DNA from: an uncultured Desulfuromonadales bacterium
GTDB taxonomy: Bacteria; Desulfobacterota; Desulfuromonadia; Geobacterales; Pseudopelobacteraceae
DNA: 50,816 nt
Assembly: GCA_903868145.1 (NCBI GenBank)
Contig: CAIPTY010000014.1
Span: forward strand, 1 to 50,816
Direction: 5' to 3'
Of this stretch, positions 1 to 50,816 are shown one piece after another. The notes beneath the pieces were generated by a model. The model worked only from the letters and a program-made list of their open reading frames with translations. It had not been told where the DNA came from and searched no databases. The translations under genes were made by a program, and so were the position numbers. Position 1 is the stretch's first letter. Each line of letters begins with the position of its first letter.

Positions 1-82
1 CCCGGGCAAGATCGCTGATCAGGATCGGCTGGCCGACCGGCTGACCTGCGAGGTGTATCAGAGCCTTAAAGGCATATATTGA
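1..82 (+). CDS. C-terminal end of an upstream gene (partial)
   Basis: An open frame enters from the left edge and ends in TGA at 80-82. The last residues read ADRLTCEVYQSLKGIY, a composition and amphipathic pattern that looks coding rather than random. The 5' part lies outside the window, so no family can be assigned. It converges on the receiver gene that follows, with about 110 bp of AT-rich DNA between the two stops. Confidence 0.45.
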   Translation, partial: PGKIADQDRLADRLTCEVYQSLKGIY

Positions 83-192
83 TTTCTTGGATATCATATC
101 TATTAAAAATATAGATAAACAAAATAAATTGCGCTGTCAAGAAAAAAATACATCGAACGGGACTTTTGCAAGAGCCTCGGACGTCTGACTCG

Positions 193-585
193 TCAGGCGG
201 GAACCGGTAAGGAATGCGCACTAAATGCCTGAATCAATGAATCACTGAGAGCAGCCATGTTGATAGGTTTAATGAGAACCGCATTGAAACCGATTTCATA
301 TAAACCATCCAGTTCCTCTCCAAGGGCATGGGCAGTATACGCAACGATTGGAAGTGATACATTTCGGGGATCGGAACGTACATGGCGACATACTTCTTCC
401 CCGCTCATGCCGGGCATTTTCACGTCAAGCATGACCAGGTTGAATCCATGCTCACCTTCAAGCTTCTTAAGGGCATCTTTTCCATCGACTCCCTCTTCGG
501 CCTCCCATCCATCACGTTCCAGCATGTCAATCAACAACATGCGATTGAACTCAACATCATCAACTACAAGAACGCGCTTTTTCAT
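193..585 (-). CDS. Single-domain response regulator (receiver only)
   Basis: A stand-alone receiver of 130 residues and no output domain. The acidic pair is at D9-D10, the phospho-acceptor is D54 in MLDVKMPGM, a T/A switch residue sits in AYTAHA, and the conserved lysine is K106 in LIKPIN. Its ATG overlaps the stop of the preceding sensor kinase by four bases (ATGA), so the two are translationally coupled. The natural reading is that the kinase phosphorylates it. With no DNA-binding or enzymatic domain, its output must go through protein-protein contact or a phosphorelay, which cannot be resolved from this window. Confidence 0.9.
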   Translation of the reverse strand: MKKRVLVVDDVEFNRMLLIDMLERDGWEAEEGVDGKDALKKLEGEHGFNLVMLDVKMPGMSGEEVCRHVRSDPRNVSLPIVAYTAHALGEELDGLYEIGFNAVLIKPINMAALSDSLIQAFSAHSLPVPA

Positions 586-3107
586 GGTACTGGCAAAGTG
601 AAGAAGAAAGAAGATCCTTCTCCCAGTCTGGATTTTAATCCCATAGTTCCCCCCATGAGAATAACCAACTCCCGTGCGAGCGATAACCCCAACCCGGTTC
701 CTGCCTGCTCGGACGTCAGGAAATTGTCTGCCTGGTGAAATTTCTCAAAAATTCGTAGCTGCTGTTCTTCCGAAATACCAATTCCGCTATCGATAACGGT
801 AAAACAAACTGCGTTCACACCGCATTCTGCCTGAAGCCTGATCTCGCCCTGAGAAGTAAATTTGATGGCATTATTGAGCAGGTTATTGAGGACTTGCCGC
901 AATCGGGTCGGATCGCAGACCAGGTTCTTCTGCAGAGCGCCTTCGTAGGATTCAGTGAGAACAAGGCCTTTACTTTCAGCATGTGATCTGTGGGTGGCTG
1001 CAATCGATTCCAGCAGAGAACGAATATCCGTCTCAACCGGTTTCAACTCCAGGCGCCCGGCTTCAATTTTGGCAAAATCGAGCAAGTCATTTACCATATC
1101 CAGCAGATGTTTACCACTACTGTGAATGGTTTCGGCATAAAATCTCTGTTTCTTCTCCTGGATATCCATTTTGAGCAATTCTGAGTATCCAAGAATGCCA
1201 TTAAGGGGCGTACGTAGTTCGTGAGACACGCTGGCAAGAAAAATGCTTTTCATCCGGTTGGCCTTTTCAGCGCGTTTTGTTGCTTCTTCCATTTGACGAA
1301 ATGAATTTTGAACGCTATCCGCCATGAGATTGATAGATTCTGCAAGGCGTCCGATCTCATCATCGCTGGTTTTTTCTATACGGTAGGTAAGGTTGCCCTG
1401 CTCTATTTCACGCAAACCTGCAGACAGTTGCGTAACCCGCCTTGTTAACATATTGGCGAGCCAAATAGCGATAATGATGACAATCGAAACCATGAAAGTC
1501 GTCGAGACTACCAACGACCAGGCCGTTTTTTCTATACTGGCAGAAATCATATCCCGCGTTTCTTTGGCGGTCTTCTTCATCTGCTCGCCATACAACTTTA
1601 CGCGGCTATCCAGTTTTATTTTGGTTTCAGTTGCTGATTTGTGAAATTCATCAACGTTGGCACCGATTGTAATATATCCAAAACCACGGGGTGTCTTCCC
1701 GTATTTGCCGGTATAATAGGGAATGGTCGCAGCGGTTGTCAGTTTCCAGACACCGGACCAGAGAATTGCAAAGGAACCTGACCCGCCTTGTTTGGTCAAA
1801 TCGTACCACCCCTGGCATTGCGGCGCAAAATTGAGGTATCGGCCGTCAAGTCCCCGGATTCCCTGCTGGATCAACTCCTTTGAAGGTTTTTTTTCGCGGC
1901 TCTGATGATCGAAAACCGGCACTTCCGAAAGGTACGTGCTCAGCGGCCTGCCGCTCTCTTTCCAACCTTTGTAAAGGGAAGCCTCAAGCCATGGAGTTTC
2001 ATATTCGCCTGTATCGGAATTGAAGCCGATTATTGACTGATGACGCGGGTGAGCGATGTTGCGGTCGAGATAGTCCCACATGAAGGCATAATTGCCGTTT
2101 GAGGCATCTGCAATTTGTGTGTAGCGTGCGTCCGTGGGCATCAGGATGTCAGTGAAACTCATGATGTGATCATGATTAAGCGCAAGCGTGACATAACCGA
2201 CGATCTTGCCGGCTTTAACTACCGGTGTTGCCCACCGTATTATCCCCTTGAAACGTTTGCCTGCCGGGTTCTCCTTGCCGGAATAAGCCTCATTTTGGGG
2301 TTCGTAGGAGATCTTCGCCTGTTTGGCGGCATCGGGGGTAACCGGACCGTAATAGTGTGAACGAACGTAGGGGCCGATTACATCAGAGACATATATTTCA
2401 CCCGGTTTGAGGCGTTTCAGCTCAGCAAAATAGGTTTCAGCCTTAGAATATGTGTTGCGTTTGAATGAAACATTCCGAAGATCGCGTGGAAGCAGGCCAG
2501 TCGCGGATGCCTTGATTCTTTCCTGGCCATCAAGTCCGACAAAAGTAATTTCGTGGTAGAGCGGCTGTTCCTCACGTGTACTGATCTGTTCCGGTGGCCG
2601 GTAATTGAAATCCAGTTTGTTTTCCGGATTATCCGATGTGATAATTTTCGGACTGGCCTTGGATGAGTTTACCGGCACCCAGGATTTGCCGTCAGCACTC
2701 AGTTCCCACTTACCCTGAGCGACAAGCGCCCGCGTTCGATGCCGCAGGAACAGATTGTATTCAGTTTTAGACTGGTCCAATGCCGCGGCAAGCAAAACGT
2801 CATTATCTCTGGATTTGAGAAACTCAGCTACGGAAAGAGCTGTATCAGTGGTGAGACGCTCGATGAGTTCGCGCGACTTGAGATCCAGCGCACGCACGGA
2901 TTCCTTGGTCATTACGTCGCTCAACTGCCCAACGGTATCACGCACGCTGTTGGCCATTAAGGAGCTGCGTTCCGATACTTGGCTGCCCAGATGAAAAACC
3001 CCCTGCCAGGCCAGCAAAGCCAGAAGCAGCAAGGGGATCACTTTGATAGCAACAAAGAGCAGAATGAGCTTCGTTCGTATGCCAAGCCGTGCCACAAAAG
3101 AATACAT
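582..3107 (-). CDS. Membrane sensor histidine kinase with large periplasmic domain, HAMP, HisKA, HATPase
   Basis: The predicted chain starts at an ATG giving MYSFVARLG, directly before a hydrophobic segment that serves as the first membrane helix. The frame stays open upstream to a GTG at 3251, but those 48 residues look non-domain and overlap the next gene's stop, so the start is uncertain. After the first helix comes a periplasmic sensor region of roughly 480 residues, probably Cache-like. A second membrane helix, a HAMP linker, a HisKA box with SHELRTPLNG, and a HATPase with N box NLLNNAIKFT, DSGIGI and GTGLGL follow. All catalytic motifs look intact. It has no receiver of its own; the partner is the overlapping downstream receiver gene. 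Confidence 0.85.
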   Translation of the reverse strand: MYSFVARLGIRTKLILLFVAIKVIPLLLLALLAWQGVFHLGSQVSERSSLMANSVRDTVGQLSDVMTKESVRALDLKSRELIERLTTDTALSVAEFLKSRDNDVLLAAALDQSKTEYNLFLRHRTRALVAQGKWELSADGKSWVPVNSSKASPKIITSDNPENKLDFNYRPPEQISTREEQPLYHEITFVGLDGQERIKASATGLLPRDLRNVSFKRNTYSKAETYFAELKRLKPGEIYVSDVIGPYVRSHYYGPVTPDAAKQAKISYEPQNEAYSGKENPAGKRFKGIIRWATPVVKAGKIVGYVTLALNHDHIMSFTDILMPTDARYTQIADASNGNYAFMWDYLDRNIAHPRHQSIIGFNSDTGEYETPWLEASLYKGWKESGRPLSTYLSEVPVFDHQSREKKPSKELIQQGIRGLDGRYLNFAPQCQGWYDLTKQGGSGSFAILWSGVWKLTTAATIPYYTGKYGKTPRGFGYITIGANVDEFHKSATETKIKLDSRVKLYGEQMKKTAKETRDMISASIEKTAWSLVVSTTFMVSIVIIIAIWLANMLTRRVTQLSAGLREIEQGNLTYRIEKTSDDEIGRLAESINLMADSVQNSFRQMEEATKRAEKANRMKSIFLASVSHELRTPLNGILGYSELLKMDIQEKKQRFYAETIHSSGKHLLDMVNDLLDFAKIEAGRLELKPVETDIRSLLESIAATHRSHAESKGLVLTESYEGALQKNLVCDPTRLRQVLNNLLNNAIKFTSQGEIRLQAECGVNAVCFTVIDSGIGISEEQQLRIFEKFHQADNFLTSEQAGTGLGLSLARELVILMGGTMGLKSRLGEGSSFFFTLPVP

Positions 3108-3235
3108 CTGGTTACTCGCTTTCAGTACGTAATGGAAAAGAGTTCGTTCTTGCGTAGTCAGACTCGTCTGGCTAATGATTCGATCTCGCACAGACCTTCT
3201 GAGCCGGCGGTTTGTCGAGGAGCAATAACAGGTTT

Positions 3236-4018
3236 CTACTGGGCTGTCCACCCTCCGTCAATCGGAATCGCTGAACCGGTGATCTGATCCGCACCAGATG
3301 AACAAAGAAACAGTACCAACTGCCCAAGCTGTTCAACGGAGACAAACTGCTGTGACGGCTGTTTATCCGCAAGAATACTGCGGCCGCCGGATTCAATATC
3401 TACCCCGAGAGCCTGTGCCCGGGCAATAATCTGAGGTTCGATAAGCTCCGTTCTGGTCCAGCCGGGACACATTGCATTGCAGGTGATTCCTGAACCGGCC
3501 GTTTCCAGAGCTATAACTTTTGTAAGCCCAACCAGGCCATGTTTGGCAGCCACATAGGCTATTTTGCCGGGCGATGCCACAAGGCCATGAACCGAGGCTA
3601 CATTGATGATACGCCCCCAGCCGTTTCGTCTCATGTGCGGAAGCGCGTGGTGAATTGTGTAATAGCTGGAAGAGAGATTAATGGCGATAATGGCATTCCA
3701 GCGCTCAGGAGGGAATTCTTCAACCGGCGCAGTATACTGAATTCCGGCGTTATTTACCAGAATATCGACGTTGCCAAATATTGCCGTAGCTGCTTCAACC
3801 AATTCGGCAATCTCATCAGGTCGGGTCAGGTCGGCGCGGTGGTAATATGCCGATATTCCAAATTCATTCTCCAAGCCGGATCTAAGGGATTCAATATCTG
3901 ACGGATCTCTCGAACCATTCATCATGATATTGCACCCCTGTCGCGCCAAGGCGCGAGCTATTGCCAACCCGATTCCTTTGGTCGAACCTGTTATAAGAGC
4001 ACTTTTGCCTTTAAGCAT
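3236..4018 (-). CDS. bdhA: Short-chain dehydrogenase, probably D-3-hydroxybutyrate dehydrogenase
   Basis: A classical SDR of 260 residues. The NAD-binding glycine motif is TGSTKGIG near residues 10-17, NNAG is at 89-92, and the catalytic set is S142, Y155 and K159. The C-terminus ends DGGWTAQ, which I associate with 3-hydroxybutyrate dehydrogenases oxidising D-3-hydroxybutyrate to acetoacetate. Substrate remains inferred. No clear Shine-Dalgarno is visible before the ATG. Downstream it runs into the sensor kinase gene. There is no polyhydroxybutyrate gene beside it to support the role. Confidence 0.75.
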   Translation of the reverse strand: MLKGKSALITGSTKGIGLAIARALARQGCNIMMNGSRDPSDIESLRSGLENEFGISAYYHRADLTRPDEIAELVEAATAIFGNVDILVNNAGIQYTAPVEEFPPERWNAIIAINLSSSYYTIHHALPHMRRNGWGRIINVASVHGLVASPGKIAYVAAKHGLVGLTKVIALETAGSGITCNAMCPGWTRTELIEPQIIARAQALGVDIESGGRSILADKQPSQQFVSVEQLGQLVLFLCSSGADQITGSAIPIDGGWTAQ

Positions 4019-4054
4019 GATTGAGACAATCAGCAGCAGGAAGATGCAAATGTT

Positions 4055-4070
4055 TCACATAAGCATGTGA
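4055..4070. promoter_or_regulatory. Interrupted palindrome upstream of the dehydrogenase
   Basis: TCACAT and ATGTGA face each other across a four-base centre (AAGC), a perfect 6+6 inverted repeat 37 bp before the dehydrogenase start. The arms run opposite to the CRP half-site order (TGTGA then TCACA), so it is not a standard CRP box. It could be an operator for another dimeric regulator. Confidence 0.3.
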
Positions 4071-4446
4071 TGTCGGAGAGGTGACCATAGGCCCCACTAA
4101 ATAGTGTAAAACAGCGTTTAATTACTATACCGGAATTTGTGTGTATTTCAATCCAAAATCACAGCCAGTAACTTTCAGAAGCAACGTGCCGACCTGACCG
4201 GCATTGCCCTGCATCAATATCAGTGAGATGGAAAACGGCAGGCGGCCCATGAGAGGTAAACCGGGATAAAGACAAAAGTTGCTCTGTCAACTAACGTCAC
4301 ACGTCAATAACATCCCGAAATTTTTACTATTTTTTGGTAAAATGCCCGAGTTGTCAATAAATGTCGCTCCTGCCGTTGATGTCAGGCAGACGGGTGTTTT
4401 AAGTATAAGTAAATGTTATTGTTTAATTTATTAGCAAAAAAATAAC

Positions 4447-4461
4447 TGGCGCATTTATTGC
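4447..4461 (+). promoter_or_regulatory. Candidate sigma-54 promoter (-24/-12)
   Basis: TGGCGCATTTATTGC has GG and GC separated by exactly ten bases, matching the invariant spacing of RpoN promoters (consensus TGGCACG-N4-TTGC). It lies about 70 bp before the start of the truncated kinase gene, in AT-rich DNA. The match is good but not perfect at the middle of the -24 box. Confidence 0.5.
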
Positions 4462-4532
4462 GACTACACGCAATAGCTACTCTGAATAAAGAGACACGCC
4501 TTGCGATGAGATTCAACGTAAAGGACGGTATC

Positions 4533-5105
4533 ATGCTGACATACATGAAAAGCGTACTCGACAACAGTCAATCCAACTCCCTGTCAACCGCTCGCCTGAC
4601 ACCGCATATTGCCCTGGCTTACTTACTGCTGGGAGCGTTCGGGCTCATGCTGGCCATCGGCCCCGGTTACGCAAGCCCGATATTCCCCGCCGCCGCCCTG
4701 TCGCTGGTGGAAGCCGGATTGAAGAACCAGAACATCGAGATTCATCTGGAAGCCCCTCAGGATGTAGTGCTGACCGGACTCCCCAATGAGTATTCGCAGG
4801 TCATTCTCAATCTGCTGTCTAATGCCGGAGAAGCCGTCAAGGGGGCTGGTGTCGCCGAAGGGGTCATCGGGATACGTTTATTCGAGAGGGATGGATCGGG
4901 CTGCGTATCCATAAGCGACAATGGCGGTGGTATTCCCGGTGAAGTTATTGACAAGATATTCGAGCCCTATTTCTCCACAAAGGAGATGGGCACCGGCATC
5001 GGCTTGTACATGTCAAAAATGATTATTGAACGCAGCATGAACGGAACTATCGAGGCTCGTAACATCAACGGCGGAGCCGAATTTGTGGTTTCGATTCCAC
5101 TTTGA
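4533..5105 (+). pseudogene. Remnant sensor kinase: MASE1 start fused to a HATPase domain
   Basis: The frame starts at an ATG preceded by AAGGA at seven bases. Residues about 15-55 are a MASE1-like membrane beginning (YLLLGAFGLM, then IGPGYASPIFPAAA), which normally opens a domain of eight helices. Without a break in frame it continues into EAGLKNQNIEIHLEAP, the start of a kinase ATPase domain. That domain has N box NLLSNAGEAV, SDNGGGIP, an FEPYFSTK lid and GTGIGL. The rest of MASE1, any PAS domains and the phospho-acceptor HisKA box are missing. The simplest explanation is an in-frame internal deletion of a full-length kinase. It may still express a membrane-anchored ATPase fragment. It cannot autophosphorylate in the usual way. 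Confidence 0.75.
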
Positions 5106-5200
5106 AAGAACAGAATACTGTACCACTCTTCAAGGCGTTAGATTTCAATGCCCTATAGTTACTGTAATGAGGGTGCATGTGCGTAGAATGAGGAAACACC

Positions 5201-6937
5201 ATGAATAGCGACGCTCAGAGCCAGGCATTCCTGAAAAACCTCACACTGTTATACGTGGAGGATGAAGAGGATACCCGCGAACAGTTCAGGCAGTATCTGT
5301 CCCGTTATGCCGGCACTCTTATAACTGCCGCTAACGGTGTGGATGGTCTGCAGGCCTATCGAGAGCACACTCCGGACATAATAATCACCGATATTCAGAT
5401 GCCTGTCATGGACGGTCTGTCCATGGTTCACGAAATCCACAGTATCGATAAATCTGTCCCCATCATTGTCCTGACAGCTTTTGAGCAGCCCAATTATCTC
5501 ATTGCTTCCATTGATGCAGGCGTAGCCAGGTATGTCACTAAACCGGTGAACTTGGGCAAATTTCAGGAAGCGCTGCTGGAGTGCGCCCACCGCCTGCTGG
5601 CTGAGGACCGGCTGATAAAATCAATGCGTCTGCTGGAGCAGGGGAATTCAAATGCCAAAATAGCTATCAGCGGCAGTCATGAGACACGGAAACTCTCTGA
5701 CAGCTTTAACAGGATGGTTGACGGGGTAATAGGACTGGTGGACAACACCGCCCAACAGGTGTTCGAACTTGCTCAAGTGCAGGAACGGGCGCAGCATACC
5801 TCCGAACTGCTTGAAATAAACAAGGCGCTTGAAAAATCACTGGCTGAAGTCAGTCACTTGATTTCAATCAGGGAAACCATGTACATGGGCGTTATCAACG
5901 CAATGGTCAGCACCATAGAAGCCAGCGATACGTACACGCACGGCCACTCGTCGAGGGTAACAAGCTACAGTCTTGCATTGGCCAATAGAATCGGGCTGCC
6001 AGCCGGGCGGCTAAAAAATCTTGAACAGGCCTGTATCCTGCACGATATCGGCAAAATAGGCATCGATAAATCCATTCTGCACAAGCCGGGGAAACTTACG
6101 GATGAAGAACTTGAGACCATGCAGCAGCATCCGGGCATTGCTGTACGCATACTCAAAAATATTGAACATCTTTCCGAAGTGCAAAATATTGTAGTCAAGC
6201 ATCATGAACGGTTTGACGGCAGGGGGTATCCAAATGGCCTGAGCGGAGATGACCTGGAGGTAGAGGCACGGATAATCTCGATAGCCGACACCTTTGATGC
6301 CATGACATCCCACCGCCCATACCGCAAGGGTCTGCCTGTCGAAGTTGCACTGGAGGAGCTTTCAAAAAACGCCGGGAGCCAGTTTGATCCTGAGCTGGTG
6401 GCACATTTTATTTCGCTGTTACAGGACGGCGGATTGACGGCGGTCACCGAAAACGAGCTGCTCGAATTGGGAACCGAGTCCAGGAAAAGCGCCGTGGGCA
6501 GCGGGATTGATCAGGAGGCAGGACAGGCGCCGTTAAACGCACTGGTTGTGGAAGATGATCACTTGAGCAGCCTGATGGTGCGGGATTTTCTCAGGCGGAT
6601 GGGAGTCGAAGTTGATGAAGCGGTAACTGCGGAGGCCGGACTCAGGCTGTTTGCAGAGAAACGCCATGATCTGGTATTTGTGGATATAGGACTGCCGGAC
6701 TCCGACGGCTATACGGTTGCAAAAGGGATGCGGCAGATCGAGCAGCACTCTGAACACAATTTTGATTTGAGGGCTGTTATATGCGCACTTACATCCCACA
6801 CGCTGGAGGAAGCCGGAGAGCAGGCGCTTGCCAGCGGTATGAACGTCTTCGTACAGAAACCTTTCAACGTGGAGATCATGCAGGAGATTATTGAAATGGC
6901 AAGCCAGGTCGCCGTGCGCCACAGTCATCTGCGCTGA
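5201..6937 (+). CDS. Receiver-HD-GYP-receiver protein, likely cyclic-di-GMP phosphodiesterase
   Basis: A 578-residue soluble regulator. The first receiver (about 12-130) has phospho-acceptor D64 and K114. A short helical, partly coiled-coil linker follows. The HD-GYP domain (about 230-410) has H281-D282 in HDIGKIGI and [11 protein letters not shown] with GYP at 342-344, the signature of cyclic-di-GMP hydrolases. A second receiver (about 446-570) has D495 and K553. Both receivers keep their key residues, so the enzyme could integrate two phospho-inputs. GAGG-like sequence precedes the ATG. It sits between the remnant kinase and the chemosensory operon, which suggests a link between chemosensing and cyclic-di-GMP, but the partner kinase is not known. 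Confidence 0.88.
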
Positions 6938-6984
6938 CCGGGTTTGGAAACATAAACGACCTATATCAGAAGGGGGGACGGAAG

Positions 6985-8793
6985 ATGAAAAAGTTGAAGA
7001 TCGGAGCACGCCTTTTCGCCGGTTTTATTGTGATACTGCTGATGCTGGTGGCCGTTGCGGGGATCAGCTATGTCAACTTGAATATGCTTGGCGGCGAGAT
7101 TGATAACCTGGTCAAGGACAAATGGGTCAAGAGCCAGCTGTTGGCTGATCTTGACAGGAAACTGGATGATGTTTCAACTTCAATCAACATAATTGCACTG
7201 TCGGACTCTGCCGAAGTCAGAAAAAGGGAAGCGGCACAAATAGCGGAGTTCAGCAGAGCTATCAGCCAGGATCTCGAAACGCTGGATAAAATAGTGCCTT
7301 CCGATGCCGGTAAAAAATATCTTGCCGCTATAAAGATGAAACGGGATGCCTACCGGGAAGAACTGAAAAAGGCCATCGATTATGGCAGTGCCGGCAAGCA
7401 GGATGAGGTGGCAGGGCTTGTGCTCGGTTTACTCGCTGAAAAAAAACTGGAATATAACAGAGCCGTTGATGAAATGAATCGGCATCAGGTCAAGGAGGTA
7501 GAACGGGTCAGCGCCGAATGCGCCGGTCGTGTCGATATGTCGAAAACACTCCTGTTTATTTCCGGTATTGCCGCAGTAATCCTGGGTTGCATCCTCTCCG
7601 CGTTCATCTCAAGATCTATTACAAATCCCCTAAATGACTGCGTCGAAGCTGCGGAAAGAATTGCCGCCGGAGATACCGGCGTCATCCTGAACACATCAGC
7701 GCATGACGAAACCGGCGCCCTGCAGCAATCGATGCTCAAGATGACGACCGCTATCAAGCTGATGAGCAGCGATGCACTAATGCTCTCCGAAGAAGCTCTG
7801 GCCGGCAAGCTCACCACCCGTGCCGATGCGGCAAAGCACCAGGGAGAGTTCCGCGCTATCGTGCAGGGTTTCAATGAAGCTCTGGATGCGGTGATGACAC
7901 CTCTCAACGAAGTCCGCAGCATCATCGAGTCTATGGCTGGTGGTGATTTGAGCCGCCGCATGACCGGAGATGCGCGTGGCGAGTTCGCCATTCTCAAGGA
8001 CAGCCTGAACAACTCCATGCAAAATATCGCTTCGGCTATTGGTAATGTTACCCAGAACGCCCGCCAGGTTGCCTCGGCATCTTCCCAGACATCCGCTGCA
8101 GTGGGACAGATCTCTGACGGCTCACAGAACCAGCTGCACGCTATCGGACAGGTGGCGACGGCTGTCAAGCAGACCGCCGCATCAATCGCCGATGTCTCAC
8201 GCAATACTGAGGAGGCGAGTCTGCGTGCCAAGGCTTCAGTGGTCATTGTTAACGAAGGACAGGCCAAGATGGCGCAGATGGTGGCTGTGGTCAACAACAT
8301 CGCCGCCAACAGCGAGAAGATCAACAAGATTACCGATGTAATTGAGAAAATTGCCAACAAGACCAATCTGCTTTCACTCAATGCGGCCATTGAGGCGGCC
8401 CGTGCCGGTGAACATGGCCGGGGCTTTGCCGTAGTGGCCGAAGAGGTGGGCAAGCTTGCCGCCAACGCTGCAGATTCGACCCAGGAGATCGTCGTCCTGG
8501 TCAACCAGGCGGTAAAAGAGGCAAATAACGCAGTATCTACTGTTAATGAAGTCAGCAGCGGCATGCAGAGGATCAGCGAAGGAGCCTTACAGACAGAATC
8601 GATGCTTCAGCGCATTTCTGCTGCTCTTGAAGAGCAGAGCGCTGCCGTACAGGAGATAAATGCCAATATTACCTCACTGAACAAGGTTGCCGAATCGAAT
8701 GCCACCGCTTCGGAGGAGATTACCGCTACCGTGGTGGAACTGTCACGGCTGGCGGATAATACCCGCAAGGAAGCGGAACTGTTCAAGGTGTAG
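6985..8793 (+). CDS. Methyl-accepting chemotaxis protein with repeated HAMP modules
   Basis: A transmembrane chemoreceptor of 602 residues. Membrane helix 1 is at about 10-31, the periplasmic four-helix sensor at 32-185, and helix 2 at 186-208. A first HAMP (209-262) is followed by two more HAMP-like stretches (about 263-303 and 305-355), then the signalling coiled coil with its conserved hairpin tip ([20 protein letters not shown]). The C-terminus ends ELFKV with no pentapeptide tether for CheR/CheB, so methylation enzymes must bind directly. It is the first gene of the chemosensory operon, with AAGGGGGGAC before the ATG. The ligand is unknown. Confidence 0.92.
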
Positions 8794-8812
8794 AGAAAGA
8801 GGGGTTTTGCAA

Positions 8813-9820
8813 ATGCCGCAACACGCTGTTGAAACGAACATAGATCAGCTCATTTCCGGTCTGAAAACTGCGGTAGGTACCCTCAAGGAATCTCTTGATA
8901 CAGCTCAACTGAAAAACAGTGTGCCGTTTCCGCTCAGCATGAACACCAGACAGGAGATAGTAAGTGTCCTGATGCATGAAGTAGAGCGGCGTTATGGCAT
9001 TGCGCCTGGCGGCCAGGTGGAGCGGAAGCTGGTACGCATTTTTGAAACGATGAACTTCAGTTATCTTGAGCAATGGAGTCAGGCCCTGTTGTCTCCAAAT
9101 GCCATCGAGACGGAATGGCTCTCGCTGGTGGAGTGTCTGACCGTGCATGAGACATATTTTGACCGCGACAAGGAGCAGCTTGGAATTCTGCACAGCAGCA
9201 TCCTGCCCCGCTTGATTGAGCAGAAACACCAGTCGGGCGACTACCGGCTGAGGATATGGTCAGCCGGCTGCTCCAGCGGAGAGGAGACCTATAACCTGGC
9301 CATGCTGGTGCTGATGGCCATGAAAAATGCCGGTTTTGCCCTTGAACAGCGGGATGGTTCCATCATGCTGATACCCTCATGGAGCATTTCGGTAATGGGT
9401 AGCGACATCTCTTCCCAGATGATCCGCATTGCAAAAAGCGCAACCTACACTACCGGCGAAATGGGATCGTTCCGTAATATGAATCCCCTGCTGTGGAGTT
9501 TTTTTGACGAACTTCCGGATCAGGATGCAGGGGCTTTCAAGGCGAAAAGCATGCGCGTAAAAAATTGCGTGTCATTGATCACCGGTTTTTGCCGCCACAA
9601 TCTTCTGGAACCTTTGAAAGAGGTGCCGCCATTTGATTTGATTCTCTGCCGCAACGTTTTGATTTATTTCGACGGCTGCAAGAAGGTCGTGCTGGAACGG
9701 CTGAATAATAGTCTTGCAAGCGGCGGTGTACTCATGCTGGGGGCGACCGATGTCATGCCGGCACGGCACGACCTTAAACGATGCCAGCACAACGGTGTTT
9801 TCTGGCATGAAAAAAACTGA
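8813..9820 (+). CDS. cheR: Chemotaxis protein methyltransferase CheR
   Basis: Transfers methyl groups from S-adenosylmethionine to receptor glutamates. The SAM-binding region shows IWSAGCSSGEE, then a conserved acidic GSDIS and DLILCRNVLIYFD near the C-terminus, the standard CheR order. At 335 residues it is longer than typical CheR (about 270-290). The extra length is an N-terminal extension of about 45 residues without a recognised domain. The ATG chosen gives MPQHAVETN, lies 19 bp after the receptor stop, and follows a GAGGGG motif. It acts with CheB in this operon on the receptor just upstream. Confidence 0.92.
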   Translation: MPQHAVETNIDQLISGLKTAVGTLKESLDTAQLKNSVPFPLSMNTRQEIVSVLMHEVERRYGIAPGGQVERKLVRIFETMNFSYLEQWSQALLSPNAIETEWLSLVECLTVHETYFDRDKEQLGILHSSILPRLIEQKHQSGDYRLRIWSAGCSSGEETYNLAMLVLMAMKNAGFALEQRDGSIMLIPSWSISVMGSDISSQMIRIAKSATYTTGEMGSFRNMNPLLWSFFDELPDQDAGAFKAKSMRVKNCVSLITGFCRHNLLEPLKEVPPFDLILCRNVLIYFDGCKKVVLERLNNSLASGGVLMLGATDVMPARHDLKRCQHNGVFWHEKN

Positions 9821-9835
9821 CGCGGAGACGGTTCC

Positions 9836-11221
9836 TTGGAAGTATTAATCTTTCAGATAGATAAACATCTGTACGGCTTTGATGCCGCCACAGTCATGGA
9901 GATCGTTGAACCGTTGCCGGTAACATGGCTGCCGTTTGCACCGGCAGAGGTTGAAGGCCTTATTAACGTATCCGGACGGGTTATCCCCCAGGTATGCGCT
10001 TCACTGCGTCTGGTACCGGGAGATGTGGCCTGTCCTGATGCAGGTGTCGTCATTATCCTTGCCGTCAGTTACGGCTATTGCGCCTGTCGGGTTTCGCGGG
10101 TCATCGCCAGAAGAAGCATTATGGCTGATGCTGTTGCCAAGCTCGCAGCAGCAGAAACAAGAGACTTCGATACAATTACAACCGGTGAGTTTCTCTGGAA
10201 TGACACCATGGTGCTGCTGCTGGATCCGGAGCAACTGATCCGGGCACGTTCGCCGGAAGAGGTGGACGCCGAAGCAGAAAAGGGTCTTGTTTCCGAAAGG
10301 CATGGCGGAGAGTTTCGCCGGGATACAACCTGCGACGATCTGTTCCCCGCCGTTGTCTTTACCTGCAACAGCGAACTTTTTGCTTTACGCTTCGCTGATG
10401 TGGCCGAAGTCGTGGAAAGCGGGATCATAACCCCCCTGCCGGGCGCCCCCACGGAAATGGCCGGCGTGATTGTTCTCAGGGGTGAGCCGCTGCCGGTGTT
10501 CTCCCTGCGTCTCGTTCTTTTTGGGGACAATACGGAAAATACTCCGTTTACCTTGATTGTTCATATTAATGATTGCCGGGTCGGCCTGCTGGTAGAAAGC
10601 GTTGTCGGTATCCGGCGTTATCCCCGCGAGTCACTGCGGCCGCTGGCCGAGGAGCAGGCGCTTCTGGAAGGGATCATTACAACAGTTGAAAGCCGGGTGC
10701 TGGCGTTGCTCCGGCTTTCAGCCCTGGCGGTTTCTGAACGATTCGCCGCCTGGCAACCCTGGCTGGCAGCCGGCAAAGAGGATTCTGCCGGACATGCTCA
10801 CGAGGCAAAGCCGGCAACCGTGACAAAGCGGATGCTGTTATTCAGACAGGGAAAGGAACTGCTGGCGTTGCCGCTTGATATGGTAGAACGGATCGAGGAG
10901 TATTGGAAACCGACGGCAACGCCGGGTGATCAGTCCAGTACCGTCAACGGTGTTATCCAGGTTCACGGAAATGTCATGCCTGTCCGCTCGCTGGAGAGGT
11001 TTTTCAGGCTCGCCTCCGGTGCTGACCCAAGCGTCTATCTGATTGTGGTAAGTGGCGGAAACCGATGTGCGCTGCCGATTGAAAAAATAGAGCGCATATT
11101 TGATATGGGTGCAGCAGATATCGAACCGGTCGACTCAGGGGTCAACAGCCTGCTGAGCGGAATAGGAACCTGCAATGGCATGCTGGTGTCAATCATTGCC
11201 GCTGAAAGGCTGGTGGTATGA
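9836..11221 (+). CDS. Scaffold protein with three tandem CheW domains
   Basis: CheW couples receptors to CheA. This 461-residue protein contains three CheW-like folds: about 1-140, 167-305 and 329-461. Each opens with a short strand rich in aliphatic residues (VLIFQIDKHLYGF; AVVFTCNSELFAL; MLLFRQGKELLAL). Each carries the GLINVSG / GVIVLRG / GVIQVHG motif typical of CheW. The start is a TTG with GGAG six bases upstream. No separate single-domain CheW exists in the operon, so this protein probably does that job. It could bridge several receptors or CheA units at once. The stop overlaps the cheB start by four bases. Confidence 0.85.
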   Translation: MEVLIFQIDKHLYGFDAATVMEIVEPLPVTWLPFAPAEVEGLINVSGRVIPQVCASLRLVPGDVACPDAGVVIILAVSYGYCACRVSRVIARRSIMADAVAKLAAAETRDFDTITTGEFLWNDTMVLLLDPEQLIRARSPEEVDAEAEKGLVSERHGGEFRRDTTCDDLFPAVVFTCNSELFALRFADVAEVVESGIITPLPGAPTEMAGVIVLRGEPLPVFSLRLVLFGDNTENTPFTLIVHINDCRVGLLVESVVGIRRYPRESLRPLAEEQALLEGIITTVESRVLALLRLSALAVSERFAAWQPWLAAGKEDSAGHAHEAKPATVTKRMLLFRQGKELLALPLDMVERIEEYWKPTATPGDQSSTVNGVIQVHGNVMPVRSLERFFRLASGADPSVYLIVVSGGNRCALPIEKIERIFDMGAADIEPVDSGVNSLLSGIGTCNGMLVSIIAAERLVV

Positions 11222-12279
11222 AGATAAAACTGCTGGTAATCGATGATTCCGCATTCATGCGTACCGCTGTGAGGCTGATGCTGAAGGATGATCCTGATAT
11301 AGAGATAGTGGGCGAAGCCCGCGACGGCCTTACCGCAGTAAATATGCTCGAAACGCTGAATCCGGATGTCATCACCATGGATGTAGAGATGCCCGGCATG
11401 GACGGCCTTACCGCCACCCGCATCATCATGGAGCGTTTTCCGCGCCCGATCATAATGTTGAGCAGCATGACCGGGCATGGGACCGAAACGACTATTAAAG
11501 CGCTGGAAGCGGGAGCGGTGGACTTCATCTCCAAAAAATCTTCATTTGTCCAGCTCGATATCGTCCAGATCGGCAAAGATCTGCATGAAAAAATCCGCTA
11601 TTGGGGAGAGCGGCGTCTGAGGGTTTCCACCGCAAAAAGGGCACAGCACTGTAGCTGGCCTGTTAAAGCCCTACCTGCCTATCCGGGTGGTTTTCGTCCG
11701 GAACTCGTAGTTATCGGTGTTTCCACCGGCGGACCGGCTATTATTCCGAACCTGTTGCATGCCATGGGGCACCTGACCTGTCCGGTTGTCATTGCCCAGC
11801 ATATGCCTTTGCTGTTCACGGAAGGGTTCGCCAGGCACCTGAAGATGTTTACCGGACTGAATGTACTGCAGGCTTCTGACGGCATGGCACTGAAACCCGG
11901 CATGGTTGCCGTATGCCCCGGCGGATCCGACACCACGCTGCGGGAATCTCTGCCGGGGCACCTGGTTTCCTGTGTCAAATCCGATCCGGCAACACAGATA
12001 CACCCGTCTGTCGACAAGCTGTTCCGTTCAGCTGCCCGCCTTGACCGCAAGGTGGTTGCGATTGTTATGACCGGCATGGGGAGTGACGGCACCATTGGAG
12101 CACGCGCACTGTCCGAGCGCGGATGCCCGGTACTGGCGCAGGAACCTGGCGAGTGCACCGTGGACGGCATGCCGTCCTCAGCCATTGAAAGTGGAGTTGT
12201 TAACGAGGTATTAAATGTTGCAAAGCTAGGCCACCGGCTCAGGAAATGGGCCGGGGTGCGCGATAAAGAAAGGATATAG
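11218..12279 (+). CDS. cheB: Chemotaxis methylesterase/deamidase CheB
   Basis: A response regulator that removes receptor methyl groups when phosphorylated. The receiver (1-120) has the acidic pair at D9-D10 and acceptor D55 in TMDVEMPGMDG. The esterase domain (about 160-345) has the catalytic triad S169 (GVSTGGP), H195 (AQHMP) and D290 (GMGSDG). Length (353) is normal. It overlaps the triple-CheW gene by ATGA and is followed after three bases by a free receiver whose sequence resembles its own receiver domain. Confidence 0.95.
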   Translation: MKIKLLVIDDSAFMRTAVRLMLKDDPDIEIVGEARDGLTAVNMLETLNPDVITMDVEMPGMDGLTATRIIMERFPRPIIMLSSMTGHGTETTIKALEAGAVDFISKKSSFVQLDIVQIGKDLHEKIRYWGERRLRVSTAKRAQHCSWPVKALPAYPGGFRPELVVIGVSTGGPAIIPNLLHAMGHLTCPVVIAQHMPLLFTEGFARHLKMFTGLNVLQASDGMALKPGMVAVCPGGSDTTLRESLPGHLVSCVKSDPATQIHPSVDKLFRSAARLDRKVVAIVMTGMGSDGTIGARALSERGCPVLAQEPGECTVDGMPSSAIESGVVNEVLNVAKLGHRLRKWAGVRDKERI

Positions 12280-12282
12280 ATT

Positions 12283-12690
12283 ATGCCGAAGACGATTATT
12301 GTGGTTGACGATTCGTTCGTCATGCGAACTCTTATCAAGGACATTTTGTCTGTAGATCCCGATCTTCAGGTGGTGGGGGAAGCGGCCAACGGAATCGAGA
12401 CGCTGGAAAAAGTCAGACAGCTGCAGCCGGATCTCCTGCTGCTTGATATTGAAATGCCGGGAATGGACGGCATCGAGTGTCTGAAACGCCTGAAGCTGTT
12501 GAGCCCATGCAAGGTTGTGATTGTCTCCTCGGTCGCCCAGGCCGGTTCCCAGCAGGCAATGGAGTCACGCAAACTCGGCGCTTTTGATGTCATTTCCAAA
12601 CCGTCCGGCGCCTTGAGTCTGGATCTGAAGGCAAAAAAAGGGAGTGACATCGTAAAAATATCCCGTCGGGCGGTCGGTCTGCCGGAATGA
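12283..12690 (+). CDS. Free receiver protein, CheB-receiver-like (CheY role possible)
   Basis: A single receiver domain of 135 residues with D9-D10, acceptor D55 (LLDIEMPGMDG) and K106 in DVISKPSG. The IEMPGMDG segment, VVSS-type switch and GAFDVISKPSG end are closer to CheB receivers than to classical CheY. This suggests it arose by duplication of the neighbouring cheB 5' end. It would be the output regulator or a phosphate sink of the CheA encoded next, whose start overlaps its stop. Confidence 0.85.
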   Translation: MPKTIIVVDDSFVMRTLIKDILSVDPDLQVVGEAANGIETLEKVRQLQPDLLLLDIEMPGMDGIECLKRLKLLSPCKVVIVSSVAQAGSQQAMESRKLGAFDVISKPSGALSLDLKAKKGSDIVKISRRAVGLPE

Positions 12691-15611
12691 GCGAATTCAT
12701 CGAGAACCTCTGGTCTCAATTTGCCGTTGAGACTCAGGAACATATCGAGGATATCGAACTGAAACTCGTCGAATCAGAACAGAACGGCGCTTCTGCTGAA
12801 CCGGTCAGCGCCCTCTTTCGGGCTTTTCATTCCCTGAAAGGGCTTGCCACTGCCATGGATATGCACTCCCTGGCGCGGGTAGCCCACAGCGCCGAAGATG
12901 TTCTGGGCTTAGTCCGTGAAGGAGAACTTCAGCTGAACAGCGACATTGTGTCGTTGCTGCTCGCTGCCTTGGATGAAATCAAGCTGCTGTGCCAGAGCGC
13001 CGCAACGTCACACACGGACGCAGAAGTCAATTCCTACGTACTGCAGCAGCTTACGGGAATTTCAGCATCAATCGTACGTCCTGCCGTCGACATGAATCCG
13101 GTCGCTTCCGATGACCGGCACTCGGACACGCCGCTACAGGCAGATCCCGAGATGCTGGGTTATTTTGTCGAGCTGGCACGTGAAAAAACAGCAGTCATTA
13201 CCCGTATTCTGGAGCCTCTCTGCAGTATGTCCGAAAGGGAGATCGAGCTGAACGGAGGAGAATTTCACGAACTTGCTGCTGAGGAAATTGAGCAGTTTTC
13301 TTATGCAGGCAGGACGATGGGCTTTTTAAATCTGGTGGAAATTCTGGCACGCCTGCGCGATGCGTTGCCTGCTGATAGCCGGTTTGACTGCGACAGCCGG
13401 AAAACCATCATTGAGAGCCTGTGGGAACTCCATGACCAGCTGCGCTACATAGAACATTCCGGCGGCTTCCTTGACGCCGGAGCAAACAGGCTGCACACGA
13501 TACTTTCAGATGCCATGCAAATCAACATCCGGCGGCTTTTTACGAGGGTCCTGGACCAGCTTGACGTACTGCAGGAGAGCGACAGGGATAATCAGGATCT
13601 GATTGCCCAGTCGCTTCAGGCCGATCTTTCGGCACTCAACTCACACCTGGCGTTTTTCATGTACAACCCGAATTGCAACATCATCCTGATGCTTGAAGAC
13701 GTTTTCAGCAGAGCCGCCAGGGGAGAGTTGCATCTGTTCAGCGAGATAATCGATATGACGCGGGAGGAGGTAACCCATGTCATGGAGCATTATCGCGGTT
13801 GCTCCGACGGTGGCGCGTGCGTGCGGGATGACGGGGAAATTGCCCGAAATATTCAGCGTATACATGATTATATCTGGGCATATGAGTCCGGCTGCGGTGC
13901 CGGCAATCCGGTAGAAGCTTTCAGGCAGTTCATGGGAGGGTTGAATATCGAGCCTGAACTGCTCAAAATTCTCTCTCCGGAAAATGTGCGCGAGTTGATG
14001 CAGGCTCTGGAAAATGGGGAGCAGGTCTATGAAGTATCGGCGCACCTCGAATCGAACGAGGAAATGACATCCACTTTTCTGGCCTGGATTGAATCCGGCA
14101 GAAGCAGGATTATAACAAACAGGTCGCTCTTCATCGATGACAAAAGCTGGTACGAGATGCTGATGGTTTCTCCGCTCTCCCGCAGCGAAATTAACAGCAA
14201 CCTCAAAGCCATAGATCCAGACGGTTCCAATCTTTGCCTCAAACCATGGACCGGCGGGATTCCTGCCAGGGAAAAACTGTTGAAGTCAATCGAAGAACCT
14301 CCGGAACGGCAGCAGCTAAATACTGATTCTGGCGGCATATCGAGCAACGTGATACGTGTTCAGGGCGAATCTCTTGACGGTTTTATGAATCTGATCGGCG
14401 AAATGGTGCTGGCGCGCAGCCGCTTGAATCATGTCATCAACCATGAACGGCTGAACTGTGCGATGACCCTTCTCAGGCAAATGGATACCGTCAGCAGCCA
14501 TGGGTGCGCTGAACTGCTGGATCTGCTCGAAAAGCACCGCCGCGAACTGGTTGAGACTGACCAACTGCTGAACAATTCGCTCGGACGTCTTCAGGCAAGT
14601 GCCGTAGGGTTGCGGGTTGTGCCGGTGGAAATGGTTTTCAAGCGGCTGCCGAGAGTTGTACGCGACCTTGCCAGAAACCAGGGGAAGCGGGTGCGTCTTG
14701 AAATGGGCGGACAGGAAGTAAAGATCGATAAGGCCATGGTGGATATCCTGACCGATCCGCTGCTTCATTTAGTGCGGAACTGCGTGGATCACGGCATTGA
14801 AACACCGGATGAGCGGAGTTTGGCCGGAAAAGTCAAGGAAGCGGTCATCCGCGTATCTGCCGCACAGCGAGGCAACGGAATTGTCATAGAAATTTCCGAT
14901 GACGGCAAGGGGATTGACACGGACAAGGTACTGCGCAAGGCTGTCGAACTGGGGCTTGTGAACAGGGATAAGGCGGATTCCCTGCCGAGGGAGGCGATTC
15001 TGGGTTTCATTTTCGAGCCGGGTTTTTCCACAGCTGCAACAGTAACAGAAACGTCGGGGCGCGGAGTCGGTATGGATGTGGTTATGACCAACGTCTTGCG
15101 TATGGGCGGCACCATCACGGTTGACTCAGAAGCGGTGCGCGGCACAACTTTTACCCTGCTGATGCCGCTTTCCGCTGCAATTCAAGAGGTAATCATGGTT
15201 GAGGTGTCCGATAACATTCTGGCGATTCCCGGCCGTTGGGTTGTTGAAGTGGCTGAAATTGATAATGAAAATATACAGACCGTGCGGGGGGATGAGGCTG
15301 TCCTGTTGCGCGGAGATTTTCTCCCGCTGCATCGGCTTTCAAAGCTGCTCGGCTATCCAGATTCGGTCAGCGAAAGAAGCGCCTCCACCGTGGTGGTGCT
15401 GAGCAGCGGCAGCCAGACAATTGGTCTTGCGGTGGATAAGGTGTTGCGACGTCAGGAACTGTTCGTCAAGGATATTCAGGAGATGGTCGCTTCACTGCCT
15501 GGAGTGAGTGGCGCATCGATCCTCGGCAATGGGCACGTGGTGCTGATTCTGGATGCGGAAGATCTCCTAAGACTGGCAAAATCGAGCCGCCAGAGGAACC
15601 AAGCGACCTGA
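12687..15611 (+). CDS. cheA: Chemotaxis histidine kinase CheA, enlarged
   Basis: The central kinase of the operon, at 974 residues well above the usual 650-700. The N-terminal Hpt domain carries the phosphorylated H48 in FRAFHSLKG. The stretch from about 150 to 550 replaces the usual CheY-binding P2 domain. Part of it (about 155-235) looks like a second Hpt fold without its histidine (EQFSYAGRTMG where FRAFHSLKG would align), and more helical sequence follows. Dimerisation P3 is at about 555-670. The ATPase P4 has HLVRNCVDHGIE, SDDGKGID and GRGVGMD. The CheW-like P5 is at about 835-965. It would phosphorylate the preceding free receiver and CheB. The gene start overlaps the receiver gene (ATGA). 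Confidence 0.92.
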   Translation: MSEFIENLWSQFAVETQEHIEDIELKLVESEQNGASAEPVSALFRAFHSLKGLATAMDMHSLARVAHSAEDVLGLVREGELQLNSDIVSLLLAALDEIKLLCQSAATSHTDAEVNSYVLQQLTGISASIVRPAVDMNPVASDDRHSDTPLQADPEMLGYFVELAREKTAVITRILEPLCSMSEREIELNGGEFHELAAEEIEQFSYAGRTMGFLNLVEILARLRDALPADSRFDCDSRKTIIESLWELHDQLRYIEHSGGFLDAGANRLHTILSDAMQINIRRLFTRVLDQLDVLQESDRDNQDLIAQSLQADLSALNSHLAFFMYNPNCNIILMLEDVFSRAARGELHLFSEIIDMTREEVTHVMEHYRGCSDGGACVRDDGEIARNIQRIHDYIWAYESGCGAGNPVEAFRQFMGGLNIEPELLKILSPENVRELMQALENGEQVYEVSAHLESNEEMTSTFLAWIESGRSRIITNRSLFIDDKSWYEMLMVSPLSRSEINSNLKAIDPDGSNLCLKPWTGGIPAREKLLKSIEEPPERQQLNTDSGGISSNVIRVQGESLDGFMNLIGEMVLARSRLNHVINHERLNCAMTLLRQMDTVSSHGCAELLDLLEKHRRELVETDQLLNNSLGRLQASAVGLRVVPVEMVFKRLPRVVRDLARNQGKRVRLEMGGQEVKIDKAMVDILTDPLLHLVRNCVDHGIETPDERSLAGKVKEAVIRVSAAQRGNGIVIEISDDGKGIDTDKVLRKAVELGLVNRDKADSLPREAILGFIFEPGFSTAATVTETSGRGVGMDVVMTNVLRMGGTITVDSEAVRGTTFTLLMPLSAAIQEVIMVEVSDNILAIPGRWVVEVAEIDNENIQTVRGDEAVLLRGDFLPLHRLSKLLGYPDSVSERSASTVVVLSSGSQTIGLAVDKVLRRQELFVKDIQEMVASLPGVSGASILGNGHVVLILDAEDLLRLAKSSRQRNQAT

Positions 15612-15665
15612 AAGCTCATCGTTACAATGCATTGATCGAGGCATATTTTGACTGTATTGCCCCAG

Positions 15666-15692
15666 CCCTCTAATACTAACAGCCATAGAGGG
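15666..15692. terminator. Weak hairpin between convergent cheA and HDOD genes
   Basis: CCCTCTA and TAGAGGG form a 7-bp stem around a 13-base loop in the gap between two convergent stops. There is no clear T-run on either side, so it is only a possible terminator. Confidence 0.25.
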
Positions 15693-15761
15693 TAATAACG
15701 GCAAGCAACAGTTAATAGAGTGGTATCGCTTAATCGTGGAAAAGCCCACTTACTTTTGCCC

Positions 15762-16592
15762 TTAAAATATTAGTCTGCTACTGCTGATCATAGCCCCTTG
15801 AAAATTTCCCCACCCCGCATCGTCCAATTTCAAAGCATCCCGTTCCATAAGCAGATCATCCTCAGATACAGTTGCCTGACGCAAGCTGGAATTGAAATTC
15901 CTGCTATAGAAGTTGACAAGCCTCACGATGGCGAGCAGGGTGTCTTCGGGATCAAAGTGATCTTCATGATGATTGGCAACAATAGTGCGGAAGACGAGAG
16001 GGATTTTCCAGTGGTCCATGATTCGACATCCCAACTCTACATGCATCTCGGAAAACACATCCAACAGTACATCCCGGTCAATCGTGATACCGGTGTTATT
16101 CTTCAGGCCGATGCGTTCTACAGCCTTCAAGAGATAAAGTTTTCCGATGTCATGGAGCAGGCCAGCCATGTAGGCTTTGTCAGCAATATCTGCATGCCCG
16201 GAATTCACCGCCAGCCATCGGCAGGAAAATGCACAGGTGGTGGAGTGGTGGTATAACTCCTTCATGACTTCATTTATTATCGGGTTAACAGAGATATGAA
16301 GTGAAGAGAGTGAGGCTGTCATGGCGATGTTCGTTATCGTGGCCAATCCGAGTCGAACTATCGAATCCTTGATGTTGCTCATCTCAATGAGCCCCATAAA
16401 GACCGGTGAATTGGCAATTTTGAGTGTTTGAAGGGATAGAGACTGGTCTTCGTTGATCAGGTTGACAATATCCTCGATGCCTGAATCAGGGTCGGAGAGC
16501 ATTTGCATTAACTGGATGGCGGTTGGCTGGAAAACCGGCAAGTCGATTGGCTGCTGCCTTAGTTCATGTCGGAGATCTACGGGAACGGCCAT
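15762..16592 (-). CDS. HDOD domain protein
   Basis: A 276-residue protein of the HDOD family, an HD-related fold often found in regulatory proteins of chemotaxis and cyclic-di-GMP networks. The motif series PVFQPTAIQLMQMLSDPD, DQSLSLQTLKIANSP, SIVRLGLATITNIA and AGLLHDIGKLYLL is typical. The enzymatic activity of the family is generally unproven. The start ATG is preceded by AGGAGG at a good distance. It has its own strong candidate promoter. It converges on cheA and is probably functionally linked to the chemosensory and HD-GYP genes, but that is inferred from position only. Confidence 0.85.
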   Translation of the reverse strand: MAVPVDLRHELRQQPIDLPVFQPTAIQLMQMLSDPDSGIEDIVNLINEDQSLSLQTLKIANSPVFMGLIEMSNIKDSIVRLGLATITNIAMTASLSSLHISVNPIINEVMKELYHHSTTCAFSCRWLAVNSGHADIADKAYMAGLLHDIGKLYLLKAVERIGLKNNTGITIDRDVLLDVFSEMHVELGCRIMDHWKIPLVFRTIVANHHEDHFDPEDTLLAIVRLVNFYSRNFNSSLRQATVSEDDLLMERDALKLDDAGWGNFQGAMISSSRLIF

Positions 16593-16643
16593 ATTGATTC
16601 CTCCTGTGGATTTAGGCTAGGAATTTGCTATAGGGACGGTCGA

Positions 16644-16672
16644 AAAATACACCCAGAGCCAGAAAGTGTCAA
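16644..16672 (-). promoter_or_regulatory. Sigma-70 promoter for the HDOD gene
   Basis: On the minus strand TTGACA (16667-16672) is followed after 17 bases by TATTTT (16644-16649). The -35 is a perfect match with ideal spacing and the -10 matches four of six. It is about 50 bp upstream of the HDOD start. Confidence 0.6.
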
Positions 16673-16686
16673 AGCAATTTCTGGCT
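16657..16686. promoter_or_regulatory. Perfect 9-bp inverted repeat enclosing the -35 box
   Basis: AGCCAGAAA and TTTCTGGCT flank a 12-base centre that contains the TTGACA of the HDOD promoter. It also lies just downstream of recO. It could be a regulator-binding site over the promoter or a factor-independent terminator for recO. The T-rich stretch follows only after about ten bases, so the operator reading is at least as good. Confidence 0.4.
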
Positions 16687-16761
16687 ACTAACTGACAAAT
16701 TTCAGGACATCGGCTATGGGACGAGCTGTTTTCCGGTCTCACTCATTTGACTCAAGCCTTT

Positions 16762-17514
16762 TCAGTTCATTTTCAAACTGGTTTCGTATATACAGATCTG
16801 CTGAATAAAATCCAGGCTTTTCAGCCGTTTTCCCAGATGAGAACCCATGGCTCCATCAAGCATTCTGCCCGCCTGGAGAAGAACTTCGCGGGAGACCGCA
16901 GTCTGCCCGAATGAGCCGGTTCTGAGCCACGATGACAGCATGGCGAGTGTTGCGGAGAAGATCTGCTGCCCGCCGCTACTGCATGATCTGCAGACCGGTT
17001 CGCCGTCATTCTGCATGAGCGCACCGGTCTCACCGAACGGGCTGTCACAACGGGCGCAGCTCTCTAACGAGGGACGGTAGCCGAGGATGTTTAACAGGTT
17101 TATCTCGTAGAATCGGCGATCGGCCTCGGCCGCCACTTCCGTTTCCAGACGTTCGAGATAGGCGCTGTGCAGACGGAACAGCCTGGGCAGCGCCTGGCCT
17201 TCTGCCGCGATGGCATCAACCAGTTCACCGGCATAGAGAGCATGGGCAATGCGTTCAAGATCAGCCCGGATACCGGGATAGATGGTGATGATGTCGGCCT
17301 GTTGCACACTGGAAAGCCCCTCCTTGAGCCTGACCTGGGCCTCAATGCGGGCAAATGGCTCCAGCGCCGGGCCGAACCGCTTGCGGCTCTTTCTTGCTCC
17401 ACGGGCAAATGCCCTGATGCGGCCATGCTCAAGCGTGAACAGAGATACGATGCGGTCGCTGTCACCATAGTCGAGCGTGGAGAGGACAAAAGCCTGAAGT
17501 TTTTCCCATGGCAT
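16762..17514 (-). CDS. recO: DNA repair protein RecO
   Basis: RecO loads RecA on SSB-coated DNA with RecR and anneals strands in the RecFOR pathway. The N-terminal OB fold shows KLQAFVLSTLDYGDSDRIV. A C-terminal half contains a zinc-binding set CARCD and CRSC. Length (250) is typical. It lies 32 bp downstream of polA in the same direction, forming a repair unit. Confidence 0.93.
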   Translation of the reverse strand: MPWEKLQAFVLSTLDYGDSDRIVSLFTLEHGRIRAFARGARKSRKRFGPALEPFARIEAQVRLKEGLSSVQQADIITIYPGIRADLERIAHALYAGELVDAIAAEGQALPRLFRLHSAYLERLETEVAAEADRRFYEINLLNILGYRPSLESCARCDSPFGETGALMQNDGEPVCRSCSSGGQQIFSATLAMLSSWLRTGSFGQTAVSREVLLQAGRMLDGAMGSHLGKRLKSLDFIQQICIYETSLKMN

Positions 17515-17546
17515 GTCGTTATCTGTCCCTTTGTCCCGAAACGCAG

Positions 17547-20321
17547 CTAATGTGCCTCACTCCAGTTTGCGCCGTAGCTGATATCAACCTTCAGCGGTAC
17601 ACGGGCCGGCACTGCCAGAGACATCTCCTGCTCCACCAGCAGCTCCATCCGCAGCAGCTCACCTTCAGGCACCTCGAATACCAGTTCGTCATGAACCTGC
17701 ATGATCAGGCGACTGTAAAGGTTTTCGGCACGTACCCGCGCATCGACCCGGATCATGGCCATTTTGATGATATCGGCGGCCGAACCCTGGATCGGGTAAT
17801 TGATGGCGTTGCGGCGGGCAAAGGCCAGGACATTGCCGTTGCTGCTGTGGATGTCCGGAATTGGAAGGCGGCGGTCGAGAATGGTGGTGACGTAACCGAA
17901 CTTCTCCGCCTGGCGTATGCAGGCGTCAAGATAGTCCATCGCTCCGCTGTGACGTTCTCTGTAAGCTGCAATGAACTCCTCGGCGGTCTTGCGTGATATG
18001 CCGAGCTGCTTTGCCAGACTGAAGGCGCCCTGACCGTAGATGATGCCGAAGTTGATGGTCTTGGCCTGTCGCCGCATCTCGGGTGTGACCATCCCGGGGA
18101 ACAGTCCGAACACCTCGGCGGCGGTGCGGGTGTGGATGTCCTCATCATTGGCAAAGGCGTGGCAGAAGACCTGGTCGCCGGAAAGATGCGCCAGCACCCG
18201 TAATTCAATCTGGGAGTAGTCGGCCGAAAGGATGAGGTGCCCCGGCGGCGCGATGAAGGCATGGCGGATGCGCCGCCCCTCGTCGCTGCGGATTGGAATG
18301 TTTTGGAGGTTGGGATCGGACGATGACAGGCGTCCGGTATTGGTGACAGTCTGGTTGTAGGAGGTGTGAACCCTGCCGGTGCGTCGGCTGATCAGCCGCG
18401 GCAGGGCGTCGGTATAGGTTGATCTGAGCTTGGCAACCCCCCGGTAGTCCACGATCAAGCGTGCTATCTCATGCTCTTCCGCCAGCTCGGTCAATACCTC
18501 ATTGTCGGTTGACCAGGCGGTTTTACCCTTGGTCTTTTTACCGGTCTTCAGCCCCAGACGCTCGAACAGCACCTCACCGAGCTGTTTGGGAGAGTTGAGA
18601 TTGAAGTTTTCTCCCGCCAGGGCGAAGATCTGTTTTTCCAGCGTCGACATTCTCACCAAAAAATCAGCCGACAGGCCATCCAGCAGTGTTCGATCGAGCA
18701 GAACACCGTGGTTTTCCATATCGGCCAGGATTGACACCAGCGGCATTTCCACGTTGCGGAACAGCTTTTCCAGGCCACGTTCGGCCAGCAGAGGTCCGAA
18801 TTTCTGCCGTAACAGCCAGGTGGCATCGGCATCCTCACTGGCGTATCGGGCGGCGACGTCAAGATCAACTTCCGAAAAATTCTTTTGCGCCTTTCCGGTT
18901 CCAGCCACCTCGGCGTAACTGATCATGCGGTGATTGAGATGCTCCTGTGCCAGGGCATCCAGCCCGTGTCCCTGACGGGCAGGGTTGAGAACGTACGAGG
19001 CCAGCATGGTATCGAAGCAGACACCATGCAGTTGTATGCCGTTATTGACCAGTACCTGCATGTCGAACTTGATGTTCTGGCCGACCTTGAGCAGTTCCGG
19101 ATTTTCAAACAGTGGGCGCAGACGGGACAGGACAGCGTTGTGTGGGAGTTGGCCGGGGGCAAGACGAAACCCAGCCTCCTCCCTGCATATCCCTTGAAAG
19201 TTGAGGTGGTTAAGCGAGAATAAATTTCCCTCTTCTTCAGGGGGAGGGGCAGGGCGGGGGTGGGGCACAGCCACATGCCCCACCGGCACATAATACGCCT
19301 CATGGTCCCGGAAAGAGAATGACAGCCCCACGATCTCAGCCAGACGGGGATCAAGGCTGGTGGTCTCCAGATCGAAGGCAAATTCGCCGGACCTTTGCAG
19401 CTCTGAAACCAGCGAATCCAGTTGTTCCATTGTCGTGATGGTACAATACCTGTCTGCGGAAAGAGTCGATTTCCCCGTTAATTCCTTGATCAGTGTGGTG
19501 AAACCATACTTTTTGAAGAACGTGTTCAGCGTTTCCTGATCCGGCTCCCGCGCAGTCAGAGTTTCCAGATCCACCTCAAGCGGCACATTGCACTCGATGG
19601 TTGCCAGACGGCGCGAGAGGAGCGCCTGTTCGCGGAACTCCCGCAACCGCTCGCCATTCTTGCCTTTTACCTCATCAGCCCGGGCCAGCAGTGCATCAAG
19701 AGAACCAAATTCGAGAATCAGCCTGGTGGCGGTTTTTTCTCCGATCCCCGGTACTCCGGGGATATTATCCGACGAATCTCCCGCCAGACCAAGAATATCG
19801 ATCACCCGTTCCGGGCCGACGCCAAAACGCTCCACAACCTCGGCAATTCCTGACTCTTTGCCCTTCATGGTGTCCAGCAGGGTGACCCGGTCAGTTACGA
19901 TCTGCATCAGATCCTTGTCGCCGGTAACCACCACCACTTTTCCGCCCTGACCGGCAAATCGACCCGCCAGAGCGCCGATAATGTCATCGGCCTCGTATCC
20001 CTGCAGTTCCAGGGTCGGGATATTGAATGCCCGCACCACCTGGCGGATCGGCTCCATCTGCATGCGCAGGTCATCCGGCATGGCGGCACGGTTGGCCTTG
20101 TATTCCGGGTACATTTCGGTACGAAAGGTTGTTCGTCCGGCATCGAAAACGACAGCAACGTGCTGGGGATTGTAATCCTTCAGCAGCTTGAGCAGCATCT
20201 GGATGAAGCCGTAGATGGCGTTGGTGGGGTGTCCGCCGGGGGAGGAGAGGTGGCGGATAGCGTAATAGGCGCGGTAGATATAGGAGGAACCATCAACAAG
20301 GTAGAGGGTATCTTTGCTCAT
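17547..20321 (-). CDS. polA: DNA polymerase I
   Basis: Fills gaps and removes RNA primers. The 5'-3' nuclease covers about 1-290. A 3'-5' exonuclease follows, with FDLETTSLD keeping the acidic catalytic pair. The polymerase runs from about 520 on, with motif A DYSQIELRVLAHLS, motif B RRQAKTINFGIIYG and motif C HDELVFEV. At 924 residues it is some 30-40 longer than relatives I recall. The excess lies at about residues 345-385, a proline-rich stretch starting PHPRPAPPPEEEG inside the exonuclease domain, apparently from an inserted repeat. Its ATG overlaps the stop of a small upstream gene. Confidence 0.95.
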   Translation of the reverse strand: MSKDTLYLVDGSSYIYRAYYAIRHLSSPGGHPTNAIYGFIQMLLKLLKDYNPQHVAVVFDAGRTTFRTEMYPEYKANRAAMPDDLRMQMEPIRQVVRAFNIPTLELQGYEADDIIGALAGRFAGQGGKVVVVTGDKDLMQIVTDRVTLLDTMKGKESGIAEVVERFGVGPERVIDILGLAGDSSDNIPGVPGIGEKTATRLILEFGSLDALLARADEVKGKNGERLREFREQALLSRRLATIECNVPLEVDLETLTAREPDQETLNTFFKKYGFTTLIKELTGKSTLSADRYCTITTMEQLDSLVSELQRSGEFAFDLETTSLDPRLAEIVGLSFSFRDHEAYYVPVGHVAVPHPRPAPPPEEEGNLFSLNHLNFQGICREEAGFRLAPGQLPHNAVLSRLRPLFENPELLKVGQNIKFDMQVLVNNGIQLHGVCFDTMLASYVLNPARQGHGLDALAQEHLNHRMISYAEVAGTGKAQKNFSEVDLDVAARYASEDADATWLLRQKFGPLLAERGLEKLFRNVEMPLVSILADMENHGVLLDRTLLDGLSADFLVRMSTLEKQIFALAGENFNLNSPKQLGEVLFERLGLKTGKKTKGKTAWSTDNEVLTELAEEHEIARLIVDYRGVAKLRSTYTDALPRLISRRTGRVHTSYNQTVTNTGRLSSSDPNLQNIPIRSDEGRRIRHAFIAPPGHLILSADYSQIELRVLAHLSGDQVFCHAFANDEDIHTRTAAEVFGLFPGMVTPEMRRQAKTINFGIIYGQGAFSLAKQLGISRKTAEEFIAAYRERHSGAMDYLDACIRQAEKFGYVTTILDRRLPIPDIHSSNGNVLAFARRNAINYPIQGSAADIIKMAMIRVDARVRAENLYSRLIMQVHDELVFEVPEGELLRMELLVEQEMSLAVPARVPLKVDISYGANWSEAH
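19210..19275. repeat. Low-complexity dispersed-repeat-like insert inside polA
   Basis: A strongly strand-skewed stretch (runs of G on plus, C on minus, with CTTCTTCAGGGGGAGG in it) interrupts otherwise ordinary polA sequence. It resembles the C-rich dispersed repeats scattered in intergenic DNA of many proteobacteria. It is kept in frame and translated as a Pro/Glu-rich loop. Confidence 0.5.
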
Positions 20322-20509
20322 GCGCCTGTGACCTCGTCCGTATGTTTCCTCGTAAAAATTACAAAGGCCATGGAAGGGCGCCGACTGGACTCGCGCATGG
20401 CAAATTGTATGGTGTCAAAGTGCCAGCCTGAGCCGGTCCACTCGTTGAGTGTCTCCTCAATGGTTTCTTCGGTGACGGTGGCAAGTTCGATTACTTTGTA
20501 GATAAGCAT
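20318..20509 (-). CDS. Small DUF4177-like protein
   Basis: A 63-residue protein beginning MLIYKVIELATV. The start was chosen because GAGAGGTG precedes that ATG; the longer frame upstream runs through a terminator hairpin. The pattern of an N-terminal strand, a helix with a TETIEETLNEW core, then GSGWHFDTIQF and a last strand VIFTRK matches small DUF4177-type proteins of unknown role. It overlaps the polA start by four bases, so the two are likely co-translated. Confidence 0.65.
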   Translation of the reverse strand: MLIYKVIELATVTEETIEETLNEWTGSGWHFDTIQFAMRESSRRPSMAFVIFTRKHTDEVTGA

Positions 20510-20570
20510 GACGGCACCTCTCTGTATGATGAAGCGATAGTAGTCAAAGCCGCCCGTCACTTCAAGGAGA

Positions 20571-20601
20571 AACAAAAAGGGCGACCCGAGAGTCGCCCTT
20601 T
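20571..20601 (-). terminator. Intrinsic terminator after the IclR gene
   Basis: AAAGGGCGAC and GTCGCCCTTT form a perfect 10-bp stem with a six-base loop, followed on the minus strand by a run of T. It ends the iclR-type transcript before the small gene and polA. Confidence 0.85.
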
Positions 20602-20623
20602 GGTGCAGCATTTTCCGGGGAAT

Positions 20624-21406
20624 TTATTTCTGGAAGCCGAGTTTCGTAGAAATTTCCTCGGAAGCCTTGAGGGCGAGAGGTATCAACTCCTGCGTCATGC
20701 GTTCATCACTGAAACGCATGGATGGCCCGGATATACTGACAGCCCCGATGATGCGGCGGGTGTAGTCGCGGATTGGAGCGCTCACGCACTTGACTCCGAT
20801 ATCCAGCTCCTCGTTGTCTATGGCATAACCCTGGTCTGCGATGCCTTTAAGCTGCCTTTTGAGGGCGTCACGGTCTGTTATGGTGTTGTTCGTGAAGCGC
20901 TTCAAATCCTTGCCCGGCAGGTAGGTCTCCAACTCTTCGTCGCTCATGAATGCGATCTGAATCTTACCTGCAGCAGTACAATATGCCGGCAACTGCGAAC
21001 CGACCCGTGGCACAACGCGCACGGTCATGTCTGTTTCAACGGCATCCAGGTAAATGATGTTGTGGTCTTTGAGAATGGCTACATATGTGGTCTCATTGCA
21101 CTCTTTGACAAGTGCTTCGAGCACCGGTTTCGACTGCCGCAGGAGACCCATCTGGCGAATGAACGTCTGCCCGAGCTCGAGTGTTTTGAGGCCAAGGCGA
21201 TAATTCTCAGTCACCTTGTTTTGCTCTATATAGCCGCGCGACTCCAGCGTGGCCAATAGCCTGAAGACATTATTCTTGTGGAGTTTGAGTCGTTTGCTGA
21301 GTTCGGTGACGCCGAGTTCGTCAACTTCTCCATGAAACTGCTCCAGAAGATCCAGAGCGTGTGAAACTGCCTGGATAAGATATTCCGATTTTTCTTTCTT
21401 TGCCAT
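20624..21406 (-). CDS. IclR-family transcriptional regulator
   Basis: 260 residues from the ATG giving MAKKEKSEY, preceded by AAGGTG. The N-terminal winged helix-turn-helix (about 8-70) shows ALDLLEQFHG, TELSKRLKLHKNNVFRLLATLESRGYI. The C-terminal effector domain (about 85-255) has the IclR landmarks GSQLPAYCTAAGKI and a DNEELDIGVKCVSAPI segment near the ligand pocket. IclR proteins usually control catabolism of small aromatic or carboxylic acids; the ligand here is unknown. It is divergent from the universal stress gene across about 230 bp and could regulate that operon. Confidence 0.9.
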   Translation of the reverse strand: MAKKEKSEYLIQAVSHALDLLEQFHGEVDELGVTELSKRLKLHKNNVFRLLATLESRGYIEQNKVTENYRLGLKTLELGQTFIRQMGLLRQSKPVLEALVKECNETTYVAILKDHNIIYLDAVETDMTVRVVPRVGSQLPAYCTAAGKIQIAFMSDEELETYLPGKDLKRFTNNTITDRDALKRQLKGIADQGYAIDNEELDIGVKCVSAPIRDYTRRIIGAVSISGPSMRFSDERMTQELIPLALKASEEISTKLGFQK

Positions 21407-21543
21407 GGTTTCACCTTTTGTTGTTGCGTGTACTGAAAAATAATATAGTATAACCCGTTGTATTCTCGTTGATATTGCGACTAAATACATCAAAAGGCCA
21501 AAAAATCTCGAATCGTTTCACAACCTATAATATTGTTTTATAA

Positions 21544-21572
21544 TTGTCAAGTATGAAAAACTGCGTTATTAT
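21544..21572 (+). promoter_or_regulatory. Sigma-70 promoter for the universal stress operon
   Basis: TTGTCA (21544-21549) and TATTAT (21567-21572) are separated by 17 bases, each five of six to consensus. It lies about 65 bp before the start codon. On the opposite strand the same DNA reads CTTGACA, a possible -35 of the divergent regulator, so the two promoters may overlap. Confidence 0.6.
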
Positions 21573-21638
21573 TTCCCCGATCAGTGTGCAGCTGTACGAA
21601 CATGAAAGCTTTCTTTATGATATGTAGATAGGGTAAAT

Positions 21639-22094
21639 ATGCTGAATTTAAGGAAAAAAATCCTTGTCGCCATTGACGGCTCGCCACAATCGGACAAGGC
21701 TGCAGAAGAGGCTGTCAGGCTGGCAGAGGGTAGCCGCAGCCATTTCAAGAGCCGTGTGTACGCGATGATGGTGCTGCCAAATGCCCAGTCATCAACCTAT
21801 ACAGATTTTGTCCCGGCAGCGCCCGTTACGGAGACTGATAAATGGGACGAACTGCGTCGGCGGATATTCTATGTCGTGGAAAAGAGCGCTTCGGAGCAGG
21901 ATGTTCCGTTGGAAATGATTGTCGAGTATGGGGAACCTGCTGATAAACTCATCGAATTTGCCAAACGCGAACAGATGGATGTCATCGTCATTGGCAGTTC
22001 GGGTAAGGGGTTCATCCAGCGGAAGCTTAAAGGCAGCGTCTCACACCGGGTTGCCACCGATGCGCCCTGCTCGGTCTATATTGTGCGGGGCTGA
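21639..22094 (+). CDS. Universal stress protein, UspA family
   Basis: 151 residues with the Usp fold: an N-terminal KKILVAIDGSPQSDKAAEEAVRLA and a C-terminal nucleotide-binding loop VIGSSGKGFIQRKLKGS. This fits the G-2X-G-9X-G(S/T) pattern of ATP-binding members. Such proteins bind ATP or AMP and act in stress survival in the cytoplasm. It is first in a plus-strand operon with a deacetylase and a Cys-rich small protein. Confidence 0.9.
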   Translation: MLNLRKKILVAIDGSPQSDKAAEEAVRLAEGSRSHFKSRVYAMMVLPNAQSSTYTDFVPAAPVTETDKWDELRRRIFYVVEKSASEQDVPLEMIVEYGEPADKLIEFAKREQMDVIVIGSSGKGFIQRKLKGSVSHRVATDAPCSVYIVRG

Positions 22095-22149
22095 TTCTCA
22101 TCGCGGCCATGTTTCAATATTTCATGACACCGAAGAAAGGCAGTTAATT

Positions 22150-22944
22150 GTGTTCACAGTTTTACTCAGGTTTATTCTCACCTGCGCGCTGGTTGTCATC
22201 CTGTCGGGTCCCGCCTTCTGTGCCGAAACATTCCGGGTTCCGATCCTGCTCTACCACCGTCTCGGGCCAACCGTGGCTGACGGCATGACCATCAGGACGG
22301 ACGTATTCGAGTCCCAGATGAAATATCTCCATGACAATGGTTACACGGTTATCCCCCTGCGACAGCTGGTTGACCACTATCTCGGCAAAGTACCCGCCCC
22401 GAAAGCCAGGTCTGTGGTGATCGTTGAGGATGATGCCCACGCATCGGTCTATAGTGACATGTTGCCGATCATGCGCAAGTATCGCTATCCGGTGACTATA
22501 TTTACCTATCCGTCGGCAATCTCCAATGCAAAGTATGCCATGACCTGGGCGCAACTGCGTGAACTCAAGGCGACCGGCCTGTTCGATATCCAGTCCCACA
22601 CCTACTGGCATCCGAACTTCAAAAAAGAGCGCAGAAAATTGACCCCTGACGCTTTTAACAAGCTGGTCATGACGCAGTTGCTCAAATCGAAGGCGAAACT
22701 GGAATCCGAAACGGGTGCGAAGGTCGATATGCTGGCATGGCCGTTCGGTATTTACGATGACAATCTGATCGCCAAGGCAACTGAGGCGGGTCACCGAGCA
22801 ACGTTTACCATTGAGCGCCGTCATGCCACCTCGACTGACAACGTCATGAAGCTTCCGCGATACCTGCTGGTCAACGCCGACAGTGGAAAGGCCTTTGTGC
22901 AGCTGCTTGAAGGAAATGCCGTCAAGCGGAACGTCGCCTACTGA
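22150..22944 (+). CDS. Secreted polysaccharide deacetylase (NodB/PgaB-like)
   Basis: 264 residues from a GTG with AAAGG about ten bases upstream. An N-terminal hydrophobic segment ending SGPAFCAE looks like a signal peptide. The NodB fold motifs are present: VEDDAH replaces the canonical TFDDG but keeps the two aspartates, SHTYWH gives the metal-binding HxxxH, and AWPFGIYDD is the third motif. It opens IPILLYHRLG-like (VPILLYHRLG), common in PgaB-type deacetylases acting on N-acetylglucosamine polymers. The replacement of T-F and G in motif 1 may alter activity. The substrate is unknown. Confidence 0.82.
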   Translation: MFTVLLRFILTCALVVILSGPAFCAETFRVPILLYHRLGPTVADGMTIRTDVFESQMKYLHDNGYTVIPLRQLVDHYLGKVPAPKARSVVIVEDDAHASVYSDMLPIMRKYRYPVTIFTYPSAISNAKYAMTWAQLRELKATGLFDIQSHTYWHPNFKKERRKLTPDAFNKLVMTQLLKSKAKLESETGAKVDMLAWPFGIYDDNLIAKATEAGHRATFTIERRHATSTDNVMKLPRYLLVNADSGKAFVQLLEGNAVKRNVAY

Positions 22945-23133
22945 ATGTCAGGTGAATCTTCCGGGAAACACCCCTGTCCCGATTGTACCTTTTGCCAGTG
23001 GTGCTCCGATGACCGTTGCAGGCTTTGCCTGGATCATGCGGGGTGTGGCCGGCGGCGCAAGCTGACCCTGGCCGAACAGGTTGAGTTGTACGACTCTCTG
23101 AACAGTCAGCAGGACGAACGCCAGGGAATGTGA
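22945..23133 (+). CDS. Small Cys-rich protein, likely metal-binding
   Basis: 62 residues with seven cysteines packed in the first third: CPDC, CQWC and CRLC motifs plus a lone C, all before residue 35. A basic stretch GRRRK and a helical tail (LAEQVELYDSLN) follow. The ATG directly follows the deacetylase stop with no gap, so it is coupled. The spacing suggests zinc or iron-sulfur binding, but I do not recognise the family. Confidence 0.6.
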   Translation: MSGESSGKHPCPDCTFCQWCSDDRCRLCLDHAGCGRRRKLTLAEQVELYDSLNSQQDERQGM

Positions 23134-23135
23134 AC

Positions 23136-23177
23136 GAAAAACGGGGTGGCCTCAAAGGCTCACCCCGTCTGATTTTT
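23136..23177. terminator. Bidirectional intrinsic terminator
   Basis: ACGGGGTG and CACCCCGT form an 8-bp stem extended by GCC/GGC inside, with A-runs before and T-runs after it. It lies between two convergent units, the stress operon and the proC operon, and can end both. Confidence 0.85.
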
Positions 23178-23189
23178 GGCTGGTGAAAA

Positions 23190-24002
23190 CTATTTGCCTG
23201 CCAGTTCCTTTGATTTGAGGCAGGCAGCTTCCACGGCGCTCATGACAACACCGCGAAAACTCCCGTTTTCGAGGGCGAACAGTCCGGCGATGGTTGTCCC
23301 GCCCGGCGAGGTGACCTTCTCCTTCAGCAGGGTCGGATGCTCTCCGGTTTCCACAACCATGCGCGCTGCGCCCAGAACGGTCTGTGCGGCAAGCTGTGCG
23401 GCGATCTCCCGTGTCAGGCCGTTTCTGACGCCTGCATCGGCCAATGCCTCGATGAAAGTGAACACGTATGCCGGCCCGCTGCCTGACAGCCCCGTGACGG
23501 CGTCCATCTGCTTTTCCTCCACACAGACAGAAGTTCCGATCATGGCAAAAATCTGTCTGACCAGATCGAGATCGCCCTCAGATGCCTTGCGGCCGGTGCA
23601 GATGGCAGTGGCTCCTGCGCCGATGAGAGCCGGGGTATTGGGCATGACCCTGACTACACGGCAACCCGGCGCAAGATTTTCCTCAATTTTAGCAGTGGTG
23701 ATGCCGGCCATGATGGATATTACCAGTTTGTCCTGACTGATCAATCCTTCCAACTGGTCCAGCACACCTGCTGCGTGCTGCGGTTTGACAGCCAGGATAA
23801 CGACCTCCCCCCACCCGGCAGCATCGGCAGCATCATCGGTTATCCTTACATTCGGGAAGAGCCGGGTAAGCTCATCGCGCCTGTTCCTGCCGATCTCTGC
23901 CACACAAAGGCCAACCCCCACATCTTCACGGGCAAATCCGCGAATGATGGCTTCGGCCATGTTGCCGCCGCCAATAAAGGCGATCTTGCGCACTTTCAGC
24001 AT
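23190..24002 (-). CDS. proC: Pyrroline-5-carboxylate reductase
   Basis: Catalyses the last step of proline synthesis, reducing 1-pyrroline-5-carboxylate with NAD(P)H. The N-terminal Rossmann loop IGGGNMAEAIIRG and the C-terminal signature VTGLSGSGPAYVFTFIEALADAGVRNGL are intact. Length (270) is normal. It is last in the hpnJ-hpnK-transporter operon, one base after the transporter stop. Its partner proB is 18 kb away. Confidence 0.95.
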   Translation of the reverse strand: MLKVRKIAFIGGGNMAEAIIRGFAREDVGVGLCVAEIGRNRRDELTRLFPNVRITDDAADAAGWGEVVILAVKPQHAAGVLDQLEGLISQDKLVISIMAGITTAKIEENLAPGCRVVRVMPNTPALIGAGATAICTGRKASEGDLDLVRQIFAMIGTSVCVEEKQMDAVTGLSGSGPAYVFTFIEALADAGVRNGLTREIAAQLAAQTVLGAARMVVETGEHPTLLKEKVTSPGGTTIAGLFALENGSFRGVVMSAVEAACLKSKELAGK

Positions 24003-24003
24003 G

Positions 24004-24444
24004 TCATCCTCCCGAACGAGAATCTGATTGTACCGCGCCGACTGTTGCCGCGGGCTGTGGTTTGTTTGCCGTGCTGCTCTTGGTTATCAGCATCACGCCG
24101 ACGCAGACCAGGAGAATCCCGCCCCAGCGAAGTGGCGACACCTGCTCGTGCAGAAGGTACTTTGCCAGCAATGCTACCAGAACGTAGTTGAGAGCCTGCA
24201 TGGGAAGGGCGACGGAGAGATCTTCCCAGGAAAGGACAGCCAGCCAGAGGAAGAAAAAAATCGCCAACATGGCGGTGCCGACTATGATCTTCCAGGTTGT
24301 CATGGCACGGAGCGCTGTATCGATGATCCCGTGCAGATTCATGGAGGAGAGGTCGCCCAGCTCCTTCATCCCCTTGGCCAGCAGGATATCACCCACGGTT
24401 CCGGCGGTTACGGCCAGCATCATTATGCAGAGGGTTTTAAACAT
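24004..24444 (-). CDS. Small multidrug-resistance/EamA-type membrane protein
   Basis: 146 residues with about four membrane helices, starting MFKTLCIMMLAVTAGTVGDILLAKGMK. The start follows AGGAAACCAC and overlaps the hpnK stop by eight bases. The final helix ends in a GGILLVCVGVMLITKSS motif typical of SMR/EamA half-transporters. Some relatives act as lipid-linked sugar flippases (ArnE/ArnF type). Its place directly behind hpnK makes it a candidate exporter of a modified hopanoid or another lipid, but that is inference. Confidence 0.75.
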   Translation of the reverse strand: MFKTLCIMMLAVTAGTVGDILLAKGMKELGDLSSMNLHGIIDTALRAMTTWKIIVGTAMLAIFFFLWLAVLSWEDLSVALPMQALNYVLVALLAKYLLHEQVSPLRWGGILLVCVGVMLITKSSTANKPQPAATVGAVQSDSRSGG

Positions 24445-25303
24445 GTGGTTTCCTGTTGCCCAGGTAGTTGACAAGCTCTACCCCGGCCTCTTCCAGTTTG
24501 CGTCTGACGCGGGGGCTGATGATCGTCGCCAGTTCCTCTTCATGACGGTAATCCGGCATGCGGCGTGCGATCTCGCTGTCCGGCAACACGCCGGGATGAA
24601 AATAGATCTCCGTCAAGCCGTCCAGCAGGCCGTCGGCAATATTCAGAATGTACTGCTCCGTCATGCGGCCGGAGTTGAGTACGCCCTTGACTTCGACCGC
24701 ATGGAGCATACCCAGCCGATCCAGCTCCCGTGAGCAGTTTGCGGCCAGTGAGCCGAAAATGAAGCTTTCAATAGCCTTCCCCAATCGACGATCCTTATCG
24801 AAGCGCAGGTTGTGGGAGAGGCGCTCCCGGGAAAGACGAAAACTGCGTATCCCGTAATGCGGCATCAGGTCGGCAAGGATCCTGAAAACCGTTGGATGCA
24901 TATGGATATTCAGATGCCCGTCAACATGGCTCAGCGGAATGCCCGCATCCTGAACACGCTCGATCTGGGCCTGAATTTCTCGCTTGAGCTGGCAATAAAG
25001 ACCCCGGTCGAAAAAATATCGCATGCCGGTCGCTACCGGGTTATCCGAAAAATCTCCCGAACTGTTCACCAGATCGGGGATACTGGCCGGTGGCAGGACT
25101 GAATGCCCCTGCAACAGGGTCAGATGCAGCCCGACCTGCAGTTCAGGGTTGCGCCGGGTAATAGTTACGGCCTCATCAAAGGCTGCAGCTCCCGGCATGA
25201 TCGAGGCGCAGGTAAGAATCCCTTCCCGCCAGCACCTTTCCACTGCGGCGTTGACACCTTGAGAGAGGCCGAAGTCGTCGGAGGTGATGACAAGCTGCTT
25301 CAT
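24437..25303 (-). CDS. hpnK: Hopanoid-associated deacetylase HpnK (YdjC/ChbG family)
   Basis: A YdjC-family carbohydrate deacetylase of 288 residues. Motifs are TSDDFGLSQGVN near the N-terminus, VGLHLTLLQG, and SHVDGHLNIHMHP carrying metal-binding histidines. HpnK is reported to remove the acetyl group from bacteriohopanetetrol-N-acetylglucosamine during cyclitol-ether hopanoid synthesis. The start MKQLVITSDD lies four bases after the hpnJ stop, which supports the assignment and operon. The upstream glycosyltransferase hpnI is not in this window. Confidence 0.85.
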   Translation of the reverse strand: MKQLVITSDDFGLSQGVNAAVERCWREGILTCASIMPGAAAFDEAVTITRRNPELQVGLHLTLLQGHSVLPPASIPDLVNSSGDFSDNPVATGMRYFFDRGLYCQLKREIQAQIERVQDAGIPLSHVDGHLNIHMHPTVFRILADLMPHYGIRSFRLSRERLSHNLRFDKDRRLGKAIESFIFGSLAANCSRELDRLGMLHAVEVKGVLNSGRMTEQYILNIADGLLDGLTEIYFHPGVLPDSEIARRMPDYRHEEELATIISPRVRRKLEEAGVELVNYLGNRKPHV

Positions 25304-25307
25304 TGCG

Positions 25308-26738
25308 TCAGGTACAGTCAGAGCAGGACTCTTTGCGCTTTCGCATATAGGCCAGATACTGCCTGCCCTCTTTAAGAAGCTTCTTTCGTTCTGCGCTGTC
25401 AACGATCATCCTGCCGATACTGCGCATGATAAACTTGGGTCGGAAGTAAAACTTGTCGTAGAACTCCTCCACGGAGTTGAATATCTCAGCATTGGAGAGA
25501 TGCGGGTAGTTTATCACACACTTCTGATGCCCCCCCTCGTCCAGAAAACTGTCCGAGCTGATCCAGCCCTGCTCCTTGCACATGGTGTAGAATTCAGTTC
25601 CGGGATAGGGGGAAGCCAGTGATGCCTGGATGGAGTTGAGATCCATCTCCTTGGCGAACTGGATGGTCTCGTTAATGGTTTCCTTTGTTTCACCGGGAAG
25701 ACCCATGATGAAAGCGCCGTGGATGGAGAGTCCCAGCTTCTTGCAGTCCTTGCTGAACTGAACTGCCTGTTCCTTGGTGACACCCTTCTTTATGTTCTTG
25801 AGGATCTGCGCATTGCCACTTTCAAAGCCGACTACCACGTGGCGCAGTCCAGCCTCGCGCATGATTTTGAGTGTGTCGTAATCGCAGTTTGCACGGGCAT
25901 TGATGGTCCAGGAGATTCCCAGGGGTTTGATCAGTCGTGCAATTTCCCGGGCATGCTGCCGATTGGCGGTGAAGGTGTCGTCATCAAACGACAGTTCGCG
26001 CATCTCCGGGATATTCTCCGTAATCCACTTGATCTCTTCGTAGACATTCTGCGGGCTGCGGGTGCGCATGCGCTGACCGGAAAAGGTCTGGGGCCAGAGA
26101 CAGTAGATACATTTTGACGGGCAGCCGCGACTGGAATATATGGAGACATATGGGCTTTTGAAGTGCGGAATGACATATTCGCTGATCGGCAGGTCACGCT
26201 TATAGATCGGTGCCACGAAGGGGAGCGCATCCAGATCCTCGATCATGGGGCGATCCGCGGTGTGTACAACCTTGCCATCCTGCATGAAACTGAGACCGTC
26301 AACCGTACCCCATGCCCGCCCCTCGCACAGTTCCCTGGTGGAATAATCGAACTCGCCACGGCAGACGATGTCGATGGCTCCTTTGGCAGAGTACAGCGAC
26401 TCCTCCGGCAGGATCGTTACGTGCGGGCCGGTCAGAACGGTCACGATGGACGGTTTGACCTCCTTGATGCGGCGAGCTGTTTCAATGTCGATCATCAGGG
26501 TAGGGGTGGAAGTATACATCACCACCATGTCAAAATCCCTGGCGATGGTCAGGCAGTCCTCCAGAGTGAATTTCTGCACCGGGGCGTCAACTACCCGGCT
26601 GCCTGCGATCATGCCGGCCGGGAAGCAGAGCCAGGTGGGGTACCAGAATGAGGTTACTTCACGCGAGGCCTGATAACGGGCACCCGCCCCCCCGTCGAAA
26701 TCCTCAAAGGTGGGGGGGTTTAAGAAAAGCGGTTTCAT
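25308..26738 (-). CDS. hpnJ: Hopanoid-associated radical SAM protein HpnJ
   Basis: A B12-binding-type radical SAM enzyme of 476 residues. The N-terminal Rossmann-like domain (about 1-150) is followed by the cluster motif C206-C210-C213 in SSRGCPSKCIYC. HpnJ is reported to convert glucosamine-bearing bacteriohopanetetrol into the cyclitol ether, and hpnK directly follows. The ATG at 26736-26738 has AAGGAG five bases upstream; a GTG one codon earlier is too close. The family contains many similar lipid-modifying enzymes, so the exact reaction rests on the hpnK neighbour. Confidence 0.85.
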   Translation of the reverse strand: MKPLFLNPPTFEDFDGGAGARYQASREVTSFWYPTWLCFPAGMIAGSRVVDAPVQKFTLEDCLTIARDFDMVVMYTSTPTLMIDIETARRIKEVKPSIVTVLTGPHVTILPEESLYSAKGAIDIVCRGEFDYSTRELCEGRAWGTVDGLSFMQDGKVVHTADRPMIEDLDALPFVAPIYKRDLPISEYVIPHFKSPYVSIYSSRGCPSKCIYCLWPQTFSGQRMRTRSPQNVYEEIKWITENIPEMRELSFDDDTFTANRQHAREIARLIKPLGISWTINARANCDYDTLKIMREAGLRHVVVGFESGNAQILKNIKKGVTKEQAVQFSKDCKKLGLSIHGAFIMGLPGETKETINETIQFAKEMDLNSIQASLASPYPGTEFYTMCKEQGWISSDSFLDEGGHQKCVINYPHLSNAEIFNSVEEFYDKFYFRPKFIMRSIGRMIVDSAERKKLLKEGRQYLAYMRKRKESCSDCT

Positions 26739-26835
26739 CACAACTCCTTACATCATTTCATCGGGAAAGGAACCTTACAGATATTTCCATGATTAGTCAA
26801 GGATTGCCGGGCTGTTTCATCTGACGGCCAATGCG

Positions 26836-26861
26836 AAAGGGCACCCGAATGGATGCCCTTT
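26836..26861 (-). terminator. Hairpin after the HHH protein gene
   Basis: AAAGGGCA and TGCCCTTT form an 8-bp stem around a ten-base loop downstream of the minus-strand HHH gene. The T-run is short, so it is a probable but modest terminator. Confidence 0.6.
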
Positions 26862-26890
26862 AAAAGTGAGGCGAGATGATCACGCTGGTA

Positions 26891-27304
26891 TTATTTCTTC
26901 TTGGCCGGTGCTTCCTTGGCCTTATCAGTAGCTTTAGCTGCAGGTTTGGCCTCTTTTGCGGCCTGCTTGGCGATTATCAGCTCTTTGACCTTCTCATACA
27001 CCGGTCCCGGCAGGATCTTGCGTGATTTCAACTGGGTCTTGTTTGCGTAGGGGCGACCGGCGACAATCTTGCCGGCGTAGGTGTCACCGATACCGGCCAC
27101 AGCTTTCAATTCGGCTTCACTGGCGCTGTTGATGTCAACCAGCTCTTTTTTGGCTGCGTCTTTGGGGGTAGCTGCGGCTTTCTCCGCTGCCGGCTTGGCA
27201 TCAGCCTTCTTATCGGCTTTCTTGGCATCGGCGGCAAACGACAGAGTGGCAACGAGCAGCAGGGACAGGACAGTCAGGGAGAATCTGGTGATGACGTTTT
27301 TCAT
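26891..27304 (-). CDS. Secreted helix-hairpin-helix protein, ComEA-like
   Basis: 137 residues. A signal peptide (about 1-24, ending SFAADA) is followed by a Lys/Ala-rich linker. The helix-hairpin-helix core has LVDINSASEAELKAVAGIGDTYAGKIV, the standard ComEA-type DNA-binding module. A second Lys/Ala-rich tail follows. It probably binds DNA in the periplasm, perhaps for DNA uptake, but HHH repeats of this kind also occur in proteins of unknown role. AGGAGG precedes the ATG and a good promoter lies upstream. Confidence 0.85.
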   Translation of the reverse strand: MKNVITRFSLTVLSLLLVATLSFAADAKKADKKADAKPAAEKAAATPKDAAKKELVDINSASEAELKAVAGIGDTYAGKIVAGRPYANKTQLKSRKILPGPVYEKVKELIIAKQAAKEAKPAAKATDKAKEAPAKKK

Positions 27305-27337
27305 ATAAATACCTCCTGGATGTAATGAATGGATGAT

Positions 27338-27366
27338 TTTCTAACAGGAGTCGCTGCGCTTGTCAA
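27338..27366 (-). promoter_or_regulatory. Sigma-70 promoter for the HHH protein gene
   Basis: On the minus strand TTGACA (27361-27366) is followed after 17 bases by TAGAAA (27338-27343). The -35 is perfect and the -10 matches four of six. It lies about 35 bp before the start codon. Confidence 0.55.
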
Positions 27367-27458
27367 CCATAACGAGCAGGTACGTCATGGTTTGTTTTTT
27401 CATACAGAGTGTGATAAGTGATTGGCAGAACTTATTTCATTCACACAGGAGACCGGTC

Positions 27459-27833
27459 ATGAGTCAGAAAAAACCTGCAATCACGTTCAAGTACGTTTTC
27501 AACTACGGATATAATCCCACATATGTCAATGGGGCCCAGGGCGGTTTTTCGCCGCGCGGAGAGATGGTCATCAATTTTTATCTGGAGCGTCAACCGCTGC
27601 CGGAGTCGATCAGTCATGAGATAACACCGGAAGGTGCCATTGGAAGGGAGACCGAAGTGGAACCTGAGGATCTGGCGAGCAGCATGGTGCGTTTTGTTGA
27701 TACAGGTGTGGTGATGAGTTACGAAAATGCCCGAGTTTTCCATGCCTGGATGGGAGATAAACTGCGTGAGGTAGAGGAACTAAGCAAGGCGCACAGCGCT
27801 TTTGAAAGTACCCCTCCCGCCGGGCAGGCGTAA
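27459..27833 (+). CDS. Conserved hypothetical protein, DUF3467-like
   Basis: 124 residues starting MSQKKPAITFKY, chosen because ACAGGAGACC precedes this ATG; the longer frame upstream has no ribosome site. It combines an early Y-N-P-x-Y-V-N segment followed by a strand (GEMVINFYLE) with a late GVVMSYENARVFHAWM and an amphipathic helix. This resembles DUF3467 proteins, where VVMS-type residues precede a C-terminal helix. No function is known to me. Confidence 0.65.
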   Translation: MSQKKPAITFKYVFNYGYNPTYVNGAQGGFSPRGEMVINFYLERQPLPESISHEITPEGAIGRETEVEPEDLASSMVRFVDTGVVMSYENARVFHAWMGDKLREVEELSKAHSAFESTPPAGQA

Positions 27834-27838
27834 TAAAA

Positions 27839-27875
27839 TTGCAGAAAGGCCGACATCAAGTCGGCCTTTCTGCAA
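27839..27875. terminator. Long bidirectional terminator hairpin
   Basis: TTGCAGAAAGGCCGAC and its exact reverse complement flank a five-base loop (16-bp stem). It lies between the convergent hypothetical gene and the HNH gene. T-rich sequence follows mainly on the minus strand, so it ends the HNH/phosphatase operon. Confidence 0.9.
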
Positions 27876-27911
27876 TAGGAAGCGTGCTACCTCTCTCGAC
27901 AGGAGGCCTCC

Positions 27912-28226
27912 TCATGAAGCCAGATAATTTCCCAGCAGTTCACGGGAGTGTTCGTCATCGTGGCAGTGGTTGCAGAGATTTTCCCAGTTGCTCCCGTCCG
28001 GCGGGTTATTGTGATGATTGCCGTCCCGGTGGTGAACCGTCAACAGATTGAGACTGGCGGAGTCAAATTCACGACCGCACTTGGCGCAGATCGCACCGTG
28101 AATCCTGAGCGACTTGGTGCGGTAGTTTTCATTTTTTTCGACGTCGCCGCGCATCTTTTTGAGCAGGGCTTCCGCCTCTTCCCGTGACGGGAGTTGTACC
28201 GATCTGGGGCGTCTGTTGGGTGGCAT
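27912..28226 (-). CDS. HNH nuclease family protein (YajD-like)
   Basis: 104 residues with a single HNH domain: a zinc pair CAKC, then LLTVHHRDGNHHNNP with the catalytic histidine region, and NLCNHCHDDEHSRE closing the metal site. Small stand-alone HNH proteins like YajD are widespread and their substrate is unknown. It starts five bases after the phosphatase stop, so it is in the same transcript. No restriction or phage gene is adjacent. Confidence 0.85.
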   Translation of the reverse strand: MPPNRRPRSVQLPSREEAEALLKKMRGDVEKNENYRTKSLRIHGAICAKCGREFDSASLNLLTVHHRDGNHHNNPPDGSNWENLCNHCHDDEHSRELLGNYLAS

Positions 28227-28231
28227 GGCAT

Positions 28232-28834
28232 CTATCCGTTCAGTAGCTTGACCGTCGCCCGGTCATCAGCGTAATAGTCGATGATGTTGTAGCAGCCGTA
28301 GCTCTGTTCGATTGAGAACATTCCTGCCAGCGGTGCGCCGATGGCACTCAGAAGCACGATGCGATTGACGCCCCCGTGGCCCACAACCAATACCTCCTGT
28401 TCCTTGTGCCGCTCGATTATTTCCCGGATGACCGGCATGATCCTGGCCTGCACGTCCAGAAGGTTCTCCCCCTGCGGAACACGGTAATTCACGAGATCCG
28501 CCAGCCGTGCCCGCCACTCTTCCGGCCAGCCAGCCTTGATTTCCTGCCAGGTCAACCCCTCCCAGACCCCTATATTCAGCTCGCGCAGCTCATGCCGGGA
28601 GACCGGTTCGATGCCCAAGTTCCGGCAGATAATCCCTGCGCCGATGGTGCAACGCGACAGGTCGCTGGTGTAGCAGGCCGAGATTGCAGCATCCGCTAGT
28701 CGATCTTTCAGCAGGTGATACTGTTCGATGCCGATGTCGGTCAAGGCCACGTCCGCCTGGCCATTGTAGCGCGGCTGGTCGAAACCGGCCACCTGACCAT
28801 GGCGAATGAGATGGATGCGGGTTTTGGGCGTCAT
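28232..28834 (-). CDS. Histidine phosphatase family protein (CobC-like)
   Basis: 200 residues of the phosphoglycerate-mutase/histidine-phosphatase fold. The phospho-histidine motif IRHGQ is near residue 10 and the second catalytic histidine is in VVGHGGVNR. The region RELNIGVWEGLT is common to alpha-ribazole phosphatases (CobC) and related enzymes. No cobalamin gene lies nearby, so the substrate is open. Confidence 0.8.
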   Translation of the reverse strand: MTPKTRIHLIRHGQVAGFDQPRYNGQADVALTDIGIEQYHLLKDRLADAAISACYTSDLSRCTIGAGIICRNLGIEPVSRHELRELNIGVWEGLTWQEIKAGWPEEWRARLADLVNYRVPQGENLLDVQARIMPVIREIIERHKEQEVLVVGHGGVNRIVLLSAIGAPLAGMFSIEQSYGCYNIIDYYADDRATVKLLNG

Positions 28835-28876
28835 TGAAGCAGTATCTTTTCTTGAAATGTGGATGACGGACAGGGG

Positions 28877-30541
28877 CTACAGCCCGGTAACATCACGTTC
28901 CTTGGGATATTCCAGGAGGATCCCGAAGGTAAGTTCCTTCTTTTCGCCGGCCTTGAGGGGCAGTTTCCAGAGGAGGGTGCCATCGTCCTTGATCTCGTCC
29001 GGTTTAATGCTCGGTTCATCAAGCGCCACCTTTATCTCGCTATCTCCCGCCAGGGGAAGCTGGTCGCGGATAGTCACGGTATGGGCGTCTGCTCGGAAGT
29101 TACCCACCTCGATGCGGTAGCGGTAGCTCATCTGGCTCTTGCCGAAGAGTCCGGCTTCCTTGTGCTGTTTCAGCTCTTCGCGTTTAACCGTTATCTGGTC
29201 GTCGGCACCGAAAAACAGATCAAACTTTTCTCCGATCGCAACCTTCTTCATGGACGAGTTCCCGGTAAAGGTCGTGCCGGTAAAAACGTTTACACGACCT
29301 GGCAGGAGCGGGTAGGCTGCCCGGTTGATGATTTCCGATTTGAGAAATACAAACGGAGAGAGCTTGGGAATGGCCAGAAATTCCAGACTCACCGGGAACT
29401 GTTCCATGGCGACCACGTTGCTGTGTTTGGTGCCGTCCGAGGGGATATCCACGGTGCGGGGAAGACGGAAGCTGACCGAACTCTGCTCACCGTTTATATC
29501 TGCTGTCAGGTATTCAGCCAGAACAGCCTCCTCTTTAGCCGCCGCACCACCGGCAAGGTCTCTTCTGGCGGCGGATGATTTCATCGCTCTGCGTGCTACG
29601 GGTGCCGGAGCAGCCATGAGTTCCATCGGCGGAACGGGGCGGTTGAACGACACCCGCCAGGGCGAAAGGTCGGGAGGAGCTCCACCGGCTGCAGGTCGGG
29701 CAGTGGAAAGACTCAGGCTGACATCCTTCCAGTCTTCGCCGGTCTGCTGGCGGACCAGAGCCCGAAAGGTCAGGCCGACTGTTTTCCCGTCCGGCGCCAG
29801 CCGAACATCGTACAAGGGTTCCCAGCCCGCCCGTAATACGACGCCCGACAAATCAAGTGAAACCGTTCCATCACGGCTGACTTCCACAGCAACCTCGACA
29901 TTTTTGGATTCTTTCTTTTGTGAGCCGACAGACTCATCCCGCTGACGCCTCAGTGCGTCAATCTTTTCCTTGATCACCTTTTTTTCGGAATCAATATCGC
30001 GGGACTGCTCTTCCGCTTTTGTAACACCCGAGCCAACAAAGCTTGAGGCGTCAAGGAGTTCTGCCGATGTAGGCCTGCCGACGGCCAGTTCTTTTGATAT
30101 GCGGTCTCCCCAGGCGACGCGTATGGAATCCAGAAAGGTTTTCTGTGAAGCTATACCGGCTTTTTTTGAATCCAGACTCCCGGAACGCCTCTCCAGAACC
30201 CTGATTTCCTCATCAATATCCTGGATGCGTTTTTCATTGCTCTGGGGCAGGAACACCCGTTTGACTTCGAGACCGACAATGCTGACACCGGCCGTGCCTT
30301 TGCCCTCGATCCGCAACGAGTCGTCCTGGATAAGGGGGGGGAGATTTTCAAAAGCGATCACGTAACTGCCTTTTGTCAGCGCCAAAGTAGCGCTGCGGGT
30401 GGTCATGGCACGATCCATATAGACCGTGACAGCCGTGATACGGGCGTCAGCCGTGCGACGGTTTGTATCCGCACTCAGGGCGGCAACGGGAAACATGAGC
30501 AGGGTAATCAGCAGGGCAGCGGCGCGGATACTGTTTTTCAT
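28877..30541 (-). CDS. Secreted DUF4139/DUF4140 protein
   Basis: 554 residues from the ATG giving MKNSIRAAALL, with a signal peptide ending ALSADTN and GAGAGGAC before the start. The N-terminal DUF4140 region (VYMDRAMTTRSATLAL, ENLPPLIQDDSLRIEG) is followed by a coiled-coil stretch (about 100-200). The DUF4139 domain is rich in beta strands (WEPLYDVRLAPDGKTVGLTFRALVRQQTGEDW). The family is known from the fungal mucoidy regulator MuiA and its bacterial relatives; the biochemical role is unknown. It is probably extracytoplasmic. Confidence 0.8.
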   Translation of the reverse strand: MKNSIRAAALLITLLMFPVAALSADTNRRTADARITAVTVYMDRAMTTRSATLALTKGSYVIAFENLPPLIQDDSLRIEGKGTAGVSIVGLEVKRVFLPQSNEKRIQDIDEEIRVLERRSGSLDSKKAGIASQKTFLDSIRVAWGDRISKELAVGRPTSAELLDASSFVGSGVTKAEEQSRDIDSEKKVIKEKIDALRRQRDESVGSQKKESKNVEVAVEVSRDGTVSLDLSGVVLRAGWEPLYDVRLAPDGKTVGLTFRALVRQQTGEDWKDVSLSLSTARPAAGGAPPDLSPWRVSFNRPVPPMELMAAPAPVARRAMKSSAARRDLAGGAAAKEEAVLAEYLTADINGEQSSVSFRLPRTVDIPSDGTKHSNVVAMEQFPVSLEFLAIPKLSPFVFLKSEIINRAAYPLLPGRVNVFTGTTFTGNSSMKKVAIGEKFDLFFGADDQITVKREELKQHKEAGLFGKSQMSYRYRIEVGNFRADAHTVTIRDQLPLAGDSEIKVALDEPSIKPDEIKDDGTLLWKLPLKAGEKKELTFGILLEYPKERDVTGL

Positions 30542-30565
30542 TATGTCCTCTCGTTCAGGCACGGT

Positions 30566-30581
30566 GGCGAGCTCCGTGCCG
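30566..30581 (-). promoter_or_regulatory. Possible sigma-54 promoter upstream of the DUF4139 gene
   Basis: On the minus strand CGGCACGGAGCTCGCC has GG and GC ten bases apart and a perfect GGCACG core; the -12 box reads TCGC instead of TTGC. The same DNA forms a hairpin (GGCACGG with CCGTGCC), so the resemblance may be incidental. The untranslated leader would be very short. Confidence 0.25.
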
Positions 30582-30612
30582 GGTAGTATTTTCAGCAGAT
30601 GTTTCAGGTATG

Positions 30613-31080
30613 TTATCGAGTCTTGCCCGGCTGACGCGAAGGCTTCCCCGACGTTTCCCGGGGGCGTGCCGGTTTACTGGGTGCAGCAGCCTGTGTGGCT
30701 GCCGGTCGGGATGGTCGCGCAGCCTTCTGTGAACCGGAGCTGTTTCTCGGTTTCTGCCCCGGATTTTTTTCCGCAGCCGGTTTCGGTTTCATCCACGGTT
30801 TTCTGGTACCTTTCGATTTGGACATACCCGGTTTCTGGGGTCTGGCAATACTGACCGTAATGATCTGATCGATCAGATATGCACCGTCAAGGGTCTCTGC
30901 CACGTCCTTGGGATCTACATCCGCAGCCATGCGTACATAGCCGCAGCGCTTGAATTCCCTCGTTTCGGGATCAATGATCAGGTGGATGGACGTGACCGTG
31001 CCCATGACCGAAAACAGCTTCCGGATATCCTGTTCGCTGGCATTGTCAGAAATATGACCTACATACAGCTCTTTCGCCAT
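30613..31080 (-). CDS. RRM RNA-binding protein with basic Pro/Lys-rich tail
   Basis: 155 residues. The RNA-recognition motif (about 3-82) has RNP2 ELYVGHIS and an RNP1-like CGYVRMA. After it comes a disordered tail rich in Lys, Pro, Ala, Arg and Ser. Such single-RRM proteins in bacteria bind single-stranded RNA and are often cold- or stress-related. Here RNP1 lacks the usual aromatic pair (GFAFV), so affinity may be lower. It follows the ydfG gene by 12 bases. Confidence 0.85.
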   Translation of the reverse strand: MAKELYVGHISDNASEQDIRKLFSVMGTVTSIHLIIDPETREFKRCGYVRMAADVDPKDVAETLDGAYLIDQIITVSIARPQKPGMSKSKGTRKPWMKPKPAAEKNPGQKPRNSSGSQKAARPSRPAATQAAAPSKPARPRETSGKPSRQPGKTR

Positions 31081-31092
31081 GGTTATGTCCCT

Positions 31093-31857
31093 TTATCCGT
31101 TTGTGCTGCGATGAATGGCGAACGGCCCCCAGGCCTGGTCGATCGACATGAGTTCCAGTGTATTGATGTTGACACGGGCAGGCCGGTTGACGACCCACTG
31201 GACAGTTTCAGCAATATCCTCTGCCGTCAGTGGATCGGTGCCTTCATAGACTTTGCCCGCCTTGTCGCCATCTCCTTTGAAGCGAACCGTTGAAAACTCG
31301 GTTTCGGCCATGCCGGGCTGGATGCAGGTAACCCGTACCCCTGTCCCGAGCAGATCGCAGCGCAGGTTGCGGGAGAACTGGGTTACGAAAGCCTTGCTGC
31401 CGCCATAGACATTGCCGCCCGGATAGGGCCAGTTGCTTGCGGTGGAACTGATATTTACAATGTGGCCGCGGCTACGGGCCACCATGCCGGGCAGAATCAG
31501 GCGTGTGCAGTACATCAGCCCCTTGATATTGGTGTCCACCATGGTTTCCCAATCGTCCAGATCAACCTGATGGGCCGGTTCCAGCCCCAGGGCCAAACCG
31601 GCGTTGTTGATAAGCACATCAATCTCGCGGAAGGCCTCCGGCAGGTGGGCCACCGCACCCTGAACCGCCTCGCGGTCGCGCACGTCAAGCGGAATGATGT
31701 GTACCTCATCTGTGCCGGACAGCTCTTGCTGGAGCTGGATCAGCGGATCCACCCGCCGCGCTGTCAGGATCAGGCGGTTGTCTGAGTGTGCAAATATCCG
31801 GGCGCAGGCCGCCCCGAAGCCGGATGATGCGCCGGTGATGAAGATTGTCTGTCCCAT
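31093..31857 (-). CDS. NADP-dependent short-chain dehydrogenase, YdfG-like
   Basis: 254 residues from MGQTIFITGASSGFG, with GGAGGAG ahead of the start. The SDR landmarks are TGASSGFG, NNAGLALGLEPAH, and the catalytic S-Y-K set in SSTASNWPYPGGNVYGGSK. The segments VDTNIKGLMYCTRLILPGM and PARVNINTLELM follow E. coli YdfG (3-hydroxy acid dehydrogenase, also acting on serine and malonic semialdehyde) closely. The stop-start overlap (TAATG) links it to the rluA-type gene upstream. Confidence 0.8.
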   Translation of the reverse strand: MGQTIFITGASSGFGAACARIFAHSDNRLILTARRVDPLIQLQQELSGTDEVHIIPLDVRDREAVQGAVAHLPEAFREIDVLINNAGLALGLEPAHQVDLDDWETMVDTNIKGLMYCTRLILPGMVARSRGHIVNISSTASNWPYPGGNVYGGSKAFVTQFSRNLRCDLLGTGVRVTCIQPGMAETEFSTVRFKGDGDKAGKVYEGTDPLTAEDIAETVQWVVNRPARVNINTLELMSIDQAWGPFAIHRSTNG

Positions 31858-32762
31858 TACTGTTTCTCCTCCGATGAAAAGGATTCTGCGATGCAACGTA
31901 CCGATCGCAGGAGTGTTTCAGTTTCGATCCCGCACCGCTCGCAGAGCTGGAGCAACTGCTCCGTCAGCGGTGCGCAAACCGTCAACGGCAGTCCGTTAGG
32001 CCGCGCCAGGACTGTTTTGAATGAATGCAGGGCGAAGCCTTCATAACCGATTAGTCCTCCGCCGCCGTAGCGCCGGTCTCCCCGAACCGGGTGGCCGATC
32101 ATCTCCAGATGTCGTCTGATCTGGTGCATGCGGCCGCTGATCGGAATGACCGCCAGCAGTGTGCTGTCGTTACCGGCAGTCAACACATCGTAGCGGGTCT
32201 CGGATTCCTTTCCGTCCAGCGGTTCCGAAATAACGCCATGATCGGCGGGTCTTCCTGTCACCAGTGCCAGATAAAGCTTGTCCAGACCGGTTTCCTTGAC
32301 ATGACGACCGTAAATCCCTGCCGCAGAAGAACTCTTTGCAAGCACCACGACGCCAGAGGTCCCACGGTCGAGGCGGTTGACCGGGTAGAGTTTGCACGGA
32401 GTATTGCGCCACTCCATGTATGCCATGCCCTGCTCAACAAGATTTTCTTCCAGCTCGGCGGTGCGGTGCATGGCGAGACCGGTCGGCTTATTGATAATGG
32501 CGACCTGATCATCTTCGTAGAGGATATCAAGAGGCGGCCTGCTTTCGCTCATCAGCGAGGTCAGGGCTGAACTCTCCTTGAGTGTAAGTGTATCGTGAAC
32601 GGCAATCAGGGTATCGGGTGTTGCCATGCTGCTGTTGAGCTTGACGGCTCCGCTCCTGATCAGTTTCCTGGGATAGCCGGAGGCCGCCGTCGGCAGGAGC
32701 GTGCGCAGAAAGCTCTCCAAGCGGCGGCAGTGATCGCGGGGAGCTATTTCAATGGTGATCAT
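31857..32762 (-). CDS. RluA-family RNA pseudouridine synthase
   Basis: 301 residues. An S4-like N-terminal region (about 14-70) has LPTAASGYPRKLIRSGAVKLNS. The catalytic core has VNRLDRGTSGVVVLAKSS, where the aspartate of LDRGTSG is the universal catalytic residue, and later SGRMHQIRRHLEMIGHPVRGDRRYG. RluA-family members modify rRNA or tRNA uridines; the exact target cannot be set from sequence alone. Confidence 0.85.
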   Translation of the reverse strand: MITIEIAPRDHCRRLESFLRTLLPTAASGYPRKLIRSGAVKLNSSMATPDTLIAVHDTLTLKESSALTSLMSESRPPLDILYEDDQVAIINKPTGLAMHRTAELEENLVEQGMAYMEWRNTPCKLYPVNRLDRGTSGVVVLAKSSSAAGIYGRHVKETGLDKLYLALVTGRPADHGVISEPLDGKESETRYDVLTAGNDSTLLAVIPISGRMHQIRRHLEMIGHPVRGDRRYGGGGLIGYEGFALHSFKTVLARPNGLPLTVCAPLTEQLLQLCERCGIETETLLRSVRCIAESFSSEEKQ

Positions 32763-33158
32763 GGATCAAATGATCGTGTCAGCGGGAATTTGATGCAATC
32801 TGTCAACATATTGATATTACCCGCAAAAAAAATAGAATCTTGAATCAGGCAGGAACATGCATGATTCCTACCGTTCCCGACAGGCAGTTTATACCACTAT
32901 ACACCTCCAGCATCAAGCCATAATACCCCGCTACAACTCTACTCCGCTCAATGACCTGGAAACGGAATAGGCCCGGAAATAAACGACATCCGTAGGCAGT
33001 AAGATAAAAAAGCGGCATCCGGCTATGCTACTTTGTCGTTGTGATTGAATTCAAAGGGTTATATTGTTAACGCAGAATTTTGATACTGATACGTCAGACG
33101 TTGCATAATTCGGACAGCTAGGGTACTGTTGCTTAAAAGCATCGAAAAGGGTACCGAT
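32763..33158. other. Long non-coding stretch before the toxin-antitoxin pair
   Basis: About 400 bp with no convincing gene on either strand. Apart from a candidate promoter/operator near the right end I see no clear RNA or repeat. Confidence 0.55.
33080..33109 (+). promoter_or_regulatory. Candidate promoter with internal palindrome for the antitoxin-toxin operon
   Basis: TTGATA (33080-33085) and CATAAT (33104-33109) are 18 bases apart. The spacer holds ACGTCAGACGT (33091-33101), a perfect palindrome around one central base. Toxin-antitoxin operons are typically repressed by antitoxin binding such a site over their promoter. Confidence 0.45.
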
Positions 33159-33440
33159 ATGAACGCTATTGCAGCAAACGAATTGAAACGGCACGGCATC
33201 CTGGCGATCGAGCCGCTGCTTGCCAGCGGTCCGGTTCACATTATCAAACGTAACAAGCCGATCTGTGTCGTATTGGCCGAGGATGAGTACGAGAGATTGA
33301 GCAGAGCCGCCCAGGTGAACAATGCCGTCCACTCGCACACGGTCATGGAGTGGTTTGCCGCGCCATCATCAGGGACAAGCGCCAAAGAAGAGGTAGACCG
33401 GCGTCTGGATGCCGAGCGGGATTCGTGGGACACAGCATGA
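33159..33440 (+). CDS. Antitoxin of a PIN-toxin pair (Phd/YefM-like)
   Basis: 93 residues from MNAIAANELK, with AAAAGGG upstream. The N-terminus (NELKRHGILAIEPLLASGPVHIIKRNKPICVVLAEDEYERL) follows the Phd/YefM DNA-binding pattern, where a strand-helix unit ends in an ExYERL motif. The polar C-terminal tail would wrap the toxin. It overlaps the toxin gene by ATGA, the usual arrangement. Autoregulation through the upstream palindrome is inferred. Confidence 0.8.
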   Translation: MNAIAANELKRHGILAIEPLLASGPVHIIKRNKPICVVLAEDEYERLSRAAQVNNAVHSHTVMEWFAAPSSGTSAKEEVDRRLDAERDSWDTA

Positions 33441-33847
33441 CTCTCTTCCTTGACGCGAATATCATAATCTACCGGGTCGAAACGGTAGAGCCGTTCAATC
33501 AGCAGGTGGTGGCGGTGCTTCGGGTTCTGCTGGACAAGTATCCGCATGCCGGTTTTGCCGTCTCCCGTCTGAGCATGATGGAATGTCTGGTAAAACCGTT
33601 GCGGGACCAGAACAGTGCTGATATTGAACAGTATCGCGCTTTTTTTGTATCAGCCGGGTTGCAGATTGTCGAGGTAAGTGCACAGGTTATCGAAATGGCA
33701 ACCATGCTGCGGGCGCGGCACGGTCTGCGAACACCGGATGCCATTCAGGCCGCCTCGGCTCTGTCCATAACGGGGCCGGTGACGTTTCTCACAGGAGACA
33801 GGCAGTTCGGGAAAGTGCCGGGATTGAATGTGCACTTGGTTCCTTGA
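33437..33847 (+). CDS. PIN-domain toxin (VapC-like ribonuclease)
   Basis: 136 residues, a PIN nuclease: D6 in LFLDANIIIY, the second acidic site in SMMECL, RTPDAIQAAS with the third aspartate, and FLTGDRQF with the fourth. All four metal-coordinating acids look present. VapC-type toxins cleave tRNA or rRNA when free of antitoxin. It is coupled to the antitoxin by overlapping stop and start. The stop TGATG also overlaps an ATG of the next frame. Confidence 0.85.
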   Translation: MTLFLDANIIIYRVETVEPFNQQVVAVLRVLLDKYPHAGFAVSRLSMMECLVKPLRDQNSADIEQYRAFFVSAGLQIVEVSAQVIEMATMLRARHGLRTPDAIQAASALSITGPVTFLTGDRQFGKVPGLNVHLVP

Positions 33848-33951
33848 TGAAGCATTTGGGTTTTCTTGGGGAAATATGGGCAGTGTCCCTCTTTTCCCCC
33901 TGTAACGAGGTAATTCGTAGTTTGCTTACGCGATTCCATCTGGAGAACAAC

Positions 33952-35478
33952 ATGCGATACCTGCTTGCCCTTATTGTAGTCCTGTTGCTCAGACAGAATG
34001 CCATTGCCACCACTGAAAAGCGCGTCGCTCTGGTCATCGGCAACAGCGAGTATGCTAATTCCCCACTCAAAAATCCGGTAAATGACGCTAAAGACATCGC
34101 GACCAAACTTCGCAAACTCGGCTTTGAAGTCATCGAACGTAATAATCTGAAAACCAAACAGATCGGCGGTACCCTCCGGGAGTTTCGCAATAAGCTTACT
34201 CCAGGTGCCGTAGCCCTGGTTTTCTACGCTGGACATGGTCTCCAGATCAAGGGCGACAACTACCTTCCGGCTGTAGATGCCGACATCAATTCAGAAGAAG
34301 ACGTACCCAACCAAAGCATCGCCATGAGACAAATAATGGATGTACTGGATGAATCAAAATCCCGCCTCAATCTGGTCTTTCTGGATGCCTGCCGCAACAA
34401 CCCCTACGCCCGTAGCTTTCGCTCTTCAGACAGGGGTTTGGCACGCGTAAACGCACCATCCGGTACTCTGATTTCATACGCCACCAAGCCTGGCAGCGTC
34501 GCGGCAGATGGAACCGGTCGTAATGGCTTGTACACCAGTAAACTACTCGCGCAACTGGACAGTAACCTGCAGATCGAGCTTGCTCTCAAGCGCGTTGTAA
34601 CTGAAGTCAAAACATCCTCAAAAGGCAAACAAGAACCTTGGATGGAGGGGAGTCTTGAAGGGGATTTCTGCTTTGGGGGTTGTGGAGTGAATACTAATTT
34701 AGGTGCCCAAGTAGCTAAAATTGAACCAGTATCTCTTGCAACACGTATCAAAAGTCGCGAAGAGATTGAACAAGATGGCTGGGAAAACGCTCGTTCAAGC
34801 GGAAACATCGATGCAATCCAGGAATACCTTATGCAGTATCCGAAAGGCAGGTTTGTCGGGCAGGCAAAAATACTAATTGCTACTTTAAAGACCGCTCCAA
34901 TAAAACCCGCTGAAGCAATATCCTCTTCAACCCATGAAGACGAAGAGATTTCTTTGTGGAATGAAATCCAAAAGGGTAACAAACGGGACGACTATGAAGC
35001 CTATCTGGCACAGTACCCCAAAGGCAAATATGCCGTATTAGCGAAAAGCCGCATCAAAACACTACCTGGCACAGGCGCCATTGCCGGACCAATCAGCTTT
35101 CTTGACGGTGATTGGAAATGTTCTGTGGGCGCCGCTAAATTTACATATACCGTGCACTACACAGTCAGAGGAAACCAGGTGGAAGCCAGCGCTTCTACCA
35201 AATTTTCGTCTATCTATACTGCAGAGATCGTCGGAGGTGCGTTGGTGCTTTCTGGAAGATCAACGTCAAATCCGGAATTTGGAGAGATAACTGAGACATA
35301 CAAGATATTGAGCAATAGTTCATTGCATGGATATCTTAACCGCTTCAAAGGGATTGAGAACAAGGTGAACACTGACTGTAACAAAACGAATAAAACTATT
35401 AGCGCATCCGAAGAGAGGAATGGCCTTGTGTCTTCCGAAGCGGCGGCGGGTCAATTTAAACTTAGAACATATCCGTAA
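33952..35478 (+). CDS. Secreted caspase-like (C14) peptidase with tandem C-terminal repeats
   Basis: 508 residues from MRYLLALIVVLLL, a signal peptide, with GGAG upstream. The frame extends upstream to overlap the toxin stop, but those 36 residues lack a secretory signal. The caspase domain (about 22-250) begins KRVALVIGNSEYANSPLKNP; the catalytic histidine is in FYAGHGLQ and the cysteine in FLDACRNNP, both intact. Two copies of a helical repeat with YLxQYPKGxxxxxAK follow (about 285-325 and 340-375). A beta-rich C-terminal domain begins near GDWKCSVGA. Its substrate is unknown. It neighbours a toxin-antitoxin pair. Confidence 0.85.
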   Translation: MRYLLALIVVLLLRQNAIATTEKRVALVIGNSEYANSPLKNPVNDAKDIATKLRKLGFEVIERNNLKTKQIGGTLREFRNKLTPGAVALVFYAGHGLQIKGDNYLPAVDADINSEEDVPNQSIAMRQIMDVLDESKSRLNLVFLDACRNNPYARSFRSSDRGLARVNAPSGTLISYATKPGSVAADGTGRNGLYTSKLLAQLDSNLQIELALKRVVTEVKTSSKGKQEPWMEGSLEGDFCFGGCGVNTNLGAQVAKIEPVSLATRIKSREEIEQDGWENARSSGNIDAIQEYLMQYPKGRFVGQAKILIATLKTAPIKPAEAISSSTHEDEEISLWNEIQKGNKRDDYEAYLAQYPKGKYAVLAKSRIKTLPGTGAIAGPISFLDGDWKCSVGAAKFTYTVHYTVRGNQVEASASTKFSSIYTAEIVGGALVLSGRSTSNPEFGEITETYKILSNSSLHGYLNRFKGIENKVNTDCNKTNKTISASEERNGLVSSEAAAGQFKLRTYP

Positions 35479-35762
35479 ATAAAATATATTTTTTTAGCTT
35501 TTCTGGTACTATCACCTTCCAGCATTGATCACATTTGCTGGGGGAGTTCCGGGGACACCATACTTAATTCAGCCGAGATAAGTAAGGTGTCCCCCGAATT
35601 AGCGATATGGACCGCTTTACCTTTTAAAGAACTCATTCCATTTCTCAATTTGTCCCATCTTCTTGCAGCGACGCTGACTGCGGCTCGACGAAAATTTAAC
35701 ATCAACCACTACGTCTTTAGTGGCGGACAGCTAGGAAGCAGAAACGCTCCGAGCCCGGAAAA
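35479..35762. other. Intergenic stretch with repeat remnant
   Basis: About 280 bp between the caspase-like gene and hisG. A 100-residue plus-strand frame overlaps it but has no ribosome site or recognisable domain and runs into hisG antisense. The only structured element is the inverted repeat listed separately. Confidence 0.5.
35551..35594. repeat. REP-like inverted repeat, 16-bp arms
   Basis: GGGGACACCATACTTA pairs with TAAGTAAGGTGTCCCC with one mismatch around a 12-base loop. I recall similar GGGGACACC / GGTGTCCCC palindromes beside REP-associated (Y1-type) transposase genes in many genomes; no such gene is present here, so this would be a non-autonomous remnant. Confidence 0.55.
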
Positions 35763-36638
35763 TCAGATGATCTTGTTCAGCGGGTACTCGATAATCCCTT
35801 CGGCGCCGAGTTTTATCAGTATTGGCACGATGCGCCGAACCTCTTTCTCAGACATGATGCTTTCGATCGAGAGCCAGTCAGAGTTGTAGAGATGGGATAC
35901 GGTCGGGTTCTTGAGGCTGGGAAGCTCGCGGGTTATCGCTTCGATCCGTTCGGCCGGAGCGTTCATCTTGAGCCCCACCATCCCTTCCGCCGCCAGTGAC
36001 GATTTCAGCAGCGTAGCGATCTGGTTGATCTTGCCCCGTTTCCAGGGATCATTCCAGGCGTTCTTGCCGGCGATGAGAACCGGTACCGACTCCATCAGTT
36101 CGCAGACAATTCTCAAACCGTTTGCCTTGATTGTGGAACCGGTTTCAGTTACCTCGACGATTGCATCACACAGTCCGTCAACCACCTTGGCCTCGGTGGC
36201 ACCCCAGGAGAACTCGACGTTGACCGGGATGTTGCGTTCTGCAAAGTAGCGCTTGGTAAAACCGACCAGTTCCGTCGAAATGGTTGCCCCGTGGAGATCC
36301 TCCGGCCCCTGAACCTTGGAGTCGCCGTTGACCACCAGCACCCAGCGGGCGGGTCGGCGCGAGACTTTCGAGTAGACCATTTCACAGACTTCAACCACGT
36401 CGGAATCGTTCTCCCGGACCCAGTCGCGCCCGGCAATACCGGCATCGATGGTTCCGCGCTCCACATATTTGGCCATCTCCTGGGGCCGGATCAGCTTGCA
36501 GTTCATCTCGCTGTCGTCAACGCCGGGAAAGTAGCTGCGTGAGGAAATGCTGATCTGCCATCCGGACTTTTTGAAGAGCCCGACGGTAGCTTCTTCCAGA
36601 CTCCCCTTGGGAATGCCGAAGTTAAGGATCTCACTCAT
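35763..36638 (-). CDS. hisG: ATP phosphoribosyltransferase, long form
   Basis: First enzyme of histidine synthesis, joining ATP and PRPP. The 291 residues from [16 protein letters not shown] make it the long, self-contained form with a C-terminal regulatory domain (about 205-291), so HisZ is not needed. The conserved [10 protein letters not shown] and the [16 protein letters not shown] phosphate loop are intact. Feedback inhibition by histidine is known for this form. The start overlaps the hisI stop by ATGA. Confidence 0.95.
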
Positions 36639-37012
36639 TTTTTGTAAACCTCCCTGGGATCGAATAACGGATTGGAATGTTCCACCCAGTGTCCATTCTC
36701 CCATTTCACATAGAAGCAGCTGCGGTTGCCGGTGTGGCAGGCCGCCGGGCCATTCTGTCTCACCTTGATCACCACGCTGTCGGCGTCGCAGTCAGTCAGG
36801 ATTTCGACCACGTCCTGGGTATTGCCGGACTCCTCGCCCTTCATCCAGTACTTGTTGCGGGTGCGGCTGAAAAACCAGGTCTTGCCGTCCTTCATGGTCA
36901 GGTCGAGGGTCTTTTTGTCCATGAAGGCAACCATCAGCACCTCGCCGTTGTCACAATCCTGAATAATAGCCGGGATCAAGCCGCCCATCTTGTCGAAATC
37001 AATTTGAATCAC
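36635..37012 (-). CDS. hisI: Phosphoribosyl-AMP cyclohydrolase
   Basis: Opens the adenine ring in histidine synthesis. The start is a GTG with AAGGAG at six bases, giving [16 protein letters not shown]; the longer frame upstream has no ribosome site. The zinc/magnesium motif DCDADSVV and the CHTGNRSCF segment are intact. The 125-residue length is normal for the stand-alone enzyme; the pyrophosphatase partner hisE lies 12 kb away in this window. Confidence 0.93.
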
Positions 37013-37132
37013 GCTGTTCTCCTTGCAGAAAATAATTGGGTCGAGTATATGGTCTGCGGGCTCAAAATGCAAGCCCCGGCTTCATTCCGACCGGGAGATG
37101 ATCCCCCGGAAACTGACCGCCTGACCTGAGCT

Positions 37133-37654
37133 TCATACCGCCCGCAACGCTTCGGCAATCGTCAGTCGATCCGGCAGATCTGTCTCATCGATCCGGGAGA
37201 TGAAAAGCGCATTGACGGCGACAAGAAGGGAATTGACGCGATCAAGATCGATCACGGCGTTCCCGGAAATGGTCTCGCTTCCGATCAGATTATGCGGGCA
37301 ACAGTCAATGGTAGTTTTGTTATCTTCGGCATAGAGGATTGGCAACCCGTGGGTTCGGCAGATAACCGGGCGGGCGACGTAGAGCATGCACCGGTGATTC
37401 CGGAGCAGGGGGCAGCGCTCACCTTCGGCGTGATCAGCCACATACCGGCGAAGAGTCGTCGCCTCCTCGTTTGGAAGGGTGGCGAGAGCGGCATTGAGAG
37501 CGGCTGCCTCTACCGGAAAGATGGTAATTGACGTGCAGCATGAGCTGCACCCCTCGGAGCAGGTGATCTGTCCGGACAGGGAATCCTCAATCCCGCGGCA
37601 GAGTGCGTCGATGCGGGCAATCATCTGATTATAGTTGTCGAGAGGATTCGGCAT
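37133..37654 (-). CDS. YkgJ-family cysteine cluster protein
   Basis: 173 residues with the family's cysteine set: CSEGCSSCC (about 32-40), CPLL and CMLY in the middle, a CRTHGLP segment, and DCCPHN further on. YkgJ proteins are thought to bind a zinc or iron-sulfur centre; the function is unknown. It stands alone on the minus strand, 60 bp downstream of the hisI upstream region. Confidence 0.85.
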   Translation of the reverse strand: MPNPLDNYNQMIARIDALCRGIEDSLSGQITCSEGCSSCCTSITIFPVEAAALNAALATLPNEEATTLRRYVADHAEGERCPLLRNHRCMLYVARPVICRTHGLPILYAEDNKTTIDCCPHNLIGSETISGNAVIDLDRVNSLLVAVNALFISRIDETDLPDRLTIAEALRAV

Positions 37655-37742
37655 GGATTAACAGGTATCACAAAACAGCACGAAATCAAAGAGCAGCGTG
37701 CCCCGGGGAAAAGTCAGATCACCGGTTGCACAGGGGTATGAA

Positions 37743-37753
37743 ATGTAGTACAT
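37743..37753. promoter_or_regulatory. Palindrome upstream of the FadR-type regulator
   Basis: ATGTAGTACAT is a perfect 5+1+5 palindrome 45 bp before the regulator start. FadR-subfamily regulators bind short palindromes and often control themselves, so this is a reasonable autoregulatory site. Confidence 0.3.
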
Positions 37754-37798
37754 AAGATCAGTTTATTCATATAACACCCCGATCATGATTGGAAACGG

Positions 37799-38518
37799 AT
37801 GAAATTCCAGCCCATTAAACCGAAAAAAGTGTCGTCACAGATTGCGGACCAGATCCGCTCATCCATTATGGCCGGGGAATTTTCCCCCGGAGACAAGCTT
37901 CCGCCTGAGCGGGAACTCGCTGAGATGTTTGGCGTATCCCGCCCCTCAGTCCGGGAGGCGCTCAACGTCCTGTCGTCGTCAGGCCTGGTGATGTCCTACC
38001 AGGGAGGCGGCACCGTCGTCATGTCTCTGGTGGAAACCCTTGCCGGCAATCCGCTCACCGAATTGATCCGCTATCAGCAGGAACGCGCTCTGGATGTCAT
38101 TGAGGTGCGTAAGGGAATGGAATCGTGGACGGCGTATTATGCCGCTCAGCGGGCATTACCCGAGGACCTGCGGCGTCTGGAGGAAATTGTCGACTCCATG
38201 CGGCACAATCTGGCCGACATGACACCTTCGGAAGACTTCGACGCCAACTTCCACATCCTGATAGCCCGGGCCACCCACAATATTGTCTGGCTGCATCTGA
38301 TGCAGCACCTGTTTGATGCCATGAAGGAGTTCCAGCAGAGCGTGTGGCGCGCGGTGTACTTGACTCGCGAGGATCATCACCTGCTTTTTGAACATCATTC
38401 CCGGATTTTTGAGCATATCAAACAAAAAGACGCCACCGGTGCCCGTGATGCCATGATTGAGCATCTCACATTTGCCGAACAGCGCAGCACGGCCTACGTT
38501 ACGCGGCAACAGGCGTGA
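37799..38518 (+). CDS. FadR/PdhR-type GntR-family regulator
   Basis: 239 residues. The winged helix-turn-helix (about 8-75) has QIADQIRSSIMAGEFSPGDKLPPERELAEMFGVSRPSVREAL, the classic GntR head. The FCD ligand domain (about 90-230) carries the metal-ligand pattern: an aspartate in DFDANFHILIA, then FEHHSRIFEHI and MIEHL histidines. FCD regulators sense small carboxylates such as lactate or pyruvate. No catabolic gene is adjacent to suggest the ligand. Confidence 0.9.
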   Translation: MKFQPIKPKKVSSQIADQIRSSIMAGEFSPGDKLPPERELAEMFGVSRPSVREALNVLSSSGLVMSYQGGGTVVMSLVETLAGNPLTELIRYQQERALDVIEVRKGMESWTAYYAAQRALPEDLRRLEEIVDSMRHNLADMTPSEDFDANFHILIARATHNIVWLHLMQHLFDAMKEFQQSVWRAVYLTREDHHLLFEHHSRIFEHIKQKDATGARDAMIEHLTFAEQRSTAYVTRQQA

Positions 38519-38593
38519 GCGGATGGCTGGTGCGGTTTGTATCGAGTGAAAAAAGTTTTCCGGGGCGAGTTGTTTTTTCGTGTACGGGGAACG

Positions 38594-39373
38594 TTATCGT
38601 GGCGGCAAAACCGGTTTCGCAGGTGCTTCCAATGCCTTCTTTTCGCCTTCCTGTTTGATTGAAGCCGCTATCGGCGCATCCTCAAGCTGCCAGCCGGGTA
38701 CCACGGGTGATGATGTTACGGGAGTCACAAACTCCTGGCTGCGAGTCTCCCTGCCTGTGGAATCAACGACAATAATCGTGTAGAGAAGAAACGGGTTTTC
38801 CGGGGCCAGTCCGGGGAGGTTTGTTGTATAGGTGAACTGTGTGCCCCCTACTTTTTCCATTTTAATCAGCGCTTTAGCGCCGCCCGCACCTCCGTGGATC
38901 GCACAGTTGACCGCCTGAATATCGGCCTCACTGTTAATGACCGCCTGAATGACGGTGCGTTTTCCGGCAACTACGAAACTGTAGGGCACATGATGTATCC
39001 GAATATTTTCAGGCGCCGGTTTTGAGGGGGCGGGAGTTTTTGTTGTCACGGTCTCAGGTTGAGCAGGAACAGGCACAGATGCTCCCACCGTTTGCGTTTT
39101 TGGCTGTTCGGCAGGCACAATCGGCTCTGCTGTGTCAGAGGGTGGCTCCTGCTTTCTGGCGTCAATTTTCTTCTTTTTGACCTCTTTTATCACCCGTTTC
39201 GGCGGTGATTCCTTTTTTACCTTGCTAAGTTCACTTAAGGGTATATCGAAGTCAGCCCCACCGGAAGGCACTGGCGCAGCAAAAGCGCAGCAGACTGCCA
39301 TGGCTGACAGCAGGAGAATCCTGGTGGCGGAAAAAGATTGTGTGGAATATACGGGGAGGGTGCGGGAGTCCAA
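38594..39373 (-). CDS. Secreted hypothetical protein with Pro/Lys-rich linker
   Basis: 259 residues from a TTG with AGGAAG upstream. The N-terminus ends a hydrophobic run (ILLLSAMAVCCAFAAP) that looks like a signal peptide or anchor. A charged then Pro-rich linker (about 50-125) follows, and a beta-rich domain (about 128-230) with HHVPYSFVVAGKRTVIQAVINS and FLLYTIIVVDSTGRET, the pattern of an Ig-like or fibronectin-like fold. I do not recognise a family. It may reach across the periplasm. It is on the same strand as the next hypothetical gene. Confidence 0.65.
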   Translation of the reverse strand: MDSRTLPVYSTQSFSATRILLLSAMAVCCAFAAPVPSGGADFDIPLSELSKVKKESPPKRVIKEVKKKKIDARKQEPPSDTAEPIVPAEQPKTQTVGASVPVPAQPETVTTKTPAPSKPAPENIRIHHVPYSFVVAGKRTVIQAVINSEADIQAVNCAIHGGAGGAKALIKMEKVGGTQFTYTTNLPGLAPENPFLLYTIIVVDSTGRETRSQEFVTPVTSSPVVPGWQLEDAPIAASIKQEGEKKALEAPAKPVLPPR

Positions 39374-39470
39374 ACTGGTTCTTCCTTTCGACGAGGATGT
39401 GCGATCCGTCTGGATCCACAGTGCCCTGATCGGTCAGTTTTTTGGTAAGGCGATTCGCTGTCTGATTCGT

Positions 39471-39917
39471 CTACTTATGCGACGGTGTGTTGATGTATGA
39501 CTTGGTTATCCTGGCCAACTCGATGAGCAGATTATGGCGTTCCAGCTCCACCGCAACTTTTCCTTCATCCACTCTCCCGGAGCTCTTGCGAGAGTCCGGT
39601 AAACTTTTTTCAAGCGCGACCAGCCTTTTTTCAAGGGCGGCAAACCGCTCCTCAACAGGAATTTTTTTCTCGGGCTCAGCCTTTTTCTCAGGGATATTAA
39701 CCTGTTTTGTCCTGGCAATATCCCGTCGGGCAGAAAGCTTTCCGGCGGAAACAACCAGTCTTTTTATCCCTGCCCCCCCTGACTGTATCACCCCGATTGC
39801 AGCAAGAGCGGCGAACTCCACTGCGGCAGAGGTAAACGCCGTTACACGGGAAAATCTGCTGCCACGATTTTCGGGCGCTTGGCATGAGGCATCTTTTTTC
39901 TTATTCAAACCTGGCAC
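39471..39917 (-). CDS. Hypothetical protein, coiled-coil C-terminus (start uncertain)
   Basis: About 148 residues if read from the GTG giving VPGLNKKKDAS; a TTG three codons later is also possible. The frame stays open to an ATG at 40094, but that extra sequence is Cys-rich, unlike a domain. Features are a small hydrophobic Ala-rich segment (AAVEFAALAAIGVI), a Lys/Glu stretch, and a coiled coil (FAALEKRLVALEKSL). A neighbouring 24-codon frame offers a better-looking N-terminus if one base is missing here. I do not recognise a family. Confidence 0.5.
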   Translation of the reverse strand: MPGLNKKKDASCQAPENRGSRFSRVTAFTSAAVEFAALAAIGVIQSGGAGIKRLVVSAGKLSARRDIARTKQVNIPEKKAEPEKKIPVEERFAALEKRLVALEKSLPDSRKSSGRVDEGKVAVELERHNLLIELARITKSYINTPSHK

Positions 39918-40095
39918 CTTGAGACGTATTGCCCTTGTTGACTGCAGGCTTGCCACGGTACACCATAACTCCCATCTTCTCAAGATTTTTTGTTCGGAGA
40001 TACTCCGAATACGTCGTGGCGCATTGTCCAAAAATATGCAATAATCGCCGCCGAATATCAGACTGTCACAGAGACGAAAGGATGCACACACCATT

Positions 40096-41265
40096 ATGGG
40101 AGTTTACGCCAACACCGTGAGTATAACCCACTACACCATCAACGGCGATCTGCCGACGCAGGATCAGTTCCTGTGGTTTTCCGGGAAACTGACCAACCGG
40201 GGCTTCCGTTCCATCGAAAATTCAGCCGAAGAGATTTCGGAAGGGTGGGTTCAGGTGGATCGACCCGATGAGGCGTCTTTCGAGTCTCCCTCAGATTTCT
40301 GGCGCGATTCCTATCTGGTCTTCTCCCTGCGCCGCGATCAGCGCCGGATCCCGGCTGCCGTGCTCAAATCACACAGCGGACGCGAAGAAGGGGCCTTTCT
40401 GGCTCAGCATCCCAATCTGCGGCGTACCCCCAAGCATAAGCGGGAGGAAATCAGGGAACAGGTCCAGGTGCGGCTTTTGACCAGATGTCTGCCGGTACCA
40501 TCGCTTGCGGATGTGGTATGGGACCAGAAAAGCGGCATATTGACACTCTATAGTTTGGGGAGCAAGGCCATCGAGCGTTTTGAGGAAATCTTCCGCGCGA
40601 CCTTCGAGGGACTCAGTCCGGTGGTCATCCATCCCTTTGCCCGTGCGCGGTTGCTGGTGGAGGGATCGCTGGCAGAGAAGCTTGAGTCGCTCAATCAGGC
40701 TGGCTCAGAAGCGGTGTCCTCCCTGATCAGCGACAATCAGTGGCTGGGGGCCGACTTCATGCTGTGGCTGCTCCAACGCGGCGTTAATGGCGAGGGTGAT
40801 TTCTGCATCTGCCGCCCGGGACATTGTGGTTCCGGCGAGCGCTTCAGCGCCTGGATTGACGACCGCATCCAGTTTCAGGGCGGGGGGGAGGAGGGGGGCA
40901 TTCAGAAAGTATCGGTCTCCGGTTCCCAGGACAGCTACCTGGAGGCCATCTCGGCTCTTAAGGGGGGTAAGCAGATCACCAGCGCCACAATCTGCATGGA
41001 GAAGGACGAAAATCCCTGGAAGCTGACCCTCAGGGGTGAGACGTTCGGTTTTGCCGGTTTCAAGTGCCCCCAGGTGCGGATCGAGCAGGATGCGACCGTG
41101 GATCAGATGAGTGAGCGTGAGGCGGTATTCTACGAGCGGATGTACCTGATAGAACAGGGTATCCAGATGTTCGACAGCCTGTTTGCGACGTTTCTCGCGG
41201 AACGTCTGGGGGACCGCTGGGGCGAACGCCTGATGGCTGTTCAGGATTGGCTGGAAGGAAAATGA
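40096..41265 (+). CDS. Recombination-associated protein RdgC-like
   Basis: 389 residues. The middle ([20 protein letters not shown], then [41 protein letters not shown]) follows the E. coli RdgC layout, where a basic segment precedes helix LKDEVLHSLLPRAFS and the strand MMWID. RdgC forms a ring on duplex DNA and limits RecA activity. It is about 85 residues longer than the E. coli protein. It lies five bases upstream of obgE, with which it should be co-transcribed. The family call is by motif order only. Confidence 0.65.
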
Positions 41266-41269
41266 CATA

Positions 41270-42283
41270 ATGAGGTTTATCGATGAAGTAACCCTGTTTG
41301 CCTCATCCGGCCATGGCGGCGCAGGATGTATTGCATTTCGTCACGAGAAATTTATCGAGTTCGGTGGGCCGTCCGGCGGTGACGGCGGCAAGGGAGGAGA
41401 TGTAATCTTCCTTGCCGCCACCGGGCTTTCGACGCTTCTGGAACTGCGCCACAAGCCGCACCAGAAGGCTGAGAAGGGGCACAACGGCATGGGCAAGAAC
41501 CGCCATGGTGCGGGCGGAGAAGATCTTCTTATCAAGGTGCCGGTGGGGACGGTTATCAAGGACGCCGAGAGCGACGATATTCTTGCCGACCTGACCGAAG
41601 GCGGGCAACGGGTGATATTGCTAAAAGGGGGGCGCGGAGGGCAGGGGAATGCCCGTTTTGCATCCGCCACCAACAAGGCTCCCAAGTTTGCCCAGCCGGG
41701 CGAGGACGGGCAGGAGCTCAAGCTGAGGCTGGAACTGAAATTAATGGCCGATGTGGGGCTGTTGGGGTTGCCCAATGCAGGCAAGTCATCACTGATCAGC
41801 AAGGTGTCGGCCGCTCGTCCCAAAATAGCGGACTACCCGTTCACAACGATGGTGCCGAGTCTGGGCGTGGTGCCGTATAAGGGCTATCGTTCCTTTGTTA
41901 TGGCCGATATTCCTGGTATTATTGAAGGGGCTCATGAAGGAGCGGGTCTGGGGCATCGGTTTCTCAAACATCTGGAACGCTCGGGTATCCTGTTGCATCT
42001 GCTGGATATCTCCTGGATGCCTGAGCGGGATCCGCTGGCGGAGTTTGAGTCCATCAATCGCGAACTGGCGCTGTTCAGTCCCGAACTGGCTGCCAAAGAG
42101 CAGGTTGTGGTAATCACCAAGACCGATCTGCCACGGACACGGGAAGAACTACCGACCATCGCAGCCTGGTTCATGCAGCGCGGCATCAATGTTTTTCCGA
42201 TCTCATCAGCAACCGGTGACGGAATCGAGGCGCTGCTTGATGAGATTGCTGCCCGTCTCTGGGCAAAACCGGAAGGGGACTGA
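41270..42283 (+). CDS. obgE: GTPase ObgE/CgtA
   Basis: An essential ribosome-associated GTPase of 337 residues. The glycine-rich Obg fold (1-158) has [14 protein letters not shown] and [11 protein letters not shown]. The G domain has G1 [12 protein letters not shown]3 [13 protein letters not shown]4 TKTDL (T replacing the usual N of NKxD) and G5 SSATGDG. The change at G4 occurs in some Obg relatives. The stop overlaps the proB start. Confidence 0.95.
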
Positions 42284-43407
42284 TGATGCGTACTGAAATC
42301 CTGAAAACGGTGAAGCGCATTGTGATAAAAATCGGAAGTCGTGTGCTGACCGATGACAGCGGTGCGCTTGATGCGGCCGTTATCGCGCAGATATGTGGCG
42401 GTATTGCCGCCCTGCGCGACAGCGGGTTGCAGGTGGTTGTCGTCTCCTCGGGCGCCATTGCGGCAGGCCGCAGCGAATTGGGGCTGGCCGAGCGACCGCG
42501 AACTATACCGCAGAAGCAGGCTGTCGCGGCTGTTGGACAGACACGCCTGATGCATGCCTATCAGGAGGCATTGGCCCCTCACGGACTCAAGGCGGCTCAG
42601 GTGCTGCTGACCGGGGAGGATCTGGGGAGTCGCCAGCGCTTTCTGAACGCGCGCTCCACACTGGACGCCCTGCTTGATTTTGATGTTGTGCCGATAATCA
42701 ACGAAAACGATACGGTTGTGGTTGACGAAATCAAATTTGGTGACAATGATAATCTTTCGGCTCTGGTTACCAACGTTTCCGAGGCTCACCTGCTGCTGAT
42801 CCTGACGGATATTGAAGGGCTCTTTACCGGAGATCCCCGCACTGATCCCGATGCCCGGCTGGTACCGCTTGTACGGAGTATTACTCGCGATATCGAGCGT
42901 TCTGCAGGTGGTACCGGATCGGGAATCGGCACGGGTGGTATGGCAACCAAAGTTGCCGCAGCAAGGAAGGCAGGAAAAAATGGCGTGCCAACCATCCTGA
43001 TCGCGGGAAAACAACCGGGAATTATTGAAGCCGCCCTGCGAGGCGAGCCTGTGGGAACTCTGTTTTTACCGGGCGGTGATGGCGTTAGCCGCCGCAAACA
43101 CTGGATCGCCTACACCCTCAAGCCCTCCGGGCGGGTGATGATTGACGAGGGAGCCTGCAATGTGTTGCTGAAAAAAGGGAAGAGCCTTCTGCCGTCAGGT
43201 GTTGTTCGTGTTGAGGGGCGCTTTGAGCGGGGGGCGTGCGTGCGTATCTGCGGAAAGGACGGGAAGGAGTTTGCCCGTGGCCTTTCCGATTATTCCGCAA
43301 CAGAGATTTCCCTGCTCGCCGGGAAAAAGAGCGGGGATATAGAGGTAATTCTCGGGTATCGCTACGGGGACGTGATCGTCCACCGCGATAATCTGGTGGT
43401 TCTTTAG
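42283..43407 (+). CDS. proB: Glutamate 5-kinase
   Basis: First step of proline synthesis, phosphorylating glutamate. The amino-acid-kinase domain (about 1-258) starts [14 protein letters not shown] and includes [16 protein letters not shown], a PIINENDTV loop and the [12 protein letters not shown] site. A PUA domain (about 275-374) follows. Start ATGATG overlaps the obgE stop. The obgE-proB order is common in delta-type proteobacteria. Confidence 0.95.
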
Positions 43408-43493
43408 CCGGGCTCAGTCAATGGTTTTTAGTCGACCGACCTGACGGACTCCGACATCGGAGCAGGCAACATGTCCGTTGCTGACGGGGCAGG

Positions 43494-45242
43494 CTACTCC
43501 ACGAAGCTCTTCAACTTCTTGCTGCGGCTGGGGTGGCGCAGCTTGCGCAGAGCTTTGGCTTCGATCTGGCGGATGCGTTCACGCGTAACCTCAAAATCCT
43601 GTCCAACCTCCTCCAGCGTGTGGTCACTCTTTTCACCGATACCGAAGCGCATGCGCAGAACCTTCTCTTCGCGCGGGGTCAGTGTGGCCAGAACCTTGGC
43701 GGTGCTTTCAGACAGATTCGCCTTGATAACAGCTTCAATAGGGGATATGACCCCTTTGTCCTCGATAAAATCACCCAGGTGCGAATCCTCTTCTTCACCG
43801 ATGGGGGTTTCCAGTGAGATGGGTTCCTTGGCGATCTTCAGTACCTTGCGGACTTTGTCCAGCGGCAACTGCATCCGCTCGGCAATCTCTTCGGGCGAGG
43901 GTTCGCGGCCATTTTCCTGAACCAACTGGCGGCTGGTGCGAATCAGCTTGTTGATGGTTTCGATCATATGTACCGGAATACGGATGGTGCGGGCCTGGTC
44001 AGCTATGGCGCGGGTTATGGCCTGTCTGATCCACCACGTTGCGTAGGTGGAAAACTTGTAGCCGCGCTGGTATTCAAACTTGTCCACAGCCTTCATCAAA
44101 CCGATATTGCCCTCCTGAATCAAATCCAGAAACTGAAGCCCGCGATTGGTGTATTTCTTTGCTATGGAGACAACCAGACGGAGGTTGGCCTCAATGAGCT
44201 CACTTTTTGCGACCCGTGCCTTGCACTCACCATCCTCAATGGCAATCAGGGCCGTTGACAATTCGCTGGCCTTGAAGCCGGACTCCTGCTCCACCTTTTG
44301 CAGTTTGCGGGATGTGGCACGCAGACGTTTATCCAGCTTCAGGGTCTCTTCTGCTCCCAGTTTGAGTTTCTTGAGGTCTGTCGCCGCCTTGTCCTCATCA
44401 ATGTGATATTTATCCACAAGGAGTTTGAGCTTGGCATGCGGGATCTGCGCTTCAATATCGGCAAGTTCCTTAAAGTGTCGTTCAACCTTGACCGACAGCT
44501 CCTTCAGGCGCTCTGCAATCTTGTTGATGTGACGGTCCTTCATGCGCAGTGATTTCAATTGCTCGGCCTGGAGTCCTTTGGCGCTGAGCAGCTTTTTTTC
44601 CAGTTCCTTTTTCTTGGATGCAGACTTTGCGGCATCAAGTTCGGCAGCCAGTTCAGCAAGAGAGGCATCCTGGGCGGCGATGGCATCTATAACTTCGAGG
44701 ATCCGATTCTTATGAAGATCCTCTTCGCCATCCTCCAGCTCCTCTTCCTCAACCTCCTTGCTGATCTCGGAGGCGTTAATCTGGAACTTGCGCAGTTTAT
44801 CTCCCAGCAGAATGACTTCGCGCACGGTGATGGGCGTGTTGAGAATGACGCTGGCCACATCCCGTTCGCCATCTTCGATGCGCTTGGCGATCTCCACCTC
44901 TCCCTCGCGGGTCAGGAGAGAAACCGAACCCATTTCGCGCAAATACATGCGCACCGGGTCGCTTGTCCGGCCGATTGTTCCGGCCTCGAACTCGACTTCC
45001 TCGGCCTCGCCCTCAACCTCTTCCTCTTCCTCCAGGTCGATCTTCATTTTGGGGATCTTGACCTTTTGGGCAGAGTCGACGATCTCGATGTCCATATCCC
45101 CGAACATGCCCATAACGTCATCAATCTGATCAGTGGCGATATCAGGTGGGAGAATGTCGTTCACCTCGTCAAAGGTCAGAAATCCTTTTTCTTTGCCAAG
45201 GTCGATCAGTTGTTTTACTTCATCCAGATTTTTCTTAGCCAT
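43494..45242 (-). CDS. rpoD: Primary sigma factor RpoD (sigma-70)
   Basis: 582 residues, the housekeeping sigma. An N-terminal region 1.1 (about 1-80) is followed by an acidic stretch. Region 1.2 has [18 protein letters not shown], and a non-conserved helical insert follows. Region 2 has [40 protein letters not shown] with [15 protein letters not shown], and region 4.2 has [20 protein letters not shown]. It ends the rpsU-dnaG-rpoD block, 24 bp after dnaG. It converges on proB with no strong terminator between. Confidence 0.97.
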
Positions 45243-45266
45243 TCATTCACCTCAAGTTGCAGCCGT

Positions 45267-47024
45267 TCATGGCTGTATCTTCGCTTTTCTGGTTCGTAAG
45301 GCGTCCGCCTCTTGCAGGAGGGCGGAGTATTCAGGGCTGTCGGGCTCGAGTCGCGCCAACTGGGCCGCAATATCCCGAATAGAGACGATAGCGCGTTTTT
45401 CTCTGCTGCGCAGACAGTTGTCGAAGGCGATTCGCCAGTCTATGTCTGCAATATGTGCATCGGAAACCAGCAGACGGGACAGGAGCATTTTGACACCCGG
45501 TTCGGCTGCGTTATCGGGTAGCTGGTGCAGAGCATGCACGGTGTCATCGTCGTGAAGCCTGTCCAGAACCAGCCGCGCCAGTTCCAGATACTCTCCCTCA
45601 AACAGGCCGTCAATCCCCGTTCGCCTTACTTCATCACGGGCTTCGGGATAATTTATCAGCAGTTTCAGCAATGTCTCCTGTGTCTGATCCCCCGTGCGAA
45701 CGGCCTGATTTTGCCGCCCCGTGAGATCACGGCCTGAAAGGCTCATACCACCCATGCGCTTGCGGAAGGAGTGAACGGTGATGTCCAGCAGGCGGCAGAT
45801 CTCCTTTTCATACAGATCCCGTTCCACCGGATCGGTGATCTTTTTGAAGCGGGGCTGAAGTTCATCGATGACCCGCACCTTGCTATCAACGCTGTCTGCG
45901 GGTGTTTCCGCCAGGAGCGATCGCACGAAATATTCGAATGCCGGCCGTGCTTTTTCACGGCGATCCGCAAATGCCTCGACCGGGTTGGCGGCCAGGTAGG
46001 TGTCCGGGTCATCGCCAGCGGGCAGGGTAATGACATACGCCGGTAATCTCTGTTCCAGGAAAAGCTCCATTGAGCGAATAGTGGCTTTTTGCCCGGCGTT
46101 GTCACTGTCAAAGAGCAGGTAAGCCTTTTCCGCATGCCGCTTGATCAAGCCGGCGTGGGTTGATGTCAGCGCAGTGCCGCAGGTGGCGACCACATTCCTG
46201 ACACCGGCCCTGAACAGCGCCAGATGGTCGAAATAACCTTCCACGATGATAACGGCGTTTTCAGTCCTGATGGACGGCAACGCCATATCCAGCCCGAAGA
46301 GTACGGCGCTCTTGTGGTAGAGCGGGGATTCGGGCGAGTTGATGTATTTGGGCAGCGATGAATCCAGCACCCGTCCGGCAAAGGCGATGGTTACCCCTTT
46401 GGCATCCCTTATGGGGATCATCAAGCGGTTGCGGAACTGGTCGTACCATCCCCGCTCGCTTTTACGGACCACACCCAGCTTGAGGGCGAGTTCCAGATCA
46501 ATACCGGCGGCTTTCAGATGCTGCACAAGGGCATCGCCGCGGTCAGGAGCAGCACCAAGCTTGTAGGCCTCGGCGATCTCGTCGGCAATAGCGCGATTCG
46601 CCAGGTACGATCTGACTGCAGCCCCATCCGGACGGACACGCAGTGTCTCCCTATAAAAGTCAGATGCCAGCTCGTTGATGCGCTGAAATGTCTGACGGTC
46701 GCTCTGAGCCTGCTTTTCAATCGGTGTAAGCTGGCGCTCCTCAATTTCAACGCCCGCCTTGCGAGCCATAAGTTTAAGCGATTCGGGAAAGCTGAGCCCC
46801 TCGATCCGCATAATGAAGGAGAATGCGTTGCCTCCGGCCCCGCAGCCGAAACAGTGAAAAATTTCCCGTGCCGGATTAACATTGAACGACGGGGTTTTCT
46901 CGGCGTGAAACGGGCAAAGTCCCTGAAAATTGGCCCCCGAGCGTCTCAACTGCACATAATCGGAAACAACATCAACTATTGAAATCCTCTCCGCAACCTC
47001 CCGCACCTTCTCTTCAGGGATCAT
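45267..47024 (-). CDS. dnaG: DNA primase
   Basis: Makes RNA primers at the fork. The N-terminal zinc ribbon has C37, H40, C58 and C61 (CPFH and CFGC). The TOPRIM core has IIVEGYFDHLALFRAGV with the catalytic glutamate and LLFDSDNAGQKAT with the DxD acids. A C-terminal helicase-binding domain closes the 585-residue chain. It overlaps the cvpA stop and is followed by rpoD. Confidence 0.97.
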   Translation of the reverse strand: MIPEEKVREVAERISIVDVVSDYVQLRRSGANFQGLCPFHAEKTPSFNVNPAREIFHCFGCGAGGNAFSFIMRIEGLSFPESLKLMARKAGVEIEERQLTPIEKQAQSDRQTFQRINELASDFYRETLRVRPDGAAVRSYLANRAIADEIAEAYKLGAAPDRGDALVQHLKAAGIDLELALKLGVVRKSERGWYDQFRNRLMIPIRDAKGVTIAFAGRVLDSSLPKYINSPESPLYHKSAVLFGLDMALPSIRTENAVIIVEGYFDHLALFRAGVRNVVATCGTALTSTHAGLIKRHAEKAYLLFDSDNAGQKATIRSMELFLEQRLPAYVITLPAGDDPDTYLAANPVEAFADRREKARPAFEYFVRSLLAETPADSVDSKVRVIDELQPRFKKITDPVERDLYEKEICRLLDITVHSFRKRMGGMSLSGRDLTGRQNQAVRTGDQTQETLLKLLINYPEARDEVRRTGIDGLFEGEYLELARLVLDRLHDDDTVHALHQLPDNAAEPGVKMLLSRLLVSDAHIADIDWRIAFDNCLRSREKRAIVSIRDIAAQLARLEPDSPEYSALLQEADALRTRKAKIQP

Positions 47025-47512
47025 GGCTGCGTCGCGGATTTGCTGCGCCAGATGGAGAGTATGCTGTCTCCGGCCTCAGCGAACAGGTTGGCCGATTCCG
47101 AAGCCCGCACCTTCTGTTTCAACTGGTCGGGCATGAATCCGGAGGTGGCTGTGCTGAACAGCAGGCTCAATAACAGCGCGCCTTCAGCGGCTCCGATCAC
47201 GATACCTCCCAGACGATTGAGAGTGCCCAGCATGACGAGCTTCAAAGCTGTTGTGATAACGTTGCCCACAATGTGCGCAATAACTCCGGTCAGGAGCAGA
47301 ATCAGCATGAAAGCCAGAAACGAGGAAACATGACCGGGAATATGAAGAATGGTGCGAATGGGAACGGATACAGCCGTGTAGTAGTGGTAGGCCAGCCATC
47401 CTCCCACGATCAGACCGGTAAGCGAAGATGCTTCGTTGACCAGTCCCCGCATCAGACCTTTAAGAGCGAAAAAAAGTAATACCGCCAGAATGATAATGTC
47501 GAGTAGATTCAT
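47021..47512 (-). CDS. CvpA-family membrane protein
   Basis: 163 residues with about four membrane helices, opening MNLLDIIILAVLLFFALKGLMRGLVNEA, the CvpA signature of a helix followed by KGxxRG. CvpA is linked to colicin V production and envelope stress in E. coli; its exact role is unclear. It shares four bases with dnaG. Confidence 0.85.
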   Translation of the reverse strand: MNLLDIIILAVLLFFALKGLMRGLVNEASSLTGLIVGGWLAYHYYTAVSVPIRTILHIPGHVSSFLAFMLILLLTGVIAHIVGNVITTALKLVMLGTLNRLGGIVIGAAEGALLLSLLFSTATSGFMPDQLKQKVRASESANLFAEAGDSILSIWRSKSATQP

Positions 47513-47533
47513 CGGGGAGCCTTGTCCCGCTTA

Positions 47534-47568
47534 CAAAAGAAGGGGCAATCAGGATGAAAGCCCCTTTC
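47534..47568 (-). terminator. Internal terminator between yqeY and cvpA
   Basis: On the minus strand GAAAGGGGC and GCCCCTTC form an 8-bp stem around a 13-base loop, followed by TTTTG. It sits between the rpsU-yqeY pair and cvpA-dnaG-rpoD. Confidence 0.75.
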
Positions 47569-47621
47569 AACTGGTATGGGTGCGAGCAGATCGATCCAGC
47601 AGCTCCTGCCGTCCGCCTGTT

Positions 47622-48065
47622 TCAGGCGAGCTTGCGCTTGACCGCTTCGCTGACGGCTTTTCCGTCAGCCTTACCGGAGGTCAGTGGGGTAAGCGCCTTC
47701 ATGACGCGTCCCATATCCTTGGCGCCCTGGGCACCGGTTTCCGCAATGACCCGATCGATCAAGGCATTGATTTCTTCTTCGCTGAGCTGGGCAGGAAGAA
47801 AGCCAAGCAGGATGGCCAGTTCAGCCTCTTCCTTTTCAACCAGATCAGGACGGTTTCCTTCCTGGTACATCCTGATTGATTCGCGGCGCTGTTTTGAGAG
47901 GGTTGAGATGACTTCGATAATACCCTGGTCATCCATCTCCTTCTTCTGGTCTATTTCCCGGTTCTTCACCATTGAGCGGATCGTGCGGATAGCCGAAAGG
48001 CGCAGGTCATCCCGCGCCTTCATGGCAGTCTTCATAGATTCGTTAAGCTCTTCTTTCAATGACAT
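47622..48065 (-). CDS. yqeY: GatB/YqeY domain protein
   Basis: 147 residues. The N-terminal helices (SLKEELNESMKTAMKARDDLRLSAIRTIRSMVKN) and the C-terminal YqeY fold (LPAQLSEEEINALIDRVIAETGAQGAKDMGRVMKAL, then GKADGKAVSEAVKRKL) match the family, which resembles the tail of the GatB amidotransferase subunit. It probably binds tRNA. Its place behind rpsU is common in bacteria. Confidence 0.93.
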   Translation of the reverse strand: MSLKEELNESMKTAMKARDDLRLSAIRTIRSMVKNREIDQKKEMDDQGIIEVISTLSKQRRESIRMYQEGNRPDLVEKEEAELAILLGFLPAQLSEEEINALIDRVIAETGAQGAKDMGRVMKALTPLTSGKADGKAVSEAVKRKLA

Positions 48066-48076
48066 TCAGTGTTGTC

Positions 48077-48274
48077 CTAGTCAATCATTTTACGCTGTTT
48101 CTTGAGGGCGCGCTTACGGGCCGCTATGGCTTTCTTCTTGCGCTTGATGCTTGGCTTTTCGAAGTGTTCGCGTTTACGAACTTCGGAAAGAATCCCCGCT
48201 TTTTCGCACTGTTTCTTGAATTTCTTCAGGGCGAGTTCAAACGGTTCACTGTCCTTTATTTTTACTCCCGGCAT
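48077..48274 (-). CDS. rpsU: 30S ribosomal protein S21
   Basis: 65 residues, highly basic: [32 protein letters not shown] followed by a Lys/Arg-rich tail. This is the S21 family, which helps mRNA selection at initiation. It heads the macromolecular-synthesis operon, with yqeY starting 11 bases downstream and a strong promoter upstream. Confidence 0.95.
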
Positions 48275-48351
48275 CTCTTTATCACTCCCCCCATTATAAA
48301 GTACCCGAAAAAGCGGATGTTACCGTGCGGCATAAAATTTCAGAGTTGCGT

Positions 48352-48379
48352 ATCATACCAGTAAGCCGGGCATTGTCAA
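48352..48379 (-). promoter_or_regulatory. Sigma-70 promoter for rpsU operon
   Basis: On the minus strand TTGACA (48374-48379) is followed after 16 bases by TATGAT (48352-48357). Both boxes are near-perfect. It lies about 78 bp upstream of the rpsU start and downstream of hisE. Confidence 0.7.
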
Positions 48380-48415
48380 TATAATAAATAGAATGGTGTT
48401 CACAATATGCGAGGT

Positions 48416-48745
48416 CTATGGAGCGATACGCGAGGCCTTCTCATCAAGACCCGATCTGCCAAAGCGGCGACGCAGTTCATCGAAGACCGCCTCCGGGGGT
48501 ATGTCGTGATATCCCAGCATGACCAGCAGATGGAAGACCAAGTCAGTCGTCTCGCAGACGATTTCGTCCCGCGTGCCACCTTTGGCTGCTATGACAACCT
48601 CGGTTGCTTCCTCGCCTACCTTTTTGAGGATCCTGTCGATCCCCTTCTGCATCAGGGAGGCGGTGTAGGAACTCTCCGCCGGATTGCCCTTGCGGTCAAG
48701 GATGACCTGATAAACGGCGTCAATGATGTGTGGCTCGTTGTTCAT
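48416..48745 (-). CDS. hisE: Phosphoribosyl-ATP pyrophosphatase
   Basis: 109 residues of the MazG-like HisE fold: [30 protein letters not shown], with the metal-binding EExxE pattern, and [15 protein letters not shown]. It hydrolyses phosphoribosyl-ATP in histidine synthesis. Its start overlaps the hisF stop by four bases. Confidence 0.94.
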
Positions 48746-49503
48746 AAGCGTACCGGCACCCCCCTGCTGTCAAGATACTGTTTGGCTTCACTGATCGTGT
48801 ATTCACGGTAGTGGAAAATCGATGCGGCCAGGCAGGCGCTGGCACCCGCCGTCACAAAGCCGTCATAGAGGTGTTCCAGGTTGCCGACACCACCCGAGGC
48901 GATCACCGGGATCGAGACCGCATCCACCACGGCGCGGGTCAATTCCAGATCGTAGCCGTCTTTTGTACCGTCGCAATCCATGCTTGTCAGCAGTATCTCG
49001 CCGGAGCCATATTCCTCCATCCTGATAGCCCACTCCACCACGTCGATGCCGGTCGGATTGCGCCCGCCATGTGTGTAGACTTCCCAGCGTTTTTCTCCCG
49101 CGACGCGACGGGCATCGATGGCCACCACGGTGCATTGCGAGCCGAAACGTTCGGCGGCCTCCTTGACAAACTCGGGACGATGGACGGCAGCGGTGTTGAT
49201 AGAGGTCTTGTCGGCTCCTGCGTTGAGCATGCGACGGATGTCATCGACGGTGCGAATACCACCTCCCACGGTCAACGGCATGAAAACGCGCTCGGCAGTG
49301 CGCCGGACTACATCCACAATGGTATCTCGCTCATCCGAAGAGGCGGTGATGTCCAGAAAGGTAAGCTCGTCAGCCCCTTCCAGGTCATAGCGCTCGGCAA
49401 TTTCCACCGGGTCACCGGCGTCACGCAGTTCCAGGAACTGGACACCTTTGACGACGCGGCCGCCCTTTACGTCCAGACAGGGTATGATGCGTTTGGTCAG
49501 CAT
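48742..49503 (-). CDS. hisF: Imidazole glycerol phosphate synthase, cyclase subunit
   Basis: A TIM barrel of 253 residues that forms imidazole glycerol phosphate with ammonia from HisH. The catalytic D11 ([15 protein letters not shown]) and D130 (VVAIDARR) are present, with phosphate loops [10 protein letters not shown] and [12 protein letters not shown]. It follows hisA and precedes hisE. Confidence 0.96.
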
Positions 49504-49504
49504 G

Positions 49505-50235
49505 TCAATTGATGCCTTTCGTCAAAGCCACCGCCTCGGCCAGGCGGATCGCCCCCGTATAAACCGCTTTGCCGGTTATAACACCGGAAATACCGCTTGA
49601 CTCGATCGCCATCGGTTCTCAATATCCTTGAGCGACGAGACGCCACCCGAGGCGATGATCGGGATGCTCACAGCTTCCGCCAGTGCTTTGGTTGCTTCCA
49701 GGTTGGGGCCCTGCAACATGCCGTCGCGGGAAATATCGGTATATACGATTGCTGAGACACCAAAACCCTCAAACTTCTTTGCCAGCTCTACCGCTGTGAC
49801 ATCGGTAACTTCGGCCCAGCCCTGCACCGCGACCATGCCGTTCTTGGCGTCGATGCCGACCACAATCCGCCCCGGAAATTTGACGCAGGCCTCCCGCACC
49901 AGCTCCGGGTTGCGCTGGGCGGCAGTTCCGATGATGACGCGGGACAGACCCAGTGATAGGTAGGCCTCGATAGTTTCGATGTCCCGAATCCCACCCCCAA
50001 GCTGTGAAGGGATTGAGATTGCATGGACAATCGCTTCAATAGCACCCCGGTTTTTCGGTTCGCCGGCAAAAGCACCATCCAGATCAACGATGTGCAGCAG
50101 CTCGGCGCCCTGATCCTGCCAGGCGCGGGCCTGGGCCGCCGGATTGTCGTTAAAGACGGTATCTTTGTCCATCAGCCCCTGTTCGAGGCGGACGCACTTC
50201 CCTTCTTTCAGATCTATGGCGGGGATGACTATCAT
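49505..50235 (-). CDS. hisA: HisA isomerase with an apparent frameshift near the 3' end
   Basis: A phosphoribosyl-formimino isomerase (TIM barrel). It starts [13 protein letters not shown]; catalytic D8 and the GIDAKNG aspartate are intact, as are SQLGGGIRD and [14 protein letters not shown]. After that the frame reads NRWRSSQ and stops early at 49576. Adding one base between 49613 and 49614 restores [20 protein letters not shown] and a normal HisA end, with the stop one base before hisF. So either a real one-base deletion or a sequencing error. A disrupted end would remove the last beta-alpha unit and probably inactivate the enzyme. Confidence 0.9.
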
Positions 50236-50262
50236 CGGAAACAAACCTTTCAAAATCATTTT

Positions 50263-50416
50263 ACCACGGAGGCACAGAGACACAGAGAACGCCAAAAACA
50301 AAATTCGAGGGGAAAAGCAAAATAACAGGAAGTGTTAACGCTTGAACATCTCTATGGTTTTACGCAAAAAAAATCAGACTTGATGTTCTCTTCCTTTTCT
50401 CCGTGTCTCTGTGGTG
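50263..50416. repeat. Dispersed-repeat inverted pair between hisA and hisH
   Basis: CACAGAGACACAGAGAA (50273-50289) faces TTCTCCGTGTCTCTGTG (50397-50413), 16 of 17 matching as an inverted repeat about 110 bp apart, with ACCAC/GTGG outer ends. I recall ACCACAGAGACACGGAGA-type repeats spread through intergenic DNA of several bacterial phyla. Here the pair ends two bases before the hisH stop codon and fills the hisH-hisA gap. Confidence 0.6.
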
Positions 50417-50418
50417 GA

Positions 50419-50816
50419 TTAGCCTTTGATTTCAGCGAAGTTCTTCAATATCCGCAGCCCAACATCCTGGGACTTCTCCGGGTGGAACTGAGTGGCGACG
50501 ATATTGTCTTTCCAGATGGATGAGCAGAACTCGAAACCGTAGTCAGTGGTGGTGGCAATGAGATTTTCATCGTCAGGCTTTGCATAGTAGGAATGGACAA
50601 AGTACACGTTCGAGCCGTCGGCAACGCCATCAAAAGCTGCCGGGCGCCTATTGAAAGAGAGCTGGTTCCAGCCCATTTGAGGAACTTTCAGCTTTTCTGC
50701 ACCCTCCCGCATATCGTCGGGGAAGCGCAGTACGTGGCCGGGGATGACATTCAGCCCCTGATGCATACCGAATTCGACACTGTCGGTGAACAGCATCTGC
50801 ATGCCGACGCAGATGC
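50419..50816 (-). CDS. hisH: Imidazole glycerol phosphate synthase, glutaminase subunit (partial)
   Basis: The gene runs off the right edge; the visible part begins ICVGMQMLF, where the cysteine is the glutaminase nucleophile. The remaining triad lies in TQFHPEKSQ (histidine and glutamate). It supplies ammonia to HisF. The C-terminus LRILKNFAEIKG is complete. Confidence 0.95.
   Translation of the reverse strand, partial: ICVGMQMLFTDSVEFGMHQGLNVIPGHVLRFPDDMREGAEKLKVPQMGWNQLSFNRRPAAFDGVADGSNVYFVHSYYAKPDDENLIATTTDYGFEFCSSIWKDNIVATQFHPEKSQDVGLRILKNFAEIKG

Follow-up and report, generated by a model that had tools for sequence, protein, structure and literature searches.

The gene at positions 9836 to 11221 of the window, by which we mean the whole stretch of 50,816 nucleotides analysed from an uncultured Desulfuromonadales bacterium, encodes a triple CheW (CheW3) with three true CheW domains, here called D1, D2 and D3. 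Triple CheW proteins are already known; this one belongs to a distinct lineage, accompanied by membrane receptors, with its own conserved pattern at positions 38 and 62 (E. coli CheW numbering). This lineage, hereafter lineage A, consists of 14 copies in 13 genomes, from the window's family and from Gammaproteobacteria. The initial annotation was too strong in treating three tandem CheW copies as uncommon, since they are described for the F9 CheW3 (PMC9321776, PMC7534058) and for Che2 of R. centenum, which has a tripartite CheW (PMC2890560). According to the published account, F9 systems combine DosM, a receptor with tandem double signalling domains, with a CheW of concatenated triple domains, and full F9 clusters were counted in 64 of 2781 species (PMC9321776).

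The reading frame encodes 461 amino acids and starts at a TTG codon, with a GGAG at 9824-9827, eight bases 5' of it. Pfam profile PF01584 matched three stretches of the protein (217 bits summed), and a six-frame search with the same profile placed D1 at 9839-10246 (74.5 bits), D2 at 10349-10732 (86.8 bits) and D3 at 10832-11215 (69.4 bits), against a cut-off of 23.5. Thus, three CheW domains in one chain, as first proposed, were indeed found, not one or two, and chance or weak matches were ruled out because all three lie well above the cut-off. A P5-like nature of D1 and D3 was likewise ruled out, as these domains scored 9-32 bits with a profile of other P5 domains vs 36-90 bits with a profile of stand-alone CheWs. 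The domain bounds below come from our own CheW profile, built from 16 sequences that include these three domains.

9836 to 11221, forward strand: CheW3, three CheW domains, 461 aa (reading frame and three PF01584 matches)
9842 to 10246, forward strand: D1, residues 3-137; E22 at position 38 and S46 at position 62, R62 lost
10349 to 10735, forward strand: D2, residues 172-300; canonical pair E191/R215
10832 to 11218, forward strand: D3, residues 333-461; E38 replaced by R352 and R62 by H377; its end is also the C-terminus of the protein

Spacers of 34 and 32 residues separate the domains. D1 was assigned to CheW by profile match, D2 by profile match and by its sequence match to CheW sequences in the PDB (E 5e-9), and D3 also by a structural model. 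Predicted on its own, together with 36 other sequences, D3 adopted a CheW fold (pLDDT 93.2, pTM 0.86). The best PDB match of this model was 6s1k_C (E 2.5e-10), a chain of the core signalling unit of E. coli, and every one of the 18 PDB matches with an E value up to 0.001 was to a CheW, CheA or core-unit entry. A prediction of full-length CheW3 with one other sequence gave a pLDDT of 30.1.

The gene lies in a che operon with the order REC-HD-GYP-REC, MCP, CheR, CheW3, CheB, CheY, CheA, in which the partners of CheW3 are as follows.

5201 to 6937, forward strand: REC-HD-GYP-REC protein (Pfam), a receiver at each end, 5' of the receptor
6985 to 8793, forward strand: membrane receptor with 4HB_MCP_1, HAMPs, one signalling tip and two predicted transmembrane stretches
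8813 to 9820, forward strand: CheR, start taken as ATG 8813 (the listed reading frame begins at TTG 8687)
11218 to 12279, forward strand: CheB, overlapping the end of cheW3 by 4 bases
12283 to 12690, forward strand: CheY, overlapping cheA by 4 bases
12687 to 15611, forward strand: CheA, 974 aa, with Hpt, dimerisation, HATPase and CheW (P5) domains; lineage A clade

The CheR reading frames of two relatives (L254 and L255), of 337 and 340 aa, bear on the choice of the CheR start. In agreement with the initial annotation, there is no second stand-alone CheW in the window operon. CheW3 is thus the operon's only stand-alone CheW, yet not the cell's only one, since the genome holds six others, and one of these may still take its place, the refuting case named by the initial annotation. 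Its 17 CheW matches divide into three in CheW3, six in CheAs, two in CheV-like proteins with a receiver, and six in stand-alone CheWs. The last two groups lie entirely on contigs other than the window's, the stand-alone CheWs on C15, C76, C10, C83 (two) and C23, and five of these six are clustered with another CheA. On C23, a small set of CheR, MCP and CheW genes (L062:5519-8170) has no CheA in the 15 kb examined; in the domain tree its CheW is placed on a very long branch.

Searches of 57 and of 395 genomes, together with a protein-only contig scan, gave no close relative of the window copy. Its apparent uniqueness was overturned by the CheA, which led to Gammaproteobacterial relatives, and by a search of the class, which gave five relatives in the same family. 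Among the best 80 matches in a CheA scan of named genomes, two CheAs had 51% and 48% identity and the rest at most 41%. Both come from metagenome-assembled genomes, named Methylococcaceae and Moraxellaceae, and both genomes have a CheW3 (E 1.3e-62 and 2.4e-43 against that of the window). CheW3 relatives were sought in taxon sets at a threshold of E 1e-14. Two of 369 genomes matched in the class of G443, including G443 itself; in its family 10 of 151 did: two have lineage A copies, and the other eight scored 54-66 bits, all five examined among them having DosM. Four of 149 genomes, with five copies, matched in the family of G444, and one of two, G677 itself, in that of G677. The window's class gave 14 of 277 genomes, namely the window's, five more with lineage A copies, and another eight that scored 54-66 bits; of the three examined among these eight, G036 and G392 have DosM and the match in G035 is two separate CheW genes. 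All these rates are rough, because at most four candidates per genome were scored in the draw of 395 genomes and in the class of G443, and at most six in the window's class, and because the draw of 395 missed the five same-family relatives. The five same-family relatives all belong to one other genus and their CheW3s have 42-58% identity to that of the window, while no CheW3 was found in the three other genomes of the window's own genus.

The order MCP-CheR-CheW3-CheB-CheY-CheA is found, as far as the contigs reach, at the window and at L231, L242, L245 and L254-L258. Two MCP genes, CheR, CheW3 and CheB lie together at L229 and L230, and in G443 the CheY-CheA pair is separate, apparently on the same contig. 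L232 and L244 have CheW3-CheY-CheA followed by MCP, CheR and CheB, and L243 is cut. All 14 cluster receptors are single-tip and none is of the DosM type; transmembrane stretches are predicted in 13 of them, the 14th (L257) being short at a contig end. An HD-GYP gene lies upstream in all five same-family loci whose upstream side is visible (window included), and none was found in the stretches of eight Gammaproteobacterial loci with a profile of two sequences, L231 showing little upstream DNA.

Two further observations concern single loci or subsets. The copy of G1307 (L258:7231-8199, reverse strand) has D1 and D2 only (322 aa); its cheB begins within a few bases, and the CheA is 706 aa long. 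Either D3 is dispensable somewhere or this assembly is wrong. Secondly, a small CheW-like gene of 128-150 aa, divergent in sequence, overlaps the 3' end of cheA at all five Gammaproteobacterial loci that show this end. It is present at one of five loci in the window's family (L254, the closest relative, four bases after cheA) and absent at the window, L256, L257 and L258; a search for it in the window's own genome returned only CheW3 itself, at E 0.48. The small genes are located as follows.

L133, 10278 to 10706: small CheW-like gene
L231, 8128 to 8541: small CheW-like gene
L232, 11259 to 11684: small CheW-like gene
L244, 4626 to 5078: small CheW-like gene
L245, 14800 to 15186: small CheW-like gene
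L254, 16378 to 16773: small CheW-like gene

In E. coli CheW, a salt bridge between E38 and R62 is described as holding the receptor and kinase sites in alignment, and an R62A variant is reported to bind both partners still, with chemotaxis impaired (PMC3828127). This pair, highly conserved in CheW if not strictly defining, is kept in D2 and altered in D1 and D3 of lineage A. D2 reads E/R in 14 of 14 copies. In D1 the pairs are E/A (seven copies), T/N (three), E/S (two), E/G (one) and R/D (one), so that R62 is absent in all 14. D3, which is present in 13 copies, has R/E (five), R/Q (four), R/H (two) or R/R (two), and hence R at position 38 throughout. At the same positions in other proteins, E/R is found in all 36 domains counted at 13 further CheW3 loci (the 12 with DosM plus L079) and in all six domains of the f29 CheW3s (two loci), making 42 of 42 CheW3 domains outside lineage A. 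R62 is present in 97 and E38 in 83 of 98 stand-alone CheWs. The P5 domains of lineage A CheAs are E/R in six of six cases, and other P5 domains have R62 in 123, E38 in 120 and R at position 38 in 2 of 127, a count containing two duplicate rows (L134 and L080). The earlier suggestion that the three domains differ in their core motifs therefore stands, the differences at positions 38 and 62 being conserved in relatives. Nine copies first revealed the pattern, and the five later ones fit it for D1 and D2 (5/5 each) and for position 38 of D3 (4/4). A rule that R62 is always lost from D3 did not hold in two of four later copies and was given up. A reversed salt bridge was also rejected as a general feature of D3, since R/E occurs in only 5 of 13 copies and R at both places in two; with position 62 mixed (E in five, Q in four, H in two, R in two), it holds for a subset at most.

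Where the lineage came from was examined in trees of CheA and of the CheW domains. In a quick CheA tree of 131 rows, which omits the duplicates L134 (= L232) and L080 (= L130) as well as contig-cut and low-score CheAs, the six lineage A rows formed one clade (support 100, starred) and 11 of 12 F9 rows another (99, starred), with lineage A outside. Upon addition of four late copies, all ten lineage A rows grouped together (100, starred), the window's beside that of L254 (75% identity). Moreover, the adjoining CheA fell in the lineage A clade at all nine loci that show CheA and CheW3 whole. The initial annotation had proposed a phylogeny of each CheW domain; in our 167-row domain tree, with nine copies and the five late ones not in it, D1 (99), D2 (98) and D3 (98, all starred) each formed a clade of their own, and no lineage A domain clade lay inside any F9 domain group. 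The domain trees omit the cut first domain of L078 and the interrupted middle domains of L118 and L130. The triple CheW of L130 (L130:13939-15783, reverse strand) carries in its second domain about 85 residues that by eye resemble a CZB zinc-binding domain; in L118 the second domain is likewise interrupted, but only briefly.

Two origins are compatible with much of this. The triplication may be common to lineage A and F9, lineage A being a derived F9 in which membrane receptors replaced DosM, a reading to which we give slightly less than an even chance. The three-domain architecture is alike in both, with similar spacers (24-35 residues in uninterrupted proteins), and several D2s score slightly higher with the profile of the first F9 domain than with that of stand-alone CheWs. 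AU tests also keep such a relationship: a clade of lineage A and F9 CheAs was not rejected (p 0.252, with 42 of 113 other rows), nor was D1 with the first F9 domain (p 0.641) or D2 with the second (p 0.676), the constrained tree having in both domain tests a higher likelihood than the free one. Furthermore, in the 167-row tree the domains of the CheW3 at L079 (4866-6338, reverse strand) are placed beside D1 and D2 of lineage A (support 80-81). L079 may itself be either an intermediate or F9, because the contig ends within its receptor and one tip is visible. Against a derived F9 stand the position of lineage A CheA outside the F9 clade, a gene order that is not the same, the uniform E/R of the other CheW3 domains, and the receptors: 0 of 14 receptors in lineage A clusters are of the DosM type, vs 12 of 15 other CheW3 loci that have such a receptor. 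In these 12 the neighbouring receptor has two tips about 300 residues apart, and 11 of them lack a predicted transmembrane stretch, that of L235 having one inside the signalling part; the remaining three loci are L079 and two (L076 and L077) without such a receptor in the stretch examined. Alternatively, a single CheW may have triplicated independently in lineage A, in convergence with F9, which we also regard as quite plausible, if not quite an even bet. It would agree with a 91-row tree that leaves out L079, L062 and all but 25 of 98 stand-alone CheWs, where a single branch (support 82, not starred) separates all 27 lineage A domains from the rest. However, D3 stands apart from D1 and D2 in the 167-row tree (weak support of 66), and the AU tests allow orthology with F9.

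Whatever the origin, purifying selection acts on D1 and D3 as it does on D2 in the five pairs of relatives compared. Nei-Gojobori dN/dS was 0.11-0.28 for D1, 0.12-0.41 for D2 and 0.07-0.28 for D3; the value of D1 or D3 exceeded that of D2 in only one of ten comparisons (0.233 vs 0.232). These pairs come from outside the window's family and from the nine copies then known, and the values are rough because three pairs share sequences and many dS values exceed 1.

We somewhat favour a reading of CheW3, drawn from its sequence, as a canonical coupling module joined in one chain to two modified modules that would sit at other positions of the baseplate. D2 would then act as an ordinary CheW, coupling the receptor tip to CheA P5, and D1 and D3 would be tethered CheW domains with a coupling pair altered in a fixed, domain-specific manner, most likely filling further CheW positions in P5/CheW rings or in CheW-only rings. 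Spacers of 34 and 32 residues would reach neighbouring baseplate positions. One coupling position and two structural or differently coupled positions might thus be delivered as one unit, by a protein that would be the dedicated adaptor in a chemosensory system built on membrane receptors, with a make-up unlike that of F9. CheA would signal to CheY and probably also to the HD-GYP protein encoded upstream, and through the latter to c-di-GMP, an output that the gene neighbourhood of the REC-HD-GYP-REC protein makes likely. Ring positions, non-equivalent binding and output are what we infer.

That D1 and D3 instead dock other partners outside the baseplate, such as CheR, CheB, the HD-GYP protein or CheA P1/P2, could account for a coupling pair that is altered while purifying selection persists. 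We consider it unlikely, as the CheW fold is kept in the D3 model, the stand-alone CheW profile fits better than that of P5 (36-90 vs 9-32 bits), and we know of no such partner. Degeneration of D1 and D3 into copies without function, to which the loss of R62 or E38 and the G1307 copy without D3 might point, is very improbable given the low, D2-like dN/dS in the five pairs, domain-specific residues that are constant in 13-14 copies, and the separate clades.

Going beyond the tethered-module reading, we would propose only tentatively, again from sequence comparison, that lineage A is an undescribed class in which D2 couples, D1 is uncoupled and D3 is re-wired through R at position 38, in a membrane array. 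In the literature consulted, chiefly open-access papers, we found no membrane receptor linked with a triple CheW. If the proposal is true, ring composition and signalling topology would be written into one gene. Identical CheWs make both the ring composition and the need for coupling at each position hard to test. Here, three distinguishable CheWs, one with the canonical pair and two without, are tied together in one chain, so that stoichiometry and coupling could be changed domain by domain.

The closest known counterpart is F9, where VC1402 of V. cholerae cluster I is likewise the triple-domain CheW of a full che operon (PMC9321776, PMC7534058); it was set against the window by its published description only. 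As described there, the F9 protein works beside cytoplasmic, double-tip DosM of heptad class 44H (PMC9321776) in membrane-free sandwich arrays, the V. cholerae array having two CheA/CheW layers around cytoplasmic receptors (PMC7534058), whereas the window has a single-tip membrane receptor. The predicted transmembrane stretches of this receptor argue against purely cytoplasmic arrays of the F9 style. CheW3s of DosM loci are 520-614 aa long (the L078 frame is listed at 422) with E/R in all domains counted, in contrast to the window protein, which has 461 aa, E/R in D2 only, and 21-29% identity to them. Among 20 PF00015 matches in the window's own genome, no DosM was found. Only one frame there, on C15 (L055:3451-5382, reverse strand, 643 aa), has two separate matches, both degenerate, and lies beside another CheA; a 630-aa protein on C76 (L056:3350-5242, forward strand) has one degenerate match. 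Each of these clusters also encodes a CheA, a CheW and an ordinary MCP, and the two proteins are DosM-like in outline only.

Che2 of R. centenum, again compared by description, likewise has, within a che cluster, a CheW made up of three distinct domains; its reported output is lateral flagella, other than chemotaxis (PMC2890560). CheAs with two or three CheW domains are also described (PMC10542144), in which the copies reside in the kinase and not, as at the window, in a stand-alone adaptor. Nearer in taxonomy, the f29 operons L076 and L077 of the same phylum encode CheW3, CheB and CheR with no DosM within 15.5 and 14.6 kb; unlike the window protein, their CheW3s are E/R in all six domains, and their similarity to it is weak (26%, BLAST). 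By eye, both operons encode a protein with HEAT-like repeats, and L077 adjoins genes resembling fliM/fliN. Lastly, Wsp-type operons, like that of the window, combine a membrane receptor, CheR, CheB, CheA and a c-di-GMP enzyme, but where the window has CheW3 and an HD-GYP protein, Wsp relies on two single-domain CheWs and a diguanylate cyclase.
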